This document shows positions 1 to 64,000 of a stretch of DNA of 64,000 bases, in pieces. The notes below the pieces were generated by a model. It ran no database searches and was not told the origin of the DNA. It was given only the letters and a program-made list of their open reading frames with translations. The DNA is from Verrucomicrobiaceae bacterium UBA2429 (GTDB lineage Bacteria; Verrucomicrobiota; Verrucomicrobiia; Verrucomicrobiales; Verrucomicrobiaceae): positions 1 through 64,000 of the forward strand of contig DDQZ01000069.1 in NCBI GenBank assembly GCA_002343505.1. The letters run 5' to 3'. Every line of letters starts with the position of its first letter. Within the stretch, counting starts at the first letter, position 1. Made by a program: the position numbers and the translations under genes.

Positions 1-28
1 AAGGGCGCGTGGATGACGCTTACAGACG

Positions 29-217
29 AACGGTAGTTTGGTCCAGAATAATGGTAGTTTGAGCCGGACGAACGGTAGTTTGGTCCAGAATAACGGTAGT
101 TTGCGCCAGGCGAATGGTAGTTTGGACCAAAATAACGGTAGTTTGCGCCAGACGAACGGTAGTTTTGATCAGAATAACGGTAGTTTGAGCCGGACGAATG
201 ATATGCCGCGTCAGACG
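29..217. repeat. 21-bp tandem repeat array, about nine copies
   Basis: The core AACGGTAGTTTG (or AATGGTAGTTTG) recurs every 21 bp from 29, 50, 71, 92, 113, 134, 155 and 176, with a degraded ninth copy at 197. The 9-bp spacer alternates between a form ending CAGAAT and a form ending CGGACG or CAGACG, so the higher-order period is about 42 bp. Because 21 is a multiple of three the array stays open in several frames on both strands. The only starts available on the + strand are the TTG codons inside each repeat, so coding is unlikely. The stretch from 218 to 429 shows no gene or clear signal. Confidence 0.9.
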
Positions 218-429
218 AAAGGCGCGATGCGCGGGAATCCATGCTGGAGGATTCATTCCGACGGGGCATCCGGCCATTTTTTCTTCCGAGGCGGGTGGCG
301 GCGCGGGTTTTCCCGCGGCTCCTCCGCATCTCCGGCGCTGGCGGCCAGGCGGTCGCCAGCGAAGGCGCAACCCTTTGCCGCTGAGGAGGCGGCAAAACCC
401 AAACCACATCAACCCGCACATCAACCACC

Positions 430-1155
430 ATGCCTGCTGAACTATCCTGGGACATGCCTGTTCATTATGACACAGGGCTTTTTTGGGATTCTCAGTTGGC
501 GGAACCATCCAGCATTATGAGCACGACCATCAAAGCAGTCATCAGCTTCCAAAGTTACACCGACGGCAATCTCGGCCCGACGGCGCAGACCATCCACGGC
601 AAGATGACTCTGAACGCCGGCATTTTTGACGATCCACCTGTGACGATGGTGGTGTTTCAGGGGCAGATCACCGATTACATGACCAAGCTCTCGGCGCGCG
701 CCAGCCGGGCCACGGCGGATATCATGGCCTTCAACGCGGCGCGCGAGCTGTTGGAGGAGACGCTGGGGGATCTGGGCGGTTATGTGAACATCGTGGCCAA
801 GGGGGACGGCCTGATCGTGGAGAAAAGCGGCTTCCCGTTTTATGACACGGACAAGGCGCCGGACACCACGCCGCCGAACGCGCCCGCGGACCTGCGCCTG
901 AAGCACAGCGAGCTGCCGGGCGGCTTCATCGCCCGTTACAAGCCGGAGAAGCGCGGCAGCGTCAACGAGGTGCAGACCAGCACGGGCGACCCCAACAATG
1001 AGGCGGACTGGGTGCAGAAAGCCATCATCAAGGGCGGGCGCGCGGAGATCATGGGCTTCGCTCCGGGCACGATCGTCTGGGTGCGCGTGCGCACTGTGGG
1101 CATCAAAGGCATCATGGGCGCGTGGAGCGACCCCGCGCAGATCCGCGTGCTTTGA
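430..1155 (+). CDS. Fibronectin type III domain protein
   Basis: A 241-residue protein of unknown function. The first 30 residues are rich in Trp and Asp (SWDMP, LFWD), as in short verrucomicrobial proteins of this class. Residues about 30 to 135 form a helical domain with the LEETLGDLGGYV segment. Residues about 147 to 241 look like a fibronectin III fold, starting TPPNAPADLR and ending AWSDPAQIRVL. No signal peptide is visible. The start at 430 keeps the Trp-rich leader; ATG at 517 (MSTTIKAV) is the alternative. The next gene encodes a small tail-like protein, and this pairing suggests a surface or phage-tail-like role, which is inference. Confidence 0.7.
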   Translation: MPAELSWDMPVHYDTGLFWDSQLAEPSSIMSTTIKAVISFQSYTDGNLGPTAQTIHGKMTLNAGIFDDPPVTMVVFQGQITDYMTKLSARASRATADIMAFNAARELLEETLGDLGGYVNIVAKGDGLIVEKSGFPFYDTDKAPDTTPPNAPADLRLKHSELPGGFIARYKPEKRGSVNEVQTSTGDPNNEADWVQKAIIKGGRAEIMGFAPGTIVWVRVRTVGIKGIMGAWSDPAQIRVL

Positions 1156-1285
1156 GTCCCCGCTTCGGTGACAGGGTGGCCAGGTGACAGGAAGACCGGG
1201 TGACACGGCCCCCTTCACCCTGCCGCCTTGTCATCGTGTCACCCCCTCATCGTGTCATCCGCTCACCCCTTTCCCTCTCCCCGCC

Positions 1286-1510
1286 ATGCCCTACGACCCC
1301 GCCCAACCCGCCAACAACTCCGCCCTTTCCAGCGCCGTGATGCGCGGCCAGCTCACGGGCCTCAAAGACCTCATTGACGCCGTGCCGGTGATCACCGGCG
1401 CGGTGGTGGACTCGGTGACGCCGCTGCCGCCGGGGGATTCGCCGACGGTGTCGGTGGCGCTCATTGACGGCGTGCTGCGCTTCAGCTTCGGCATCCCCTC
1501 GGCCTCGTAG
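1286..1510 (+). CDS. Small tail-fibre or collagen-like head protein
   Basis: A 74-residue protein starting MPYDPAQPANNS. It has a helical region (MRGQLTGLKDLIDAV) and a beta-rich end with the pattern PPGDSPTVSVALIDGVLRFSFGIP. That pattern resembles the region that precedes collagen-like Gly-X-Y repeats in tail-fibre-like proteins, but here the protein stops right after FGIPSAS with no Gly-X-Y tail. The start at 1286 is chosen because the in-frame sequence upstream is a low-complexity CCCC/TCATCGTGTCA-type stretch. It follows the fibronectin gene by 130 bp on the same strand. Function is unknown; it could be a truncated form of a longer family. Confidence 0.55.
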   Translation: MPYDPAQPANNSALSSAVMRGQLTGLKDLIDAVPVITGAVVDSVTPLPPGDSPTVSVALIDGVLRFSFGIPSAS

Positions 1511-1668
1511 CGGGTTGGAAACCGAAATTCGAAATTCAAATTTTGACCTTCCCGTCCGCCTCCGGCGCCGCTCATCCGCCGGGATCACAAAGCCTGGCGG
1601 CGCATGTCATGGCTCGCGGGATGAGGGGGATGGCAGTGCCTTGCCAGCCTCTGACGCGCGCGCGGGTT

Positions 1669-1911
1669 TCAGGCCAGGCTGGAGTGGCTGCCGTCGCAGA
1701 AGGGCGGGTTCTTCGTGTGCTTGCAGTTGCACAGCCAGACCTTCCGCTTTTCCTCAAGGGTGAATTTTTTCGGCGCCATGCCGCTGCCTTTGTGGGTGCC
1801 GTCGCACATGGGCTGGTGGCCGCTGAGGCCGCAGGCGCACCACCAGTGGTCTCCGGCTTCGAGCTCAAGGGCGGCGGGTTTTTTGTCGTGGATTTTGGGA
1901 AGGTCTGCCAT
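1669..1911 (-). CDS. CDGSH iron-sulfur domain protein
   Basis: An 80-residue protein with two CDGSH-type cluster sites: CACGLSGHQPMCDGTH at about residues 25 to 40 and CNCKHTKNPPFCDGSH at about 61 to 76. Each has the C-x-C-...-C-D-x-x-H ligand set that binds a 2Fe-2S cluster with three Cys and one His. Tandem CDGSH proteins of this size are known in bacteria as small redox or cluster-transfer proteins; the partner is unknown here. The start MADLPKIH is the ATG nearest the domain. It is transcribed away from the lysine aminomutase gene. Confidence 0.88.
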   Translation of the reverse strand: MADLPKIHDKKPAALELEAGDHWWCACGLSGHQPMCDGTHKGSGMAPKKFTLEEKRKVWLCNCKHTKNPPFCDGSHSSLA

Positions 1912-2064
1912 GCGCGGATGATGCGGATTTTCCACGCGCGGCGCAAGCTGTTTGGCGGCGGCGGGAGGGGCGGCCGCCGCGCGCGGGCGGCAGGCGGCGC
2001 ATCTTTTTCGGCAACAAGTTTGACAGGCGGAATTTCCCGGTCGTAACCTCGCCCACAGTCGAAC

Positions 2065-3231
2065 ATGCGCACGCCGCCCACCCTGCTTCCCGAGAAGGAA
2101 TTCCGCTCTCATGCTCCCGGATTTTGGGCCGGCAGGAACGTTCCGGCGGAGGATTGGAACTCGCCGGCGTGGCAATTGCGCAACCGTGTGACCACGCTGG
2201 CGGGGCTGGAGGAGCACCTGGTGCTTGCGGAAGAGGAGCGCGCGGGCGTGCTCCTGAGTGGCAGGAAGCTGGCCATGGCCATCACGCCGCATTATTTCAA
2301 TCTGATTGACCCTCTGGACCCGGAGGACCCCATCCGCCGGCAGGTCATCCCGCGCATTGAGGAGACCTGGGAAGACCCGGATGAAATGAGCGACCCGTGC
2401 GGGGAGGACAGCCACATGCCCGTGCCGGGCCTGGTGCATAGATACCCGGACCGCGTGCTTTTCCTCGTCACCGACCGCTGCGCCGCCTACTGCCGCTACT
2501 GCACGCGCAGCCGCGTGGTCTCCGGCGTGGGGGAGCAGGAGCTGCACACGGACCACGAGGCCGCTTTCCGCTACCTGGAAAAGCACACCGAGGTGCGGGA
2601 TGTGCTGCTCTCCGGCGGTGATCCGCTGCTGTTCAGTGACGCGAAACTGGAGGCCATCCTCTCCCGCCTGCGCGCCATCCCGCACATCGAGTTCCTGCGC
2701 ATTGGCAGCCGCGTGCCCATTTTTCTGCCGCAGCGGATCACGCCAGAGCTTTGCCGGATGCTCCAGCGCCACCACCCTCTGTGGCTGAGCATCCACACGA
2801 ACCACCCGCGCGAGCTGACCACCGAGGTGCGCGCGGCGCTGGGCAGGCTGGCGGACCACGGCGTGCCGCTGGGGAATCAAAGCGTGCTGCTGCGCGGTGT
2901 GAACGATGACGCGGAGGTGATGAAGTCCCTCGTACACAAGCTGCTGATGTGCCGCGTGCGGCCCTACTACCTGTATCAGTGCGATCTCATCCAGGGCAGC
3001 TCCCATCTGCGCGCCAGCGTGCAGGCGGGCGTGGAGATCATCGAGCAACTGCGCGGCCACACCACCGGCTACGCGGTGCCGCAGCTCGTCATAGACGCGC
3101 CGGGCGGCGGCGGGAAGGTGCCGGTGAATCCGGACTATGTGCTGCTGCGCGACGAGCAGCGGACGCTGATCCGGAACTTCGAGGGCCGCACCTTCGAGTA
3201 CCCCGAGCCCGCGATGGCGCGCCTGCGCTGA
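2065..3231 (+). CDS. kamA: Lysine 2,3-aminomutase family radical SAM enzyme
   Basis: A 388-residue protein. The radical SAM cluster motif CxxxCxxC is at C139, C143 and C146 (CAAYCRYC). The PLP lysine is K351 in GGGGKVPV. D307 in YQCDL and D344 in VIDAPGGGG sit 37 residues apart and D344 is 7 before K351, matching the spacing of the two Asp that bind the lysine side chain in clostridial LAM. This favours L-lysine to beta-lysine conversion over the glutamate mutase branch, in which these Asp are replaced. The related EpmB modifies elongation factor P and is usually shorter. Beta-lysine may serve as an osmolyte or for EF-P modification; no efp or epmA gene lies in the window. The gene ends directly against a long palindrome. 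Confidence 0.88.
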   Translation: MRTPPTLLPEKEFRSHAPGFWAGRNVPAEDWNSPAWQLRNRVTTLAGLEEHLVLAEEERAGVLLSGRKLAMAITPHYFNLIDPLDPEDPIRRQVIPRIEETWEDPDEMSDPCGEDSHMPVPGLVHRYPDRVLFLVTDRCAAYCRYCTRSRVVSGVGEQELHTDHEAAFRYLEKHTEVRDVLLSGGDPLLFSDAKLEAILSRLRAIPHIEFLRIGSRVPIFLPQRITPELCRMLQRHHPLWLSIHTNHPRELTTEVRAALGRLADHGVPLGNQSVLLRGVNDDAEVMKSLVHKLLMCRVRPYYLYQCDLIQGSSHLRASVQAGVEIIEQLRGHTTGYAVPQLVIDAPGGGGKVPVNPDYVLLRDEQRTLIRNFEGRTFEYPEPAMARLR

Positions 3232-3421
3232 GGCTGAGCCGTGACGACGCGGAAGGATTCTGCTGCAAGCGGCTGCGGACTCGCATGAGCGGCGTTGGGG
3301 CGCGGATTTCGACCCGTCGAGCATGCACCCATACACTCAGGGCCGAAATCCGCGCCCCGCCTTGCTCCCGCGGTCCTCGCTCGCTCTCGCGACGAATCTT
3401 CCGCATCGTCACGGCTCAGCC
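3232..3421. repeat. 190-bp imperfect palindrome between convergent genes
   Basis: The left arm begins GGCTGAGCCGTGACGACGCG at 3232 and its near-complement (GACGAATCTTCCGCATCGTC followed by ACGGCTCAGCC) ends at 3421. Inner arms also pair: GGGCGCGGATTTCG near 3298 with CGAAATCCGCGCCC near 3344. The whole intergenic space between the kamA stop and the VOC gene end can fold into one long hairpin. Its right arm shares the 14-mer GCATCGTCACGGCT (3403-3416) with 50106-50119. It may act as a bidirectional terminator or be a mobile palindromic repeat. Confidence 0.85.
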
Positions 3422-3763
3422 GACATACTGGGTGATGAAGGCCTCGTTGCCCTCCGTGTCGCGGAAGCGGCCGAGCAGGATGGGCTCGCCCTCGCGCTGG
3501 TTGGGCATTTCGAGGATGGCGCCGCCGCTTTTCTCGATGCGGGCGGCGGCGTCAAAAACGTCCTCGTATTGCAGGCTGAGGCCGGTGGGATTGGCTGAAC
3601 CGTCATGCCCGCCGTGCAGGGCCAGGATGGCGTCCCCGCAGCGCAGCTCGGACCAGTAATCACTGACGAAGACTTTTTCGAAGCCGAGTGTCTCCGAATA
3701 AAAACGCACGGCGCGGCGCATGTCCGCGGCCAGCAGCATGAATTTCACTTTCTCCGGGCGCAT
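3416..3763 (-). CDS. VOC (glyoxalase/bleomycin resistance) family protein
   Basis: A 115-residue single-domain protein. It has the VOC features KFMLLAADMRRAVRFYSETLGFE near the N-terminus and GRFRDTEGNEAFITQYVG at the C-terminus, where the final Glu is often a metal ligand. Such proteins act as dimers on small-molecule substrates (glyoxalase, dioxygenase or drug binding); the substrate cannot be read from the sequence. The last codons overlap the right end of the long palindrome. It is divergent from the Nudix gene, with only 23 bp between the start codons. Confidence 0.82.
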   Translation of the reverse strand: MRPEKVKFMLLAADMRRAVRFYSETLGFEKVFVSDYWSELRCGDAILALHGGHDGSANPTGLSLQYEDVFDAAARIEKSGGAILEMPNQREGEPILLGRFRDTEGNEAFITQYVG

Positions 3764-3786
3764 GGCCGCGCTATGCCGCCGGCGCT

Positions 3787-4212
3787 TTGGATTTGCAAGA
3801 TCAAAACCGCCCGCCCGTCGAGGTCGTCTGCGCCGTTCTCAGGCGCGGCGGGCGTCTGCTGGTGGCGCGGCGTCCGGCGGGGAAAAGGCTCGCCGGTTGC
3901 TGGGAGTTCCCCGGCGGCAAGATCGAGCCCGGAGAGACCGCCGAGGCCGCGCTGCTGCGCGAACTGCGCGAGGAGCTGGGCTGCGCCGCGCGGGTGCTGC
4001 GGCGCGGGCCGGTGATCCTGCACGAGTATCCCTGGTGCGCGGTGCGCATGCATTCCTTCGAGTGCGCGCTGGAGGCCGGAGGCGGCGAGCCGGCGGCGCT
4101 GGAGCACGACGAGATCGCGTGGATCGAGCCGGCGGAGCTGGACCGCCTGGAGCTGGCCCCGGCGGATGTGCCGCTGGCGCCGTGGGCGCGCGGTTTGTTC
4201 GAGGCCGGGTGA
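3787..4212 (+). CDS. Nudix hydrolase, MutT-like
   Basis: A 141-residue protein with a complete Nudix box from G44 to G65 (REELRE-type helix, R58, E59, E62, E63), which binds the divalent metals and hydrolyses a nucleoside diphosphate linked to another group. The context WEFPGGKIEPGE before the box and a C-terminal EIAWIEPAEL segment are typical of the 8-oxo-dGTP diphosphatase group that sanitises oxidised nucleotides. The best start is a TTG codon at 3787, because no ATG lies before the first beta strand (VEVVCAVLRR). Substrate assignment is inference from family resemblance. Confidence 0.85.
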   Translation: MDLQDQNRPPVEVVCAVLRRGGRLLVARRPAGKRLAGCWEFPGGKIEPGETAEAALLRELREELGCAARVLRRGPVILHEYPWCAVRMHSFECALEAGGGEPAALEHDEIAWIEPAELDRLELAPADVPLAPWARGLFEAG

Positions 4213-4235
4213 CCCGCGCGCGGCTCTGGCGCGGG

Positions 4236-5126
4236 TCAGCCCTCGCGCGTCATGCGCGTGGTCACCTGCTGGCGCACGGGCACTTTTTTGCCCCTGACAT
4301 CAAGGGTCAAATCCGCCCGGAACGCGCCGAAGGAGGTCATGGCCGCGCCGAGGTCGAAGAGCACCTGGCCGAAGAGCTTCGACCCCTCGCCAAGCGTCAC
4401 CGGCCTGGCGCCGGCGCTTTCCTCGGAGGGCTTCATGACACCGTTGAAGCTGATCTTCGCGTGGGGGCGCCCCAGATAGTCCACCTGCGCCTCGTAGCGG
4501 GCGCGCAGCTCCACTTTCACCGCGCCCGCGCTGGGGAAGCGCACCTCCTCCTGGGTCGTCCAGTGGTCTCCTGAGCGCACCGCCGTCTTTGGCAGGCCCA
4601 TCTCCAGCGAGCGGCGGAAAAGCTCCGCCACTTCCGCCGCCTCGGCGATGCCCTCCAGCTTCGGCTGCCCGTCCTCGGTGGGCGGCAGCATGGAGGAGGA
4701 ATCCCTGACTTCGACAAAGCGGTCCTCCTTGTCATACACAAGCACGAAGCTCTGCCCCAGGCTGCGCCCGACGGAGGCGCGGATCTCCGGCGACGCGGAG
4801 ACGAGGTCGGACGAGTCAAAGGTCTGCCTTTTGCCGTCCAGGATGGCCTCCCCGCTCATCGCGGTGAAGGTCACGCGCGCCAGCTTGCCGCCCTCCTCCC
4901 CAGGGCGCACCTCGATGCGCGTCGTCTGCTTCACTTTCATGCCCTGCTCCGGTTTGCTGCCCAGCGCGGAGAGGTCCGTCACCGTCTCGGTGAGGGTCTC
5001 CTGAAGGTAGCGCGCCCCCGCCTCCCAGCGCGGACGCAGCTCGGCGGGCGCCTCCTGCTGGCCCTGGACATGGGGAGCCGCCGCCAGAAGCAGCAGGCAT
5101 GAGTGGAAAAGGCGCGCGTGTGGCAT
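4236..5126 (-). CDS. Secreted protein of unknown function
   Basis: A 296-residue protein with a Sec signal peptide (MPHARLFHSCLLLLAAAPHV, likely cut after VQG). The mature part is beta-rich with repeated short strands such as TRIEVRPGEEGGKLARVTFTA and ends in DLTLDVRGKKVPVRQQVTTR. The pattern recalls DUF6263-like periplasmic proteins, but I could not confirm that. The start at 5126 places the signal peptide at the N-terminus; upstream in-frame codons are non-coding. It is divergent from the toxin-antitoxin pair. Confidence 0.72.
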   Translation of the reverse strand: MPHARLFHSCLLLLAAAPHVQGQQEAPAELRPRWEAGARYLQETLTETVTDLSALGSKPEQGMKVKQTTRIEVRPGEEGGKLARVTFTAMSGEAILDGKRQTFDSSDLVSASPEIRASVGRSLGQSFVLVYDKEDRFVEVRDSSSMLPPTEDGQPKLEGIAEAAEVAELFRRSLEMGLPKTAVRSGDHWTTQEEVRFPSAGAVKVELRARYEAQVDYLGRPHAKISFNGVMKPSEESAGARPVTLGEGSKLFGQVLFDLGAAMTSFGAFRADLTLDVRGKKVPVRQQVTTRMTREG

Positions 5127-5242
5127 GATTCGGTCCGCGAGATAAAAGCAGCAGCCTTGCGCGCGCAACCCGTCATCAAGGGGATTTTCCATTCCACAAA
5201 AACCGCCGGCATCCTGAAGCTCAAGCACCCCCGGGTGTGAAG

Positions 5243-5270
5243 TTGATTTATCACGATGCGTGCATATTCT
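5243..5270 (+). promoter_or_regulatory. Candidate promoter of the toxin-antitoxin pair
   Basis: TTGATT (5243-5248) and TATTCT (5265-5270) are spaced by 16 bp, close to a sigma-70 type -35/-10 pair. The ATG at 5277 lies 7 bp past the -10 box, so the antitoxin mRNA could be leaderless. A short palindrome (CACCCCCGGGTG, near 5226-5237) just upstream could be an autoregulatory operator. All of this is read by eye. Confidence 0.35.
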
Positions 5271-5276
5271 CACAGC

Positions 5277-5453
5277 ATGTCCGCCCGCGATGCCATCCTC
5301 ATCGAGATCGACAGCCTGCCTGAATCCGTGCTGCAGGAGGCATTGCACTTCATGCGCTTTGCCGCCCGCCAGCAGCAGGAGGCCGAGTGGCAGGACGTGC
5401 TTCCTTCTCGTGAAGTTGAACAAGAAGTGCTTGATCTCCTCGATGCGCCATGA
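5277..5453 (+). CDS. Antitoxin of a MazEF/VapB-like pair
   Basis: A 58-residue acidic, helical protein: an N-terminal helix pair (ILIEIDSLPESVLQEALHFMRF) followed by a charged tail (EWQDVLPSREVEQEVLDLLDA). It resembles the small DUF2281-type antitoxins that sit before VapC or MazF toxins. Its stop overlaps the toxin start by ATGA (5450-5453), the usual coupling for these operons. An in-frame ATG at 5256 exists, but 5277 is preferred because it fits the promoter position. It is expected to bind and neutralise the toxin and repress its own promoter. Confidence 0.72.
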   Translation: MSARDAILIEIDSLPESVLQEALHFMRFAARQQQEAEWQDVLPSREVEQEVLDLLDAP

Positions 5454-5767
5454 TTCCGAAACTGGGCGAGGTCTGGATGGTGGACATGGGCATGATGGGC
5501 AAGATACGCCCCACCGTTGTGGTGCTCGACGACCAGTTCCCTGTTGAGCGCAGCCTCATCGTGCATGTGCCCATCACTTCGCAAAATCGAGGCTCCTGCT
5601 TGGAAGTGTCCCTCGGGCATCTGCGCTTCCTCTCCCCCGAGTCCGTGGCAAATGTGCAAGGCATTGGCTCTTTGCCCAAAGCCAGGTTTGAGCGAAAGCT
5701 CGGCGTGCTTCCAGAAGCCGACATGGAGAGAATTCGCGCCGCCATGCGCCAGGCTTTCAGGCTGTGA
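5450..5767 (+). CDS. MazF/PemK family endoribonuclease toxin
   Basis: A 105-residue protein with the PemK/MazF fold pattern: IPKLGEVWMVDM at the start (the loop around the first strand), KIRPTVVVLDDQ with the conserved R-P, and VPITSQNRGSCLEV with the T/S residue of the active site. These toxins cleave mRNA at short sequences and arrest growth when the antitoxin is lost. It overlaps the antitoxin by ATGA. The C-terminus (ERIRAAMRQAFRL) ends in the helix typical of the family. The pair is probably a chromosomal stress or stability module. Confidence 0.85.
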   Translation: MIPKLGEVWMVDMGMMGKIRPTVVVLDDQFPVERSLIVHVPITSQNRGSCLEVSLGHLRFLSPESVANVQGIGSLPKARFERKLGVLPEADMERIRAAMRQAFRL

Positions 5768-5835
5768 GGAAGGTTTGGATGGCATCTGCCATCATGGGGC
5801 ATGGGTCCGTGGCACTTGCCGTCAGCCCTGTGGAC

Positions 5836-7512
5836 TCAAGGCGGTGTCAGTTTGCCGACGAGGCTGCTGAGGTAGGGGAAGAGCTGTTTTTTCCGGCTGA
5901 CCACGCCGGGGAGGTCGAAGACTTGCGGAGTGCGCTGGTGGTAGTCGGCGTCCACGGCCTGCTCGACGCGGGTGTCGCCGGCCACGAGCAGGACGCTGTG
6001 GTGGGCGGTGATGTCGGTGACCATGAGACAGGCGAAGTGCAGGCTGTGCGCGGCGCAGAGGGCGGTGAGCGCCTCGTGCAGGGCGCCTTGTTGTTTCCAG
6101 AATTCATCGAGCCCCATCTCCTCGATCTGGCTGATGCTGATGCGCCAGCCGTTTTCCTCGAAGACTTTGCGGTCGCCTTCAATGGCGCGCGCGGGTGTGG
6201 CCTCGCGCAGCAGGGAGCCGGCGGCGAAGAAGTCCTTCACAAACCGCGCGGCATCCACGCCGGCAATGCCGGCGAGCCATTCCAAAATCTCGCGGTCGGT
6301 GCCGGTGGTGGTGGGGCTGGTGAGGTGGAGGGTGTCGGAGATGAGGCCGGCGCAGAGGCAGATGGCGGTGCCTTTGTCCGGCGTGAGCCCCCTCATGCGG
6401 AACATGATGCCGACGATGGTGCTGGTGCTGCCGACGGGTTCGTTGATGAAGCGCACGGGCTCCCTGGTGCGCAGGTTGCCGCTGAGGCGGTGGTGGTCTA
6501 TGACCTCCAAAATCTCGGCCTCATCCGCGCCGGCCACGGCCTGGGAGAATTCGTTGTGGTCCACGAGGACGAGGCGTGTGCGGGGCACCTCGACGAGGTC
6601 GGACTTGGAAAACACGCCCTCCAGCCTGCCGGTCTCCTCGTCAATGACTGGGAAGAGCGGCTGGTGGGAGTTTTGCACGGCGTGGATGATCTCGCGCAGC
6701 GGGGTGCGCGAGCCGAAGGAGAGGTAATCGCCGTGCAAAGCCGCGCCGATGGGGCGGGAGAAGCGGATGAGCTGGGAGGCGCTGGCGGTGTCCTGCGCGG
6801 CGGTGATGACGCACACGCCTTTCGTGGCGGCCTGCTGGAGGAGGCTGTCCCACGGCATGAAGCCGCCGGTGACGACCAGGCAGCGAACGCCGAGCTCGAT
6901 GGCCAGCGCGTGTATCTCCGGCCTGTCTCCGGTGACAAGCACGACCTGGCGCGGCGGGAACTGGCGGGCGCGGTCGCGCGAGGTCTCGACGCTGGAGGCG
7001 GCGACGACGAGCAGCAGGTCCTCCACCGCGTCGGCGGACTCCACGCCGCCGATGAGGCGCCCGCCGAGCGCGGCGGCCATGTTTGCCAGGCTGGTGCGCA
7101 CCTCGCGGTTGGCGGCGGCGTGCGCGGCATCGGAGGGGAGAAAAAGCTGCGCCATTTCCTGAATGGTGGGCATGCCAAGCAGGCGGCCGTTTTCATCCAC
7201 GACGGGGATGGAGCGGAAACTGTGCTCGAGCATTTTGCGATACACAGAGAGGAAGGTCTCGCGCGGTCCGGCGGTGAGCACCTCCTTGCGGCAGACGATG
7301 GCGGCGGTGGGGCGCACATCGAGCAGCAGTCTCGGCGCCTCCACGCCGGCCTGGCGCAGCACCCAGTTGGTGCGGGCATTGATCTCGCCGCAGCAGGCGG
7401 CCACCACCTCATCCTGACGCACCTGGCGCAGGTACGCGGCGTAGCCGATGGCGGCGCAGATGGCGTCGGTGTCGGGGTTGCGGTGGCCGATGACGTAAAC
7501 GGGGTCTGACAT
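5836..7512 (-). CDS. ppaC: Mn-dependent inorganic pyrophosphatase with CBS/DRTGG insert
   Basis: A 558-residue family II pyrophosphatase, which splits PPi to phosphate in the cytoplasm. The N-terminal metal site is GHRNPDTDAICAA with H10, D14 and D16. The second half of the DHH domain shows VLVDHNEFSQ and EVIDHHRLSG. Between these lies a regulatory insert of about 230 residues: a CBS motif (HSFRSIPVVDENGRLLG), a DRTGG-like domain and a second CBS motif (QPLFPVIDEETGRLEG). CBS-containing forms are controlled by adenine nucleotides. The C-terminal DHHA2 domain includes SRKKQLFPYL, the substrate-binding SRKKQ motif. The gene follows mnhAB on the same strand after an 82-bp gap. Confidence 0.93.
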   Translation of the reverse strand: MSDPVYVIGHRNPDTDAICAAIGYAAYLRQVRQDEVVAACCGEINARTNWVLRQAGVEAPRLLLDVRPTAAIVCRKEVLTAGPRETFLSVYRKMLEHSFRSIPVVDENGRLLGMPTIQEMAQLFLPSDAAHAAANREVRTSLANMAAALGGRLIGGVESADAVEDLLLVVAASSVETSRDRARQFPPRQVVLVTGDRPEIHALAIELGVRCLVVTGGFMPWDSLLQQAATKGVCVITAAQDTASASQLIRFSRPIGAALHGDYLSFGSRTPLREIIHAVQNSHQPLFPVIDEETGRLEGVFSKSDLVEVPRTRLVLVDHNEFSQAVAGADEAEILEVIDHHRLSGNLRTREPVRFINEPVGSTSTIVGIMFRMRGLTPDKGTAICLCAGLISDTLHLTSPTTTGTDREILEWLAGIAGVDAARFVKDFFAAGSLLREATPARAIEGDRKVFEENGWRISISQIEEMGLDEFWKQQGALHEALTALCAAHSLHFACLMVTDITAHHSVLLVAGDTRVEQAVDADYHQRTPQVFDLPGVVSRKKQLFPYLSSLVGKLTPP

Positions 7513-7566
7513 GGTGGGGATGTTTGCCGGAATGAATCGGCCTTTCCTGTCCGGTTGTCGAGCCTT

Positions 7567-7606
7567 GGCGGGCTAATGTCTCATTTTAGGCCGGTCAGAG
7601 CCCGCC
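7567..7606. terminator. Possible hairpin after mnhB
   Basis: GGCGGGCT (7567-7574) pairs with AGCCCGCC (7599-7606) across a 24-base loop, spanning the mnhB stop codon. There is no T-run on the minus strand side, so this is a weak terminator candidate or a simple structure between mnhB and ppaC. Confidence 0.3.
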
Positions 7607-8038
7607 CCGGCCCTCATTACCCGCAGCCTGCATGAAAAGTGAGGCGATTTTCAAAGTCACGCCCGCCACGGTGAGGAAGACGCCGGTGTCAAAGAGCAGC
7701 GGCGTGCCGAAGAGCACTTTCCCCACCACCGGCAGCCAGATGGAGCCGCCCCAGAGCGCCTGAAAAAAGCCGTGCCCCGGCACCAGCAGCGGCAGCAGCG
7801 CGGAGGCCAGCGCCAGCAGCCAGCCCAGTCCGATCAATTGCTGCGGGTCCACCCACAGGTTCAGACGCGGCGTTTCCTGCTCGACAAAAGCGGGCAGCAG
7901 CAGCGCCATGGCCAGCACCAGGCCGCCGATGAAGCCGCCGCCGGGCTCGTTGTGTCCGCGCAGCATGAGAATGACGGCCAGCGCCACCAGCATGGGGGAG
8001 ATGAGGCGCGCGGCGGTGCGCAGGATGCGGCTGGTCAT
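7595..8038 (-). CDS. mnhB: Na+/H+ antiporter subunit MnhB/MrpB
   Basis: A 147-residue membrane protein with four predicted helices. The sequence RGHNEPGGGFIGGLVLAMALLL near residue 30 is the MnhB signature, and the C-terminus (GVFLTVAGVTLKIASLF) is the last helix. It is a small subunit of the multi-subunit Mrp cation/proton antiporter in the cytoplasmic membrane. Its ATG overlaps the stop of mnhA (ATGA at 8035-8038), so the two are translationally coupled. No mnhC follows. Confidence 0.9.
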   Translation of the reverse strand: MTSRILRTAARLISPMLVALAVILMLRGHNEPGGGFIGGLVLAMALLLPAFVEQETPRLNLWVDPQQLIGLGWLLALASALLPLLVPGHGFFQALWGGSIWLPVVGKVLFGTPLLFDTGVFLTVAGVTLKIASLFMQAAGNEGRGGL

Positions 8039-10392
8039 GACACGTCCTCCTTTTCCTGTTTGTCCGCGCCAAGTTCGTCCTCCCGCGCGGACCTCATGCG
8101 CACCAGCGCATAGACGCCGAGCGCGGCCACGCCGAGCACCATGATCTCTCCCAGCGTGTCGAGCGCGCGAAAGTCCACCAGGATCACATTCACCACGTTG
8201 CGCCCGTTGGCCTCGCTGAGGCTGCGCGCCATGAATTCCGGGGAGATGCTCTCATGCAGCCGCACATGCGCCGCCTTCCATACCACCATGCCCGCGGCGG
8301 CGCCGGCCAGCAGGGCGATGCCCGCGTCCCGCAGGCGTCCGCTCAGTGAATCGCGCGGGCGGATGGGCGGCAGACGGGTGATGACCACGGCGAAAAGCAC
8401 CACCGTCAGCGCCTCCACGAGGATCAGCGTGAGCGCCAGGTCCGGCGCGCCGAAGTCCACGAAGATATAAGTCACGCCCAGCCCCACCCAGCCCAGGCCG
8501 AGCAGTGCCGTGATGCGGGAGCGTGTCAGCGCCGCCACCAGCCCGGCCAGGGCCATCGTCACCACCACGGTTGTCTCAAAGCCGCGCGGCGCCAGCTCCG
8601 TGCCGCGCGCCAGCTCGGGCAGCACCGGCAGCACGCGCAGGAGCAGCAGACCGGTGGTCAGGATGAAAATCACGCGCAGGTAATGGCGCAGGCGGCCATT
8701 TTGAATCCAGCGCTGGATGCCGTCCGCCACCGCAAGCAGCAGGCTCCACTTCCATTGATACAGCGCGCCGGGGCCATACTCCGCCACACCGGCGAAGCGG
8801 GCGCGGATTTTCTGAAAAGGCCGCCGGACCAGATGCATGGCGATGCCGCCCGCCACCGTCACCACACTGAGCGCCAGCACCGGCGTGAAGCCGTGCCAGA
8901 GCTTCAGCTTCAGCACCGCCGCCTCCGGGTCCAGCGCGCGCAGCGCCGGGGCCAGCAGCAGGTCATTGACCATCTGCGGTGCCAGGCCGCAGACGAGGCT
9001 GAGCACGCCGAGGGTGAGAAAGCCCAGCTTCATGCGCCAGCCGGCATCGTGCGCGTGCTCCAGCTCCTCCGGCGGCGCTCCGTGGAAAGGCGAGAGGCCC
9101 ACGCTGAAAGCCACCTTCACCGTGGCCATGTTCGCGAACACCGCCGCGATGAGCAGGGGCGTGCGCAGGTCCGGCACGCTCACCTTGGCCTCGTAAAGCA
9201 GCTCCTTGGCCACGAAGCCGATGAAGGGCGGAATGCCGGACATGGAAAAGGCTGCCAGCACCGCGCCGGCCGCCGTCCAGGGCATGAGGTGGCGCAGGCC
9301 CTGGAGCAGGTTGATGTCGCGCGTGCCTGTCGCATGATCCACCGCGCCCGCCACCATGAAGAGCGCGCCTTTGTAAAAGGCATGCACAAGCAGAAAGACC
9401 ACCGCCGCCTGGAGCGAGAGCGCGTCGCCGATGCCAAGCAGCATGACCAGAGTGCCTAGCGCGCTCACCGTCGTGTAGGCCAGCAGCCGCTTCAGATCCC
9501 GCTGGCCCAGCGCCAGCACCGAGGCTGTCACCATCGTCACCGCGCCGGCCAGGCCAAGCAGGTTCTGCCACAGCTCAGTGCCGCCGAGCACGGGGAACAG
9601 GCGCGCCAGCAGGAAAACGCCCGCCTTCACCATCGTGGCTGAGTGCAGGTAGGCGCTCACCGGCGTCGGCGCGGCCATGGCCCCCGGCAGCCAGAAGTGG
9701 AAGGGCCACTGCGCGCTCTTCGTCGCCGCGCCGAGGAAGACCAGGCCCAGAATCCAGGGGTAAAGCGCGTGCTCCTTCACCACCTCCGTCCGCGCCGCAA
9801 GCTCGGAGATTTTCAGCGTGCCCGCCGCATCTCCCAGCAGGATCAGGCCGGCTAGCAGCGCCAGGCCGCCGCCAGCGGTGATGATGAGCGCCTGCTGCGC
9901 CGCCTCACGCGCGGACTCCTCCTTGTGCTTGAAGCCGATGAGCAGGTAGGACGTGATGCTCGTCAGCTCCCAGAAGAGGAAAAACAGCAGCAAATCATCC
10001 GCCACCGCCAGGCCGAACATCGCCGCCATGAAGACGAGGATGAGCGTGAAAAAACGCCCGCGCGCCACCGGCTCCTCCTCGAAGTAGGCTGAGCCGTAGA
10101 GCACGATGAAAAAACCGATGCCGCACACCAGCAGCCCCAGCAGCAGGCCCAGGCCGTCGAGGCGGAAGGCCAGCTCCAGCCCCAGCTCAGGCACCCACGG
10201 CGCGCTGAAGGCCGGCGCCGCCCCCGCTGAGACGCCCGGCATCTGCGCCAGCAGCCAGAGCGCTGCCAAACCCGGACCCGCAGCCAGCAGCCAGGGCGCG
10301 GCTTTCGGGCAAAGTTTTTGCAGCGAGCCCGCGAGCGCGCTGAGCAGCAGAAAAGACAGGATGATCCAGGGGGCAATCACGCCCTCACCCAT
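8035..10392 (-). CDS. mnhA: Na+/H+ antiporter subunit MnhA/MrpA
   Basis: A 785-residue polytopic membrane protein related to complex I NuoL. The proton-antiporter core holds the lysine and glutamate-bearing helices (FFLFWELTSITSYLLIGF, SAQWPFHFWLPGAMAAPTPVSAYLHSATMVKAGVFL in two halves) typical of the NuoL/MrpA family. The last 250 residues carry the MbhD/E-like extension, ending with VNVILVDFRALDTLGEI, which is diagnostic of MrpA rather than NuoL. The full Mrp complex normally needs MrpA to MrpG; only A and B are encoded here. The gene starts an operon with mnhB. The 408 bp upstream (10393-10800) show no gene; they must hold the promoters of mnhA and of the rightward gene at 10801. Confidence 0.93.
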   Translation of the reverse strand: MGEGVIAPWIILSFLLLSALAGSLQKLCPKAAPWLLAAGPGLAALWLLAQMPGVSAGAAPAFSAPWVPELGLELAFRLDGLGLLLGLLVCGIGFFIVLYGSAYFEEEPVARGRFFTLILVFMAAMFGLAVADDLLLFFLFWELTSITSYLLIGFKHKEESAREAAQQALIITAGGGLALLAGLILLGDAAGTLKISELAARTEVVKEHALYPWILGLVFLGAATKSAQWPFHFWLPGAMAAPTPVSAYLHSATMVKAGVFLLARLFPVLGGTELWQNLLGLAGAVTMVTASVLALGQRDLKRLLAYTTVSALGTLVMLLGIGDALSLQAAVVFLLVHAFYKGALFMVAGAVDHATGTRDINLLQGLRHLMPWTAAGAVLAAFSMSGIPPFIGFVAKELLYEAKVSVPDLRTPLLIAAVFANMATVKVAFSVGLSPFHGAPPEELEHAHDAGWRMKLGFLTLGVLSLVCGLAPQMVNDLLLAPALRALDPEAAVLKLKLWHGFTPVLALSVVTVAGGIAMHLVRRPFQKIRARFAGVAEYGPGALYQWKWSLLLAVADGIQRWIQNGRLRHYLRVIFILTTGLLLLRVLPVLPELARGTELAPRGFETTVVVTMALAGLVAALTRSRITALLGLGWVGLGVTYIFVDFGAPDLALTLILVEALTVVLFAVVITRLPPIRPRDSLSGRLRDAGIALLAGAAAGMVVWKAAHVRLHESISPEFMARSLSEANGRNVVNVILVDFRALDTLGEIMVLGVAALGVYALVRMRSAREDELGADKQEKEDVS

Positions 10393-10800
10393 TCAACGGG
10401 AATTCCCGGCGGGCAAGGTGGCGATGCGGCGTCTTTACCATGAAACGGACTTCTCCGCAGGCTGGCCGCCAGAAGCTGCCATGATAAAACCGTCCGAAGC
10501 GGGGCGGCCCGACAGAATTGAATGCGGAGTGTGTAACGCGGCCCCCATTTTGGGGTTAGTACCACTGGAGAGCCAGATTGGCCGTCTTGTTGTCACGAGG
10601 CGGCCCGGTCTAGCCCGCTGACCCCATGATGAAATCCCCGTCTCATCAGAGAAACTTCGTGTCTTCTTCATCCAAACTTCAGCCCGCCTGCTTCAGGCTG
10701 GGCGCGACATGCCCGTTCTTTAATCTTGTTTTGTCCTCGAAAAACCCGCACTATCCCCGGAAAGTCCAATAAACGCCCAAAACCGCCCTCATTGACTCAT

Positions 10801-11829
10801 ATGAAAAAGCTCCTTCACATGGCAACCTTCGGCGTGCTCGCCGCGACCGGTCTGCTCCAAGCCCAAGTCACATCTCCCATCATGGGGTTCCTGACCCTGC
10901 ATTTGCAGGAGGGAACGAACTTCATCGGCTTCGCCCTGCTGCCCACGATGGAGATGCAGTCGAGCTTCAACATCTCGCCAACAGACCGCAAAATCGTGTT
11001 CCTTCAAGGCGGCCCCAACCTTTCGTTGGCGGACAACCAGTTCAGCCCCGGCCCTCTCGCCACCCATGCGGTGGAGATCGTATCCAGCGGCGCCGGCCAG
11101 GGATTCACCTCGATTGTCACCGCGACACTGGCCGCTGGGAATCAACTCACCTTGCAGGAGGAAGTGCCAGCGGGAGTCGCCGACGGCGCGAGTTTGAAAG
11201 TTTGGCGTCTTTGGACGCTGGCAGATGTTTTCGGGGCGGACAACAGCGCCGGACTCGCCGGAGGCGAGACACCCGGCCAGGCGGATTTGATCCTGCTTCC
11301 GAACAGCACGGGCTTTGACAAGTATTTCTATTCCACTGGCGGCGCGCAGGGTGTGGGCTGGCGGCAAGTGGATGGGGGAACCACGGACCAGGCTGACGTG
11401 CCCGTTTTCGTCAGCGAGGGAGCGGCCATCATCGCCCGTGCCGCCAAGTCCGTAGTGGTCATCGGCCAGGTCAAACCGGGTGTCACCAAGGTCAGCCTGC
11501 AAACCGGCAACAACTATGTGGCCAACCTCTGCCCCGTAAACGCTGCCGGAGAAGGCGCCTCCGTGGAAGGCAGGACACTGGGCAACTCAGGACTCGCCGA
11601 AGGCATGGCTGGCGGCACGGCATCCAGTCTGGCCGATCTCGTTCTGCTCTGGAACGGCTCCGGCTACGATCAATATTTCAACTCCACAGGCGGCCCGCTC
11701 GGCGCTGGATGGCGCAAAGTCGGCGCCGGCAGCACCGATCAATCGTCCGTGCCCCTGCCCGACGGAGCTTACATCATCCTGCGCCGCGGCGCTCCCGTGA
11801 TGATCACGCTCAACCAGGGCAGCTTCTGA
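10801..11829 (+). CDS. TIGR02597-type secreted protein
   Basis: A 342-residue exported protein of a verrucomicrobia-associated family. It has a signal peptide (MKKLLHMATFGVLAATGLLQ, cut near AQA or AQV). The family pattern is seen in the twin repeats: GFDKYFYSTGGAQGVGWRQV at about residue 175 and GYDQYFNSTGGPLGAGWRKV at about 285, each followed by TTDQ/STDQ and an IIxR strand. The second half of each repeat (GAAIIARAAKSVVV, GAYIILRRGAPVMI) is similar. Function is unknown; members are usually found next to large secreted proteins, as here (33 bp to the next gene). Confidence 0.85.
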   Translation: MKKLLHMATFGVLAATGLLQAQVTSPIMGFLTLHLQEGTNFIGFALLPTMEMQSSFNISPTDRKIVFLQGGPNLSLADNQFSPGPLATHAVEIVSSGAGQGFTSIVTATLAAGNQLTLQEEVPAGVADGASLKVWRLWTLADVFGADNSAGLAGGETPGQADLILLPNSTGFDKYFYSTGGAQGVGWRQVDGGTTDQADVPVFVSEGAAIIARAAKSVVVIGQVKPGVTKVSLQTGNNYVANLCPVNAAGEGASVEGRTLGNSGLAEGMAGGTASSLADLVLLWNGSGYDQYFNSTGGPLGAGWRKVGAGSTDQSSVPLPDGAYIILRRGAPVMITLNQGSF

Positions 11830-11862
11830 GTTTTTTGAATCTAGCCCACCCCCTGCTCATTC

Positions 11863-14670
11863 ATGAAACGATTTCCTCATTTCGCGGCCTGCGCCGCGCT
11901 ATGCGCGGCCCATGTCACCCAGGCGGCCACACTGACCGTCTCCAACTACAATGCTGCTGCCAACGGTTTTCACGCGATCTCAGACAATGCCTCAACCCGC
12001 ATCGCCCCCGGCACTGGCGGCGGCGTCATTGGCCGCATGGCCACCCTCACGGACGAGCAGGTGAACACGCATGTGGCCTCCGGGAACATCGCCGCGCTCA
12101 ATGCCGACTTTCGTGTCTTTGGCTCCCCGTTTGCCCTGGACCTCACGAGCACCGGGCCGGATGGCGCTTTGGAAAAAGCCGTGAGCTTTGACACCCGCGT
12201 CTCGTCAGACCCGAACAACTTCGGCGGCAATGCCATCTATGCCTGGCTATACAAAGGAGCCAGCCGCACCTCCGCCACCGAATACTTCCTGGTCAAACTC
12301 AGCCAAAACTTCCCCACTGACCCGGAGGATCTGCCGCCCCTTGGCCCCATTGAGGTGCCAGTCAGGCCGGGGACGATCGCCACCCTCTATGCCGGAGCCG
12401 CCGGGCCTGGAACCTTCGACTACGGCTTTGGCAGCGGCCCTCTGACCATCCTGCGCATGCAGGCCACCGGCTCCAGCGGGAATAACGCTCCTGTGGCTGA
12501 AAACAAAACAATCAACGTCCTGGCGGGCGTGCCTTTTAACAGCAGTGTCACCGCCACGGACCCGGACCTGGACTCGCTGACTTTCAGCAAGGTGGCTGAT
12601 CCGATAAAAGGAGACCTCACTTTCAACTCCAATGGTACCTTCACCTACACTGCGGACGGCGGTGAGAGCGGTCAGGATTCCTTCACCTTCAAGGCCAACG
12701 ACGGCACGGATGATTCCAACACCGCCACTGTCACCATCAACATCCAGACCGGCGGCACCCTCGCCCAGACCATCAGCTTCGACGCGCCCGCGCAGCGCCA
12801 GGTGGGTGACGCGCCCTTTGATCTCATGGCGACGGCCAGCTCCGGCCTGCCGGTGTCCTTTCAAATCCTCTCCGGTCCCGCCAATCTGGCCGGCTCCACC
12901 GTCACCCTCACAGGGGCTGCGGGTGTGGTGCAGGTGCGCGCCACCCAGGCTGGCGACTCCACATTTGATCCGGCACCGCCTGTGGACCGCCACTTTCACG
13001 TCGTTCCGGTCTCTACGAAGTTCAATCTCATCAATCTTGTGCAGACCTACACGGGCGGTCCTCTCAGTGTCGGTGTCACTGGTGTGCCCCTGACCGGCCT
13101 CGTCATCACCTACAATGGCAGCCAGAACCTGCCTGTGAACGCAGGCAGCTACAATGTCCTCGCCACCTCCGGCACTCTGAAAAAAACCGGCAAGCTCACC
13201 ATCAACAAGGCGCCGCTCACCGTCACCGCCGACAACCAGCGCAAGCTCATCGGCCAGCCCAATCCGGCCCTGACCTTCAACTACAGCGGCTTCCTCGGCG
13301 CGGATGACGAAAACTCCGTTTTCCCGCCGCCACCCGCGCCCCCCGCCAAGCCCACGGCGACGGTGCCGGTCATCTCCACCACCGCCAAAGACCTGAGTCC
13401 GGGCGGCAGATACCCCATCACCTTCAAAGGCGGGCTGGCTGTGAACTACCGGTTTGTTTTCGTGCCGGGAACTCTCGTCGTGGACAGCTTCGAAGGGCGC
13501 TACGAAAACCTGCTGGTCAGTCCCGACACCATGCGCGCCATCGCCAAGGTTGAACTGACAGTGGCCAAGACCATCAAGGACAACAAAATGGCGTTCACAG
13601 GCAAACTCTGGACACCGACGGACACTGCCGCCCTGCCAATCAAGGGCACGCTCACCGTTGATCCGCTCACAGAGACCGCGACGGGAACCTGGACACTCAA
13701 CAAACTCGTCAACAAGGTCGCGATAGCCTATGAAATGACGATCAACCTCGACATCGGCGGAGGATTCGAGGCCATCCTGGATGTGGACGGCGATCTGTTT
13801 GCCGAGGCGGATGACGGCGCGCGCGTCTTCGTGCCGGCCAAAGGGCAGATCGTCACCAACGCCGGCCTGCTGACCCTGATCCTGGCACCGCCCTTGCCGG
13901 CCTTTGGCGCGGTCAACCCCATCCCGCTCGGCTCCGGCCATGCCACAGGCAGCGTTGATGCCAAGGCGGTCATGAAGCTCACCCTCACCCTCGCGGATGG
14001 AATCAAGACGACCGCCACGCTCATGCCCGGAGTGGATGGGGGCTACCGGCTGTTTGTGAACCCCTACAAAAGGCTCAACAGCTACCTCGCTGGATGGCTC
14101 GACCTCCTCGAACACCCCGACCTCCCGGGGCGCGGCCACATCCCCACCATGCTCATGGGTGACAGCCTCGCATGGGCCAAAGCGGCCGGCCCCAAGGACA
14201 AATCCTACCGCGGCGGCATAGACCTCATGGACTGCGGCATCACCCTGGACCCCTGGCGCAAACCGGCCAAGGCCACCAAGACGCTGCCTGAAATCGCCCT
14301 CCTTAATGAGCTTGGCATCACGGACAGCACGGTCATTTCCATCGGCCACAGCGGCTTCGCCGGCGTGGATGCGGGGCTCCTGCCAACGGAAGTGACGATG
14401 GCCGCCAATGGCAAAGTCACCGTCCAGACACCCGCCGGCAATCCTGCGGTGTGGCAGATCACCATCAACACGGCCACTGGCGGCTTCACGGGCAAGTTCA
14501 CCCTCAAGAATGAAAAAACCCGCACGGTCAATTTCAGCGGAGTCCTGCGCCGCAAGCTCAGCACGAATCCGGCGGACTTCATAGGGCGCGGCAACTTCCA
14601 ACTGCCCGCGCTGCCCTCGGACCCGACCCCCGAAATCCAGTCTGGCGACATCCAGTTGTTCGTGCCATGA
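11863..14670 (+). CDS. Large secreted protein with Ig-like and MBG domains
   Basis: A 935-residue exported protein (signal peptide MKRFPHFAACAALCAAHVTQ). Domains in order: a secreted N-terminal region (about 25 to 205), a cadherin-like/Big_9 domain starting NNAPVAENKTINVLAG with the TYTADGGESGQDSFTFKAND motif (about 207 to 290), an Ig-like domain (ISFDAPAQRQVGDAPFDL, about 305 to 375), two MBG-type domains (SVGVTGVPLTGLVITYNGS and KAPLTVTADNQRKLIGQPNP, about 385 to 540), and a C-terminal domain of some 390 residues with SFEGRYENLL and repeated TVTGTW-like strands. No membrane anchor is seen at the C-terminus. It probably works at or outside the cell surface with the product of the gene 33 bp upstream. 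Confidence 0.8.
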   Translation: MKRFPHFAACAALCAAHVTQAATLTVSNYNAAANGFHAISDNASTRIAPGTGGGVIGRMATLTDEQVNTHVASGNIAALNADFRVFGSPFALDLTSTGPDGALEKAVSFDTRVSSDPNNFGGNAIYAWLYKGASRTSATEYFLVKLSQNFPTDPEDLPPLGPIEVPVRPGTIATLYAGAAGPGTFDYGFGSGPLTILRMQATGSSGNNAPVAENKTINVLAGVPFNSSVTATDPDLDSLTFSKVADPIKGDLTFNSNGTFTYTADGGESGQDSFTFKANDGTDDSNTATVTINIQTGGTLAQTISFDAPAQRQVGDAPFDLMATASSGLPVSFQILSGPANLAGSTVTLTGAAGVVQVRATQAGDSTFDPAPPVDRHFHVVPVSTKFNLINLVQTYTGGPLSVGVTGVPLTGLVITYNGSQNLPVNAGSYNVLATSGTLKKTGKLTINKAPLTVTADNQRKLIGQPNPALTFNYSGFLGADDENSVFPPPPAPPAKPTATVPVISTTAKDLSPGGRYPITFKGGLAVNYRFVFVPGTLVVDSFEGRYENLLVSPDTMRAIAKVELTVAKTIKDNKMAFTGKLWTPTDTAALPIKGTLTVDPLTETATGTWTLNKLVNKVAIAYEMTINLDIGGGFEAILDVDGDLFAEADDGARVFVPAKGQIVTNAGLLTLILAPPLPAFGAVNPIPLGSGHATGSVDAKAVMKLTLTLADGIKTTATLMPGVDGGYRLFVNPYKRLNSYLAGWLDLLEHPDLPGRGHIPTMLMGDSLAWAKAAGPKDKSYRGGIDLMDCGITLDPWRKPAKATKTLPEIALLNELGITDSTVISIGHSGFAGVDAGLLPTEVTMAANGKVTVQTPAGNPAVWQITINTATGGFTGKFTLKNEKTRTVNFSGVLRRKLSTNPADFIGRGNFQLPALPSDPTPEIQSGDIQLFVP

Positions 14671-14700
14671 ACCATCCGATTTGACCACCCGCCTCATGAG

Positions 14701-14729
14701 GAAGGCCGCTGAAAAGCGGCCTTCTTTTT
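14701..14729 (+). terminator. Rho-independent terminator
   Basis: A perfect 10-bp stem GAAGGCCGCT / AGCGGCCTTC with a GAAA tetraloop, followed by TTTTT. It lies 30 bp after the stop of the large secreted protein. Read from the other strand the stem also stands just beyond the end of the convergent citramalate synthase gene. Confidence 0.93.
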
Positions 14730-14744
14730 GCGTGTGAAGCCGGG

Positions 14745-16301
14745 TTACCTTCCTTGCAGAAGGAAGTATTCCATGCTGTCCACCAGCGCCTGCCAGCTCG
14801 CGTCTATGATGTTCGTGGACACGCCCACGGTGCCCCAGGTGCGGGCGCCGTCCGTGCTGACGATGAGCACGCGCGTCTTCGCCGCCGTGCCGCTGCCGCT
14901 GTCAATGATGCGCACCTTGTAGTCCTCCAGCCGCATGGAGGCGATCTGCGGAAAGTGCGGCAGCAGCGCTTTGCGCAGCGCCTTGTCCAGCGCGTTCACA
15001 GGGCCGTCGCCCTCGTCCACGGTGTACTCCGCCTTGCCATGAACAAAGAGCTTCACCGTCGCTTCGTTGGTCTCGGCGGTCATCCCGGAGCGGAAGCGGT
15101 GCGTGGTGTGGAACTCCAGTAGTTCGAAGCAATGCGTCTCCTGGCCCAGCATCCGGCGGATCAGCAGTTCGAAGCTGGCCTCCGCCGCCTCGAACTCGTA
15201 GCCTTCGCTCTCCAGCCGCTTCACTTCGGTGAGAATTTTCTGCACCTCCTTGGAACCTTTCGCCAGCGGAAGACCCATCGCCTCCGCTTTGACCAGCACG
15301 TTCGACTGGCCTGACATGTCGGAGATGGTGATGACGCGCTCGTTGCCGACCAGGGCGGGGTCCACATGCTCGTAGGTGCGCGCCAGTTTCTGAACCGCAT
15401 GCACATGCAGCCCGCCCTTGTGGGTAAAGGCGGCCAGGCCCACATAAGGAGCGCGAATGTCGTGCGGCACGTTCGCGAGCTCGTCCACAAAAAAGGAAAG
15501 CTCGCGCAGGCGGGTCAGGTCCATGCCGAGCGGCACGCCCATTTTGATTTGGAGCGCGGGCATGACGGTGGTCAGATTGCAGTTCCCCACACGCTCTCCA
15601 TAGCCATTGATCGTGCCCTGCACCTGGCAGGCACCCGCGCGCACTGCAGCCAGCGCGTTGGCTACGCCAACGCCGCCATCATTGTGCGTGTGGATGCCGA
15701 CAGGATGCCCAAGGTGCGCGATGACTTTGCGGGTGGCCTCCTCGACAAATTCAGGCAGCGCGCCTCCATTCGTCTCGCATAGCACAACTAGATCGGCCCC
15801 GGCGTCCTGCGCTGCCTGGATCGTTTTGAGCGAGTATTCGGGATCCTCGCGATAGCTGTCGAAGAAATGCTCCGCGTCATAGAGCACCTCGCGCCCCTGT
15901 TTTTTCAAATAGGCCACCGTGTCCGCGATCATCGCCAGGTTTTCCTCCAGACTGACCTGGAAAACCTCGGTGACATGCAGGGACCAGGTCTTGCCGACAA
16001 CGGTGACTGCCGGAGTCCGCGCGTCGAGCAGCATCCGCACCTGGGGATCATCCTCCACCTTCATCTTGCCGCGCCGGGTCATGCCAAAGGCTGTGATCCG
16101 CGCGTTTTTCCAGGTTCTTTTGGCGGCTTCCTGGAAAAAAGCCGCGTCTTTGGGGTTCGAGCCGGGCCAGCCGCCCTCGATGTAGTGGACGCCGAAGTCG
16201 TCGAGTTTTTCAGCGACGCGGATTTTGTCGAGCGTGCTGAAGGAGATGCCTGTGCCCTGGGTGCCGTCGCGCAGGGTGGTGTCGTAGATGGTGACTGACA
16301 T
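14745..16301 (-). CDS. cimA: (R)-citramalate synthase
   Basis: A 518-residue enzyme of the isopropylmalate/homocitrate synthase family that condenses pyruvate with acetyl-CoA to citramalate for isoleucine synthesis. The N-terminus MSVTIYDTTLRDGTQGTGIS contains the catalytic R-D pair. The metal motif GIHTHNDGGVGVANALAAV and the GTINGYGERVGNCNL segment are complete. The C-terminal LeuA allosteric domain spans about 370 to 518. The long length, with Q-G-T-G-I-S after the R-D motif and GYGERVGNCNL, points to the CimA (DUF family TIGR00977) branch rather than LeuA. The start at 16301 is the ATG next to the first strand. It faces the large secreted gene across the terminator. Confidence 0.9.
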   Translation of the reverse strand: MSVTIYDTTLRDGTQGTGISFSTLDKIRVAEKLDDFGVHYIEGGWPGSNPKDAAFFQEAAKRTWKNARITAFGMTRRGKMKVEDDPQVRMLLDARTPAVTVVGKTWSLHVTEVFQVSLEENLAMIADTVAYLKKQGREVLYDAEHFFDSYREDPEYSLKTIQAAQDAGADLVVLCETNGGALPEFVEEATRKVIAHLGHPVGIHTHNDGGVGVANALAAVRAGACQVQGTINGYGERVGNCNLTTVMPALQIKMGVPLGMDLTRLRELSFFVDELANVPHDIRAPYVGLAAFTHKGGLHVHAVQKLARTYEHVDPALVGNERVITISDMSGQSNVLVKAEAMGLPLAKGSKEVQKILTEVKRLESEGYEFEAAEASFELLIRRMLGQETHCFELLEFHTTHRFRSGMTAETNEATVKLFVHGKAEYTVDEGDGPVNALDKALRKALLPHFPQIASMRLEDYKVRIIDSGSGTAAKTRVLIVSTDGARTWGTVGVSTNIIDASWQALVDSMEYFLLQGR

Positions 16302-16418
16302 GTATGATGAAAAATGGAGTTTTGAAGAAGGGTTGAAAAGGAGAAGCCGGTATGTCCCGGTGGACGCGGAAATGCCACGCAAACACGCCGTCAAGGCGTC
16401 GTAAAGGCCGTCACGGAC

Positions 16419-16446
16419 TCCAGGACTGCGTCAGGCGCAGTGGAGC
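16419..16446. terminator. Short hairpin downstream of the DUF3500 gene
   Basis: ACTGCG and CGCAGT flank a TCAGG loop, with additional CTCC/GGAG pairing outside. It lies between the leftward DUF3500 gene end (16554) and cimA start (16301). No T-run follows, so it is a weak candidate. The rest of 16302-16553 shows no gene. Confidence 0.3.
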
Positions 16447-16553
16447 CCGTGGCTAATTCGAATCGCGAGGATGGCCTTGGCGGGGATCATTCGGGCGTGA
16501 CCATAACCACCGGCCCCGCCCTGGCAACGCGAACTTTCAGCCCCGCGCGCGTC

Positions 16554-17534
16554 TCACGCGCTCTCGCGGATGTGAGCCCAGCAATGCACATGGGGATCAC
16601 CGCGGAAATACCACACCATGGAGGGGCCCTCGATCTGCCAGACATCCCAGACCCCGTCCTCGCCCACGTCATGGTTCTTGTAGAAGGCCATGTGCAGGTG
16701 GTCGAAACCCGCCGCTTCGATGAGCTTCAATGTCTCCGCCGCGTCCTCCTTGCGGAAGGGCTTGAGCAAATCCGCCAGCACGAGGCGCACGAGGCCTTTT
16801 TGATCCGCGCTGAGTTCCGTCATCGGGATGCCTTCCAGCCCCTTCGTCTTGCCGGTAAGTTTAATGGTCTTGTTCCCCGCCTCGTCTCGCGCGTCACCCA
16901 GCAATGCCAGCTCTCTTTGCCTGCCATCCAAAGCCTGGAAGACCTCGTTGGCGCGTTTCGCCTGGAACCAGTAAGCGTTGCCTTCGTGGCCGGGCTTCTC
17001 ATAAAATCCCTTCGCTGCATGGCCGTAAAAAATCGGCCCGCCAAAGGCCACTCCGGCCTCGCTGTCCCCATCGCAGCGGCGCGTGCAATGGCGGCCGGTG
17101 AGAACGAACTGGAACTTGCCCTGCCCCGGCTCGCCGAAAAGCGCGATGGACGAGCTGGCGAAGCCGCCATCGCCCTTGTTGTCATGGTCAAACTGGCGCC
17201 ATACTTCCTTCTTGTATTCCTCGCTGTGCAGACCGTCGAAAATCTGCCGCACCAAGTCCTGCTGGTCCGCTCCGAGGGTGTCGCGCAGGCGCTGCGGAAC
17301 GATGTGCCAGTTGTTGTCCACTTTCAGGCGGCGCGGGTCGTCATAGGCGAAGCAGAGCGCCTTGCGCTGCTCCTCTTTGAGGCTGCCGTAAAGCTGCTGA
17401 ACCAGTGTTTCGGAGCGCGGCATGGAGGCGGTTTCGGCGAGGCTGCTGCCAGCCCAGCCGGCGGCGAGAGCCTGGGCTCCGTTGAGGATGAATTGGCGGC
17501 GGGACGGAGCGGCGGAGAGAATTTTGTTTTTCAT
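16554..17534 (-). CDS. DUF3500 family exported protein
   Basis: A 326-residue protein. Residues 11 to 30 read SRRQFILNGAQALAAGWAG, a twin-arginine type export signal. The body matches the DUF3500 pattern: RKALCFAYDDPRRLKVDNNWHIVP, IALFGEPGQGKFQFVLTGRHCTRRCDGDS, AFGGPIFYGHAAKGFYEKPGHEGN, and the C-terminal MVWYFRGDPHVHCWAHIRE, whose His residues may bind a metal. Biochemical function is unknown. Tat export suggests a cofactor or fast folding in the cytoplasm. The start at 17534 (MKNKILSAAPSRR) puts the signal at the N-terminus. Confidence 0.85.
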   Translation of the reverse strand: MKNKILSAAPSRRQFILNGAQALAAGWAGSSLAETASMPRSETLVQQLYGSLKEEQRKALCFAYDDPRRLKVDNNWHIVPQRLRDTLGADQQDLVRQIFDGLHSEEYKKEVWRQFDHDNKGDGGFASSSIALFGEPGQGKFQFVLTGRHCTRRCDGDSEAGVAFGGPIFYGHAAKGFYEKPGHEGNAYWFQAKRANEVFQALDGRQRELALLGDARDEAGNKTIKLTGKTKGLEGIPMTELSADQKGLVRLVLADLLKPFRKEDAAETLKLIEAAGFDHLHMAFYKNHDVGEDGVWDVWQIEGPSMVWYFRGDPHVHCWAHIRESA

Positions 17535-17639
17535 GGACGTGGTTATACCAGGATCAAAAACGAAACGTAAAGCGTGTTTTTTGGCGTGGAATGAAAAATG
17601 AGGTTGCAAGACAGCCGCCGCAGCCCCTTTATTTGACGC

Positions 17640-18041
17640 ATGTTGACAACCGTCGCGCGCGCCCTGCTCGTCGCGGCCTTGATGATCTCCATCGGGCTGC
17701 ACTGGGCGGTTTTGCAGTCGGCGGCATGGGTGGGAATGGTGGTTGCCTATTCCGTGGAGAAGGGCTCCGTCGTCCAGGGCATCAGCGACACTTTTGACGG
17801 CGAGCATCCATGTCCCCTGTGCACCGCAGTGAGCGAGGGCGTCAAGGAAAGCCCCGCCAAAAACGGTTCCGCGCCTGTCAAACCCGGCAAGGACTTGAAG
17901 ATCACCCTGGCCATCGTGCCGGTGCCCGTCTTTGTGTTCACAACAGCGCCACCCCCGGCTTGGAGCACGATCTCCAGCACGGCGGAAGCGCGTCAAGTCC
18001 AGCCGACCGCGCCGCCTCCCCGGCTCGCGGCGATCATCTGA
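17640..18041 (+). CDS. Membrane protein with GEHPCPLC motif, copy 1
   Basis: A 133-residue protein with one N-terminal membrane helix (about 5 to 36) followed by the pattern YSVEKGSVVQGISDTFDGEHPCPLC. The His and two Cys of HPCPLC could bind a metal, as in DUF2946-like proteins, but the family is not certain. The C-terminal part is variable and proline-rich. The protein at 18815 is a paralogue with the same QSxAWxGM...YSxEKGSxxxG...TFDGEHxCPLC block. It lies upstream of a c-type haem protein, a TonB receptor and a PepSY protein, so a metal or haem uptake role is inferred. Confidence 0.7.
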   Translation: MLTTVARALLVAALMISIGLHWAVLQSAAWVGMVVAYSVEKGSVVQGISDTFDGEHPCPLCTAVSEGVKESPAKNGSAPVKPGKDLKITLAIVPVPVFVFTTAPPPAWSTISSTAEARQVQPTAPPPRLAAII

Positions 18042-18268
18042 TCTGGGTCTTCCCGCGGCAGGGCGGCGGCTTCATGCCCGTCATGCCGTCAGGGCCGAGC
18101 GCTTGAAAGCGTGATCAGGGATTCCAGACTTGTGCCGTGTCCACGCGGGTTGCTGCCATGCCCCCGCATGACGAGTTCCACCGCGCATCACGCGCCGCCT
18201 CATTGAGTTTTCCACCCCTTTCCCGGAGAACAGAGCATGGTTTCCGCTAGTTCCATGATCCGCCGGGA

Positions 18269-18301
18269 CGCCCCTGTCTGGCCGGTTTCCAGACAGGGGC
18301 G
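18269..18301. terminator. Strong hairpin in the gap 18042-18398
   Basis: CGCCCCTGTCTGG (18269-18281) is fully complementary to CCAGACAGGGGCG (18289-18301) with a 7-base loop. It could end transcription of the CPLC gene at 17640 or act as a structured leader of the next gene; there is no clear T-run. The remaining gap holds no gene. Confidence 0.55.
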
Positions 18302-18398
18302 GCTACTCTTTCCCGGCCAGGCCCGTCAAGGCCGCAACCGGGAATGACGGCCGCTGGCCAGCACCCGCCGCCGCCTTTAAACCACACACATACCACCC

Positions 18399-18761
18399 AT
18401 GAAACAACGCATCCTCATCACCACATTCGCGATTGTCTTCCTCGCCGGCGCTGCCAGCGCCCGCGCCGACGGCGTCATCAGCGACATCATGAAAAAATAC
18501 CACAAGGCCCCGCAAGGCGAGGACCCTGTGTGCAAACAAGTCAGCAATGGCGAGGGCACTTCCGACCAGATCGCCGAGTTGCTCAAGTCCTACGAGGCCA
18601 TGGCCAAGGAAAAGCCTGAAAAAGGCCAGCCCAGCAGTTGGGAGGAAAAATGCGCCGCCCTTATCGCCGCCGTCAAAAAACTCCAAAAAGACCCGAAGGA
18701 CGTCAGTGACTACAAGAAGGCCGTGAACTGCAAAGCCTGCCACGACCCGCACAAAGGCTGA
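18399..18761 (+). CDS. Small exported protein with one CxxCH haem site
   Basis: A 120-residue protein with a signal peptide (MKQRILITTFAIVFLAGAAS, cut near ARA). The mature protein is helical and Lys-rich. The only haem-attachment motif is CKACH near the C-terminus (about residues 112 to 116), followed by DPHKG. One more Cys pair (VCKQV, KCAAL) is spaced through the protein. The unusual C-terminal place of CxxCH and the lack of a clear axial Met segment leave open whether it carries haem c or binds metal by Cys/His. It lies between the two CPLC paralogues. Confidence 0.7.
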   Translation: MKQRILITTFAIVFLAGAASARADGVISDIMKKYHKAPQGEDPVCKQVSNGEGTSDQIAELLKSYEAMAKEKPEKGQPSSWEEKCAALIAAVKKLQKDPKDVSDYKKAVNCKACHDPHKG

Positions 18762-18814
18762 TTCCGTTTCATCCACGCGAGCGGAGGGCCGCCCCTCCGC
18801 CCGCTTGCCACCGC

Positions 18815-19207
18815 ATGTTTACCCGCCCTTCCATCGCCAGGCTCGCTGTCACAGGCGCGCTCATGATCGCCCTCGGCATCCCGTGGATGCTGGCGCAGTC
18901 CGTGGCATGGCTCGGCATGGCGGTGACTTACTCGTTGGAAAAAGGCTCCCTCGTCGAAGGTTTGAGCGCCACCTTTGATGGCGAGCATTCTTGTCCGCTC
19001 TGCAAAGCGGTGGAGAAGAGCGGCAGGGAAACACGCGAGACTATGCTGCAAAAGGTCTTGAAGCTGGACGCCGTGCTTGCCGGCGCGCCCCGCCTCGTCA
19101 CACCTGCGGGCGTCACCTTTGAGCATCCCGAATGGAGGGGATGCCGGACGACCGGCTGGGAGGAAAAACGGTTCCGTCCACCGCGAAGCGGCTCTTGCCG
19201 CGCCTGA
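18815..19207 (+). CDS. Membrane protein with GEHSCPLC motif, copy 2
   Basis: A 130-residue paralogue of the protein at 17640: a membrane helix (about 8 to 38), then TYSLEKGSLVEGLSATFDGEHSCPLCKAV. The tail differs and is basic (WEEKRFRPPRSGSCRA). The shared block suggests a conserved function in which H, C and C bind a ligand. The gene ends 108 bp before the TonB-dependent receptor on the same strand. It may be part of the same transcription unit as the receptor and PepSY genes. Confidence 0.7.
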   Translation: MFTRPSIARLAVTGALMIALGIPWMLAQSVAWLGMAVTYSLEKGSLVEGLSATFDGEHSCPLCKAVEKSGRETRETMLQKVLKLDAVLAGAPRLVTPAGVTFEHPEWRGCRTTGWEEKRFRPPRSGSCRA

Positions 19208-19315
19208 TTTGACAGCGCGCCCTGGGCCGGCGCGCGCATGGACCTCCTCTGCGGCATTGCCCAAGCCGCGCTCACTCCCCAACCGGACTCCGGCCCTTCT
19301 GCCGGTGACAGCTTT

Positions 19316-21466
19316 ATGAAATCTCTCCCTTCTTTTCTGCCCCTCACGGGCCTCCTTGCCTTTTCCCAACTGCCGGCGCAGACCGCCGCGCCTTCTGAAA
19401 CCCTGCCGCAGGTGCTCGTCACCGCGGACGCCCCCGACCCGTCACGCACCGTCCCTAAACTCGAAACCCGCCGCCAGGAACTCGCCGCCACCACGCCCGG
19501 CGGCGTTGCCGTGGTGGATGCGGAGGAGTACAAGCGCGGGCGCGCCGCCACGCTCAAGGACGCGCTCGACTTCGCCCCCGGCGTCTTCATCCAGCCGCGC
19601 TTCGGCGCGGAGGAGAGCCGTGTGTCCATCCGCGGCTCGGGCATCCAGCGCACCTTCCACGGGCGCGGCATCAAGCTCATGCAGGACGGCTCGCCGCTGA
19701 ACCTCGCTGACGGCGGCTTTGACATGCAGGCCATCGAGCCTCTATCCGCGCGCTACATTGAGGTCTATCGCGGCGCCAACGCGCTGCAGTTCGGCTCCAC
19801 CACGCTGGGTGGCGCCATCAACTTCGTCTCGATGACCGGCCATGAGGCGTCGCCATTTCAGACTCGCTTTGAAATGGGCAGCTTCGGCAGCTACCGCGGC
19901 CAGATCAGCTCGGGCGGCGTCTCCGGCGCCACGGACTACTACGCCAGTTTCACCTACAATGAGACGGACGGCTACCGCGACCACAGCCGCCAGGACAGCC
20001 AGCGCTTCTTTGCCAACATCGGCCAGAAGCTGGGGGAGAACCTGGAGACGCGCTTTTACCTCACCTATGTGCTCACGGACTCGCAACTGCCGGGAAGCCT
20101 GACCCTGCGCCAGCTCGAGCGCGCGCCGGACCAGGCCAACGCCGCCAATGTGAGGTTCAACCAAAAGCGTGACTTTGAACTCTTCCGCCTCGCCAACCGC
20201 ACCACATGGTCCGACGATGTCCACAGCCTTTCCCTGAGCACCTTCTGGTCATGGAAGGATCTGGATCATCCGCTCATCTCTTTCGGCCCCGGCTTGCTGC
20301 TCGGGCCGGGCGTGATTGACCAGCTCAGCAACGACCTCGGCCTGGACCTGCGTTATGACTCGCTGGCGGACCTGGCCGGACACCGGAATCATTTCACCCT
20401 CGGCCTGGGCTATGTGTACGGCCTCACGCAGGACAACCGCTTCGCCAACTTGCTGGGCCGGCGCGGTCCGCGCACCGCCGAAAACCAGCAGCAGTCCACC
20501 AATGTGGACCTCTACCTCCAGGACACCCTCCACCTCGCCGACAGCCTGGCGCTGGTGCTCGGCGCGCAGGGCAGCTACGCGAACCGCGACTTCGACGAGC
20601 AGCGCGTCTTCGGCGCGGACAACAGCGACCGCCAGGAATACTGGGGCTTCAGTCCAAAGCTCGGCCTGCTCTGGGATGCCGCGCCAGGAACGCAGATCTT
20701 CTTCAATGCCAGCCGCAGTTTCGAGCCTCCCTCCTTCGGCGAACTGACCGCGCTCGGCGGCACGCCGGGACTCATCGAGCTGGACGCCCAGCGCGGCACA
20801 AGCATCGAGTTCGGCACACGCGGCAGCGCCGGGCGCGCGCGCTGGGATGTGGCCTGGTATTACACCTGGCTGGACAACGAGCTCTTCGCCCTCGGCGTGC
20901 CGGGTGTGAGCGCCACCCAGACGATCAATGCGGGACGCACCATCCGGCACGGCATCGAGGCCTCGCTGGACTTCGATCTGGTGCGCGGCGTCCTCACCTC
21001 CTGGCAGGATGCCTCACCCGCGACTGGCAAGCAGGCCGGCACTGACGAGCGCCCGGGCGACCGCCTCTTTTTCCGCCAGTTTTATCTGTTCAATGACTTC
21101 CACTTTGATGGCGACAAGGATTTCTCGAACAACGAACTGCCCGGCATCCCGCGCCACTTTTACCGCGCCGAGCTCCTCTACGAGCACCCGTGCGGGTTCT
21201 ACATGGGGCCGAACGTCGAGTGGGCGCCGCAGGATTACTTTGTGGACCTCGCCAACACCCTTAAGGCCGACGGCTACGCCTTGCTGGGCTTCAAAGTCGG
21301 CTACCGCGCCACCAAGGGCCTCTCCTTTTTCCTGGAGGCGCGCAACCTGACCGACAAAACCTACGCGGCCACCACAGGTGTGGTCACCGCCGCCACACCC
21401 GCCAGCGCGGTCTTCTTTCCCGGAGATGGACGGGCGCTGTATGGCGGCATCGAATGGAAATGGTGA
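19316..21466 (+). CDS. TonB-dependent outer-membrane receptor
   Basis: A 716-residue outer-membrane receptor with a signal peptide (MKSLPSFLPLTGLLAFSQLP). The plug domain (about 40 to 160) contains TLKDALDFAPGVFIQPR, VSIRGSGIQRTFHGRGIKLM and YIEVYRGANALQFGSTTLGGAINF, the standard plug motifs. The barrel follows with many amphipathic strands and ends in the aromatic residue required for barrel assembly (GGIEWKW). Such receptors import siderophores, haem, copper or vitamin chelates using TonB energy; the FecA-like plug does not fix the ligand. The start at 19316 is the ATG at the signal peptide. The PepSY gene follows after 44 bp. Confidence 0.93.
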   Translation: MKSLPSFLPLTGLLAFSQLPAQTAAPSETLPQVLVTADAPDPSRTVPKLETRRQELAATTPGGVAVVDAEEYKRGRAATLKDALDFAPGVFIQPRFGAEESRVSIRGSGIQRTFHGRGIKLMQDGSPLNLADGGFDMQAIEPLSARYIEVYRGANALQFGSTTLGGAINFVSMTGHEASPFQTRFEMGSFGSYRGQISSGGVSGATDYYASFTYNETDGYRDHSRQDSQRFFANIGQKLGENLETRFYLTYVLTDSQLPGSLTLRQLERAPDQANAANVRFNQKRDFELFRLANRTTWSDDVHSLSLSTFWSWKDLDHPLISFGPGLLLGPGVIDQLSNDLGLDLRYDSLADLAGHRNHFTLGLGYVYGLTQDNRFANLLGRRGPRTAENQQQSTNVDLYLQDTLHLADSLALVLGAQGSYANRDFDEQRVFGADNSDRQEYWGFSPKLGLLWDAAPGTQIFFNASRSFEPPSFGELTALGGTPGLIELDAQRGTSIEFGTRGSAGRARWDVAWYYTWLDNELFALGVPGVSATQTINAGRTIRHGIEASLDFDLVRGVLTSWQDASPATGKQAGTDERPGDRLFFRQFYLFNDFHFDGDKDFSNNELPGIPRHFYRAELLYEHPCGFYMGPNVEWAPQDYFVDLANTLKADGYALLGFKVGYRATKGLSFFLEARNLTDKTYAATTGVVTAATPASAVFFPGDGRALYGGIEWKW

Positions 21467-21510
21467 ACCCATGCCGGGGCGGCAGCGCCCCGCCCCGGCG
21501 AAAAAATCTC

Positions 21511-22227
21511 ATGAGCAAACAAACCCTCCGCAAAGCCCACCGCTGGCTGGGCCTCATCTTCAGCGCCAGCATCCTCATGGCAGCGGGCAGCGGCGTCATT
21601 CATAATGTCATGACGCGCAGCCAGCCGCCGCCACCGCCCGCGCTGCCCACGGGGACTCTGGACGCCTCGCTCATACGGCTGGGTGTGGCCGAGGCGCTGG
21701 AAAAACTGCCCGGCGAAGCGCGGGCCGTCACCGCCGTGAACGTGCGCGGCATCGGCGGCAGCCCCTGGTACCAGGTTTATTCCCAAAACGGCGGTGCAGC
21801 GCATTATGTCAGCGCTGTGGACGGTCGTGTGGACCCAGCGCAAGACGAGGCCTACGCCGCCGAGATCGCCACCCGTTTCCTTGCCGGCGCGGCTGTGCGC
21901 AAGACCGCCCATCTCACCGCCTTCGACAACGAGTACCTGAACATCTTCCGCATCCTGCCGGTGTACCGCTTTGATCTCGACGACGAGCGCCACACCCGCG
22001 TCTATGTCTCCACCGCCACCGGCAGCGTGACGCGGCACACGGATGACGGCAGGCAGTTGGAGGCCCGCATTTTCACCAACTTCCACAAGCTCGGCTTCAT
22101 CCCCGACAAAAACATGCGCGACCTCGTGCTCACCACGCTGACGACCGCCACCTGCGTCGTCGCCCTGCTCGGCATCGCCCTCTTCTTCGCCACCATGCCC
22201 CGGAAGAAAAATCGTCCCCAGGCATGA
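21511..22227 (+). CDS. PepSY-associated membrane protein
   Basis: A 238-residue inner-membrane protein. The N-terminus (QTLRKAHRWLGLIFSASILM) with the HRWLG motif starts the first helix (about 8 to 30); a second helix is near 203 to 229 before a basic tail (PRKKNRP). The periplasmic part contains two PepSY-like pieces (YVSAVDGRVDPAQDEAYA, RVYVSTATGSVTRHTDD). PepSY membrane proteins next to TonB receptors are often ferric reductases or uptake helpers. The start MSKQTLRKAHRW at 21511 is preferred over an upstream ATG overlapping the receptor end. Confidence 0.85.
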   Translation: MSKQTLRKAHRWLGLIFSASILMAAGSGVIHNVMTRSQPPPPPALPTGTLDASLIRLGVAEALEKLPGEARAVTAVNVRGIGGSPWYQVYSQNGGAAHYVSAVDGRVDPAQDEAYAAEIATRFLAGAAVRKTAHLTAFDNEYLNIFRILPVYRFDLDDERHTRVYVSTATGSVTRHTDDGRQLEARIFTNFHKLGFIPDKNMRDLVLTTLTTATCVVALLGIALFFATMPRKKNRPQA

Positions 22228-22301
22228 ACCACCCTCACCGCGCACATTGAAGCTTATCCCATTCTGACTCTTGCTCTGCTGCAAGCCACTGTGCGCAAAT
22301 T

Positions 22302-22382
22302 GTGCGCCTCGGCGCCGGCGGCGGCCTCACCGGTTCCAGCCCGGACTTCTTCCTCCACACCGGCCTCGTCTGGCAGTTTTGA
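22302..22382 (+). pseudogene. Relic of an outer-membrane beta-barrel C-terminus
   Basis: In the gap after the PepSY gene, one frame reads VRLGAGGGLTGSSPDFFL and then HTGLVWQF before a TGA at 22380. The SPDFF motif and the terminal Phe are typical of the last two strands of barrel proteins of the transporter/MetA-pathway type. No start or upstream barrel remains; the preceding in-frame codons (about 22260-22301) look random. It is probably the end of a deleted outer-membrane protein gene. Confidence 0.5.
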
Positions 22383-22447
22383 GCTTCAGTATTCCCGCGG
22401 GCCTTGGCGCTTGGCATTTACGATCCGGGCCGTATGCTGCGCCAGTC

Positions 22448-22906
22448 ATGAACGCCCCGCCCCCGCCTCTGCCCGACCCGCGTGTGAAGGATGATGAGCA
22501 CCTGCGCCTGCTGGCCATCTTTCACTGGGTGCTGGCCGGCCTCAGCCTTCTGGGCATGGGTTTCCTGGGCCTCCATTACGGCATCATGCGCATGGTCTTT
22601 GGCAGCCCGGAAATTTGGAAAAATGCCAAGGATGGTCCGCCGCCGGAAGTCATCTGGGATGTCATGCAATGGTTCTACCTCGGCATAGGCGTGCTCATCC
22701 TCCTGGTGGGCTTCGCAAACCTGGCGGCGGGTTTTTCTTTGCGGAGGAAAAAGCACCATGTCTTCTGCCTCGTCGTCGCGGGGCTGAACTGCCTGCAATT
22801 TCCCTTCGGCACCGCTCTCGGCGTGTTCACCTTTATCGTTCTGCTTCGGGATTCGGTCCGCGCTGCATTCAAGCCCGGACAGGAGAGTGCTGCCGCAGAG
22901 CTGTGA
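22448..22906 (+). CDS. Small membrane protein, function unknown
   Basis: A 152-residue protein with three or four predicted membrane helices: about 22 to 45 (LLAIFHWVLAGLSLLGMGF), 75 to 96 (WFYLGIGVLILLVGFANLAA) and 103 to 135 (VFCLVVAGLNCLQFPFGTAL, then GVFTFIVLLRDSV). The N-terminus is proline-rich and cytoplasmic. No family could be named. It ends 18 bp from the convergent moaA gene. Confidence 0.7.
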   Translation: MNAPPPPLPDPRVKDDEHLRLLAIFHWVLAGLSLLGMGFLGLHYGIMRMVFGSPEIWKNAKDGPPPEVIWDVMQWFYLGIGVLILLVGFANLAAGFSLRRKKHHVFCLVVAGLNCLQFPFGTALGVFTFIVLLRDSVRAAFKPGQESAAAEL

Positions 22907-22924
22907 GTCCGGGCGGCTCGTCCG

Positions 22925-23923
22925 TCACCCGCCGATGGCGATCATTTTGCGGTTGGGCTGGTAGTTGTTGCGGAAGTCGTGCTCCTTGGGCTTGCGCGCC
23001 ACCACGCCTAGAATGAAGCCCTCCAACTCCTCGTCCGTGCAGCCCGCGCGCAGCACGGAGCGCAGGTCGAATTCAAGCCAGCTTCCCAGGCAGGGGCGCA
23101 GTTTGCCATCGCTGGTCAGCCGCAGTTTGTCGCAGCTTTCACAGAAGTGCAGGTTCGTCATCGCGCCGATGAAGCCGATTTTCTGGCCTGTGGCACGGAC
23201 CTGGTAATATGTGGCGGGGCCATTGGTCTTGAAGTCCGGCAGCGGCGCCAGCGGCCCGTGCTCCCGCTCCACGAGACGGAGGGCATGGCCGGCGGAAAGG
23301 AAGTTTTCATCACGCAGCACATCGCTGGTGCTCACGGGCATGAGTTCGATGAAGCGCAGCAGGGCGCCCTTCGAACGCGCATACTCCATGAGCGCGGGGA
23401 TTTCGCGCTCGGTCTGGTTTTTCATCAGCACGCAGTTCAGGCGCAGGGAGGGGATGCCTGCGGCGAGCGCTGCTTCCACGCCCTCGATCACGCGCGGAAG
23501 CAGGTCGCGGCTCGTGGCGCGCTGATAGGCGGCGCGGTCGAGCGAGTCGAGGGAAATGTTGGCGGCACGGACGCCGGCACGGGCGAGATGCTCCGCCAGG
23601 GTGAGACCGCCCTCGGTTTTCGCCAGCAACGTGCCGTTGGTGGAGATGCCGAGGTGCTCAATGCCCGGAATGGCCGAGACCCTGGCGCAAAAGTCGGCGA
23701 CACCCGGCCGGGTCAGCGGCTCGCCGCCGGTCACGCGGACTTTGCGGATGCCCAGGCGCGCGCCGACACGCAGCACGCGCAGCATTTCATCGTAACCGAG
23801 CACCTCCTCCTTCGGAAACCATGCCTGCTCCTCCTCCGGCATGCAGTAGCGGCAGCGCTCGTTGCAGCGGTCCGTCACAGAGACGCGCAGGTAGGAAATG
23901 CGGTGGCCGTAGGCGTCTTCCAC
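22925..23923 (-). CDS. moaA: GTP 3',8-cyclase MoaA
   Basis: A 332-residue radical SAM enzyme that starts molybdenum cofactor synthesis by converting GTP to (8S)-3',8-cyclo-7,8-dihydroguanosine triphosphate. The N-terminal cluster is C20, C24, C27 (CNERCRYC). The C-terminal cluster that binds GTP is CESC...C with the CX2CX13C spacing (FCESCDKLRLTSDGKLRPCL). The protein ends in the Gly-Gly pair needed for activity (MIAIGG). The start is a GTG at 23923, chosen because MoaA proteins begin just before the YLRVSVTDRC strand and no ATG is near. The only other Mo-cofactor-related gene here is the MOSC gene at 62298. Confidence 0.93.
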   Translation of the reverse strand: MEDAYGHRISYLRVSVTDRCNERCRYCMPEEEQAWFPKEEVLGYDEMLRVLRVGARLGIRKVRVTGGEPLTRPGVADFCARVSAIPGIEHLGISTNGTLLAKTEGGLTLAEHLARAGVRAANISLDSLDRAAYQRATSRDLLPRVIEGVEAALAAGIPSLRLNCVLMKNQTEREIPALMEYARSKGALLRFIELMPVSTSDVLRDENFLSAGHALRLVEREHGPLAPLPDFKTNGPATYYQVRATGQKIGFIGAMTNLHFCESCDKLRLTSDGKLRPCLGSWLEFDLRSVLRAGCTDEELEGFILGVVARKPKEHDFRNNYQPNRKMIAIGG

Positions 23924-23931
23924 GGGAGGGA

Positions 23932-24219
23932 TTATTCGAGCACTGGCCCCTTCACCGACCAGCGGTTGAGCACGAAACCGGTGGCGGACTTCTCCTTCCA
24001 CAGCGCGAAGTGCGGCGTCTGATAGTGGGCGTCCATGGCCGCCTTGTCCGTGTAGCTTTCACTGAGGGCAAAGAGGTTCGGCTGGTCAAACTGGCGGCTC
24101 ACCTCGAAGCGCAGGCAGCCCGGCTCCTTCACCGACTCGGCGGCGTTGAAAGTGATGACCTCCAGAAATTCGTCCACGCGCGCCGGGTCTATTTCGAGAA
24201 TGACGATGACATTGATCAT
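23932..24219 (-). CDS. Antibiotic biosynthesis monooxygenase (ABM) family protein
   Basis: A 95-residue ferredoxin-like dimer protein. The pattern INVIVILEIDPARVDEFLEVI, EPGCLRFEVSRQFDQPNLFALSE split over two strands, and DAHYQTPHFALWKE is the ABM fold seen in quinol monooxygenases (YgiN group) and haem-degrading proteins. Substrate is unknown. The ATG at 24219 begins right before the first strand. It ends 8 bp before moaA on the same strand, so the two are probably cotranscribed. Confidence 0.85.
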   Translation of the reverse strand: MINVIVILEIDPARVDEFLEVITFNAAESVKEPGCLRFEVSRQFDQPNLFALSESYTDKAAMDAHYQTPHFALWKEKSATGFVLNRWSVKGPVLE

Positions 24220-24299
24220 GAGCCGGGATTGAGCCGATTTTGCGCAAACATGCAACCCCGCGCTGCCGTAATAACCGCCTGATTTCAAACTCGCCGTTC

Positions 24300-25412
24300 A
24301 TGAAGACCCCAGCCCTCCTGATCCTCTTGCTCATCACCCTGAACGTCTCCGCGCAAGACCCCAAGCCAGCCGCAGCCCCCAAGGCGGAGACGCCCAAGCC
24401 CGCGCCTGTTCCCGCGCCAAAGGCCGAGCCTGCCAAGCCCGCCGAAGCCAAAAAAGACGAACCCAAGCCAGCACCGGCTCCCGCCACCCCTCCCAAGCCC
24501 GATCCTGCCAAAACCGCTGAAACCAAAAAGGAGGAACCCAAACCCGCACCGGCTCCAGCGCCAGCACCCGCGCCGAAACCTGAACCCGCCAAAACCGCCG
24601 GGGCCAAGAAGGAGGAGCCAAAGAAAGCCGAGCCACCGCCGCCGCCCAAGCCGGTGCCCGTCTTCAAGGACAAGGCCCTCGAAGACGCCGTGCGCCGCCA
24701 GGTCTTCGCCAAACGCGAGAGCAAAGACCCGCTCACCGCCGAGGATGTCGCCAATGTCGCCATCATCGAAGGCAAAAACATGGGCATCACCGATCTCTCC
24801 GGCCTGGAAAAATGCGCCGCCCTGGCCTCGCTGACTTTGCCGGGAAACAAGATCACCAGCCTCGCCCCGCTCAAGGGCTTGGCGAGGCTTCAGTTCCTCG
24901 ACCTCGCCGGCAACCAGATCTCAGACATCTCCCCCCTTTCCGAGTGCAAGGCTCTGCAATACGTCGAGCTGACCGGCAACAAGGTCGTCAATGTCGCTCC
25001 GCTCGGCGGCATCCAGTCGCTCACCTCCCTGTATCTGGCGGGCAACCAGATCGAGGATGCCACCCCGCTCTTTAAGCTGCCCAAGGTCTGGACGCTTTAC
25101 CTCGAAGGCAACAAAGTCAGCAACCTGGAAGGCATCGGCTCCATGAAATGGCTCTCCATGCTCTCGCTGAAAGGCAACAAGGTAGCCGGTCTCACCCCGC
25201 TCGAGCCTTTGACCGACCTCCAGTTCCTCTTCCTCGAAAACAACCAGATCACCGACATCGCCCCGCTGCACCGCATGTGGAAAAAGGACAGCGACGGAGC
25301 CCGCGAGTGGGCGCCGTATTGCCAGATCCACCTCGGCGGCAACCCGCTCGGCGAGGAGGCGAAAAAGCACGCCGAGGAACTCAAAACCGCCGGTGCCCGG
25401 CTCACCTTTTGA
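24300..25412 (+). CDS. Exported leucine-rich repeat protein with Pro/Lys/Ala stalk
   Basis: A 370-residue protein with a signal peptide (MKTPALLILLLITLNVSA). Residues about 20 to 120 form a low-complexity stalk of KPAPAP, AKPAEAKKDEP and similar units. Residues about 150 to 345 are seven or so LRRs of the SDS22/internalin type (LASLTLPGNKITSLAPLKGL, LQFLDLAGNQISDISPLSEC, LTSLYLAGNQIEDATPL). It may lie in the periplasm or at the surface and bind another protein. It precedes the Zn-ribbon MotA/TolQ operon by 171 bp on the same strand. Confidence 0.85.
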   Translation: MKTPALLILLLITLNVSAQDPKPAAAPKAETPKPAPVPAPKAEPAKPAEAKKDEPKPAPAPATPPKPDPAKTAETKKEEPKPAPAPAPAPAPKPEPAKTAGAKKEEPKKAEPPPPPKPVPVFKDKALEDAVRRQVFAKRESKDPLTAEDVANVAIIEGKNMGITDLSGLEKCAALASLTLPGNKITSLAPLKGLARLQFLDLAGNQISDISPLSECKALQYVELTGNKVVNVAPLGGIQSLTSLYLAGNQIEDATPLFKLPKVWTLYLEGNKVSNLEGIGSMKWLSMLSLKGNKVAGLTPLEPLTDLQFLFLENNQITDIAPLHRMWKKDSDGAREWAPYCQIHLGGNPLGEEAKKHAEELKTAGARLTF

Positions 25413-25569
25413 CGTTTTCACCGGACGCCGCATCCTTGAATCAGCGCCAGACCCCATGAAATGCGCGGAAAGCGCGTCTTCATGGCACAAAAGAGCTTGT
25501 TCTTCCGGCCTCTGGCCGCTTGAATCGTCAACAGCCGATTTTCAAACCCACCCACACCAACCCAAACCC

Positions 25570-25575
25570 AAGGAG
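25570..25575 (+). promoter_or_regulatory. Ribosome binding site of the MotA/TolQ-like gene
   Basis: AAGGAG stands 8 bases before the GTG at 25584. Clear Shine-Dalgarno sites are rare in this window, so this one supports the GTG start and suggests strong translation. Confidence 0.7.
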
Positions 25576-25583
25576 AACCGATT

Positions 25584-27011
25584 GTGAAATTCAAGTGCCC
25601 GACGTGTGACATGCAACTGAAGGCCGAGCCTGAAATGGCCGGCAAAATCGTCCGCTGCCCCGGTTGCAACACCAAGCTCAGCATTCCCGCCACCATCGGC
25701 GCGCCTCCCCCACCCTCAGGCCTGCCGCCGCCGCCCGACGGCGTGCCCGCCACGGCCAGCCCTCCACCCCAGGATGCCAGCGCGCCCGGCGAGCAGCCAG
25801 GGTCGCACCAGGAGTACCAGGAGTCTTACCAGCAGCAGAGCGCCCGCGGCGGCTGGGAGGAGGCCGATCCGGCCAACGCCAACATTTTCGCCGCCCTTGG
25901 CATCGGGCTCGTGCTCACCCTCACATGGTACGGCATCCTTTATCCCTTCGGCGTCGGCAAATATGGCGACCCAGCCGCCAGCACGCTCGACTACATTCAC
26001 GATCTCTTTTACGAGCGCAGCTGGGTGAACATGCTGGAGACCTTCTTCTTCTTCTTCGCCATCGCCATCCTCTGGCTCAAAGGCAAAAAGCTGCGCCATC
26101 AAAAGGACGCCATGTACCTCGACGTGCTGCCCACCGACTTCGGCCAGGAGATCAACGGCCAGAATGTCGGCAGCTTCGTGGACCACCTCTACGGCCTGCC
26201 CGGACGCCTGCGCGACAGCATGATGGTCAACCGCATCCGCAAAGGCCTGGAGCTTTTCGAAGTGCGCCAGAACAACTCCGAGGTGAACACCATGCTCCAG
26301 GCGCAGAGCAACATTGACAGCGCCCGCATCGGCGGCAGCTACTCCCTCGTCAAAGTCTTCCTCTGGGCCATCCCCATCCTCGGCTTCATCGGAACCGTCC
26401 TTGGCTTGTCACAGGCCATTGGCAGCATTGACCTGAGCGACACCTCCGATCTGGACAAAATCATGGGATCCATCGGCAACGTCACCAGCGGCCTCGGCAC
26501 CGCATTCGACACCACCCTGCTCGGCCTCGTGCTCGCCCTGTTCCTGAACTTCCCCATCAGCGCCCTCGCCAAGTCCGAGGATGACAATCTCAACAACATT
26601 GACGCCTTCTGCAACGAAGTGCTCCTGCCCCGCCTCAACGACGGCGGCGGAGTGGCCGGCGGCGACACCGGCGGCCTCATGGACACCCTCGTCAAAGCCG
26701 TGGCCAACGCGCAGAAGGAGTTCCTCGTGGACCTCAACGCCCTCTCCGCCAAGATCAAGGACTACGCCGACAACCTCGACAAACGCGCCGCCTCCCACCA
26801 GGAGCGCGTGGACAGCGAGTTCGCCATGACGCTCAACCGCATGAGGGAGGACCTCACCAACGCCGTCAAAGACAGCGTCAAGACCACCACCGAGTACACG
26901 CGCGCCCTCTCCACCGGCATCCAGGGCCTCAACAACGTGCTCACCGAGCTTGGCGGCAAGCAAATCCTCATCCACCAAGTCAAAAAGAAAGGCTGGTTCA
27001 GCAGGGACTAA
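25584..27011 (+). CDS. Zn-ribbon-fused MotA/TolQ/ExbB proton channel protein
   Basis: A 475-residue inner-membrane protein. Residues 1 to 35 form a zinc ribbon with C5, C8, C25 and C28 (CPTC...CPGC). A Pro-rich linker spans about 40 to 70. Four membrane helices are predicted: about 101-123, 150-165, 256-280 and 303-326. Helices three and four carry the family motif: AIPILGFIGTVLGLSQAIG and GLGTAFDTTLLGLVLALFLN. The C-terminal 140 residues are a long helix. The family forms pentameric proton channels that drive a partner by ion flow. The partners are probably the next two genes (21 and 12 bp spacing). Which process it powers is unknown. Confidence 0.88.
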   Translation: MKFKCPTCDMQLKAEPEMAGKIVRCPGCNTKLSIPATIGAPPPPSGLPPPPDGVPATASPPPQDASAPGEQPGSHQEYQESYQQQSARGGWEEADPANANIFAALGIGLVLTLTWYGILYPFGVGKYGDPAASTLDYIHDLFYERSWVNMLETFFFFFAIAILWLKGKKLRHQKDAMYLDVLPTDFGQEINGQNVGSFVDHLYGLPGRLRDSMMVNRIRKGLELFEVRQNNSEVNTMLQAQSNIDSARIGGSYSLVKVFLWAIPILGFIGTVLGLSQAIGSIDLSDTSDLDKIMGSIGNVTSGLGTAFDTTLLGLVLALFLNFPISALAKSEDDNLNNIDAFCNEVLLPRLNDGGGVAGGDTGGLMDTLVKAVANAQKEFLVDLNALSAKIKDYADNLDKRAASHQERVDSEFAMTLNRMREDLTNAVKDSVKTTTEYTRALSTGIQGLNNVLTELGGKQILIHQVKKKGWFSRD

Positions 27012-27032
27012 CCCTTTGTCACTCAACCCATC

Positions 27033-27923
27033 ATGGCACAGCGGCGCGCGTCATCCGAGAACGAAGTCTCGCTCTTCCCCTTCCTGAGCATCCTCGCATG
27101 TCTCATCGGGGCGCTCGTGCTCATCATCGTCGTTCTCGTGGTGGCCCAGGCCGGCAAGGCCGAGGGTCGCACCGCCGAGGAGATCCGCATGGCCCAGGAC
27201 TACCAGCGCATGCAGAAGGAGATCGAGGAGCGCAAGGAGCTGGACTTGATCCTCAAGGAAAAACTGGCCGAGCTGGAGAAACTCCAGGAGGAGGTCAAAG
27301 AGAAGGAGCAGCGCTACATCAAGCTGCGCAAGCTGCTCGACTCCTCCAAGGAGATCAAAGAGCAGAACCTGCTCATCAGCCAGCAGCTCCAGAAGGAGCT
27401 CGACAGCCTGCTGGTGGAAATAGACGGCCTCAAAAAGCAGCAGACCGAGTCGAAAACCGAGATCGAAAAACTGCTCGCCGAAATCAAGGCGCGCCAGGTG
27501 CCGGAGGACAAGAAAGTGCCGCCCGTCGTTGTGCAGCCCTCAGGCTCCGGCATGGCGGAGAGCACCAGGGTTTACTTCGTCGAGTGCAGCGCCGGAGCCC
27601 TCAAAATCCTCGGCGCCTGGGGCGAGGACTACCGCCTCGGCGCCACCGCCGAGATCGTCGTGGCCGACGCCGCCTACAACCACTTCCTCTTCGAGGTGGC
27701 CAAGGACAAAAACTCCCTCATTCTCTTCCTCATCCGGGACGACGGCCAGGGCCCCTTCAACAACGGCGCAGGCCGCGCTTCCAACGATTACAAAATCCGC
27801 GTCGGCAAGCTGCCCATCCCCGGGCGCGGGCAGCTCGATCTCGCCCTTTTCGACAAGTATCGCGGCAAGATAGACCCTCCCGTCCCTGGCGCGCCCGTGC
27901 CCGAGCCGGCAGCCAACCCCTGA
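27033..27923 (+). CDS. Coiled-coil membrane partner B1 of the MotA/TolQ-like channel
   Basis: A 296-residue protein: a short N-terminus, one membrane helix (about 14 to 40, FLSILACLIGALVLIIVV), a coiled coil of about 100 residues (LKEKLAELEKLQEEVKEKEQ), and a C-terminal domain (about 175 to 285). Its place matches ExbD/TolR/MotB partners. Where the channel-lining Asp is expected, B1 has Ser (the aligned block is LSILACLIG against MDAVTNVVG in the next gene). It may therefore be a structural or regulatory partner rather than the proton carrier. Confidence 0.75.
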   Translation: MAQRRASSENEVSLFPFLSILACLIGALVLIIVVLVVAQAGKAEGRTAEEIRMAQDYQRMQKEIEERKELDLILKEKLAELEKLQEEVKEKEQRYIKLRKLLDSSKEIKEQNLLISQQLQKELDSLLVEIDGLKKQQTESKTEIEKLLAEIKARQVPEDKKVPPVVVQPSGSGMAESTRVYFVECSAGALKILGAWGEDYRLGATAEIVVADAAYNHFLFEVAKDKNSLILFLIRDDGQGPFNNGAGRASNDYKIRVGKLPIPGRGQLDLALFDKYRGKIDPPVPGAPVPEPAANP

Positions 27924-27935
27924 CCCGCACAGATC

Positions 27936-29480
27936 ATGGCCAAGAAAAAACAGGACTCCTCCGAGTTGAATCTCGACTCCCTGATGGATGCCGTCACCAA
28001 TGTCGTCGGCGTGCTCATGATCGTCTTCGTCATGATGGCGATCAACACCGCCAAGATGGTCCAGAAAATCCTCACCGACCTGCCCCCCGTCACCGAGGAG
28101 CAGCACCAGCAGATGGTCCAGCAGATCAAAGAGCTGCCACCGCCGCCCGCCGACCCAGAAAAAATCGAGGAGCAGAAAAAAAAGGCTCAGCAGGACTTGA
28201 AAAAAGTCGTCGAGGAACTCAAAACCATAGACACATCCGAGATGGCCGCTCAGATGAAGTTCATGGACTTGGATACCTTCCGCAAGCAGCTGGAGGAGGC
28301 CAAAAAGACCCGGGAGAAAGAAAAAGGCGAGGTGGACAAGCTCATCACCGAAATTGAGCGGCTCAAGGCCCTGCTCGATGAAACCCCCGTCTATCAGCCG
28401 CCGCCGCCCACCTATGTCCGCCTGCCCAACCCGCGCCCCTACCCGGAGAAGCCCAACGAGACGCGCATCCTCGTCGCCCGCCAGGGCGTGGTGCATTTCA
28501 ATCAGGACGCATTTTTAAAACCCATTCTCGACGGACTCGACAAAGCCAGAAACCAGCTTTTTTACCGCGACGCCAAGATCGAGCCTTTCGCCGACATGCT
28601 CGGCAAAATCTACGGCACCCCCGCCGCCGCCCAGCAGGCATGGGCGGAGATCGCGCCCTTTGTCGGCACCTTCCAGATGGAAAACGTGGCCAAAGCGCAC
28701 AAAGCCCTCGCAGCCGCCGACATGCCCGCCACCCGCCAGGTGCTCACAGCCCTGGGGGACATATCCATCGTCGTGCGTTCCAACATGGACGCGGTCGCCG
28801 AGGCCATGGTCGCCGCCGCCACCGGCGACTTGACCAAATGGACCGCGCTCGATCCCTCGCGCGATCCGACCAAACCCACCATCCAGGCCGTTGCCGGAGA
28901 GGGCAGGATCACTTTCACCTGGGGTTCCCAGGCCGTGGATGTGAAAAACAACACGCGCGACATCCAGAGCTACTTCATCAAGGACCTGGCCGGCCTGGAC
29001 AGCATCAAGGGCAAGAGCAAAGACAAAGTCATTTACGACGCCTTCGCCATCCGCTCCATGCTCGAGCGCGCCGCCACGAACCCGACCTTCAGCGGCCCCT
29101 TCACCCTCGTGCCCGCCATCCGGCCCGGCGCCACCCTGGTGCAGATGCAGCTCACACCGAAGGCCGGCGCGGGAGAGACTCTCGACCAGATGCGCAACGA
29201 AGGCTCCTCCTACCAGCGCATGCTGCGCGCGCTCAAGGCCGACCCGAACGGCGTGGCCCTCTTTCAGGTCATGAACAACGCCTTCGACACCTACCTGGAG
29301 GCGCGCAAGATCGCCGACGAAACTGGTGTGCCCGCCTCCTGGGAGTTTCTTGCGGGACTTGATCTGACTCTCAATGTCACCGGCTACGAGGTGCAGCGCT
29401 TCGCCCTCGTGCCAGGCGCCGCGCGCGGCAAAGGCGACCCCGGCATCCGCATCGGCGCGCCGAAACGCACGCTCGACTGA
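27936..29480 (+). CDS. Coiled-coil membrane partner B2 of the MotA/TolQ-like channel
   Basis: A 514-residue protein with one membrane helix near residues 22 to 42. The helix starts SLMDAVTNVVGVLMIVFVMM, in which D18 matches the proton-binding Asp of ExbD/TolR/MotB. After it come a coiled coil (about 48 to 155) with a Pro-rich break, and a large C-terminal domain (about 170 to 510) of unknown fold with no OmpA-like peptidoglycan-binding motif seen. It ends the operon. The two different partners suggest an asymmetric stator. Confidence 0.75.
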   Translation: MAKKKQDSSELNLDSLMDAVTNVVGVLMIVFVMMAINTAKMVQKILTDLPPVTEEQHQQMVQQIKELPPPPADPEKIEEQKKKAQQDLKKVVEELKTIDTSEMAAQMKFMDLDTFRKQLEEAKKTREKEKGEVDKLITEIERLKALLDETPVYQPPPPTYVRLPNPRPYPEKPNETRILVARQGVVHFNQDAFLKPILDGLDKARNQLFYRDAKIEPFADMLGKIYGTPAAAQQAWAEIAPFVGTFQMENVAKAHKALAAADMPATRQVLTALGDISIVVRSNMDAVAEAMVAAATGDLTKWTALDPSRDPTKPTIQAVAGEGRITFTWGSQAVDVKNNTRDIQSYFIKDLAGLDSIKGKSKDKVIYDAFAIRSMLERAATNPTFSGPFTLVPAIRPGATLVQMQLTPKAGAGETLDQMRNEGSSYQRMLRALKADPNGVALFQVMNNAFDTYLEARKIADETGVPASWEFLAGLDLTLNVTGYEVQRFALVPGAARGKGDPGIRIGAPKRTLD

Positions 29481-29521
29481 GCCTGATGTGCGGGCATTGG
29501 CCGCTCAAACAGCCAGGATCA

Positions 29522-30739
29522 TCACCGTTGAAGGCATGCGTGCTCAGCGGCCATGCGCCCGGCCGCCTCCCCCGTGGCCATGCAGGTGCCCATGACACGC
29601 ACCGAGGCCAGCGCCTCATGGTCGGCGGAGAGGCAGCGTCCGGCGAAAAACAACCCCGGCGCATCGGAACGGCGCAGGCAGCGCGCCGGGATGCCCGCGG
29701 GCTCCGCCCGCTCAAAAAAGCGGAACTTCGGCCCGCGCGCATTCTCCCTTTTCTCCATCGGCCAGCCAGCCAGCGCCACCTCGTCGTCAAAACGCGCGCA
29801 GGCGGCCAGCTCATCTCCCGTCAGCACATGATCACCCGCGTAGCAGTCGCTCTCGCGAATGCCAGCCTGCGCTGGCAGCACGGGCGGCGGGCATTGGGCG
29901 AAATCGGGATGCGCCGCGCGCAGCTCACGCCACAGCGCCAGCGCCACAGTGCGGCCCTCCGCCTCCACACCTGCGCGTTTGGCGGGATCCAGGGGATCCC
30001 ATTCATCCTGCCCTGCCTCCAGGTCCACCGTGAGAAAAACCTCGCCTTTGAAAGGGGACGCGCGGAACCCCGCGCCGAGCGCGGCCGCTGGCAGGCGGCC
30101 TTCCTGCACCGCGCGGACGATTCTGCCGCCCAGGTTCAGCCTCCAGGTGTCATCCTGACCGCCGCTGACATGATGAAACGCGCACACATAAGCCGGACGG
30201 TAAAGCCGCGCCGCTCTTGGCAGCAGCCAGCCGGGACACCCCGCGAGGCGCGCGCCGGAGGCATCACCCGTGCAGTCCACCAAAGCGCGGGCGGCTAGCA
30301 CCTGCCGCGCGCCTTTCCCCGCCGCCTCCAGTTCCCATCCCCCCCCCACCCGGCGCAGCGCGGTCCATTCCACACCGCTCAGCCGGGTCAGCAGCGGCTC
30401 GGTGGAGCACAACTCATCAGCAATGCCCGCGAACAACGACGGGTGCTGGCGCAGGACATAGACTTTCCCCATCAGGTCGGGCGCGGTCTGGCCGGTGACC
30501 TCCATCATGCGCGCTCCGATCTCCGCCGGCACTCCCGCATTGAGCCAGGCCCATGGACGCGAGACGTCCGGATGAAAAAGCCCGCAGAACGTGTGGACGA
30601 GCGCCTGCGCGCCCATGCCGCCCAGCAGGGAATGACGCTCCAGCAGCAGCGTGCGCGCGCCCGCGCGCGCCGCCGCGAGCGCGGCGGCGGTGCCCGCGCT
30701 GCCGCCTCCGGCCACGATGACATCCCATGAACCGCTCAT
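29522..30739 (-). CDS. FAD-dependent oxidoreductase coupled to a carrier protein
   Basis: A 405-residue flavoenzyme. The N-terminal FAD motif is VIVAGGGSAGTAAALAAARA with G11, G13 and G16, then LLLERHSLLGGMG. The C-terminal FAD segment DAPGLFFAGRCLSADHEALA and RVMGTCMATGEAAG is complete. The pattern fits the FAD_oxidored group rather than a flavin halogenase, as no WxWxIP motif is seen. Its ATG overlaps the stop of the upstream acyl carrier protein gene by ATGA, so the two are made together. This suggests it oxidises a substrate tethered to the carrier, which is inference. Confidence 0.82.
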   Translation of the reverse strand: MSGSWDVIVAGGGSAGTAAALAAARAGARTLLLERHSLLGGMGAQALVHTFCGLFHPDVSRPWAWLNAGVPAEIGARMMEVTGQTAPDLMGKVYVLRQHPSLFAGIADELCSTEPLLTRLSGVEWTALRRVGGGWELEAAGKGARQVLAARALVDCTGDASGARLAGCPGWLLPRAARLYRPAYVCAFHHVSGGQDDTWRLNLGGRIVRAVQEGRLPAAALGAGFRASPFKGEVFLTVDLEAGQDEWDPLDPAKRAGVEAEGRTVALALWRELRAAHPDFAQCPPPVLPAQAGIRESDCYAGDHVLTGDELAACARFDDEVALAGWPMEKRENARGPKFRFFERAEPAGIPARCLRRSDAPGLFFAGRCLSADHEALASVRVMGTCMATGEAAGRMAAEHACLQR

Positions 30740-31014
30740 ACCGGGAAAGGCGGGCGGTGAAGACTGCCAAGCCATTCCGCCAGCGCGTCCGCCGAGGCGA
30801 AGCGGTCGCGCGTCACCTGCTCTGCCGGGATGCGGATGCCAAAGTCGCGCTCGATGAGAATCATGAGCCGCATCATCGCCAGCGAGTCCATACCGCAGGC
30901 AAAAAGATCGCACTGCCCGGTCAGCGGATTTTCCGGCTCGATGACACCCTCCTCCCGCATGAGCCGGATCAGGGCGGGGACGGAGATGCGGGTGGCGTTT
31001 TCTGCTTCGGACAT
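30736..31014 (-). CDS. Acyl carrier protein-like protein
   Basis: A 92-residue protein with the carrier motif LFACGMDSLAMMRLMI, in which S44 is the expected 4'-phosphopantetheine site. The four-helix pattern of the ACP/PCP fold is visible (ALIRLMREEGVI, MRLMILIERDFGI, FASADALAEWL). It is less acidic than fatty acid ACPs and carries a Cys and a Met before DSL, so it is likely a dedicated carrier for a specialised pathway. It overlaps the flavoenzyme gene. No adenylation enzyme or ketosynthase lies near. Confidence 0.85.
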   Translation of the reverse strand: MSEAENATRISVPALIRLMREEGVIEPENPLTGQCDLFACGMDSLAMMRLMILIERDFGIRIPAEQVTRDRFASADALAEWLGSLHRPPFPV

Positions 31015-31068
31015 TGCTGAAGAATGGTGGATGCGCGCATGAGTGGCAACCGCTGGATGAGGCGTCGC

Positions 31069-32787
31069 TCAATGCCGGCGGCCGCGCTTTAGGGGCTGGG
31101 CGGGTTTGTGCAGCTCCAGGAATTTTTCCTCCGCCTCGAGCGTGCCTATCAGGAACATGCGTCCTCCGGCCGGCATCAGCAGTTCCGGCCCGGGATTGAT
31201 CTCGCGCCTTCCTCGCGACTCGACAGCAATGACCGTGCAGCCTGTCTGGGAGCGGATCTCCAGCTCGCCAAGCCGGCGGCCGGCGACGGATTCCGGGATC
31301 GGCGCGGGAAAGACGTTCACACCCTCGGCCAGCAGCAGGTGGTCGCCGCCGCGGAGCAGGTTGAAGACCGTGTTCGCGCCCATGGAGGAGTAGGAGAGCA
31401 CCAGGTCCGCGCCGGCTCGCAGGAGGGTCTTGAGATTACGGTCCAGGGTGCTGCGGGCCAGGATTTGCCAGTTGCTGCGCAGGCGGCGGAAGAAGATGGT
31501 CAGCGCCACATTGGTGTCGTCATCGTGCGTGGTGATGATGAGTGTCGTGGCCTCGCGCGCGGCGGCTTTTTTCAGCACATCCATCTGAGTGGCGTCGCCG
31601 ATGACCGCCTCCGGGTGCCCGGCCACGCGCTCGGGAATTTTTTCGATGATCGTCGTCTGGATGCCCAGATCCCGCAGCACGCGGCTGGTGGCGCGGCCCA
31701 CCCGCCCGCCGCCAATGATGAGCACGCGCGGCTTGCTCGTGGTGTCGTTGGGAAAAGCGGCATTGTAGCGGTCGAGCTGCTCGCGCGTGCCCGCGAGCAC
31801 GAAGATGGTGTCCGTCCGGATCATCATGTCCGCCTCCGCCACCGCGAGGCGTCCGTGGTCCCAGACACCGATGACACTCACTCCCGTGCGGGTGCGCAGG
31901 CCGCTCTGCGCCAGCGTCTGTCCGGCCAGCGGCGTGCCGTGCGCGGCAGCCTCGGCGATGAGCAGTCCGTCGAGATTGCCGATGACATGCGCGTCCGAGT
32001 CCCGGATGCTCACCCGCCGCGCCAGCGCGGAGCCCATCATCTCCTCCAGGCGCAGCACAAGCGTGGCGCCTGCCAGCTCCAGGACATCGCGCGCAGAGTC
32101 CGAGGAGGCGGAGGCCACAATGGGCACGCGCTCCGCGAGCTCGCGCGCGGTGAAGGTGGCGTTGGTGTTGATGACATCCGCTCGTGTCGCCACAAGCATG
32201 GCGGCCTGCTCGACACGCATGCGGCGGTAAGTCTCAGGGTCGTCGAGATCACCCACCGCCACGCGCACGCCGCGCTCGTCGAGGTCCAGCGCCTCCTGGA
32301 GAGTGGGGCAGAGCACCACATAGGGATGGCCGTATTTTTCCAGCATGGGGATCAGCGTCGTGGCGAGCGGCCCGTGGTCGGTCAGGATCACATGCCCGCT
32401 GGTGGAGGCCGGCAGCTCGCGCGGCGCCTTGGCCGCCGCCTGGGCGCGCATCCAGGGCGCGTAAAAGAACTCGATGAAGGTGAAGGGCAGCAGCACCAGC
32501 ATGAAGACAACGCCCGAGCACAGCACCACCACGGAGAACAGGCGCCCCAGATCGCCCTGAAAGGTGATGTCTCCGAAGCCCAGGGTCGTCATCACCGTCA
32601 GCGTCCAGTACAGCCCCGTGATCCACGAGTGCTCCTGCCCCTCGCGCACCATGAGCACATGAAAGAGCAGGCTGAACACAGCCACCAGCCCCGCCAGCAC
32701 GAGGATCAGGTTTGCCAGCGCGCGCAGGTTGGTGCGGCTGGTCCGGTTTTCCATCACCGGATTGAGGACGGCAAGCAGGGCTTTCAT
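31069..32787 (-). CDS. Potassium channel with two RCK (TrkA) domains
   Basis: A 572-residue protein. Two membrane helices (about 21-46 and 82-110) flank a pore loop with the filter TTLGFGD at 67 to 73, a variant of TVGYGD. Residues about 130 to 330 form RCK1 (HVILTDHGPLATTLI, TrkA-N plus TrkA-C), and about 345 to 560 form RCK2 (RVLIIGGGRVGRATSRVL with the NAD-binding GxGxxG, then VVIAVESRGR-type TrkA-C). RCK domains gate the channel by nucleotide or ion binding. Two RCK units per chain make a gating ring with four chains. The start at 32787 is the ATG; a TTG at 32823 is an alternative. Confidence 0.9.
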   Translation of the reverse strand: MKALLAVLNPVMENRTSRTNLRALANLILVLAGLVAVFSLLFHVLMVREGQEHSWITGLYWTLTVMTTLGFGDITFQGDLGRLFSVVVLCSGVVFMLVLLPFTFIEFFYAPWMRAQAAAKAPRELPASTSGHVILTDHGPLATTLIPMLEKYGHPYVVLCPTLQEALDLDERGVRVAVGDLDDPETYRRMRVEQAAMLVATRADVINTNATFTARELAERVPIVASASSDSARDVLELAGATLVLRLEEMMGSALARRVSIRDSDAHVIGNLDGLLIAEAAAHGTPLAGQTLAQSGLRTRTGVSVIGVWDHGRLAVAEADMMIRTDTIFVLAGTREQLDRYNAAFPNDTTSKPRVLIIGGGRVGRATSRVLRDLGIQTTIIEKIPERVAGHPEAVIGDATQMDVLKKAAAREATTLIITTHDDDTNVALTIFFRRLRSNWQILARSTLDRNLKTLLRAGADLVLSYSSMGANTVFNLLRGGDHLLLAEGVNVFPAPIPESVAGRRLGELEIRSQTGCTVIAVESRGRREINPGPELLMPAGGRMFLIGTLEAEEKFLELHKPAQPLKRGRRH

Positions 32788-32884
32788 CAGTGTGGATTGT
32801 GCCGCTGCACGCCTGCTTGGCAAAAGGGAATCGCATCCTGCGGCAGGCGCGGGGGGCTTTGCGGCATGGCAGCAAAGTCACACC

Positions 32885-35290
32885 TCAACCGTGCATGACC
32901 AGGCCGCGGAAGGCGCTGCTGGCCATCATGGGCTGGAGGAGGTGGAGGGCGGCGCGGAGCTTGCCGGCGTTGGTGACGCGCGGGTTGTTGACCAGGAGCA
33001 CATCGGTGGCCAGCGGGGCCAGGGGTGCCACGTCGGCGAAGTTACGCAGCACGGGACCGGCGTCGAGGATGATCCAGTCCACCTGCTGGCGGGCGCGGTC
33101 TATCCAGGAGCGGTAGCCTTCAAGCAACTCGGTGGTGGCGTAGGCGGGGAGGTCGTGCGCGGGCAGGAGGAAGAGATGCGTGTTGCCGTAGCGGAGCGCC
33201 TCCATGTCATGCGCCCAGGAGCTGTGGCGGGCGCTGTGGGGGAACCACTCGTGCAGGGCGGGAGCCACGGGGTTGCACTCCAGCAGGAAAACGCTGCGCC
33301 CCTGGTGGCAGAAGGCGGCGGCGAGCGCGGCGGCGGAGAGTGTCTTGCCCTCGCCCGCCTCGGCGCTGGTGATGAGAATGACACCGCCGAGACCGCCGCG
33401 GCGCAAGGCGTGCATTTCGAGCGTGCTGGTGAGCTGCTGGAGAGCCCCCGCCGCGCCCTGGGGTTCGGGCTTTAAAATCTGGCCGAGGATGTGCTCCGGC
33501 CGTCCGCTGCCGAGCATGGGCAGGCGGGCCAGCACGGGGGTCTGGCCCACAGCGGGAATCATCAATGTCTCCCCCGCGCGCTGCTGCTGTGCGGGCGGCT
33601 GCATCACCGGAACTGGCGCGGGCGCATAAGCCTGCTGCGGCAAGGCGGCATGAACGGCCTGCTGCGGCAGCGGCCCGGTGGGCTGGAGCGGCATGTGCGG
33701 CACCTGCCGGGCGGAGGGGATGTGCGGTGAAGGCGAACCGCCCCGGCGCAGCGTTCCCAGAACATGGTCATTGAAAAGCCCCCAGCCAACGGGCAGGCCG
33801 ATGAAGCAGACGCCGAAAAGGAAAAGGCTGGCGAGGGCGGCCACGGGCTTGTTCGGCTTCACGGGTTTGTTCGGCGGCGCGGCCACGTCGGAGAGGGCCA
33901 GAGCGCCGCTGTCGGTGAACTGGCCGGTGACGGTGGCCTGATTGAGGCGCAGGACGATTTTTTGATAAAGCTCGCGATCCATGGCCACCTGGTCGCGCAG
34001 GAGGTTCTGCTGGATGTTCTTGCCGCTTTGCTCCAGGGACTGGCTGCGGGAGGTGTTCATCTCGTTCTGATAGTCGGCCACCTGGCGCTCCATGTTCGTG
34101 ACCTCGGACTGGGCCTGGGCAACGACGGCGTCCACGGAGCGGTCGAGGGCCATTTTGAGGGTCTCGATCTCGTTGGCCAGCGCGATCATCATGGGGTGGC
34201 GGCGACCGCACATGGGCTCGAGGGCTTTGCGCTGGGCGATCTTGGCGTCGAGTTCCTTGCGGTTGTAGGCCACCTCGGCGTTGTCGGCCACCACGCGCAC
34301 CTCCATGAGGTCGCGCCCGGCCTGCTGGGCGGACTGGATGTTGCGCAGGTCGCTCTGGGCCTTGAACAAGCGCACCTGGGCGTCGGTGATGGCGTTGGTG
34401 AAGAGGCGCACGCGCTCGCCGGCCACGTCTTTGACCTCGCTGTCCTGGAGCAGGTTTTCTGACTTGCGGTATTCGGCCAGCTTTGCCTCGCTCTCCTGGA
34501 GTCGCTGGCGCAGCTCGGCGGCTTTTTCCTCCAGGTAGGTGCGGGCACTGTCCATCTGGGAGCCTTCCTGCTGGCCGAAGAAGCCCATGTATTCCGTGGC
34601 ATAGGCATTGGCGATCCGCGCGGCCATGCCTGGGTCTGGATGGCGCACGAGCACGCGCAGGATGTGGGAGTCTTTTTGCGGCTCCACGCGCACACGGGCG
34701 CTCATGCCGTCCATGAAGGTCTCGCGCGGCGGGGATGGAATGCCGGGTTTGTAAAGGCCGAGGAGTTTGAGAAGCTGGTCTTTGCGGCCGACCTGGGTGG
34801 ACTCGACTTCAATAAATCGCGCGCGGTCGGCCTCGGGGAAGCGGTCGTGAAAGTATTCGAGATACTTGCGGGACTTGATCTCGGTGAGGTGGTTGTTGAT
34901 GAGCTGGGGGGCGCTGAGTTCGGTGACGCTCTGGCGGCCCATCTCGTTAAAGTTAAAGACGTTCGTGTCCTGGAGGCGGAGACGCAGCTTGGCCTCGGCC
35001 TCATAAATGGGCGTGCCCATGCCCAGGGCGTAAAAGGCCAGGGCGGCAAGCGCCAACCCCGCCAGGAAACCCAGCCAGCCGAAGCGGCGCATGTAACCGA
35101 CGAGGTCCGCCAGATTGATGAACGACTCGGTGAACTGCGGCGGCGGCGTGGCCAGATAGGGACTCGCATCCACCTGCGGCAGGTAGGCGGCGGGCAGGCC
35201 GGCCGGGGCCATGGGCACGAGACTGCGCCCCGTCTGGCCGGGGTGGCCGGGCGGCTGGCGCAGGGTGTCGAGCGGGAGGTGGAGGGCCAT
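32885..35290 (-). CDS. Polysaccharide co-polymerase with Wzc-like ATPase domain
   Basis: An 801-residue protein. Residues about 52 to 130 and a helix near 480 to 500 are the membrane parts of the Wzz/GumC family, enclosing a long periplasmic coiled coil (about 180 to 450). The C-terminal domain (635 to 801) is related to BY-kinases: Walker A SAEAGEGKT with K649 and Walker B DWIILDAG near residue 740. The Walker A' segment reads VFLLECNP instead of the usual LLIDxDxR, and there is no C-terminal Tyr cluster, so it may bind ATP but lack tyrosine kinase activity. It is the last gene of the envelope-polysaccharide operon. Confidence 0.88.
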   Translation of the reverse strand: MALHLPLDTLRQPPGHPGQTGRSLVPMAPAGLPAAYLPQVDASPYLATPPPQFTESFINLADLVGYMRRFGWLGFLAGLALAALAFYALGMGTPIYEAEAKLRLRLQDTNVFNFNEMGRQSVTELSAPQLINNHLTEIKSRKYLEYFHDRFPEADRARFIEVESTQVGRKDQLLKLLGLYKPGIPSPPRETFMDGMSARVRVEPQKDSHILRVLVRHPDPGMAARIANAYATEYMGFFGQQEGSQMDSARTYLEEKAAELRQRLQESEAKLAEYRKSENLLQDSEVKDVAGERVRLFTNAITDAQVRLFKAQSDLRNIQSAQQAGRDLMEVRVVADNAEVAYNRKELDAKIAQRKALEPMCGRRHPMMIALANEIETLKMALDRSVDAVVAQAQSEVTNMERQVADYQNEMNTSRSQSLEQSGKNIQQNLLRDQVAMDRELYQKIVLRLNQATVTGQFTDSGALALSDVAAPPNKPVKPNKPVAALASLFLFGVCFIGLPVGWGLFNDHVLGTLRRGGSPSPHIPSARQVPHMPLQPTGPLPQQAVHAALPQQAYAPAPVPVMQPPAQQQRAGETLMIPAVGQTPVLARLPMLGSGRPEHILGQILKPEPQGAAGALQQLTSTLEMHALRRGGLGGVILITSAEAGEGKTLSAAALAAAFCHQGRSVFLLECNPVAPALHEWFPHSARHSSWAHDMEALRYGNTHLFLLPAHDLPAYATTELLEGYRSWIDRARQQVDWIILDAGPVLRNFADVAPLAPLATDVLLVNNPRVTNAGKLRAALHLLQPMMASSAFRGLVMHG

Positions 35291-35314
35291 GAACAGGAGG
35301 AAAGGTGCCTAACA

Positions 35315-36604
35315 TCATGCACCGGCCGCGACTCGGCAAGGCGTGGTGGCGGGAGTTTGCGTGGCGGTGGTCTCTTGGTGTTGGAGTTCAGGCTTTAGCC
35401 TGTCTGGTAGCGTCTCGCAGCCTGAAAGCTGAACTCCAACAGAAGAGGCGGGCAGGCCCATGGCACGCAGGATGATGTCGTTGACGAAATTGACATCGAA
35501 GACCTCGGCGGCCAGACGGCGGCTGGCGCGGCCCATCCGCGGAATGAGGGTGGGGTCTTCCAGCAGGCGCTCCATGGCGCGGACCACGGCATCCACGTCG
35601 CGCACGGGTACAAGGCAGCCGTTTTCCCCCCAGCCGTCAGGCCCCGCGCCGCGCACGCACTCGCGCGCGCCGACGGAGTCGGTGGTGATGACGGGCCTTC
35701 CGGTGGCCAGAGCCTCCAGTGTGGCGTGCGGCACGCCTTCGCGATACCAGGTGGGCAGGCAAAAGACATGCATCGTCTCCAGCAGCGCGGCCACATCCCG
35801 CACCATGCCGTGGTGGGTGAGCGTGCCCTCGGCCACCCATTGGGCAACCTCCGCCTCCCCGACGCGGTTGGGGTTCGGGTCAAAGGGCCCCACGAGGTGG
35901 AACTCGGCCTGCGGGAAGCGCGCCAGCACCCTCCGCGCCGCCTCGGCAAAGATGCGCACGCCTTTGCTGATGAGCAGCCGGCTGACGAGCACGAAGCGCG
36001 CGCGCCCGGCGGCTAGCGCGGCATCGTTTTCCATGGGCCGGTGTGGATACTCCTCCAAGTTCACGCCGGAGCCTGCGGTGACATGCACGGGCACGCCGGC
36101 GGGCAGCAGGCGCAGCTCCTCGAAGAGGCGCGCATCGTCCCGGTTCTGCATGAAAATGACATCCGCGCGGCGCAGGGCGAAGCGGTGCAGCGCCTTCGAG
36201 ATCCACTGCACCACGGCCTGCTTCAGGGTCTCCGGTTTGACAAAGGTGAAGCCCAGCCCGGGCAGCAGCGCATACACACGCGGCACGCCGGCAAGACGCG
36301 CGACGACACAGCCATAGACGACGGATTTGATGGTGTAGGCGAAGAGGGCGTCGGGCCGCTCCTTTCTGAAGAGACGGAACATGTCCAGCCAGGTGATCCA
36401 GTCTTTGGCCGGGTTCACCCGGCTGCGCACCATGCGGATGGGTTCGTGGCGTCCGCCCGCCGCCTCGACATAGGCGCGCACATGCGGGTAGTCCTCGGCG
36501 GCGGAGGTGACGACCTGGCAGCCCGCGCGGGCGAAGGCGCGGATGAGGTCGCCGCGGTGATAGACGAGCGTGTTGGCATCGGCGGTGAGGACGAGCACTT
36601 TCAT
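35315..36604 (-). CDS. Glycosyltransferase family 4, repeat-extended C-terminus
   Basis: A 429-residue GT-B enzyme. The N-terminal domain starts KVLVLTADANTLVYHRGDLI; the C-terminal nucleotide-sugar domain shows VLVSRLLISKGVRIFAEAA, VGPFDPNPN and the donor motif YREGVPHATLEALATGRPVITTD split in the usual way (E at the EX7E site). Residues after about 385 are unlike the family: they are translated from a palindromic repeat at 35379-35441. Its ATG overlaps the DUF4091 gene stop (ATGA). It probably adds a sugar to the polymer exported with the Wzc-like protein. Confidence 0.88.
   Translation of the reverse strand: MKVLVLTADANTLVYHRGDLIRAFARAGCQVVTSAAEDYPHVRAYVEAAGGRHEPIRMVRSRVNPAKDWITWLDMFRLFRKERPDALFAYTIKSVVYGCVVARLAGVPRVYALLPGLGFTFVKPETLKQAVVQWISKALHRFALRRADVIFMQNRDDARLFEELRLLPAGVPVHVTAGSGVNLEEYPHRPMENDAALAAGRARFVLVSRLLISKGVRIFAEAARRVLARFPQAEFHLVGPFDPNPNRVGEAEVAQWVAEGTLTHHGMVRDVAALLETMHVFCLPTWYREGVPHATLEALATGRPVITTDSVGARECVRGAGPDGWGENGCLVPVRDVDAVVRAMERLLEDPTLIPRMGRASRRLAAEVFDVNFVNDIILRAMGLPASSVGVQLSGCETLPDRLKPELQHQETTATQTPATTPCRVAAGA
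35379..35441. repeat. Palindromic repeat forming the C-terminal codons of the GT4 gene
   Basis: TGTTGGAGTTCAGGCTTTAGCCTG (35379-35402, given here as the left arm) is near-complementary to the right arm ending GAACTCCAACA at 35441. The arms are 24 bp with a few mismatches and a 15-bp centre. The element lies inside the glycosyltransferase frame and supplies about 21 of its last residues. It resembles interspersed palindromes of the GGAGTTCAGGCT...AGCCTGAACTCC type. Confidence 0.85.
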
Positions 36605-38316
36605 GAGCGGCCTCCTTTCCTCACGATGAGGTCGGCCAGCTTGCGCCGCGCTTCGAAGAGCTTGTCCATGCGATCCTCCCAGTCGCCAAAGCCGCGCGCG
36701 AAGGTGTCGGCGAGCAGTTGGGCCTCATTGCACAGGCCGAGGTCGCGGGCCAGCATGAGGTAATCGTAGTCCTCGGTCATCTCGCGCAGCCACTTGAGGC
36801 GCACGCTGGCCACGGGCATGTGGCGGCCGTGGCGCTCGCGGGTGGCGGGGTAGATGTAGCTGCCGTCGCCATTGTAGCTGCCGGCCTCGGGGTGGAGAAA
36901 ATTCCCCGCGTCAGCCCACACATCCACGCCCGGCTCGGCGTGCAGCGTGTCCCAGTAGCAAAAGCCGGTGATGCCATGCAGCGGCATGACCCAGGCGGGA
37001 ATTCGGTGGTTCATGGCCGGGAAGTCGAGGCACCACACGGGCGGGTTCGACTCGCGCAGCACCTCCGGTTTGCAGTGCGCCCGCTCCCACGCGTCCGGCA
37101 TCTGCACGAGCGCCGCGTAGCACCAGACCTCGTCGCCGGCCTTGACGCGGCGCTCGATGTCGCGCTTCCCGTCAGGCGCCTCCATGTCCTGCCACACGGA
37201 GCTGATATGCGGCACCCAGATGTCCACGCTGCCGTCGAGCCTGCCCCACCAGGGATCATCGGGAGTGGGCTGCTCGGTGATGAGCAGGGGCAGGCGCACG
37301 CCGTGCTTGTGCTCCGCCTCGTTGAAGAAGTCCCCCCAGCGCCGCACCATCGCGTAATCATCGGCGCTGTTCGGCTCGTCGAGGTCGCTGTGGATGACGT
37401 AGCCGCGCGCTTCGCAGCGCAGCTTTTTCACCACCTTCATCCAGGTGGCCGCGTAGAGCTGCGCCGCCTCCCGGTCCGCGCCGAGCGGGTCGGCGAAGGG
37501 CCACTGCGACCAGATGGGCAGGCTGATGGTGCTGGCGTGGCGGTGCAGCAGGTGCTTGCGCAGCGCCATCTCCACCGCGGTCTCGTCGAGCCTGCCGGTG
37601 CGGTGGTCGGGGAAGGTGGGGTGGATGGTGTCTATGCTCAGCCGGTGCCTGGCGAGCAGGTCGTGGTACTCCTCCAGCAGCGCGGCCAGCTCCGGCGCGG
37701 GCGGCTCCTGCTGGCGGTCAAAGCCATGCGCCTCGGCGATGCGCCGCCACACGGTCATGATGGAACTGCGCAAGCGCGGCACGGTGGGCATGTCAAAGTC
37801 CAGCACCGCGAGGCTGAGCGGGTGGGTGAGGACCTCCGCGCCGTCCTTCCGCACGCGGATGCCGCCGCTGTGCGCTCCCGGCTGCGCGGTGTAGGGTACA
37901 TGCAGGTCCACCCAGAAGGGCTGGTTCACATTTTCCGTGTCCTGGGGCAGTTCCTGCCAGGGGAAGTCCTGCGGCACCAGCGCGTCCGCGTGCTCGCTGG
38001 GCGGCATGGGGGACATCGGCGTGGGCTTGGAGACCCGCACATAATGCGCGCGCAGCACTTCCGGTTCGGCAATGACCGACTTCTCCCCCGCCGTGAGCGC
38101 CGTCACCTCCACAGTGACACCCTTCAACTCCGCCGCCGCGCCGCTGAGCACCACCTGCACCGGCTCCCACTCGCCGCGCGCGGCGCGCAAATCCGGCGTC
38201 TGCTCCGCCATCGCCCCGCTGCGTGGCACGCGCGTCATGCCATCCACGAGGCGGAGGGAGAGGGCAGCGTGCCCCTGGCCGAAAAGCAGGGCAAGGCATG
38301 GAATGAGCCTCATCAT
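36601..38316 (-). CDS. DUF4091 exported protein (glycoside hydrolase-like)
   Basis: A 571-residue exported protein with a signal peptide (MMRLIPCLALLFGQGHA). The N-terminal part is beta-rich (LVDGMTRVPRSGAMAEQTPD, ARGEWEPVQVVLSG). The C-terminal half matches the GH123/DUF4091 barrel: YVIHSDLDEPNSADDY with a D-E pair typical of the active site, YWDTLHAEPGVDVWAD and RLKWLREMTEDYDYLMLARD. It may hydrolyse N-acetylhexosamine polymers or the nascent exopolysaccharide. It overlaps both neighbours by ATGA, so it belongs to the polysaccharide operon. Confidence 0.87.
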   Translation of the reverse strand: MMRLIPCLALLFGQGHAALSLRLVDGMTRVPRSGAMAEQTPDLRAARGEWEPVQVVLSGAAAELKGVTVEVTALTAGEKSVIAEPEVLRAHYVRVSKPTPMSPMPPSEHADALVPQDFPWQELPQDTENVNQPFWVDLHVPYTAQPGAHSGGIRVRKDGAEVLTHPLSLAVLDFDMPTVPRLRSSIMTVWRRIAEAHGFDRQQEPPAPELAALLEEYHDLLARHRLSIDTIHPTFPDHRTGRLDETAVEMALRKHLLHRHASTISLPIWSQWPFADPLGADREAAQLYAATWMKVVKKLRCEARGYVIHSDLDEPNSADDYAMVRRWGDFFNEAEHKHGVRLPLLITEQPTPDDPWWGRLDGSVDIWVPHISSVWQDMEAPDGKRDIERRVKAGDEVWCYAALVQMPDAWERAHCKPEVLRESNPPVWCLDFPAMNHRIPAWVMPLHGITGFCYWDTLHAEPGVDVWADAGNFLHPEAGSYNGDGSYIYPATRERHGRHMPVASVRLKWLREMTEDYDYLMLARDLGLCNEAQLLADTFARGFGDWEDRMDKLFEARRKLADLIVRKGGRS

Positions 38317-39671
38317 CCCGCGATCACCTCCTCATAAATCCGCTCGTAAGCCCGCGCCGCGGTGGCAATGTCGAAACGCTCCACGGCGCGCTCGTGCAGC
38401 GCCCGCGCGTCACGCGGCGCGGCCAGCACCTCCTCCCAGGCGCGGGCGAGCGCCTCGGCATCTCCCGCCGGCACCACGCAGCCCGCCTTTTCGATCAGCC
38501 GCGCGCAGTCGCCCACGTCCGTGGTCACGCAGGGCGTGCCGCAGGAGAGCGCCTCAATGACCGTCATCGGGCATGCCTCCGTGCGCGAGGAGAGGGAAAA
38601 GACATCCAGCGCCGGATACACCTTCTCCGGCTCGTGCGAGAAGGGCGTGAAGTGAACCTGCGCGCGCCGGGGCATGATCGAGAGCGCGGCGCGCGCGGCA
38701 TCGTCCAGTTCCTGCTCGCCCAGACCGCAGAGCCAGAAGTGCGTCTCCGGCCGGCGGGTCTGGAGCAGAGCGGCGGCGCGCAGCCAGGTGGGCAGGTCCT
38801 TCATCTCATGGAAGCGGCCCACGAAGCCTACCACCGGCGCGTCCGCCGGCAGCAGCATGCGCCTCCGCGTCTCCGCACGGATTTCCTCCGAGGGGCCGAA
38901 GCGCCGCGTCAGGATGCCGTTCGGCACCCACTCCAGGCTCGCGCGCGGATAACCCCAGGCCGTGTGCTCCTCCAGCGCCGCCGCCGAGCAGGACACGACC
39001 CGCGCCGGCACCACATGCGAGGACGCGCCCAGCAGCCAGCGGAAGACGCGCATCTTGAAGTCCGAGTCCCCCGGATTCCGGTGGATCTCCCGGCAGTGAA
39101 CCCCCCACACCACATGCCTCACCCCCGCCAGGCGCGCGCACCAGCCGCCGATGAAGTCCGCGTGGTGCATCCAGGTCTGCACCACATCTGGCCGCGTCTG
39201 CCGCAGCAGGCGCGTCAGGCCGGAAAGCGCGGCCTTGCACAGAAAAGCCGGCGCGCCCAGGTCATGCACCTCCACACCCGCGTCACGCAGCCGGGAGATT
39301 GTCTCCGGCCAGGCCGAGCCATTCACCACCACCACGATGCGCCGCCAGCGCGCCCCATCCATGGCCAGCACCAGGTTCACCAGCATCGCCTCCGCGCCTC
39401 CGCCGCCAATGGACGGCGTGAAATGCAGCACCGTCCGCCGACCCGCTCCCGCCGCCTGCGAGGTCGTCTCCCCGGCCGGCATGTCGTAGGCCGGGTGTGG
39501 CGACAGCCCGCCCGGCTTTGTGGACGCGCGCTCAAGCCGGAACTCCCCGCTGCCGCAAGCCGGGCGGTCCGGCGGCGGGAGTTGCGCGACGGGTGCTGAT
39601 GCGTTTCCCGCCGGACACACCCGGCCTACGACCGCTCCGCGCCCGATCACCGGTCTTATCATGTGATTCAT
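38313..39671 (-). CDS. Glycosyltransferase family 4, repeat in its 5' codons
   Basis: A 452-residue reading frame. From about residue 80 it is a normal GT4: TVLHFTPSIGGGGAEAMLVN, WVPNGILTRRFG, VVGFVGRFHEMKDLPTWLRAA and SSRTEACPMTVIEALSCGTP with the EX7E donor site. The ATG at 39671 overlaps the deacetylase stop (ATGA), as at every other junction of this operon, so it is taken as the original start. The next 150 bp (50 codons, 39483-39632) are a palindromic repeat that stays in frame. Translation could also start at 39482 (MPAGETTSQ), giving 389 residues and a normal-sized enzyme. Confidence 0.82.
   Translation of the reverse strand: MNHMIRPVIGRGAVVGRVCPAGNASAPVAQLPPPDRPACGSGEFRLERASTKPGGLSPHPAYDMPAGETTSQAAGAGRRTVLHFTPSIGGGGAEAMLVNLVLAMDGARWRRIVVVVNGSAWPETISRLRDAGVEVHDLGAPAFLCKAALSGLTRLLRQTRPDVVQTWMHHADFIGGWCARLAGVRHVVWGVHCREIHRNPGDSDFKMRVFRWLLGASSHVVPARVVSCSAAALEEHTAWGYPRASLEWVPNGILTRRFGPSEEIRAETRRRMLLPADAPVVGFVGRFHEMKDLPTWLRAAALLQTRRPETHFWLCGLGEQELDDAARAALSIMPRRAQVHFTPFSHEPEKVYPALDVFSLSSRTEACPMTVIEALSCGTPCVTTDVGDCARLIEKAGCVVPAGDAEALARAWEEVLAAPRDARALHERAVERFDIATAARAYERIYEEVIAG
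39483..39632. repeat. 150-bp palindromic element inside a GT gene
   Basis: Perfect 17-bp inverted ends, GTCGTAGGCCGGGTGTG (39483-39499) and CACACCCGGCCTACGAC (39616-39632), enclose a GC-rich centre with further short inverted pieces (CAAGCCGG, CCGGCTTTG). The length is exactly 150 bp, so the glycosyltransferase frame is kept through it. Confidence 0.85.
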
Positions 39672-40663
39672 CCCGGCCCTCCTTTCGCCTTCCAGACGCG
39701 CACCAGCTCGAACGCGCCCGACGCCGTCGCCTCCGTCTCCCACACCGACACCGGCGCGCCATAGCGCGGGATCTTCAACGGGTGGCACGACGCCTTCACC
39801 CGGCCCGGCGTCATGGTAAAGGCATGCTCAAAGCCCGCCGCCGCCAGCTCCGCGAGCGTGGTCTTGTCAAAGTCCGCCGGGTAGCCGTTCGGGATGCCGA
39901 ACAGCCGCGGCCGCCGCCCCAGCTCCGCCTCCATCCGGTCCCGGCATTTCACGATCTCCTCCCGCTGCCGCTCCACCGTGCAGCGGGAGAGGATGGGGTG
40001 CGTGTGCGTGTGCCCGCCGAACTCCACCAAGCCCCCCGCCCGCATCTCCCGCGCCTGCTGCCATGTCAGCGGCCGCAGCACCTCCGGCAGCTCCCCCAGC
40101 CCGCCCGCCTCACTCACCAGCCCCGCGACCTCGGCGCGCATCTGCTCCTCCGGCAGCGTCTTCAGCCGCCTCAGCGCGCGCACCAGCCGCCGCGTGCTGG
40201 CTCCCTGGCATGTCATCGCCAGATCCGCCTCGTGGAACCAAAGCGGCCTCCCCTCATCCAGGAATCCCGTGCTCAGGAAAATCGTCGCCGGCAGGCCGAA
40301 CTCCTTCAGCACGGGCAAAGCCAGCTCGTAGTTCGAGGCATAGCCGTCGTCGAAATTGAGCGCCACCGCGTGCTCCGGCAGCGACTGTCCCTGGCTCACC
40401 TTCCGGGCCATCTCCGAGAGAGGCATCACATGGTACCGCATGGCGAGACGGGCGCATATTTGACGAAAAAGATCCACCGGCAGATGCAACCCGCTGTCCA
40501 GCACCCCCGGAGGCGAGTCCGCGCGCCGCAGGCCGTGAAAAGTAAGGATGCAGCCCTGCCCGGCAAAATGTCCGCGCGCAAAGCCCGCCAGCCCGCACAG
40601 TACGAGAAGGGCGGATTTTGCAGTCTGGCCGAGGGTTGAGAGATCGCGAGGCAGATACTTCAC
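39668..40663 (-). CDS. Polysaccharide deacetylase (NodB-like)
   Basis: A 331-residue carbohydrate esterase 4 protein. The catalytic motif NFDDGYASN holds D105 and D106 (base and metal ligand). The second motif HTHTHP provides the two metal-binding His. The third motif region is RPRLFGIPNGYPADFD. An N-terminal hydrophobic stretch (ALLVLCGLAGFARG) may anchor it. It removes acetyl groups from sugars of the cell-surface polymer. The start is a GTG at 40663. It leads the operon of ATGA-coupled genes that runs to the Wzc-like protein. An AT-rich island at 40664-40695 separates it from the divergent aldolase gene and is the likely promoter region. Confidence 0.9.
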   Translation of the reverse strand: MKYLPRDLSTLGQTAKSALLVLCGLAGFARGHFAGQGCILTFHGLRRADSPPGVLDSGLHLPVDLFRQICARLAMRYHVMPLSEMARKVSQGQSLPEHAVALNFDDGYASNYELALPVLKEFGLPATIFLSTGFLDEGRPLWFHEADLAMTCQGASTRRLVRALRRLKTLPEEQMRAEVAGLVSEAGGLGELPEVLRPLTWQQAREMRAGGLVEFGGHTHTHPILSRCTVERQREEIVKCRDRMEAELGRRPRLFGIPNGYPADFDKTTLAELAAAGFEHAFTMTPGRVKASCHPLKIPRYGAPVSVWETEATASGAFELVRVWKAKGGPG

Positions 40664-40754
40664 ATCTTTATAATTTCAATAAATTGCCATAATCAGGCCC
40701 CCATTGCAAAGCCTTCTCTTGCCAAAGTGCCATTTCGAACGACTCAACGCCGTC

Positions 40755-41543
40755 ATGCCCGTCCGCCCCAGCCAAGTCATGCGTCTCGTCCATGAAAACC
40801 AGCCCGCCCACGGTGTCGCGGTCAGGCTGATGGACACGATTGTGCCGGAATTCGTCTCCATGATCGGCTTTGACGCCATCTGGCTCGATCTGGAGCACCA
40901 TCACCTCAGCGTGGAAAAAGCTGCTGAAATGATCCGTGCCGCGCGTGCCGGCGGCCCGGCAGACGTGGTGGCCCGCCCAGGCAAAGGCGAGTTCACCCGC
41001 ATGGCCCGTCTGCTGGAGGCGGGAACCAAAGGCATCATGTACCCACGCTGCGAATCCGCCGCCGAGGCCGCAGAAGTGGTGCGCTGGGCCAAATTTCCCC
41101 CGCTCGGCGAGCGCGGTCTGGACGGCGCCGCCGCCGACAACCCCTACCGCCTCACCCCCGTGGCCGACTACCTCCGCCAGGCGAACCAGGAGACCTTCCT
41201 CATCGCCCAAATCGAAAGCCCCGGCGCTCTCGACCAGGCCGCCGCCATCGCCGCTGTGCCGGGCATTGATTTTCTCATGCTCGGCCCCGGCGACTTCAGT
41301 GCCAGCATCGGCGCGCCCGGACAGATGAACCATCCCGGCGTGGTGGCCGCCCATGAGCGAGTCCGCGCCGCCGCGCATGGCGCTGGCAAGCACTGGGCCG
41401 TCACCTGTTTCGACATGGCCCATGCTGGGGAATGCCTCTCCAAGGGCGCCAGGCTCCTGTTCCACGGTTCGGACTGGCGTCTCGTCAACAACGGCCTGCA
41501 GCAGCTCGTCCAGCAAGCGCGCGGACTCGGCGCGGGCGGTTGA
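40755..41543 (+). CDS. HpcH/HpaI family aldolase
   Basis: A 262-residue class II pyruvate aldolase-like enzyme. It shows GFDAIWLDLEHHHLS at the strand with the catalytic base region, the metal-binding Glu and Asp in AQIESPGALDQ and MLGPGDFSASIG, and the R in VARPGKGEFTRM. The family cleaves 2-keto-3-deoxy sugar acids or 4-hydroxy-2-oxo acids to pyruvate and an aldehyde. The exact substrate is open. Start MPVRPSQVMRLV at 40755 is chosen; upstream in-frame codons look non-coding. It is divergent from the deacetylase. Confidence 0.87.
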   Translation: MPVRPSQVMRLVHENQPAHGVAVRLMDTIVPEFVSMIGFDAIWLDLEHHHLSVEKAAEMIRAARAGGPADVVARPGKGEFTRMARLLEAGTKGIMYPRCESAAEAAEVVRWAKFPPLGERGLDGAAADNPYRLTPVADYLRQANQETFLIAQIESPGALDQAAAIAAVPGIDFLMLGPGDFSASIGAPGQMNHPGVVAAHERVRAAAHGAGKHWAVTCFDMAHAGECLSKGARLLFHGSDWRLVNNGLQQLVQQARGLGAGG

Positions 41544-41558
41544 GAGCGGCGCCGTCCG

Positions 41559-41876
41559 TCACGAGAACTTCACATCCTTGCGCGGCTCCATCTCGAAAGC
41601 CTCGGCCTCCTGCTCGGCCACGTTCGGCTTGAGCACCTCCTCGCGGTATTTGATGTAATGCGGATCGTCCTGGCAGATGGCCAGCTTGTCCATGCTCTCG
41701 ACCTCCAGATAGACGAACCATTCAAAGGAGTCGCTCGGGTTGACTCGCTTCCCCGTCTTCACCGCCAGCACCTCCGGGATGCGCAGCAGGGAAACCCGGG
41801 TGCGGGACATCATGTCCTCCAGCTTTTCCGGCGTGACCTCCGGCCTGAGCTTGTAGAGACTGATGAAGGCGATCAT
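41559..41876 (-). CDS. Small Dabb-like alpha/beta barrel protein
   Basis: A 105-residue protein of the ferredoxin-like dimer class: IAFISLYKLRPEVTPEKLED, PEVLAVKTGKRVNPSDSFEWFVYLEVES and DDPHYIKYREEVLKPNV. The last motif and the K-x-G strand match the stress-responsive Dabb domain. The biochemical role is unknown. It follows nuoA by 12 bp on the same strand. Confidence 0.8.
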   Translation of the reverse strand: MIAFISLYKLRPEVTPEKLEDMMSRTRVSLLRIPEVLAVKTGKRVNPSDSFEWFVYLEVESMDKLAICQDDPHYIKYREEVLKPNVAEQEAEAFEMEPRKDVKFS

Positions 41877-41888
41877 GCGTGCCGCCGG

Positions 41889-42263
41889 TCAATGCTTCCA
41901 ATCCAGCGCCCCTTTGCGCCAGGCATAGACAAAGGCCACGCCAAGGATGCCGATGAAACCCAGCGCCGCCCAGGCGATGCCAAGACCGAAGACCGCGATC
42001 TGGTCGCGGAAAATCACCGCCCAGGGATACAGGAAAACGACCTCGATGTCGAAGAGCACAAAGAGCATCGCCACGATGTAAAACTTCACACTGAAGCGCG
42101 GCTGCGCGCCGCCCAGCGGCAGCATCCCGCACTCGTAGGCGCTGTCCTTCACCGCATTGCGCCTGGCGGCCTTCCCCGCCAGCACCGAGGCCGCCAGCGT
42201 GCCTCCGGCGAAACCGGCGGCGATGAGGATTTGCAGAAGAACGGGGAGATAGTTTTCGAGCAT
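41889..42263 (-). CDS. nuoA: NADH-quinone oxidoreductase subunit A
   Basis: A 124-residue membrane protein with three helices. It has the NuoA signature YECGMLPLGGAQPRFSVKFY and the strongly conserved FDIEVVFLYPWAV. NuoA is a membrane-arm subunit of complex I, near the quinone site. nuoA normally heads a nuoA-N operon, but here the next gene on its strand is a Dabb-type protein, and no other nuo gene is seen in the window. Confidence 0.93.
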   Translation of the reverse strand: MLENYLPVLLQILIAAGFAGGTLAASVLAGKAARRNAVKDSAYECGMLPLGGAQPRFSVKFYIVAMLFVLFDIEVVFLYPWAVIFRDQIAVFGLGIAWAALGFIGILGVAFVYAWRKGALDWKH

Positions 42264-42360
42264 GGGCGCGGGATGCTAAACGCTCAACGCCCCGCGTCAA
42301 GACGCCGAAACAAACGCCTCCCGTGGTTGCAGCCCGCGGCGCTTGGGTCAATGTCAAACG

Positions 42361-44343
42361 ATGGGGAAATCCGCATCCAAAGCTCTCGACACACTGCAAC
42401 TGGCCGGGCACTGGCTGGTGTACGCGCTGTTCCGGTGCTTCGAGGGAGTGCTGCGGCTGCTGCCGATGGAATGGGTGTGGCATCTGGGGCGCTGCATCGG
42501 GCTGGCGGGCTATTTCCTGCTGGGCAAATACCGCCTGCTGGCCTTGCGCAACCTGCGCCTGGCCTTCGGCGCCGAGCATGACGAGGCCTGGCGGCGGCGG
42601 GTGGCGCGCGCGCACTTCGGCTCCCTGGTGGCGAACATCCTTTGCGGCTTCAAGCTGCCCACTCTCGAAGGCGCGGAGGTGATGCGGCGGGTGAAAATCG
42701 AGGGCATGGAACCCGCGCGCGAAGCCGCCGAGGCCGGGCGCCCGGTGGTCTATCTGCTCTGCCACATGAGCTGCTGGGAGCTGCTGACCCAGCTCCCGCG
42801 CGTCTTCGAATACAACAAGAATCCCGCCACCATCTACCAGCCTCTGCGCAATCCCTTTCTCGACGCGCTGGTCACGCGCCGCCGGCGCAAGCTGGGCTAT
42901 GTGCTTTTTGACCGGCAGGCGGGCTTCAACGGGCCGATCAAACACCTGCGCGCGTCCGGCTGCCTGGGCGTCCTGGTGGACCAGCACGCGGGCAACCAGG
43001 GCCTGTGGTGCCCCTTTTTCAACAGGCTGGCCTCCACCACGCCCGTGGCGGCGCTCATGGCGCAGCGCTGCCGCGGACTGATGATGCCGGTGGGCATCCA
43101 TGACGACGGCCCGGGACACTGGCGCATCACGGGACTGCCGCCGGTGGACACGACCACGGCCGGCCTCTCCATCGAGGGCCTGACCTGCTGGATGAACGCG
43201 GCGGTGGAGAAACTGGTGCGCCGCCAGCCGCACAACTGGTTCTGGGTCCACAACCGCTGGAAGACACCGAAACCGCGCTTCTTGTTAAGCCGGGAAAAAC
43301 GCGGCGTGGCTCTGCCCGAGGACTTGACCGCCGAGCGGCTGCAAAAATTCGAGATGCTGCTCCGCTCCCCAAACTGGCTCGGCGACGCCTGCATGGCCCT
43401 GCCCGCCGCCCACGCGCTGAAGCAAGGCCGCCCGGACCTGCGGCTCACCGTTTTCGGCCCGGAAAAACTGCGCGGCCTGTGGGAGGCGCAGCCCTGGGTG
43501 GACGCCTACATCGGCAAGCAGGGCGGTGAGGGGCCGCTCTCCGTGGCGCGGAAGCTGCGCGCGTCAGGCGTGTGTTTTGACGCGGCGCTGCTGCTGACGA
43601 ACTCGACCCGCAGCACGCTGGAGTTCCGGCTGGCGGGCATACCCAGACTGGCAGGCTTCAGAGGATCGCTGCGCGCTCTGTTTCTGAACCAGATCATCAA
43701 GGAGCCGAAGATCTCCGGTCCGCCCTGGCATCATGCGCGGCGCTACCTCCACCTCGCCGGACGCTGCGGCGCGAGCACGGAGGGCTGGGAGAAAGACCTT
43801 CCCATGAACCAGGCGCCGCCCGGAGTGAACCGCGTGGGCGTCTGCGCCGGCGCTGAGTATGGACCCGCCAAGCGCTGGCCGCTGGAGAACTTCGCGGCAG
43901 TCATTGCCAGCCTCGGGGCCCGGATGCCGGAGCTTGAATGGGTCTTCTTCGGAGCGCCGGGCGAGGCGGCCATGGGGGAGGACCTGTCAAAAAAAGCGGC
44001 ACGCGCGCGGCATTCGAACCTCGTCGGCAAGACCAGCCTCGCAGGACTCATCACCGAACTCAAAACCTGCCGCCTGCTGCTGACCAATGACACCGGCACC
44101 ATGCACCTGGCAGCCGCCCTCGGCGTGCCCACGGTGAGCATTTTCGGCAGCACCGAGCCGGTGCTCACCGGTCCGCTCGGCGCGGGCCACACCATCATCC
44201 GTCATCATGTGCCGTGCAGCCCCTGCTTCAAACGCGAGTGTCCCTTCGGTCACTATGAATGCATGACCGGAGTCACGCCCGACCGCGTGTCGGCGGCTGT
44301 CGAAGCCGCGCTTCACGCCGCGCCCTCTCCAGCGAAAGCCTGA
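42361..44343 (+). CDS. Fused lipid A acyltransferase and heptosyltransferase (LpxL-WaaF)
   Basis: A 660-residue fusion. Residues about 1 to 310 are an LpxL/HtrB-type acyltransferase with the HX4E catalytic motif HMSCWE and the acyl-chain site segment VLVDQHAGNQGLWCPFF, ending WFWVHNRWKT. Residues about 325 to 655 are a GT9 heptosyltransferase: LRSPNWLGDACMALPAAHAL, GAEYGPAKRWPLENF, TNDTGTMHLAAALGVPTVSIFG and CSPCFKRECPFGHYECM. Both act on lipopolysaccharide at the inner membrane, so fusion could couple acylation and core sugar transfer. The ATG at 42361 is used. Confidence 0.92.
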   Translation: MGKSASKALDTLQLAGHWLVYALFRCFEGVLRLLPMEWVWHLGRCIGLAGYFLLGKYRLLALRNLRLAFGAEHDEAWRRRVARAHFGSLVANILCGFKLPTLEGAEVMRRVKIEGMEPAREAAEAGRPVVYLLCHMSCWELLTQLPRVFEYNKNPATIYQPLRNPFLDALVTRRRRKLGYVLFDRQAGFNGPIKHLRASGCLGVLVDQHAGNQGLWCPFFNRLASTTPVAALMAQRCRGLMMPVGIHDDGPGHWRITGLPPVDTTTAGLSIEGLTCWMNAAVEKLVRRQPHNWFWVHNRWKTPKPRFLLSREKRGVALPEDLTAERLQKFEMLLRSPNWLGDACMALPAAHALKQGRPDLRLTVFGPEKLRGLWEAQPWVDAYIGKQGGEGPLSVARKLRASGVCFDAALLLTNSTRSTLEFRLAGIPRLAGFRGSLRALFLNQIIKEPKISGPPWHHARRYLHLAGRCGASTEGWEKDLPMNQAPPGVNRVGVCAGAEYGPAKRWPLENFAAVIASLGARMPELEWVFFGAPGEAAMGEDLSKKAARARHSNLVGKTSLAGLITELKTCRLLLTNDTGTMHLAAALGVPTVSIFGSTEPVLTGPLGAGHTIIRHHVPCSPCFKRECPFGHYECMTGVTPDRVSAAVEAALHAAPSPAKA

Positions 44344-44348
44344 CCGCC

Positions 44349-45275
44349 TCAGGCCAGCACCTTCTCCATGCGTTTTTTCAACGCGGCCGCCTTTTTCCCC
44401 TCATCCAGACTTTCCAGCAGAGCCAGATAATCCAGCGCCACGGCCTCGTAGGCGGCAGGGTCATCCTTCGCGTGCTTTTCGAGGATGAGCAGCCCTTGCT
44501 CGAAGTGCCCCAGGGCGGCGGGGTCATCCTGCAGCTCATGGCAGGCCGTGGCGAGGTTGCTGTGGGACTGCGCCACATCAGGGTGGTCGGGGCCGAGCAG
44601 GCGTGCGCGGATTTCCAGTGCCTCGGTGAACATCTCCCGCGCCTGGCCGGCAAAACCCGCCGTGTAGTAAAGACTGCCCAGATTGTTATAAATGGAGCCC
44701 ACGTCCTCGGAGTCGCGCCCGCGTCTTGCCTCCAGGAGCTCCAGCGCCTTCAAATAATGCTGCTCGGCCAGCGCGAACCTCCCCAGCCCCTTGTAAATCA
44801 TGGCCAGATTGTTGCGGAGCTGCGCGGACGCCTCGAACTCCGGCGGATCCAGGGCCTCATAATCCTCGATGGCTTGCTCATAAAGCGGAGCCGCGTCCGC
44901 CTCGCGCTGGCTGAAGTCCAGCAGCGTGGCCAGTTGCGTGCGAGCGCCGGCGACACTCGCGCGCGGCACTTCCGCGCAGGTGGAGGCGATCTCCAAAGCC
45001 TCGCCATAGCTGGCCTCCGCCCCCGCCGCGTCACCCAGCTCGCGCTGGATGTCCGCCAGCAGGGACAGGCCTGAAAAGAGACCGGGCTGCGCGCCCGGAT
45101 CCTCCGCAGCCGCCTCGCGCGCGCCGGCCAGGGCCGTTTGAGCCGCGCCCAGAGCCTCCTCCAGCCTGCCCTGGGCTAGAAGGTCGGCGGCATGGTTGTC
45201 CAGAAGATGGGAAAAGCTCGAAAGGCTCGCGGTCACGGAGTCAAGGGGGTGGTTGACGTGGGAACGCGGTACCAT
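44349..45275 (-). CDS. Tetratricopeptide repeat protein
   Basis: A 308-residue helical protein with about six TPR units of the kinesin-light-chain type (TPR_12). Clear units are EASYGEALEIASTC, RNNLAMIYKGLGRFALAEQHYLKALEL, YNNLGSLYYTAGFAGQAREMFTEALEI and SNLATACHELQDDPAALGHFEQGLLI, each spaced 42 residues apart. No signal peptide is seen, so it is probably a cytoplasmic scaffold. It is convergent with the LpxL-WaaF fusion and next to a secreted helical protein gene. Confidence 0.85.
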   Translation of the reverse strand: MVPRSHVNHPLDSVTASLSSFSHLLDNHAADLLAQGRLEEALGAAQTALAGAREAAAEDPGAQPGLFSGLSLLADIQRELGDAAGAEASYGEALEIASTCAEVPRASVAGARTQLATLLDFSQREADAAPLYEQAIEDYEALDPPEFEASAQLRNNLAMIYKGLGRFALAEQHYLKALELLEARRGRDSEDVGSIYNNLGSLYYTAGFAGQAREMFTEALEIRARLLGPDHPDVAQSHSNLATACHELQDDPAALGHFEQGLLILEKHAKDDPAAYEAVALDYLALLESLDEGKKAAALKKRMEKVLA

Positions 45276-45325
45276 CGCGGCATCCCGCTCCTTTCAGCAA
45301 GCGAAAACTCAGCGGGCCTCTTCTC

Positions 45326-46723
45326 TCACTGCAGCAGAGTGGCGAGCGCCGCCAGGGTGGTCTTGATCTCCGTGAGCCTGACCATGCGGTCCTGCGGCAC
45401 GCCGATTTTCTCCACCATGCCCACTGCGGCGTTCATGCCCTGGAGCTTGGAATGCACCAGTCGCACATCCGCCGGAGCCAGGCCGAGATCGAGCAGCTTC
45501 TGCGAGCTGGAGGCAGCCGCCGCCCCGCCGCCTGACGCGGTTTCAGTGGCGTAGGCGCTCAGCTTCGCGGGGTTGAACCGGCGCTGCACATCCTGAAAAT
45601 CGAAGTCCAACTGGCTGAGGATGGCGTCCAGTGACCGGGCCTTGGCGGTGGCGATATGCAGTTCCAGCTCTTTGCGCCCGGGATGGTCGGGGTAAGCGCT
45701 CTCAAACACCACGAAATCCTGCCAGGCGCGCGTGAAATCCACCGCCGCGTGCTGCTTGATCAGCCGGTGGCTTTCCTCGCCCTCGATCATCTTTTTGCGC
45801 ACGCCGAGCGGGTCCAGCGCCGTCCTGGAGCGCACCATTTTGAGCAGCTCCTCGTCGTGGTTGAGCTGCCCTACGCGGTCAAGGAACTGGCCGGTTTTCG
45901 CCCAAGCCTCCCAGTACTTTTTGCCGGCCACGAGGTCTTTGATCTCCTCCTGGAGCAGGGCCATGACTTTCGCGGCCTTGTCACCCACTTCGCGCAGACG
46001 CACGACATCCTGCTGCTTTCTGGCGATGTCGAGGTCATTGCCGGCGGTGCGGATGTAGGTGTTGGCGATGGCGAAGGCGGCCTCGATCTCATCCGCTGCG
46101 ATTAACATGTCGAGCAGTTCCAAAGTCTGCGGCTTCATTCCAGATTTGGCTTTCTCCTCCAGCCTGGCCATCTTCTTTTTGTTTTCCTCGACCGGCCTCT
46201 TCAGCGCGTCCATGCCGGACTTTGCGTCCTCCATGAGACGGGCGCAGCGCAGGCATTCGAGATGATTGGTGGACCCCTGCTGCACGGGCCGGGTGCGGTT
46301 GCTGGTCAGCAGGTTGATGCGCGCGTCGGCATCCCGGTAAATGGTCGCCAGTTCCTGGTAGCGCTCCGTGATGGAGGCGCGCTCCTCCTCGAGCTTCTTC
46401 TTTTCCTCATTGTCCGCGCGGCTGACGAACATGCTGCCGCTGTCAGCGCCGCCTGCCAGGCCTAGCATGACCTTGACCCCGAGCAACTGGTAGGCGGAGG
46501 TCTTGAGGTCGCTGCTCATGAACGCCTTGCCCAGTTCGACGGCCTTCTCCATGTCGTTGCGATGAAACGCCTCGACCACCATCCTCCAGGCCGCGTTTGC
46601 CCGCTCGTCGGAAAGCTTTGATGCCTCGACGCGCGGCATCAGCAAATCCTCCAAGGCATCAGCCCCGGCGGATGGAAGCGTCGAGACAAGGAGGAAAACA
46701 GGCATCCATGAGCTGGCTTTCAT
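45326..46723 (-). CDS. Secreted helical protein of unknown function
   Basis: A 465-residue protein with a signal peptide (MKASSWMPVFLLVSTLPSAG). The mature protein is almost wholly helical with several coiled-coil stretches (ADNEEKKKLEEERASITERY, RLEEKAKSGMKPQTLELLDM). A HLECLRCARLMED segment holds two Cys in CLRC spacing. No catalytic motif is recognised. It precedes the TPR gene by 50 bp on the same strand, and the two may form an operon. The start at 46723 places the signal peptide correctly. Confidence 0.72.
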   Translation of the reverse strand: MKASSWMPVFLLVSTLPSAGADALEDLLMPRVEASKLSDERANAAWRMVVEAFHRNDMEKAVELGKAFMSSDLKTSAYQLLGVKVMLGLAGGADSGSMFVSRADNEEKKKLEEERASITERYQELATIYRDADARINLLTSNRTRPVQQGSTNHLECLRCARLMEDAKSGMDALKRPVEENKKKMARLEEKAKSGMKPQTLELLDMLIAADEIEAAFAIANTYIRTAGNDLDIARKQQDVVRLREVGDKAAKVMALLQEEIKDLVAGKKYWEAWAKTGQFLDRVGQLNHDEELLKMVRSRTALDPLGVRKKMIEGEESHRLIKQHAAVDFTRAWQDFVVFESAYPDHPGRKELELHIATAKARSLDAILSQLDFDFQDVQRRFNPAKLSAYATETASGGGAAAASSSQKLLDLGLAPADVRLVHSKLQGMNAAVGMVEKIGVPQDRMVRLTEIKTTLAALATLLQ

Positions 46724-46890
46724 AGGGATGAGTGGCATTCGGCCGAGATCATGCGGTGAAACGCCGCCGGCTGGCAAACGCAAAATGCGCCTGGCGCAAA
46801 AAAAATCCCACGCTACCGGAGGTTGCCTCCCGATGCCAATTCCCGGGTGAGAACTGCCCTTCATCTCCGTTTCCAGGCACTCCAAAAGCC

Positions 46891-48354
46891 ATGAAGACAC
46901 TCATCACCGCCACGCTCCTCGCGCTCGCCTGCTCCCTCCCTGCAGCCGGCAAGCCGAACTTCATCCTCATCAACATTGACGACCAGGGCTACGCGGACAT
47001 CGGCCCCTACGGCTCCGACAATGCCACGCCGAATCTCGACCGCATGGCGCGCGAGGGCATGAAACTCACCAGCCATTACGCCGCGCCTGTCTGCTCGCCC
47101 TCGCGCGCCATGATGATGACCGGCTGCTACCCGAAGCGCGTCCTGCCCACGCCGCATGTGCTCTTTCCAGCCGGGGCCATCGGTTTGAATCCCGATGAAA
47201 CCACCCTCGCCGAGGTGCTCAAATCCCGGGGCTATGCCACAGCCTGCATCGGCAAATGGCACCTTGGAGACCAGCCTGAGTTCCTGCCCACAGCGCAGGG
47301 CTTCGACACTTATTACGGCATCCCTTACTCCAATGACATGGGCACCGCCGCCGAAGGCTCCAAAAGCAACCCCGGCCAGCCCATGCCCGATGCAAAGGCC
47401 GCCGCCAAGAAGAAGGCCCAGCCCGCCAGCGATGAAGCCGGCATCCGCGGTAATGCCCAGCCCCCCCTGCCGCTCGTGGAGAACCTCGACGCCATAGAGC
47501 GAATCAAGCAGGACGGGCAGCATAGCATCACCCGCCGGTACACGGAGAAGGCGCTCGACTTCATCCGCCAAAGCAAGGACGGGCCGTTTTTTCTCTACCT
47601 GCCGCACACCGCCGTCCACTTCCCCCTTTATCCTGACAAGCAGCACATGGGCAAGTCCCCCAACGGCCTTGTTGGTGACTGGGCGCAGGAACTCGACTCC
47701 AGCACCGGTCAAATCCTCGACTTGCTTCGCGAGCTTGGACTCGCTGAGAACACGCTCGTCATCTACACCAGCGACAACGGCGGCGCTCTCAATCACGGCT
47801 CCAAAAACACACCTCTGCGCGGCGGCAAGGGCCAGACCTATGAAGGCGGCATCCGCGTGGCCACGCTCGCCTGGTGGCCGGGAAAAATTCACGCCGGCAG
47901 TTCCACCGACGCCATCACCGCGCACTTCGATTTCCTTCCCACTTTCGCCGCGCTCGCGGGCGCGTCATTGCCGGAGCGCAAACTCGACGGCAAAGACATC
48001 TCGCCCCTCCTGCTTGGAAAACTCGGCGCCAAAAGCCGCGACACTTTTTATTACTACCGCGGGCACAAGCTGGAGGCCGTCCGCTTCGGAATGTGGAAGC
48101 TGCATCTCGACAAAGGCGAGCTTTACAGCCTGCGCGAGGACATCGGCGAATCGAATGACATCGCCGCCAGCCACCCCGATCAGGTGGCCCGGCTGCGCGA
48201 ACTCGCTCAAAAGATGGCTGCCGACCTCGGCCTCGACGGCCCCGATGCGCCCGGTGTGCGCCCGCTCGGCCGCGTGGCGGATCCCCTGCCCTTCATCGCG
48301 CATGACGGAAAGGTTCGCCCTGGCGCGGACGGCAAGTACAAGCACCTTGATTAA
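46891..48354 (+). CDS. Exported sulfatase (arylsulfatase family)
   Basis: A 487-residue sulfatase of family S1 with a signal peptide (MKTLITATLLALACSLPAAG). The catalytic motif CSPSR is at C68 to R72; C68 is oxidised to formylglycine by an FGE-type or radical SAM maturase. Metal ligands include D30 and D31 (NIDDQGYAD) and the SDNGG Asp-Asn pair late in the protein. Verrucomicrobial sulfatases usually desulfate algal or mucin glycans. No maturase or polysaccharide lyase gene lies beside it. Confidence 0.92.
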   Translation: MKTLITATLLALACSLPAAGKPNFILINIDDQGYADIGPYGSDNATPNLDRMAREGMKLTSHYAAPVCSPSRAMMMTGCYPKRVLPTPHVLFPAGAIGLNPDETTLAEVLKSRGYATACIGKWHLGDQPEFLPTAQGFDTYYGIPYSNDMGTAAEGSKSNPGQPMPDAKAAAKKKAQPASDEAGIRGNAQPPLPLVENLDAIERIKQDGQHSITRRYTEKALDFIRQSKDGPFFLYLPHTAVHFPLYPDKQHMGKSPNGLVGDWAQELDSSTGQILDLLRELGLAENTLVIYTSDNGGALNHGSKNTPLRGGKGQTYEGGIRVATLAWWPGKIHAGSSTDAITAHFDFLPTFAALAGASLPERKLDGKDISPLLLGKLGAKSRDTFYYYRGHKLEAVRFGMWKLHLDKGELYSLREDIGESNDIAASHPDQVARLRELAQKMAADLGLDGPDAPGVRPLGRVADPLPFIAHDGKVRPGADGKYKHLD

Positions 48355-48412
48355 GTCACAGAGCTGAGGCTGGCGAATGCGGCGTTTTCAAGGATTGTCG
48401 CGCAAGACCCTC

Positions 48413-49009
48413 ATGAATGACCTCCCTCCAAATCCCATCCAGCAGGACATGGCAAAGCTCAAATCGCTTCTCCATGACTCGCTCTCGCCGCATTTGCTGC
48501 CGGGACAGAAAGACATGCGCATTTTGAACCTGGCCTGTGGACGCTGCGATGAAGCGGAGACGCTCATCCAGGTCGGTAATGACCTCACGAAAGGCGGCGC
48601 AGTGGAGATGGTGGGCGCGGACATCCGCATCCGCGAGATCCGCCAGGCGCGGGAGACGCACGGGCATCTGCCGGCGGAGTTTTTGATCGAAGACGCCACC
48701 AAGATCGGCCAGCACAAGGAGCTGGGTGACGACTTCAACATGGTCTTCCTGCGCCATCAGAATTTCTGGCACGGGCAGGAGCTGTGGAAGAAGATTTTTG
48801 ATCAAGGCATCGCCAAGCTTCGGCCTGACGGAATGCTCGTCATCACCAGTTACTTCGACGTGGAGCACCGGCTGGCGCTGCGCGCGCTGGAGGCGCTGGG
48901 CATGGAGGTCGTCAGCAACAAGCGCAACAAGTCCAGCCGCGCATTGAAGGACGCGCCAGGCAAGTCCGTGGACCGCTGGGTGGCCGTGCTGCGCCGGCGG
49001 CGGGCGTGA
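48413..49009 (+). CDS. Class I SAM-dependent methyltransferase-like protein
   Basis: A 198-residue protein with a Rossmann-type SAM fold. The glycine motif I reads ILNLACGRCDEAETLIQVG, an Asp/Asn-type second motif is VGADIRIREIRQAR, and the LIEDATKIG segment is motif III-like. The later strand GMLVITSYFDVEH completes the fold. Substrate unknown. The start at 48413 is the second ATG of the frame. It follows the sulfatase by 58 bp and precedes a DUF3108-like gene on the same strand. Confidence 0.78.
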   Translation: MNDLPPNPIQQDMAKLKSLLHDSLSPHLLPGQKDMRILNLACGRCDEAETLIQVGNDLTKGGAVEMVGADIRIREIRQARETHGHLPAEFLIEDATKIGQHKELGDDFNMVFLRHQNFWHGQELWKKIFDQGIAKLRPDGMLVITSYFDVEHRLALRALEALGMEVVSNKRNKSSRALKDAPGKSVDRWVAVLRRRRA

Positions 49010-49062
49010 CATTTCCGGCAGGATTGAAGAAAAAGCCGCCACCAGAGTCAGAGCCTGCCGCC

Positions 49063-49947
49063 ATGAAAACACGTCGTCGTTTTTTGCTCGCCTGCGGATT
49101 GTGCGCCCCCTGGATGCGGGCGCGGACTTTGTGGAGCCAGAGTGTCATGAAGGCGGCCACACCTCCGGGTTGGGCCGGTCTGGTGAGCCGTGCCGCGCCT
49201 GGCGGTTTTGCGGCGCTGCCTCCCTGCCGCGTGGTTTATGATCTGAGCTGGAACAACCTCATCTCCGCAGGGTCCGCAGAGGTGACCATGCGGCAGGCGG
49301 GTGCTTTTCAAGTGGCGAAGGCGCAAGCGGGCACCACGGGTTTTGCGCGGCGGCTCTGGCGCTATGATTGCGTCATGTCATCCGTGATCGAGCGCGGAAC
49401 TTTGCGGGCGCGTTATCTGGAGCACTCCGAGACGGATGACCGGGAGACGATCTCTTACCAGGCCGCCTTTTCCTCCTCCCAGGTGACGACGGAAAGCGTC
49501 CTCACCCCGAAAAAAGGCGCGGAGAAAAAAAGCGCCGCCATCTGCCCCTACGGTCCTGTGGATGACCTGCAATCCGCCATTCTTTACGTCCGCAGCCACC
49601 CGCTGAAAGCGGGGGATGCGATCACGCGCGTGGTGCAGCCTTTTGACCGGCCTTATCTCGTGACCTTCTCTGTGGCTGGGCGTGAGAAACGCAAGGTGCG
49701 CGGCACCGCGCATGACACCATCAAGCTCGATGTGAAGATCCGGAAGATAGACCGCAAAACGCTCGCGCTGGGCAGCTTCAAGAAAATGCGCAAAGCCACC
49801 ATCTGGGTCAGCGACGATGCCTGGCGGCTGCCGGTCGAAGCCCACGCGGACATCTTCGTCGGCTTCATCTCCGCCGCGATAACCAAGCGCGAGGCACTCA
49901 CCGGCACGGATGCCATCACCAGCCTGCCCAAAAGCATGACACGCTGA
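49063..49947 (+). CDS. DUF3108-like exported protein
   Basis: A 294-residue protein with a basic leader and hydrophobic core (MKTRRRFLLACGLCAPWM), which may be a Sec or Tat signal. The beta-rich mature part matches DUF3108: VVYDLSWNNLISAGSAEVTM, DDLQSAILYVRSHPLKAGDA, KIRKIDRKT and KATIWVSDDAWRLPVEAHADIFVG. Members are envelope proteins related to lipoprotein-like LolA or BamC folds. Function is unknown. ATG at 49063 is preferred because it starts the leader. Confidence 0.8.
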   Translation: MKTRRRFLLACGLCAPWMRARTLWSQSVMKAATPPGWAGLVSRAAPGGFAALPPCRVVYDLSWNNLISAGSAEVTMRQAGAFQVAKAQAGTTGFARRLWRYDCVMSSVIERGTLRARYLEHSETDDRETISYQAAFSSSQVTTESVLTPKKGAEKKSAAICPYGPVDDLQSAILYVRSHPLKAGDAITRVVQPFDRPYLVTFSVAGREKRKVRGTAHDTIKLDVKIRKIDRKTLALGSFKKMRKATIWVSDDAWRLPVEAHADIFVGFISAAITKREALTGTDAITSLPKSMTR

Positions 49948-49967
49948 GCCGTGTTCATGTCATGGGA

Positions 49968-50100
49968 AACCACGAATGGACACGAAATTTGGAGGCCTCA
50001 TGCCCGGTGATCTGAAGCGCCGGGAGATCACTCTTTGGTGATGACGCCAATCCCTCTCTTTACCGCATGGATTCGTGTCGATTCGTGTCCATTCGTGGTT
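49968..50100. repeat. Palindromic repeat with 19-bp perfect arms
   Basis: AACCACGAATGGACACGAA (49968-49986) is the exact complement of TTCGTGTCCATTCGTGGTT (50082-50100). The right side adds a direct near-copy ATTCGTGTCGATTCGTGTCC (50071-50090). It lies in the gap after the DUF3108-like gene and could act as a terminator or interspersed element. Confidence 0.88.
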
Positions 50101-50136
50101 CAACTGCATCGTCACGGCTGAGAGTCGTCTCTTCCC

Positions 50137-50216
50137 CTGTAGGCGCGCTTGCCAAAGCGCGGGAAAAGCTCCCGCATACACGCACAGCCCCCGCATTCTG
50201 GTGAATGCGCCTACAG
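50137..50216. repeat. Second palindromic element next to the 19-bp repeat
   Basis: CTGTAGGCGC (50137-50146) and GCGCCTACAG (50207-50216) are exact inverted ends. Inside, CGCGCTTGCCAAAGCGCG forms a small perfect hairpin and GGGAAAAGCTCCC another. Just before it, GCATCGTCACGGCT (50106-50119) is identical to the right arm of the palindrome at 3403-3416. The whole gap 49948-50221 is thus repeat DNA. Confidence 0.8.
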
Positions 50217-50221
50217 AGCAG

Positions 50222-50722
50222 TCACTCCACCTCCACGGGCTTGCCCACGCACTCCTGATAAATCTCGTGCAACTGCCGTGTCTGCTCCGCGCCCATCCTG
50301 CGGCCAAAGCGCGCCAGTGCATAAAGCGTGAGTGCCAGCACGGCCATGAAGGCGAAGACCCACAGGCCCCACGGAGTCATGCTGAGCCTGTATTGGCAGG
50401 CCCCCAAGATGCCGGAGAAAAGACCCACGCTGCCCACCAGCAGCCAGGCATAGAGAAAGGAGGACCACATGTTCGCATTCGGCCCATAAACGCCCTCCAC
50501 GCGCGTGCGCCCGCCCTCATGCGGCTCCAAGCTCAGGTTCAGCCGGGGCGACCAGTAGCGCCGCTCGTCCACAGGCACGCGCAGGCAGACAAAACCGGGA
50601 AAGTTTTTCACCTCGCACCGCCCCTCATGCGCCGCCGCCCGCGTGGTAATCCGCTCCCGCGCCGCCTCCACATCCAGGTCGAGGATCTGCGTGAAGTGCG
50701 GGCGGACGCCGAGGCTGCTCAT
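50222..50722 (-). CDS. Small membrane protein, function unknown
   Basis: A 166-residue protein. Its first 80 residues form a mixed alpha/beta domain (SLGVRPHFTQILDLDVEAAR, FPGFVCLRVPVDERRYWSPRL). Two membrane helices follow at about 92 to 112 and 120 to 142 (LLVGSVGLFSGILGAC, LWVFAFMAVLALTLYALA). The C-terminus is basic then acidic. The lead domain may be a START/SRPBCC-like binding module, which is a guess. Start ATG at 50722. It is followed by repeat DNA downstream. Confidence 0.65.
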   Translation of the reverse strand: MSSLGVRPHFTQILDLDVEAARERITTRAAAHEGRCEVKNFPGFVCLRVPVDERRYWSPRLNLSLEPHEGGRTRVEGVYGPNANMWSSFLYAWLLVGSVGLFSGILGACQYRLSMTPWGLWVFAFMAVLALTLYALARFGRRMGAEQTRQLHEIYQECVGKPVEVE

Positions 50723-50738
50723 GGGAGGAGATACGCGG

Positions 50739-51860
50739 TCAAAAAGCGGGTCTTTGGTTTTCAGGCCACTCGCTGATGCGGCTCCAGTTTTTATGAAGCT
50801 CTTCAAGGTAGCGGCGAGGGTTGGGCTGGCTTTGCACGGTAGCGGTGCTGCCGAGAGCGGGGTCGGGCCAGGAATGGAGGCGGCTCAGGAGGCCGAGTTC
50901 CTGTGCAATTTCGCGCATGGTGCGCAGGGAAATCAGGGCGTATCTTTGCCAAGCAGAGCGGGTGGCGAAGACATCGGTGCGCAATGGCACGCCGAGTCGA
51001 GCTGCGTGGCGGGAAATGCGCTGGACGTTTTCCGCGCGAATATTGATTGGCTCGTGAAAGATGGTTACGGGGTCGAGTGGACGGAGTGCGGATAGGGTGG
51101 CGTGGAAGTCGGCGGCGTCGCACTCCGGGTAGGTGGGGGCGATGGCTGCGTAGATGTGCAGCCCGGCCTCGCTGGCGGCTTGCAGGGTGGCGAGCCGCTG
51201 GGAGGGAGCAGGGGCGCGGGGTTCGTAGATTTTGCTGAGGTCGTTGCGCAGGGTGGGCAGGCTCATGCCGAAGAGCAGGCGGGTGCCAAAGCTGCGGAAG
51301 AGGTCGAAATCTTGCCGGGCTAGTGGGCTGCGCGTGAGGATGCGGACGCGCAGGGTGGAGTGGTCGCGAATGAGTTCCAAAGAGCGCCTGACAACATGAC
51401 GCGCGGCGGCGGCCAGCTCTCTTTGGCGCGCCGGATCGGAATGGCGGATGGCCTGGTAGGGATCTGTGGTGGAGCAGTAGATGATGGCGCGGTTGCCGTC
51501 CGGTTTCAGCAGGCTCCTTGGCGTCTGCTCTGCCGCTCGCAGTGAGGCCAGGAAGCGTTTCTCATCCCAGCGGCGCAGCAACACATATTCCCCCCATTCC
51601 GCATCGGGATCGGCAATCCCATGCCGCTCCAGCAGCGCGCCCATTTTAATCGTGGCGGCGCTGGGCACATAGCAGAACCGGCAGGCGTGCGAGCAGCCGA
51701 TGGCGATGTTGAACGACCAGTTCGACAGGCTTTTGTGGACAAAGTGGTTGGGCTGAATGGTGGCCGGGACATCCCAGTAATCCACAGGCTCCCGATCCAC
51801 TACGGGAATCGCTTCGCGTGAGGAGCATCCAGAGAATTCGAGGAGGTCAGGAGTGATCAT
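50739..51860 (-). CDS. SPL-like radical SAM protein
   Basis: A 373-residue protein with CxxxCxxC at C56, C60 and C63 (GCSHACRFCYVPS), which binds the 4Fe-4S cluster. The sequence after it (KMGALLERHG, IYCSTTDPYQAI, RVRILTRSPLARQDFDLF, EPINIRAENVQRI) matches the spore photoproduct lyase/Rv2578c (PA0069) group of radical SAM proteins rather than true SplB. It starts 12 bp after the TcmP-like gene end on the same strand. The reaction is unknown. Confidence 0.85.
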   Translation of the reverse strand: MITPDLLEFSGCSSREAIPVVDREPVDYWDVPATIQPNHFVHKSLSNWSFNIAIGCSHACRFCYVPSAATIKMGALLERHGIADPDAEWGEYVLLRRWDEKRFLASLRAAEQTPRSLLKPDGNRAIIYCSTTDPYQAIRHSDPARQRELAAAARHVVRRSLELIRDHSTLRVRILTRSPLARQDFDLFRSFGTRLLFGMSLPTLRNDLSKIYEPRAPAPSQRLATLQAASEAGLHIYAAIAPTYPECDAADFHATLSALRPLDPVTIFHEPINIRAENVQRISRHAARLGVPLRTDVFATRSAWQRYALISLRTMREIAQELGLLSRLHSWPDPALGSTATVQSQPNPRRYLEELHKNWSRISEWPENQRPAF

Positions 51861-51872
51861 GTGGCAAAGAGG

Positions 51873-52760
51873 CTACGGCTTCAGAACATCTTTGGCGATT
51901 TTTAGCGCCGTGGCATTCTTTGCTGCGAAGCAAAGCAGGTAAAGAGCGGTGCCCGAGTCCGTCGCCAAGGTGAGGGGCTTTTCCGCCACTGAGTCGAACA
52001 CCGTTTTCAGGCGTTTGACAAAAAAATCGCTAATGGATGTAATGGTGGCAGTCTTCATGCGGGGTGTGACGCCAAACATGTCGGGCTCCCCAGTTTTGTA
52101 GAACTCGGGATACCAGTCCGATTCGGGCACTCCGAAAATCGCGTCCAATCGCCTGCACCACGCTTCGGAGATATTGCCATGTCCGGGCAACATGCGATTG
52201 ACGCCAATTCCCGCTGGGAACAGCAGCCACATATCGATGGCCTCCGTCCGTGCCACCGCCTCAATGGTGGACCATGAGACCTGCATGCCAAATGGATCGA
52301 GAAACAGAACGGCGCGCCGCTTTTTCCAGTCCCAAGAATCGCAGATTTGCCGAAGGCGGGCATTGGCGTCATCAGCATGGATGGAAATGCGCTGGGACAG
52401 TTCGGGATAGTCGTGTTTAAGGGCGTTCAGTTCAGCGGCTCGGGACGGGTTTTTTTCAATGAACACATAGCGGGTAAAAGGCGGCTTCGTCTCCAATGCG
52501 AGGCGTACCGAGCTGCTGAGAAACTCGACGGTATCTGGTGCGGAGAGTTCCGGGAGCAGTTCCAGGGTGGATTCGCACTCCGGCGAATCTTTGGGTTTTG
52601 GCAAGTTGTAGCCTGTGCCAGCGAAGGCATCGATATAGCAAAACGCCTCGCACCAAGGCCGGCCCTTCATGATCTGAACATAAGCAGCCAAATACTTTCG
52701 CAGTCGTTCCAGCTTCTCAGCCGTCCAACTCCCTCCGAAGGATTGTTTGGGACCATTCAT
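51873..52760 (-). CDS. tcmP: Three-Cys-motif partner protein TcmP
   Basis: A 295-residue protein of the TcmP (TIGR04474) family. Signature pieces are CYIDAFAGTGYN near residue 41, FIEKNPSRAAELNALK, and AVLFLDPFGMQVSW near residue 148. These make a SAM-methyltransferase-like fold: the DAFAGTG loop corresponds to motif I. The family is named for its pairing with a radical-SAM-like three-Cys protein, and the SPL-like radical SAM gene follows directly. The 114-bp gap before it (52761-52874) is AT-rich and probably holds the promoter of the pair. Confidence 0.87.
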   Translation of the reverse strand: MNGPKQSFGGSWTAEKLERLRKYLAAYVQIMKGRPWCEAFCYIDAFAGTGYNLPKPKDSPECESTLELLPELSAPDTVEFLSSSVRLALETKPPFTRYVFIEKNPSRAAELNALKHDYPELSQRISIHADDANARLRQICDSWDWKKRRAVLFLDPFGMQVSWSTIEAVARTEAIDMWLLFPAGIGVNRMLPGHGNISEAWCRRLDAIFGVPESDWYPEFYKTGEPDMFGVTPRMKTATITSISDFFVKRLKTVFDSVAEKPLTLATDSGTALYLLCFAAKNATALKIAKDVLKP

Positions 52761-52874
52761 TAGCGAAGAATAATTGTTCCTGCGAACAAGACAAGGGGGT
52801 TCGGGAATTCTGTATTATCTCGAAGTTTCATTTAGCGTTCCCGATTCTCTGTCCCTGAGAGGAGAAAGGGACCG

Positions 52875-53645
52875 TCAAAACTTCAAATGCTTCACGGTCA
52901 GGCCCTGGTTGATGAGTTGCTTCAAAGAGTCTATGCCGATGCGCAGGTGGTCGGCGACGTGGTTGGTGTCCACTTTTTGGTCGCTCTCGGCGGTTTTGAT
53001 GCCTTCGGGGATCATCGGCTGGTCGGAGACGAGGAGGAGGGCGCCGGTGGGGATTTCGTTGAAGAAGCCGGTCATGAAGATGGTGGCGGTCTCCATGTCT
53101 ATGGCGATGGCGCGCAGCTCGCGGAGATACTCTTTGAATTTCTCGTCGTGCTCCCAGACGCGGCGGTTGGTGGTATAGACGGTGCCGGTCCAGTAGTCGC
53201 GGCCATGGTCGCGGATGGTGGTGGAGATGGCTTTTTGCAGGGCGAAGGCGGGCAGCGCCGGCACCTCGGGTGGAAAGTAGTCGTTGCTGGTGCCATCACC
53301 CCGGATGGCGGCGATGGGGAGGATGAAGTCGCCAATGCTGCCGCGATGCTTGAGGCCGCCGCACTTGCCAAGGAAGAGCACGGCTTTCGGTTTGATGGCG
53401 CTGAGCAGGTCCATGACGGTGGCGGCGGTGGCGCTGCCCATTCCGAAGTTGATGATGCTGATGTCGCCAGCGGTGGCGTTGGGCATGGGCTTGTCCTTGC
53501 CGCGCACTTTGACGCGGTGCCACTGGGCGAAGAGCTTCACATATTGGTTGAAGTTCGTCAGCAGGATGTAGCCGCCGAACTCCTCCAGCGGCGTGCCGGT
53601 GTAACGTGGCAGCCAGTTTTCCACGATGGCGGTGCGCGAGGTCAT
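52875..53645 (-). CDS. amn: AMP nucleosidase, short form
   Basis: A 256-residue protein of the nucleoside phosphorylase fold that hydrolyses AMP to adenine and ribose 5-phosphate. Signature pieces: SIINFGMGSATAATVMDLL, AVLFLGKCGGLKHRGSIGDF and AIAIDMETATIFMTGF (with the E of the ribose site), plus LVSDQPMIPEGIKT. The length fits the short AMP nucleosidases of Bacteroidetes-like bacteria rather than the E. coli form with its extra N-domain. Start ATG at 53645 (MTSRTAIVENWL). Confidence 0.9.
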   Translation of the reverse strand: MTSRTAIVENWLPRYTGTPLEEFGGYILLTNFNQYVKLFAQWHRVKVRGKDKPMPNATAGDISIINFGMGSATAATVMDLLSAIKPKAVLFLGKCGGLKHRGSIGDFILPIAAIRGDGTSNDYFPPEVPALPAFALQKAISTTIRDHGRDYWTGTVYTTNRRVWEHDEKFKEYLRELRAIAIDMETATIFMTGFFNEIPTGALLLVSDQPMIPEGIKTAESDQKVDTNHVADHLRIGIDSLKQLINQGLTVKHLKF

Positions 53646-53774
53646 GGCGGAGTTTCGCGCTTTTGCGACATCCGCGCAAGGCAAGGGCGTGGTTTTGTCT
53701 TTCAGTCAATCCAGCGGGCATGTATGAGCATGGGCATCTTTGCCCAGCATCACGCCATCATGCACCATGCTTCC

Positions 53775-54620
53775 ATGAATGAATCCATGCCCAGCCGCCG
53801 GCGCTGGCTGGCGGCGTTGCTGCCAGCCGCCCTCGGTGCTTGCGCGCAGCCTCAGGGCCTCGCTGGTGGTGTCTCCCGCTCCGCGAGGGCTTATGCGGAG
53901 TATCAGCGCACCTTTGCCGTCTCCGGCGCGCATTTCCGCTACCATCCTTATGGCGGGCAGGGACGCGCGTGGACGATGCAGATGGAGCGGCTCTGGCAGG
54001 GGCTGCGGCATGACATGCGCGTGGGCTACATGGTGAAAAATCTGCGCTCCGGCGCGGTGCTGGCCGAGCAGCAGGCGGACCGTTTTTTCTTTGGCAGCTC
54101 AATGCCGAAGCCCGCCATCTCGGCGATGCTGCTGGAGAAACGGCAGGGCCGTCTCAGTCACGAGGAGTTCATGCATGTGGTGAGGGTCTGCGACAAAAGC
54201 GAGAACTCCTCCTGGATGGCTCTGCACGCGCGGCTGCACCCGCAGGATGAGGTAAACTTTCTCTGGAAATACCGGCTGCCGCAGGTCAGCGTGCTGGGCA
54301 ATCAACTCACGCCGCGCTTCATCGCCGAATTTTACGAGCGCTGCTACAACCACCGTCTGGACCACGGCACGTGGCTGCTGCTGGAGGCGATGCGGCGGGA
54401 TCAATATGGCTTTGGCCGACTTTATCTGCCCGCGCACATCGCTTACGCCGGGGGCAAGACGGGCAACTATGGCGAGTGGGATCACGAGTCCCTGTTCTTC
54501 GAGGACCGCGGCACGCCGTATGCCATCGTGGTCTTCACGCGCGGGCATGTCTCGCCGGGGAAGATGAATCTGCCGCTGGGCGCGCTGATGGGCGGACTGT
54601 ATCGGGCGCATGTGGGATAG
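53775..54620 (+). CDS. Serine hydrolase, beta-lactamase-like lipoprotein
   Basis: A 281-residue protein. The signal region ends in LGAC with C23, a possible lipobox. The penicillin-binding fold is marked by SxxK at S109-K112 (SSMPK), SxN at S142-N144 (SENS) and KTG at K228-G230 (GGKTGNYG). This is the complete catalytic triad set of class A beta-lactamases and D,D-peptidases. No clear Glu of the omega loop was seen, so carboxypeptidase or esterase-like activity is as likely as drug hydrolysis. The start at 53775 is the ATG before the leader; 53787 is an alternative. Confidence 0.8.
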   Translation: MNESMPSRRRWLAALLPAALGACAQPQGLAGGVSRSARAYAEYQRTFAVSGAHFRYHPYGGQGRAWTMQMERLWQGLRHDMRVGYMVKNLRSGAVLAEQQADRFFFGSSMPKPAISAMLLEKRQGRLSHEEFMHVVRVCDKSENSSWMALHARLHPQDEVNFLWKYRLPQVSVLGNQLTPRFIAEFYERCYNHRLDHGTWLLLEAMRRDQYGFGRLYLPAHIAYAGGKTGNYGEWDHESLFFEDRGTPYAIVVFTRGHVSPGKMNLPLGALMGGLYRAHVG

Positions 54621-54663
54621 GCATCCTGCCTGTCCCATGTGAACCGGGCATTCTGCCCGGTTC
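54613..54663. terminator. Two tandem hairpins between convergent genes
   Basis: TGGGATAGGC/GCCTGTCCCA (54613-54637, loop ATCCT) spans the serine hydrolase stop codon. GAACCGGGC/GCCCGGTTC (54641-54663, loop ATTCT) follows, ending 4 bp before the ispG stop. The two share loop and stem patterns (GGCATCCTGCC and GGGCATTCTGCCC) and look like copies of one small repeat that serves as a bidirectional terminator. Confidence 0.75.
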
Positions 54664-54666
54664 CAT

Positions 54667-56466
<1,800 letters not shown>

Positions 56467-56584
56467 GAGGCGGGAGCGCCATCATGCACTGGCCGCGCGC
56501 TCATGCCAGCGGCTTCTGAAGCGCGGCCCGCCGCGCGCTTGAAGCCGCCCTTGCCCGCGCGCCGCGCCGCTTTAAACATCCCGC

Positions 56585-57526
56585 ATGGTCGCCATCGCCA
56601 CCCCCACCCTGGTCTCCGAGATCCTGCGCCTGAAAAAGGAGCGCAACGCCGTCATCCTCGCGCACAACTACCAGACGCGCGACATCCAGGAGATCGCCGA
56701 TTTTGTCGGCGACTCGCTCGGCCTCGCCTACAAGGCGAAGGAGACCCGCGCCGATGTCATCGCCTTCTGCGGCGTCCATTTCATGGCCGAGACCGCCAAG
56801 ATCGTGAACCCCGGCAAGACCGTCGTCCTGCCCGATGCCAACGCCGGCTGCTCCCTGGAGCAAAGCTGCCCCGGCCCGCAGCTTGAGGCCTTCCTCAAAG
56901 CCAACGCCGCCAAAAACTATTACGTCATCGCCTACATCAACTGCTCCGCGCACGTCAAAGCCCTCAGTGACTGCATCTGCACCAGCGGCAACGCCGTCAA
57001 AATCGTCCAGGCCGCCCCGCCGGACCGGCCCATCCTCTTCGTGCCGGATCAAAACCTCGGCTCCTGGGTCATGGAGCAGACCGGGCGCAAAATGGACCTC
57101 TGGAAGGGCGCTTGCTACGTCCACGTCGAGTTCACGCGCGACAGCATCCTGGCCATCAAAGACAAGCACCCGGACGCCCAGGTCGTGGCCCACCCCGAAT
57201 GCACCTACGCCGTGCGCATGCTCGCCGACGAGGTGTGCAGCACCGAGAAAATGGTCGGCTACTGCCGCAGCCACCCCGCCGGCGCCTTCATCATCGTCAC
57301 CGAGAGCGGCATGCTCCACCGCCTGGAGCGCGAGGTGCCGGGGAAAACCTTCATCCCCGGCCCCACCGGCCACTGCGCCTGCGCCGACTGCCGCTACATG
57401 AAGCTGAACACCCTGCAAAAGCTCCACGACGCGCTGCGCGACCTGGAACCCCGCGTCGAGCTGCCCGAGGACATCCGCGCCCGCGCCGAAAAGCCCATCC
57501 TGCGCATGCTGGAGCTGAGCCGGTGA
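56585..57526 (+). CDS. nadA: Quinolinate synthase NadA
   Basis: A 313-residue 4Fe-4S enzyme that condenses iminoaspartate and DHAP to quinolinate for NAD synthesis. Features: AHNYQTRDIQEIADFVGDSL, the first cluster Cys in PDANAGCSLEQSCP, the second in HPECTYAVRMLADEVCST, and the third region PTGHCACADCRYMKLNTL. The pseudo-triplicated fold is complete. No nadB or nadC gene is present in the window. It is divergent from ispG, sharing a 118-bp gap. Confidence 0.95.
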   Translation: MVAIATPTLVSEILRLKKERNAVILAHNYQTRDIQEIADFVGDSLGLAYKAKETRADVIAFCGVHFMAETAKIVNPGKTVVLPDANAGCSLEQSCPGPQLEAFLKANAAKNYYVIAYINCSAHVKALSDCICTSGNAVKIVQAAPPDRPILFVPDQNLGSWVMEQTGRKMDLWKGACYVHVEFTRDSILAIKDKHPDAQVVAHPECTYAVRMLADEVCSTEKMVGYCRSHPAGAFIIVTESGMLHRLEREVPGKTFIPGPTGHCACADCRYMKLNTLQKLHDALRDLEPRVELPEDIRARAEKPILRMLELSR

Positions 57527-57562
57527 GGAAAAGCCGAGCCACTTTGGGCGGGGACTTCCGGC

Positions 57563-60151
57563 CTACTTCGGCAGCACCTCGACGATGAAGGCGCGGTCTT
57601 TGCCGAACCAGGTCTTCGCCACGCGGCGGATGTCCTTGCCGGTGACGGCTTCGATGAGGCCGGGCAGCTTCTGGAAGTGGTCGTGGCCGAGGCCGTTGAT
57701 CTCGTTCCAGCCGAGCGCGTCGGCGCGCGCGCCGCTGCCCTGCTGGGAGCGCAGCCAGGAGGATTTCCACGCGGTCTTGGCACGGCTGATTTCCTCCGCA
57801 GTGAGGCCGTTTTTCGCCAGATCGGCGATGAGGCGCAGCATCTCGGCCCGGGCCAGGGAGACCTTTGCCGGATCGGTGCCGACGTAGAAATAAAACGCGC
57901 CCGCGCCGAGCGCGGCGAAGCTCTGCGCGCCCACATAATAGGCCAGGCCGAGCTCCTCGCGGATGCGGTTGAAAAGGCGGCTGCCCATGTCGCTGCAAGC
58001 CTCGTCCATCAAAGTGAGCGCGTGGGTGTCCGCGTCATGCAGGCCGGTAGTGCGGTAACCGATGACGAGCACGGCCTGCTCCTTGTCCATGTGCTGCGTC
58101 CAGCTCCCGGCTTTGGCGCGGAGCCGCGCCAGCTCCTCCGGCAGTGTCACCGGGCGGCGCGCGCCCTTGGGCAGCCTGCCGAGGTGCTTCTGAACAAGCT
58201 GGCGGATGGCGGCGGCTGAGACATCGCCATCCACGCTGATGACGCCGTTGGCGCCGGTGAATGAGGCGCGCAGCATGGCGCGGCAGCCGGCCACGGTGAG
58301 CGCCCTCACGCTTGCCTCGGTGCCCAGCGCGGTGCGCTCAAAGGGCAGCCCCTCAAAGATGTGCCGCCGCGCGCGGCGCATGGCCACGGTGAGAGGGTCC
58401 TCCATCTCCTCCTGGATGCTGGCCAGGTGGCGCTTCTTCACCTCGGCGAGCCCGGCGGCGGGCAGGGTGGCGTTTTGGATGAGGTCGGACAACAGATCAA
58501 ATGCGCGCGCCTCGTCCCCGCGCATGACCTCGGCGCCCAGGGTGTAACGGTGCGCGTCGGCGGAGCAGTGCAGGCTGCCGCCGAGGTTCTCCAGCTCGGA
58601 GGCGATCTGCCTGGCGGCGCGCTTTTTCGTGCCCTTCAAAAGCAGCGCGGCGGAGACCATGGTGACGCCCGCATTACCGGCGGTCTCGGCGGGCACGCTG
58701 GCAAGGAAGCCGGCGCGGATGGAGACGAGCGGCAGGCGCGGATTCTCCCGCACAAGCAGGGTGAGGCCGTTCGGCAAAACGACGCGCTCCACGCCGGCGC
58801 GCTCCGTGGCGGAGATGCCGGCGCTGGCGGCGGTCTCGACCTCTGGGCCGACGACGGCCACGCTCAGCGTCGCCGGCACCAGGTAACGCCGCGCCACCTC
58901 GCGGATGCGCTCCGGGGTGAGAGCGCGCACGGCCTCCAGGTAATGGCGCGAGTGCTCCAGGCTGCCCACATGCAGCCATCCGTGGCCGAGCGCGGCGGCC
59001 TGGCCCTTCGTGGTGCTCAGTGCGCGGAGCTGGCCGCTGGTGGTGGCGCGCACGGCCTTGTCAAGTTCGGCGGCGTCAGGCCCGGCGGCGCGCATTTTCT
59101 CCACCACCTCCAGCATGGCGGCGCGGCAGGCGGTCTCGTCCTCCGGGTCGCACTCCACCTCGGCATTGAAGACGCCGCATTCCTGCGCGCCCCACGCGCC
59201 GGCCCACACCCAGTGGGCGATGCCGAGCTTCTCGCGCAGCTCCTGGTAAAGCCGCGCGCTGCGGCCGGAGCCGAGCAGAAAGGCCAGCACATCGAGCGCG
59301 GGCTTGTCCTCATGCCCCTCGCCGGGGATCTGCCAGCCCAGGGCCAGGCGCGTGAGCTCGGTGGCGAAGTTTTTCCGCCCCTCGCGCAGGCCGCGCTGGG
59401 CGGGCTCCGCAGGCAGGCGCGCGGGCTCGTAAGGGCGGCGCTCCCAGGAGCCGAGCTGGCGCTCGACGATCTCGAAGGCTTCCCGTGCGGACACCGCGCC
59501 GGCGATGACGACGAAGCAGTTGTTCGGCGCATAATGGCGCTGGTAAAAGGCGGCCAGGTCCGGCTGGCGCGCCTGGTCGAAGACGGCGCGGTGGCCGATG
59601 ACCGGGTGCCGCAGCGGATGCGCGCGGAAGGCGGTGGCCTGCACGAGGTCCTGCAGCGCGTGGCCGGGGTCGTCATCGCACATGGCCATCTCGCGGCGGA
59701 TGACATCCTGCTCTTTTTCCAGCTCGGCGGCGTCAATCTTCGAGTGGCGCGCCATGTCGGCCAAAATCTCCAGATAACCCTCAAGGTGCGCGGCCAGGCC
59801 GTCAATGTAATAGACCGTGCGGTTGAAGGTGGTGTAGGCGTTCACATAACCGCCGAGCTGCTGGATATGCTGGGAGATCTCCTGGGCGGAGCGCTTCCAG
59901 GTGCCCTTGAAAAGCATGTGCTCCAGGCAGTGCGCCAGACCCGCGCCAGTCCACGCCTCCTCATGCAGGCTGCCGGCCCTGACCCAGAGCTGCACACTCA
60001 CCAGGGGATGCTCATGGTCCTCGCGCACGATGACCTCCAAGCCGTTCGGCAAAGTGCGGGCCTGCGCGTTCATCGGCGGCGCTTCGACAGAGGCGGGCGC
60101 GGCTTTTTTCACAGGACGGCGGGCGGGTGCGGCGGGGCGTTTGGCTGGCAT
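57563..60151 (-). CDS. Double-length M16 zinc peptidase (pitrilysin family)
   Basis: An 862-residue protein with two M16 modules in one chain. The first module holds the inverted zinc site HCLEH (AHCLEHMLFKG) and the distal Glu in EKEQDVIRREMAM, so it is catalytic. The second module (from RVVLPNGLTLLVRENPRLPL) lacks HxxEH and has the R/Y-type pair seen in inactive partner subunits (DMGSRLFNRIREELGLAYYV). In two-gene pairs these are separate proteins; here they are joined like pitrilysin. There is no signal peptide. The start is unsure: ATG at 60151, 60166 or 60073. Confidence 0.9.
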   Translation of the reverse strand: MPAKRPAAPARRPVKKAAPASVEAPPMNAQARTLPNGLEVIVREDHEHPLVSVQLWVRAGSLHEEAWTGAGLAHCLEHMLFKGTWKRSAQEISQHIQQLGGYVNAYTTFNRTVYYIDGLAAHLEGYLEILADMARHSKIDAAELEKEQDVIRREMAMCDDDPGHALQDLVQATAFRAHPLRHPVIGHRAVFDQARQPDLAAFYQRHYAPNNCFVVIAGAVSAREAFEIVERQLGSWERRPYEPARLPAEPAQRGLREGRKNFATELTRLALGWQIPGEGHEDKPALDVLAFLLGSGRSARLYQELREKLGIAHWVWAGAWGAQECGVFNAEVECDPEDETACRAAMLEVVEKMRAAGPDAAELDKAVRATTSGQLRALSTTKGQAAALGHGWLHVGSLEHSRHYLEAVRALTPERIREVARRYLVPATLSVAVVGPEVETAASAGISATERAGVERVVLPNGLTLLVRENPRLPLVSIRAGFLASVPAETAGNAGVTMVSAALLLKGTKKRAARQIASELENLGGSLHCSADAHRYTLGAEVMRGDEARAFDLLSDLIQNATLPAAGLAEVKKRHLASIQEEMEDPLTVAMRRARRHIFEGLPFERTALGTEASVRALTVAGCRAMLRASFTGANGVISVDGDVSAAAIRQLVQKHLGRLPKGARRPVTLPEELARLRAKAGSWTQHMDKEQAVLVIGYRTTGLHDADTHALTLMDEACSDMGSRLFNRIREELGLAYYVGAQSFAALGAGAFYFYVGTDPAKVSLARAEMLRLIADLAKNGLTAEEISRAKTAWKSSWLRSQQGSGARADALGWNEINGLGHDHFQKLPGLIEAVTGKDIRRVAKTWFGKDRAFIVEVLPK

Positions 60152-60205
60152 GAGGGGCGGATGCATGGAGCGGGATGCGCCCTGCGGCAAGCGGCGAGGC
60201 GCGCG

Positions 60206-60688
60206 TCACTTGCCCTGCGCCTCGGACGAGGCGGCAACGGCTTTTTCCAGAGCCAGAATGAAGTCGCGGTCCTCATCCGAAAGGCGGTCCAGAGGCACCT
60301 CATAGGGCGTCTTTCCCACCAGCAGCCGCGCCTTGCCGTCGCGCACCAGCGTGGGCCGGGCGGGCGGCTGCGCCGCCGGGCCGGAGGGCTGGCCGTCCAC
60401 AAAGGTTTGCTCGCTCTGCTCGAAGGCGATGAGCTTGCCCAGCAGGCTGCGGCCATCCGTGCTTTTCCACTGCCGCGCGTCACTGAGAGTGAAGTACTGG
60501 ATTTCCCGCACCACAGTTGGCTGGCGCGCGGGAGCGGCGGGTGTGGCGGTCCCTCCGCTGCCGCCGCCGCCCGTGGAGCGTGTTTTAAATTTCTTCGGTG
60601 TCGCCGGTATGACGACCTGCGCGGAGGCGATGTGCGGGCAGCCCGCCAGGAGGATGAGCAGGACAACCGCAGGCATGGGAATTTTCAT
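60206..60688 (-). CDS. Exported protein with SHD1-like domain
   Basis: A 160-residue protein with a signal peptide (MKIPMPAVVLLILLAGCPHI; a Cys near the end could be a lipobox). A Gly/Thr/Pro linker is followed by a domain like SLA1 homology domain 1: RQWKSTDGRSLLGKLIAFE and VPLDRLSDEDRDFI. Such domains recur in exported verrucomicrobial and planctomycete proteins; their role is thought to be binding. It lies between the M16 peptidase and the propeller gene on the same strand. Confidence 0.82.
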   Translation of the reverse strand: MKIPMPAVVLLILLAGCPHIASAQVVIPATPKKFKTRSTGGGGSGGTATPAAPARQPTVVREIQYFTLSDARQWKSTDGRSLLGKLIAFEQSEQTFVDGQPSGPAAQPPARPTLVRDGKARLLVGKTPYEVPLDRLSDEDRDFILALEKAVAASSEAQGK

Positions 60689-60734
60689 GCCCGGCTTTTA
60701 CCACGCCTTGGGCGGAATGGGAAGACTTGTGTTT

Positions 60735-62261
60735 TTACTTCGCCAACTCGTAGCAGACCATCTCGCGGTCGTTGCGCAGGAGCAGCCAGCGGCCGACAAG
60801 GGTGGGCGGATTCCAGGTTTTACTGGAGAGCGCGGGCAGGCGGGCGATTTCCTCCGGGCCGTCCGCGCCGGGACGCACGAGCACGACGGGGCCGGGCTCG
60901 GTCTGAATGAGGAGCAGGCCGCCCAACTGCAAATGCTGGCCGAAGCCGTAACGCCCCTGCCGCCAGAGGCGCTCCCCGCTTTCCAGGTCCACGGCCACGA
61001 GCGTGCCCTCATCCAGCGCATAAGCGCGGCCGTCGAGCACGGTGGCGCTGCTGAACTTGGTGCGCGGCGCGCTGGCGCTCCAGACGAGGGCGCTTTCGAA
61101 GCCGCCGCCGCTGGCTCGGATTTCAAGCAGGTGGCTTTTCTGCCCGTAGCTGGAGGTCACCAGGATACGGTCCGGCCCCGCCTGAGCTGGCTGGCCGACC
61201 TTGGGGTAATCCCCGGGCCACGGATGCCGCCACAGCACGGTGCCTGTGGCAGTGTCATGCCCTGTGACAGAGGCGGCATTGACGGAGACGATCTGCTCGC
61301 GTCCGGCCAGAGTGCGCAGGGCAGGGGTGCTGTAGCTGGCGGCCTCCCCGCCAGCCTGCCAGGAGGGCTCGCCGGTGCGCGCGTCATAGGCCAGCAGCGT
61401 GGGCGCGCCATTGCCGCCGGTGACGATGACACGCGCGCCGTGCAGGAGCGGGGAGCCGCTTTTGCCATACATGAGGTTGCCCGTCTTTGTCTCCGCCAGG
61501 ATGTCGCGCCGCCAGAGCCGCGCGCCAGTGGCGAGGTCGAGGCAGTTCAGGATGCCAGTGCCGCCGAGTGTGTAAACGCGCGCGCCGTCGGCGGAAATGG
61601 CGGGCGTGGCGCGCGGGCCGTCTCCGCCGAGTGGCTCGGAGAAAAGCGCCTCATCCGTGTGACTCCACAGCAGCGCGCCGGTGACGATGTCATAACAATT
61701 CACGCATTCATCAGAGTCGCGCTGCTCCTGGGTCACGGCGCGGCGACCCGCCACGGCAAAGCCGGACCAGCCTTTGCCGGCAGCCTGCCGCCATGCCTCG
61801 CGCGGCGGATGCGCGGCCCAGTCGGTCTTCCAGGCGGGCGCAGGGAAGATGCCGTCGCCGCTCGCTCCCATGAAGGAGCGCATGTCGGCGAGTCCGGCGG
61901 GGATTTCGGCCAGGTCGAGACCGGCGGCTTTGGCTTGCGGTGCCGGTGCGGCGGGTGCGGACACCGTCCAGCGCCAGGCGAAGCGCGGCATGGCGGTGCC
62001 GTCGGCGGAGCCTTCGTAGCGCAGCAGCAGCCTGCCCGCGCCCCACAGCGCGGCACCCGCGAGCAGGACGAGCGCAAGTCGTTTCAAACGCCGTCCCCGC
62101 GCTCCCAGCGCCCACCAAAGGCAAAGCAGCAGCACAACCAGAAGACTCAGCAGCACCACGCCCAGCGAGCGCGCCACATGGTCAGTTGCCAGCAGCCATG
62201 CGGCCAGCGCGGCGGGCAGGAGGATGATGACGATGGGGAAGGTGAATGAGCGGCGGGGCAT
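60735..62261 (-). CDS. Membrane-anchored PQQ-type beta-propeller protein
   Basis: A 508-residue protein with three N-terminal membrane helices (about 8-25, 31-52, 60-78) and a periplasmic eight-bladed-type propeller. Repeated blade motifs are TGALLWSHTDE, ATGARLWRRD, TGEPSWQAG, ATGTVLWRHP and ESGERLWRQG, the PQQ-enzyme-like tryptophan docking pattern. It resembles BamB-like propellers but carries a multi-helix anchor rather than a lipoprotein signal. No quinoprotein catalytic residues were recognised, so it may be a protein-interaction platform. Confidence 0.82.
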   Translation of the reverse strand: MPRRSFTFPIVIILLPAALAAWLLATDHVARSLGVVLLSLLVVLLLCLWWALGARGRRLKRLALVLLAGAALWGAGRLLLRYEGSADGTAMPRFAWRWTVSAPAAPAPQAKAAGLDLAEIPAGLADMRSFMGASGDGIFPAPAWKTDWAAHPPREAWRQAAGKGWSGFAVAGRRAVTQEQRDSDECVNCYDIVTGALLWSHTDEALFSEPLGGDGPRATPAISADGARVYTLGGTGILNCLDLATGARLWRRDILAETKTGNLMYGKSGSPLLHGARVIVTGGNGAPTLLAYDARTGEPSWQAGGEAASYSTPALRTLAGREQIVSVNAASVTGHDTATGTVLWRHPWPGDYPKVGQPAQAGPDRILVTSSYGQKSHLLEIRASGGGFESALVWSASAPRTKFSSATVLDGRAYALDEGTLVAVDLESGERLWRQGRYGFGQHLQLGGLLLIQTEPGPVVLVRPGADGPEEIARLPALSSKTWNPPTLVGRWLLLRNDREMVCYELAK

Positions 62262-62297
62262 GGCAGTGTGAGGTTTACGCTTGCCGCTGCCGGGGCG

Positions 62298-62753
62298 TCA
62301 CTCCCGGCGCAGGATGCCGTCGCTCAAAATGCGCGCGCGCAAACCGCCATGTCCTTTCAACGCGTCTTCCGCGCCCTCGGCAAAGGCCTGGTTCATCCAG
62401 TGGCAGGGCGCGCTTTCCTGCGTGCCGATAAAGCGCACTCCCTGCACCTCGAACTCCCCTCCGATGAGCTCGTTCAAATCCGCTCCCGTGGTGATGATGT
62501 TGCGCCTGAAGACGGATGGCGGCAGGTCATGAATGCCAAACTGCGCGCACAGCCGCTCATAAACTTCGTGCTCGAAGAAGGTGACCTGGCCTTTGTAATC
62601 CTCTTTGTAGCCAAAAAAGCGGTCGCCACGAAGACCCTTTCCCGCCACGCACTCCACCTCGTCCACTTCGAGCATGGGAGCCGTGCCCGCAGGCTGTCCA
62701 TGATGACCGTAATAGTTGTGTTCTGGAGAGATGTAGAGATGCAGCAGGCGCAT
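62298..62753 (-). CDS. MOSC domain protein
   Basis: A 151-residue stand-alone MOSC protein: LLHLYISPEHNYYGHHGQPA, GKGLRGDRFFGYKEDYKGQV, NIITTGADLNELIGGEFEV and GTQESAPCHWMNQAF, in which the Cys of PC is the likely sulfur or Mo-cofactor binding residue. MOSC domains carry sulfur or the molybdenum cofactor in sulfurases and YiiM-type proteins. moaA is the only other Mo-related gene here, some 38 kb away. Start MRLLHLYIS at 62753. Confidence 0.9.
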   Translation of the reverse strand: MRLLHLYISPEHNYYGHHGQPAGTAPMLEVDEVECVAGKGLRGDRFFGYKEDYKGQVTFFEHEVYERLCAQFGIHDLPPSVFRRNIITTGADLNELIGGEFEVQGVRFIGTQESAPCHWMNQAFAEGAEDALKGHGGLRARILSDGILRRE

Positions 62754-62845
62754 GGCGCGGCACCATCCAAGCGCGGAGGCGCTTTGCAAGCGCGGGTCCA
62801 GTTTCCACGGGCGGCGCGGGTTTGAGTGCCCGGACTACGGGCCGT

Positions 62846-63958
62846 CTACACCGTGATCCGCCGGTTGCGCGCGGTGACGGGCCACGTCTCGACGGCCCTG
62901 CCCCGGTCAATGACGACGGCCTCGCCGTGCATCGAGACGGTGGGGCAGACGTGGCGGGGGATGCCGTGCAGAGCCTGGCCGATGAGAAACTCGTGCGCGC
63001 GCTCGGTGTGAAGCACGAGGTGCTCCTCGCTCTGCATGAGCACCTCGGCCTCCGGCAGCTCCTCGAATTTCACGCGGGGGTGGGGGTTTTCGGGCGCCAC
63101 GGATTTGTGGCCTAGATCAAGCGTGAGACGGTCCTTGCCCGGCTTGCTGATGACGCGCGCGAGCAGAACTGCAGCGGGCAGGAAGGCCAGGTCGGGGTGC
63201 CTTTCACCGTAACCAAAATCCCACAGCACGGTGGTGCCGGGGCTGCAAATGCGGTCGGCGTGCCCGGCATGATAACCAAAGGTGGGCGAGCCGCCGGCCA
63301 CGAGCTCCGCCACATGCGCGCCCTCCCCCTCCAGGCGCTGGCGGAAGGCGAGCACGGGCGCGAAGGCGGCCTCCGCGCGCTCCCGGCGCACGGCCAGCTC
63401 GGCATCGTGGATGTGGCCGTCGTAGGCGTGCAGGCCGCGGAAGATGAGGCCGGGGGTGTCTTTGATGACATGAACGAGAAAAGCGGCGGCCTCGCCGGGC
63501 TCGATGCCGGTGCGCCCCATGCCGCAGTCCAGCTCCAGAAAAACGCCGAGGGTGACGCGGTGCTGCTGCGCGGCGGAGGCCAGAGTGCGGATGCTCTCCT
63601 CGTCATCGGCGATGGCGGAGAACTGCACGCCGGGGTGCTTTTCCGCCAGGCGCGCGAGGCGGTGCGCGTTCGGCCCCACGCAGGTCATGGCGAGCATGAC
63701 ATCGGCCGCGCCCGCGTCCGCGCACATCTCGGTCTCGGCGATGGTGGAGGTCTTGAACTTCGTGATGCCCAGCTCCACCTGGCGGCGGGTGAGCGGCAGC
63801 AGCTTGTGCGTCTTCACATGCGGCCGCAGCCGCGCCGGCCCGCCTGTGGTCTCCAGCATGAGCCGCAGATTGTGCTCGATGCGCGGCCGGTAAAGCAGCA
63901 GCGCGGGAGAGGCGATCTCGGCCTCATTGTCAACGTGGAACCAGGCGTGAAGGGACAT
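62846..63958 (-). CDS. D-threonine aldolase-like PLP enzyme
   Basis: A 370-residue fold-type III PLP enzyme. The PLP lysine is in LRPHVKTHK. The barrel continues with FLELDCGMGRTGIEPGEAA and ELVAGGSPTFGYH. The C-terminal beta domain has the HVCPTVSMHGEAVV metal-binding site, where His and Cys bind zinc or another divalent ion; D-serine dehydratase and D-threonine aldolase share this. The substrate cannot be decided between a D-hydroxy amino acid aldolase and a dehydratase. It is the last complete gene; 63959-64000 hold nothing recognisable. Confidence 0.9.
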   Translation of the reverse strand: MSLHAWFHVDNEAEIASPALLLYRPRIEHNLRLMLETTGGPARLRPHVKTHKLLPLTRRQVELGITKFKTSTIAETEMCADAGAADVMLAMTCVGPNAHRLARLAEKHPGVQFSAIADDEESIRTLASAAQQHRVTLGVFLELDCGMGRTGIEPGEAAAFLVHVIKDTPGLIFRGLHAYDGHIHDAELAVRRERAEAAFAPVLAFRQRLEGEGAHVAELVAGGSPTFGYHAGHADRICSPGTTVLWDFGYGERHPDLAFLPAAVLLARVISKPGKDRLTLDLGHKSVAPENPHPRVKFEELPEAEVLMQSEEHLVLHTERAHEFLIGQALHGIPRHVCPTVSMHGEAVVIDRGRAVETWPVTARNRRITV

Positions 63959-64000
63959 GCGCGCAGTGGATAGCGGGCGCGGCGCGCGGTGGCAAGACAG

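Follow-up and report, generated by a model that had tools for sequence, protein, structure and literature searches.

A putative ion-driven motor of Verrucomicrobiaceae with two unlike axle proteins and two unmixed versions of its membrane core

To our knowledge, the axle of every 5:2 motor of solved structure consists of two copies of one protein, and axle pairs that in nature carry one or two Asp are of interest for the question of how many of the two sites turning requires. The locus described here lies in a window of 64,000 nucleotides (the whole stretch of DNA analysed) and encodes a MotA/ExbB-type channel followed by two unequal ExbD-like partners, B1 and B2, as a preliminary description had claimed. 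Can a motor be built around two unlike helices, one of which carries Ser19 opposite Asp18 of the other, a pairing from the same description that is borne out here? We consider it fairly probable (roughly 0.6) that the three genes encode an ion-driven motor of the 5:2 type, in which a B1-B2 heterodimer occupies the pore and two core versions, S and D, are matched within themselves and not mixed. The features on which the argument draws are as follows.

24300..25412, + strand: LRR protein (370 aa), neighbour only, with a signal-peptide-like N terminus; LRR families matched
25584..27011, + strand: channel subunit of four-Cys MotA/ExbB type (475 aa, GTG start)
25596..25667, + strand: four-Cys zinc-ribbon-like motif of the channel (C5, C8, C25, C28), conserved in relatives
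26037..26039, + strand: channel Glu152, close to where TM2 begins; type S has Glu here and type D has Asn
26511..26516, + strand: channel Thr310-Thr311 in TM4; Thr310 of type S is replaced by Ala in type D, whereas Thr311 is invariant
27033..27923, + strand: B1, putative ExbD/TolR-like axle protein (296 aa)
27087..27089, + strand: B1 Ser19, where ExbD/TolR proteins and B1 of type D have Asp
27936..29480, + strand: B2, putative ExbD/TolR-like axle protein (514 aa)
27975..27977, + strand: B2 Asp14; Asp in 27/27 S, Val in 59/59 D
27987..27989, + strand: B2 Asp18, the canonical ion-carrying position; Asp in 88/88 operons with B2

The channel is a member of the Pfam MotA_ExbB family (PF01618; E 7.9e-12, score 45.5 bits, curated cut-off 22.9) and also has a long C-terminal helix. 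A profile search of the PDB reached PomA at 0.003, with mostly coiled coils ranked above it, and in this weak alignment Thr310-Thr311 fall on PomA T185-T186. The zinc ribbon said to be fused to the channel stands as a motif, all four Cys being kept in 89 of 89 class A channels whose sequences include these positions, but no zinc-ribbon HMM reached its cut-off on the channel, so the name rests on the Cys motif. Its topology would place the motif in the cytoplasm.

Both axle proteins have a membrane helix (residues 15-43 in B1, 13-47 in B2), followed in B1 by a long helix (48-154) and a TolR-like periplasmic domain (about 168-263), and in B2 by broken helices (54-149) and a TolR-like domain bearing a helical insert. 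TolR is the top structural match for both periplasmic domains in model comparison, a likeness that we treat as a hint because most rows below the TolR/ExbD matches are unrelated folds. Foldseek searches of the PDB gave a ribosomal protein chain as the best match of B1 (7.1e-3) and nothing better than 0.15 for B2. The Pfam ExbD family (PF02472) was absent from the matches of B1 and B2 up to E 1, so by this measure neither is a member of it; a PF02472 search of genome G000 hit ten other places, not this locus. There is a weak match between B1 and the N-terminal region of B2 (E 1.8e-4 for the window's pair), which the coiled coil may inflate. In type D, the membrane helix of B1 contains PFLD, which we take to be the ExbD/TolR motif. 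Residue 19 of B1 is Ser in 108 and Asp in 11 of the 119 matches listed besides the window's own, the list comprising 120 of 650 relatives and being skewed to near ones. In B2, Asp14 is absent from the preliminary description.

Among 68 genomes of the family, a channel ortholog was found in 65 (G051 has a 149-residue piece only), B1 in 64 and B2 in 64; channel ortholog, B1 and B2 are jointly absent from G034, G062 and G063. B1 lies directly beside the channel gene in 61 of 64 genomes, and B2 directly beside B1 in 63 of 64; the remaining three and one, respectively, have the genes on different contigs, so the three genes are neighbours as far as contigs permit. The possible link that the preliminary description suggested between the LRR protein and the motor is not supported. 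A strong LRR match (E <= 7.5e-72) is present in 60 of the 68 genomes, including G034, which is without a channel ortholog; the gene lies beside the channel in just two of these 60 (G000 and G043), a count from which contig ends in fragmented genomes can hide adjacency. We therefore reject the LRR protein as a motor part and regard it as a chance neighbour. The genes surrounding the operon at 80 loci were named from reading the sequences. In 14 cases, ribBA, ribH and nusB precede it (6 S, 6 D, 2 untyped). Such reading revealed no downstream gene, such as one for a vWA transducer, recurring in most of the 80 loci and no recurring effector-like gene among the neighbours; nor were gliding genes recognised near the operon or TonB/TolA seen beside it. 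A promoter scan found none, where chance alone would give 0.5, and the terminator-like sites that it reported were on the - strand only.

The central observation is that the membrane core exists in two versions. Type S, that of the window, combines B1 Ser19 and B2 Asp14 plus Asp18 with channel Arg145, Glu152, Val258 and Thr310; type D combines B1 Asp and B2 Val14 plus Asp18 with channel His, Asn, Ala and Ala at the same four positions. All 86 fully typed distinct operons are either S (27) or D (59), with no hybrids; the other 7 of the 93 distinct operons, in which B2 or some of the channel is missing, are compatible with the types, and G192 (Ser in B1, Ile152) is excluded from the 93. Eight channel columns separate S (25) from D (38) without overlap, residue 152, also read in the deduplicated set, being Glu in 25/25 S and Asn in 38/38 D. 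The earlier idea of a stator with one working proton site is right in that B2 alone has the canonical Asp in type S, but it is too simple, because type S adds B2 Asp14 and channel Glu152, and type D has Asp in both partners. Partner residues in class B, C, C' and planctomycete-like pairs were read by eye. Glu152 is missing beside an Asp-less B1 in L201, in G192 and in the three class B pairs whose B1 carries Ser; it is not a universal companion of such a B1, and a strict Ser-Glu152 rule is broken. All 17 readable class C pairs are of the one-Asp kind, their B1 being without the canonical Asp.

The S and D membrane cores of all three proteins appear to have been swapped between species as a matched set. 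On the starred branches of the B2-periplasmic tree, 11 independent pairs all switch B1, B2 and channel jointly (sign test p 0.001), and on those of the B1 tree 6 independent pairs show a joint switch (p 0.031); the trees have quick supports only (SH-aLRT), and periplasmic-domain trees are not species trees. Type changes 8 times on the B1 periplasmic tree, at least 6 of them forced, and 4 times on the best channel tree (2 counting starred branches only, 2 with all columns kept). In the clearest S-D pairs, which were chosen for high periplasmic identity, amino-acid identity is 85-93% in the periplasmic domains, the zinc ribbon and the channel tail, but 44-70% in the membrane segments of all three proteins. 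For example, L229 (S) and L252 (D) share 85% of the ribbon, 44% of TM1, 46% of TM2 and 93% of the tail of the channel, 52% of the membrane and 91% of the periplasmic part of B1, and 47% and 90% of those of B2. Same-type pairs (n=10) are 86-100% identical in TM2, 83-100% in the B1 membrane helix and 82-100% in that of B2, with TM1 dipping mildly here too (64-73% in 3 of 10). One of the eight S-D pairs compared in detail, L223-L239, shows a weaker contrast. The mosaic is a reading of amino-acid identities, because those at third codon positions are low in all segments (31-76% in S-D pairs). Recombination is its presumed cause. Replacement of a single contiguous block was considered as the cause of the switch and rejected, as the periplasmic part of B1, which lies between the switching axle segments, ignores type (81-91% identity in one set of 12 S-D pairs, 75-91% in a set of 8).

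According to the model that we favour, the three genes would form a housekeeping inner-membrane motor of the MotAB/ExbBD/TolQR class, with one B1 and one B2 helix, presumably 1:1, ringed by five channel subunits. Ion flow would turn or shift the axle, a movement transmitted through the long periplasmic helices to the TolR-like domains, whose target is probably the cell wall or outer membrane. Type S would work with the canonical ion-binding Asp on B2 only (plus Asp14), Ser on B1, and Glu152 with Thr271, Thr310 and Thr311 in the channel; type D would have Asp on both axle helices, with Glu152 replaced by Asn and Thr310 by Ala. A bolder version, which we put forward tentatively and would bet against as a whole, holds that the axle is obligately heteromeric and that two interchangeable, mutually incompatible cores pass among species as a matched set of three proteins, each species keeping its own cytoplasmic and periplasmic ends. 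The core found in the window would then run on one canonical axle Asp, making each turn in five large steps, not ten; acidic function would be partly shifted to B2 Asp14 and channel Glu152, and sodium might take the place of protons.

Ion choice may also be the whole story, S being a Na+ and D an H+ state, and Ser or Asp in B1 being merely consequent and not bearing on the number of working sites. Type S, like PomAB, indeed has Thr at all three aligned positions that are conserved in sodium stators (PomA T158, T185, T186), and in type D the residue aligned with T185 is Ala, as in the proton stators of the same comparison (PMC10374538). However, the alignment with PomA is weak, and those proton stators lose T158 as well, yet Thr271 is kept in 93/93 operons. 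Moreover, the Thr-Thr pair at 310-311 occurs in 32 of 33 class B channels and in all class C channels regardless of their B1. We regard this explanation as unlikely when taken alone; ion selectivity as such is compatible with a B1-B2 heterodimer.

It is slightly less likely that B2 forms an ordinary 5:2 homodimeric axle and that B1 is a TonB/TolA-like force transducer docked outside the pentamer. This would suit the absence of Asp from type S B1 and the location of Glu152 in TM2, a peripheral helix of MotA-type channels, and a B1 touching the channel from outside could also give co-switching. Transducers with vWA domains docking outside have been proposed for motors in this group of phyla (PMC12204202, section 8). 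Against such docking, none of 93 B1 proteins has the TonB/TolA motif SHLS at the N terminus or a His within the membrane helix, type D B1 has the ExbD-like PFLD helix, TolR/ExbD is the best match of the B1 periplasmic domain, and the switch takes in Thr310, aligned with an ion-site Thr of PomA.

Improbable, in our judgement, are two separate motors, a B1 and a B2 homodimer sharing one channel, along the lines of Myxococcus AglRQ and AglRS, each of which could in theory form channels (PMC9389320). A type S B1 homodimer would be without Asp at the canonical position, as would B1 of the 17 class C pairs, and cores of B1 and B2 that are so strictly linked, with no hybrids, are unexpected if the two never meet, although a shared channel could yield some of it. 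A variant of the anti-phage Zorya motor can practically be dismissed: the channel superfamily is common to both and ZorA2 is the channel's top PADLOC match (2.2e-9), but NCBIfam ZorA gives at best 27.3 bits against a cut-off of 100, B1 matches ZorB at only 0.021 and B2 not at all, no recurring Zorya effector was seen at the 80 loci, and an ortholog in 65/68 genomes, often beside housekeeping genes, is unlike a mobile defence island.

With these alternatives weighed, the proposed B1-B2 heterodimer motor can be placed among known systems. Motors of the same group with paired unlike tolR-like genes have already been noted, and their complex modelled, in print (PMC12204202); the present operon is a variant of these. 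It differs in the lack, at the 80 loci as read, of a commonly recurring downstream gene, and the motor section of that paper is silent both on swappable cores and on an Asp lost from one of the partners. A search of the open-licence literature found no paper on the operon or on swappable motor cores, which is not proof of absence. ExbBD/TolQR resemble it in the channel family, the PF-L-D axle helix of type D B1 and, by model comparison, the TolR-like domains; here, in contrast, there are two unequal axle genes, a type S partner with Ser for Asp, long periplasmic helices, a channel with a four-Cys motif and long C-terminal helix, and no TonB/TolA seen alongside. PomAB is flagellar, with an axle of two copies of one protein (PMC10374538). 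AglRQS likewise pairs a single channel protein with two MotB/TolR-like partners, the choice between hetero- and homodimer being left undecided; AglQ and AglS are both reported to have the conserved Asp (PMC9389320), unlike type S B1, and no gliding genes were recognised here.

The three-protein switch without hybrids points to residues likely to be in functional contact: B1 19, B2 14, and channel 144-147, 152, 154, 258 and 310. One- and two-Asp axle pairs have varied repeatedly in nature, in the same operon, beside the same neighbour genes and among close relatives, which makes the S and D operons a natural system for comparing one-site with two-site axles and, perhaps, ion choice.

The genes concerned, with the leucine-rich repeat (LRR) gene that precedes them, are as follows:

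24300-25412, + strand, LRR protein gene
25584-27011, + strand, channel subunit gene
27033-27923, + strand, B1 gene
27936-29480, + strand, B2 gene

The channel is a MotA_ExbB member by Pfam profile search, carries an N-terminal four-Cys motif and, judging from its sequence, probably has four membrane segments followed by a long C-terminal helix. B1 and B2, the two proposed axle proteins, had no substantial match in profile scans against Pfam, NCBIfam and PADLOC. Among the matches listed, the nearest named relatives come from Prosthecobacter and other Verrucomicrobiaceae.

The channel ortholog was found in 65 of 68 family genomes (in G051 only as a 149-residue piece), and B1 and B2 in 64 each; in three genomes (G034, G062 and G063) all three are missing together. 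This family, class A, is present once per genome, contig-end pieces aside. The channel-B1 pairing that the preliminary description put forward is borne out by the neighbourhoods: the two genes are adjacent in 61 of 64 family genomes, and B2 and B1 in 63 of 64, the misses in both cases being genes on different contigs. The suggested tie between the LRR protein and the motor did not hold. The protein has a strong match in 60/68 family genomes, but its gene lies next to the channel gene in just two, that of the window and that of its nearest relative (G043), and we therefore do not regard it as part of the motor system. A stretch rich in Pro/Ala/Lys near its N terminus (24357-24655) is likely a flexible linker behind a signal peptide.

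In a survey of 80 named loci, with gene names assigned by reading the sequences, the genes ahead of the operon represent a small number of housekeeping contexts: ribBA, ribH and nusB (14 loci, ftsY in 13), plsY (6), and bamA, skp and lpxD (5). No recurring effector-like gene was found downstream, the commonest downstream group comprising five loci. This pattern suggests a stable part of the cell's machinery, perhaps in the envelope, rather than a defence island.

B1 position 19 is Ser or Asp depending on the genome, even inside one genus. This difference never occurs alone. In type S, the window's version, B1 Ser19 is accompanied by B2 Asp14 and Asp18 and by channel Arg145, Glu152, Val258 and Thr310; in type D, B1 has Asp, B2 has Val14 and Asp18, and the channel has His, Asn, Ala and Ala at the same four positions. 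From a pool of 140 operons (the 68-genome set, outgroups and named loci, which overlap) we retained 93 with distinct B1, leaving out G192, a divergent relative with B1 Ser but channel Ile at 152. Among the 86 that could be fully typed (27 S, 59 D) there was not a single S/D hybrid; in the other seven, B2 or a portion of the channel is missing, and nothing in them conflicts with the typing. Both types occur behind the same genes, at six of the 80 named loci each.

The type appears to have changed repeatedly. The channel tree, with type-separating columns removed, shows four changes (two forced by starred branches), the tree of the B1 part behind the membrane helix eight (six forced) and that of the corresponding B2 part 16 (12 forced). 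The larger numbers on the periplasmic-part trees are accounted for by close S-D pairs such as L229 (S) and L252 (D). Identity between their channels is 85% over the four-Cys part, 44% in TM1, 46% in TM2, 70% in the cytoplasmic loop, 70% in TM3, 69% in TM4 and 93% in the tail; membrane versus periplasmic identity is 52% versus 91% for B1 and 47% versus 90% for B2. Such pairs, one set of eight and one of 12, were selected for high periplasmic identity; in one of the eight, L223-L239, the contrast is weaker (periplasmic identity 75 and 68%). In ten same-type pairs identity is 86-100% in TM2, 83-100% in the B1 and 82-100% in the B2 membrane helix, and 64-98% in TM1. The membrane segments of the three proteins are therefore a unit kept together despite the intervening coding sequence. 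Independent pairs switch in step eleven times on the B2 tree and six times on the B1 tree. We infer that the segments moved by recombination, at times that cannot be dated because third-codon identities are too low. The simplest cause of the joint switching would be that the channel and the two helices fit together in one complex and mismatched sets die out.

A phylum-level search added other channel classes, with 56 further operons in which both partners could be read by eye.

Residues at the canonical Asp position (B1/B2) in the further operons
Class B (32): Asp/Asp 27, Ser/Asp 3, Asp/Gly 2
Class C (17): B1 Cys 6, Asn 6, Ala 3, Ser 2; B2 Asp 17
Class C' (3): Asp/Asp 3
Planctomycete-like (3): Asp/Asp 3
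L201: Ser/Asp

In none of the 56 is Asp missing from both partners. Class B operons sit beside GYF-type genes (by reading); in L091 and L212, the two with B2 Gly and B1 Asp, it is B2 instead of B1 that lacks the acid. The class C loci are L082, L085, L086, L089, L090, L092, L093, L182-L187 and L189-L192; lpxA-like genes (by reading) beside L082 and L092 hint at an envelope role. By alignment, Glu152 is present in 18/18 class C and 25/25 type S channels and in 0/38 type D, 0/33 class B, 0/3 class C' and 0/4 planctomycete-like rows. B1 Ser without Glu152 in three class B pairs, L201 and G192 speaks against a strict Ser-Glu152 rule. Those class B operons (L203, L207 and L209) have an extra B2 Asp four residues past the canonical one and a channel Ser aligned with Ala307, which is another coupled change across all three proteins; L221 (class B, Asp/Asp) also has the second B2 Asp.

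Beyond the observed adjacency, residues and coupled switch, the most likely arrangement is a pentamer with a B1-B2 axle that couples ion-driven movement to force transfer. Five channel subunits would encircle one B1 and one B2 helix, an Asp-Thr path would conduct ions whose flow moves the axle, and force would pass along the long helices to TolR-like domains at the wall or outer membrane. Type S has the canonical Asp on one axle helix only; if Asp14 and Glu152 do not substitute for the missing one, five ions rather than ten would pass per turn. Alternatively, S and D might differ in ion selectivity (Na+ and H+, respectively), type S channel Thr310-Thr311 aligning weakly with PomA T185-T186, but class B and C channels share the Thr-Thr pair, which lowers the odds of this explanation, and we consider it improbable. 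The evolutionary pattern of the matched cores is unusual and testable. Searches of open-licence papers listed none that deals with interchangeable motor cores, or with a pair of axle proteins of which only one has lost its Asp. For AglQ/AglS, PMC9389320 states that it is not known whether hetero- or homodimers form; PMC12505986 classifies flagellar and non-flagellar relatives, and the word heterodimer is absent from its text.

A further paralog of the channel, again with a pair of unlike axle genes, occurs at L081, L088, L095, L202-L221 and other loci and may represent a separate uncharacterised motor system; at L081 and L088 it lies beside GYF-like, large ATPase-like and long MAWQLIYTSAPRLL-starting proteins (named by reading). 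In the window's genome, a profile search also located tandem ExbD matches on contigs C112 (37377-38240) and C90 (20894-21699).
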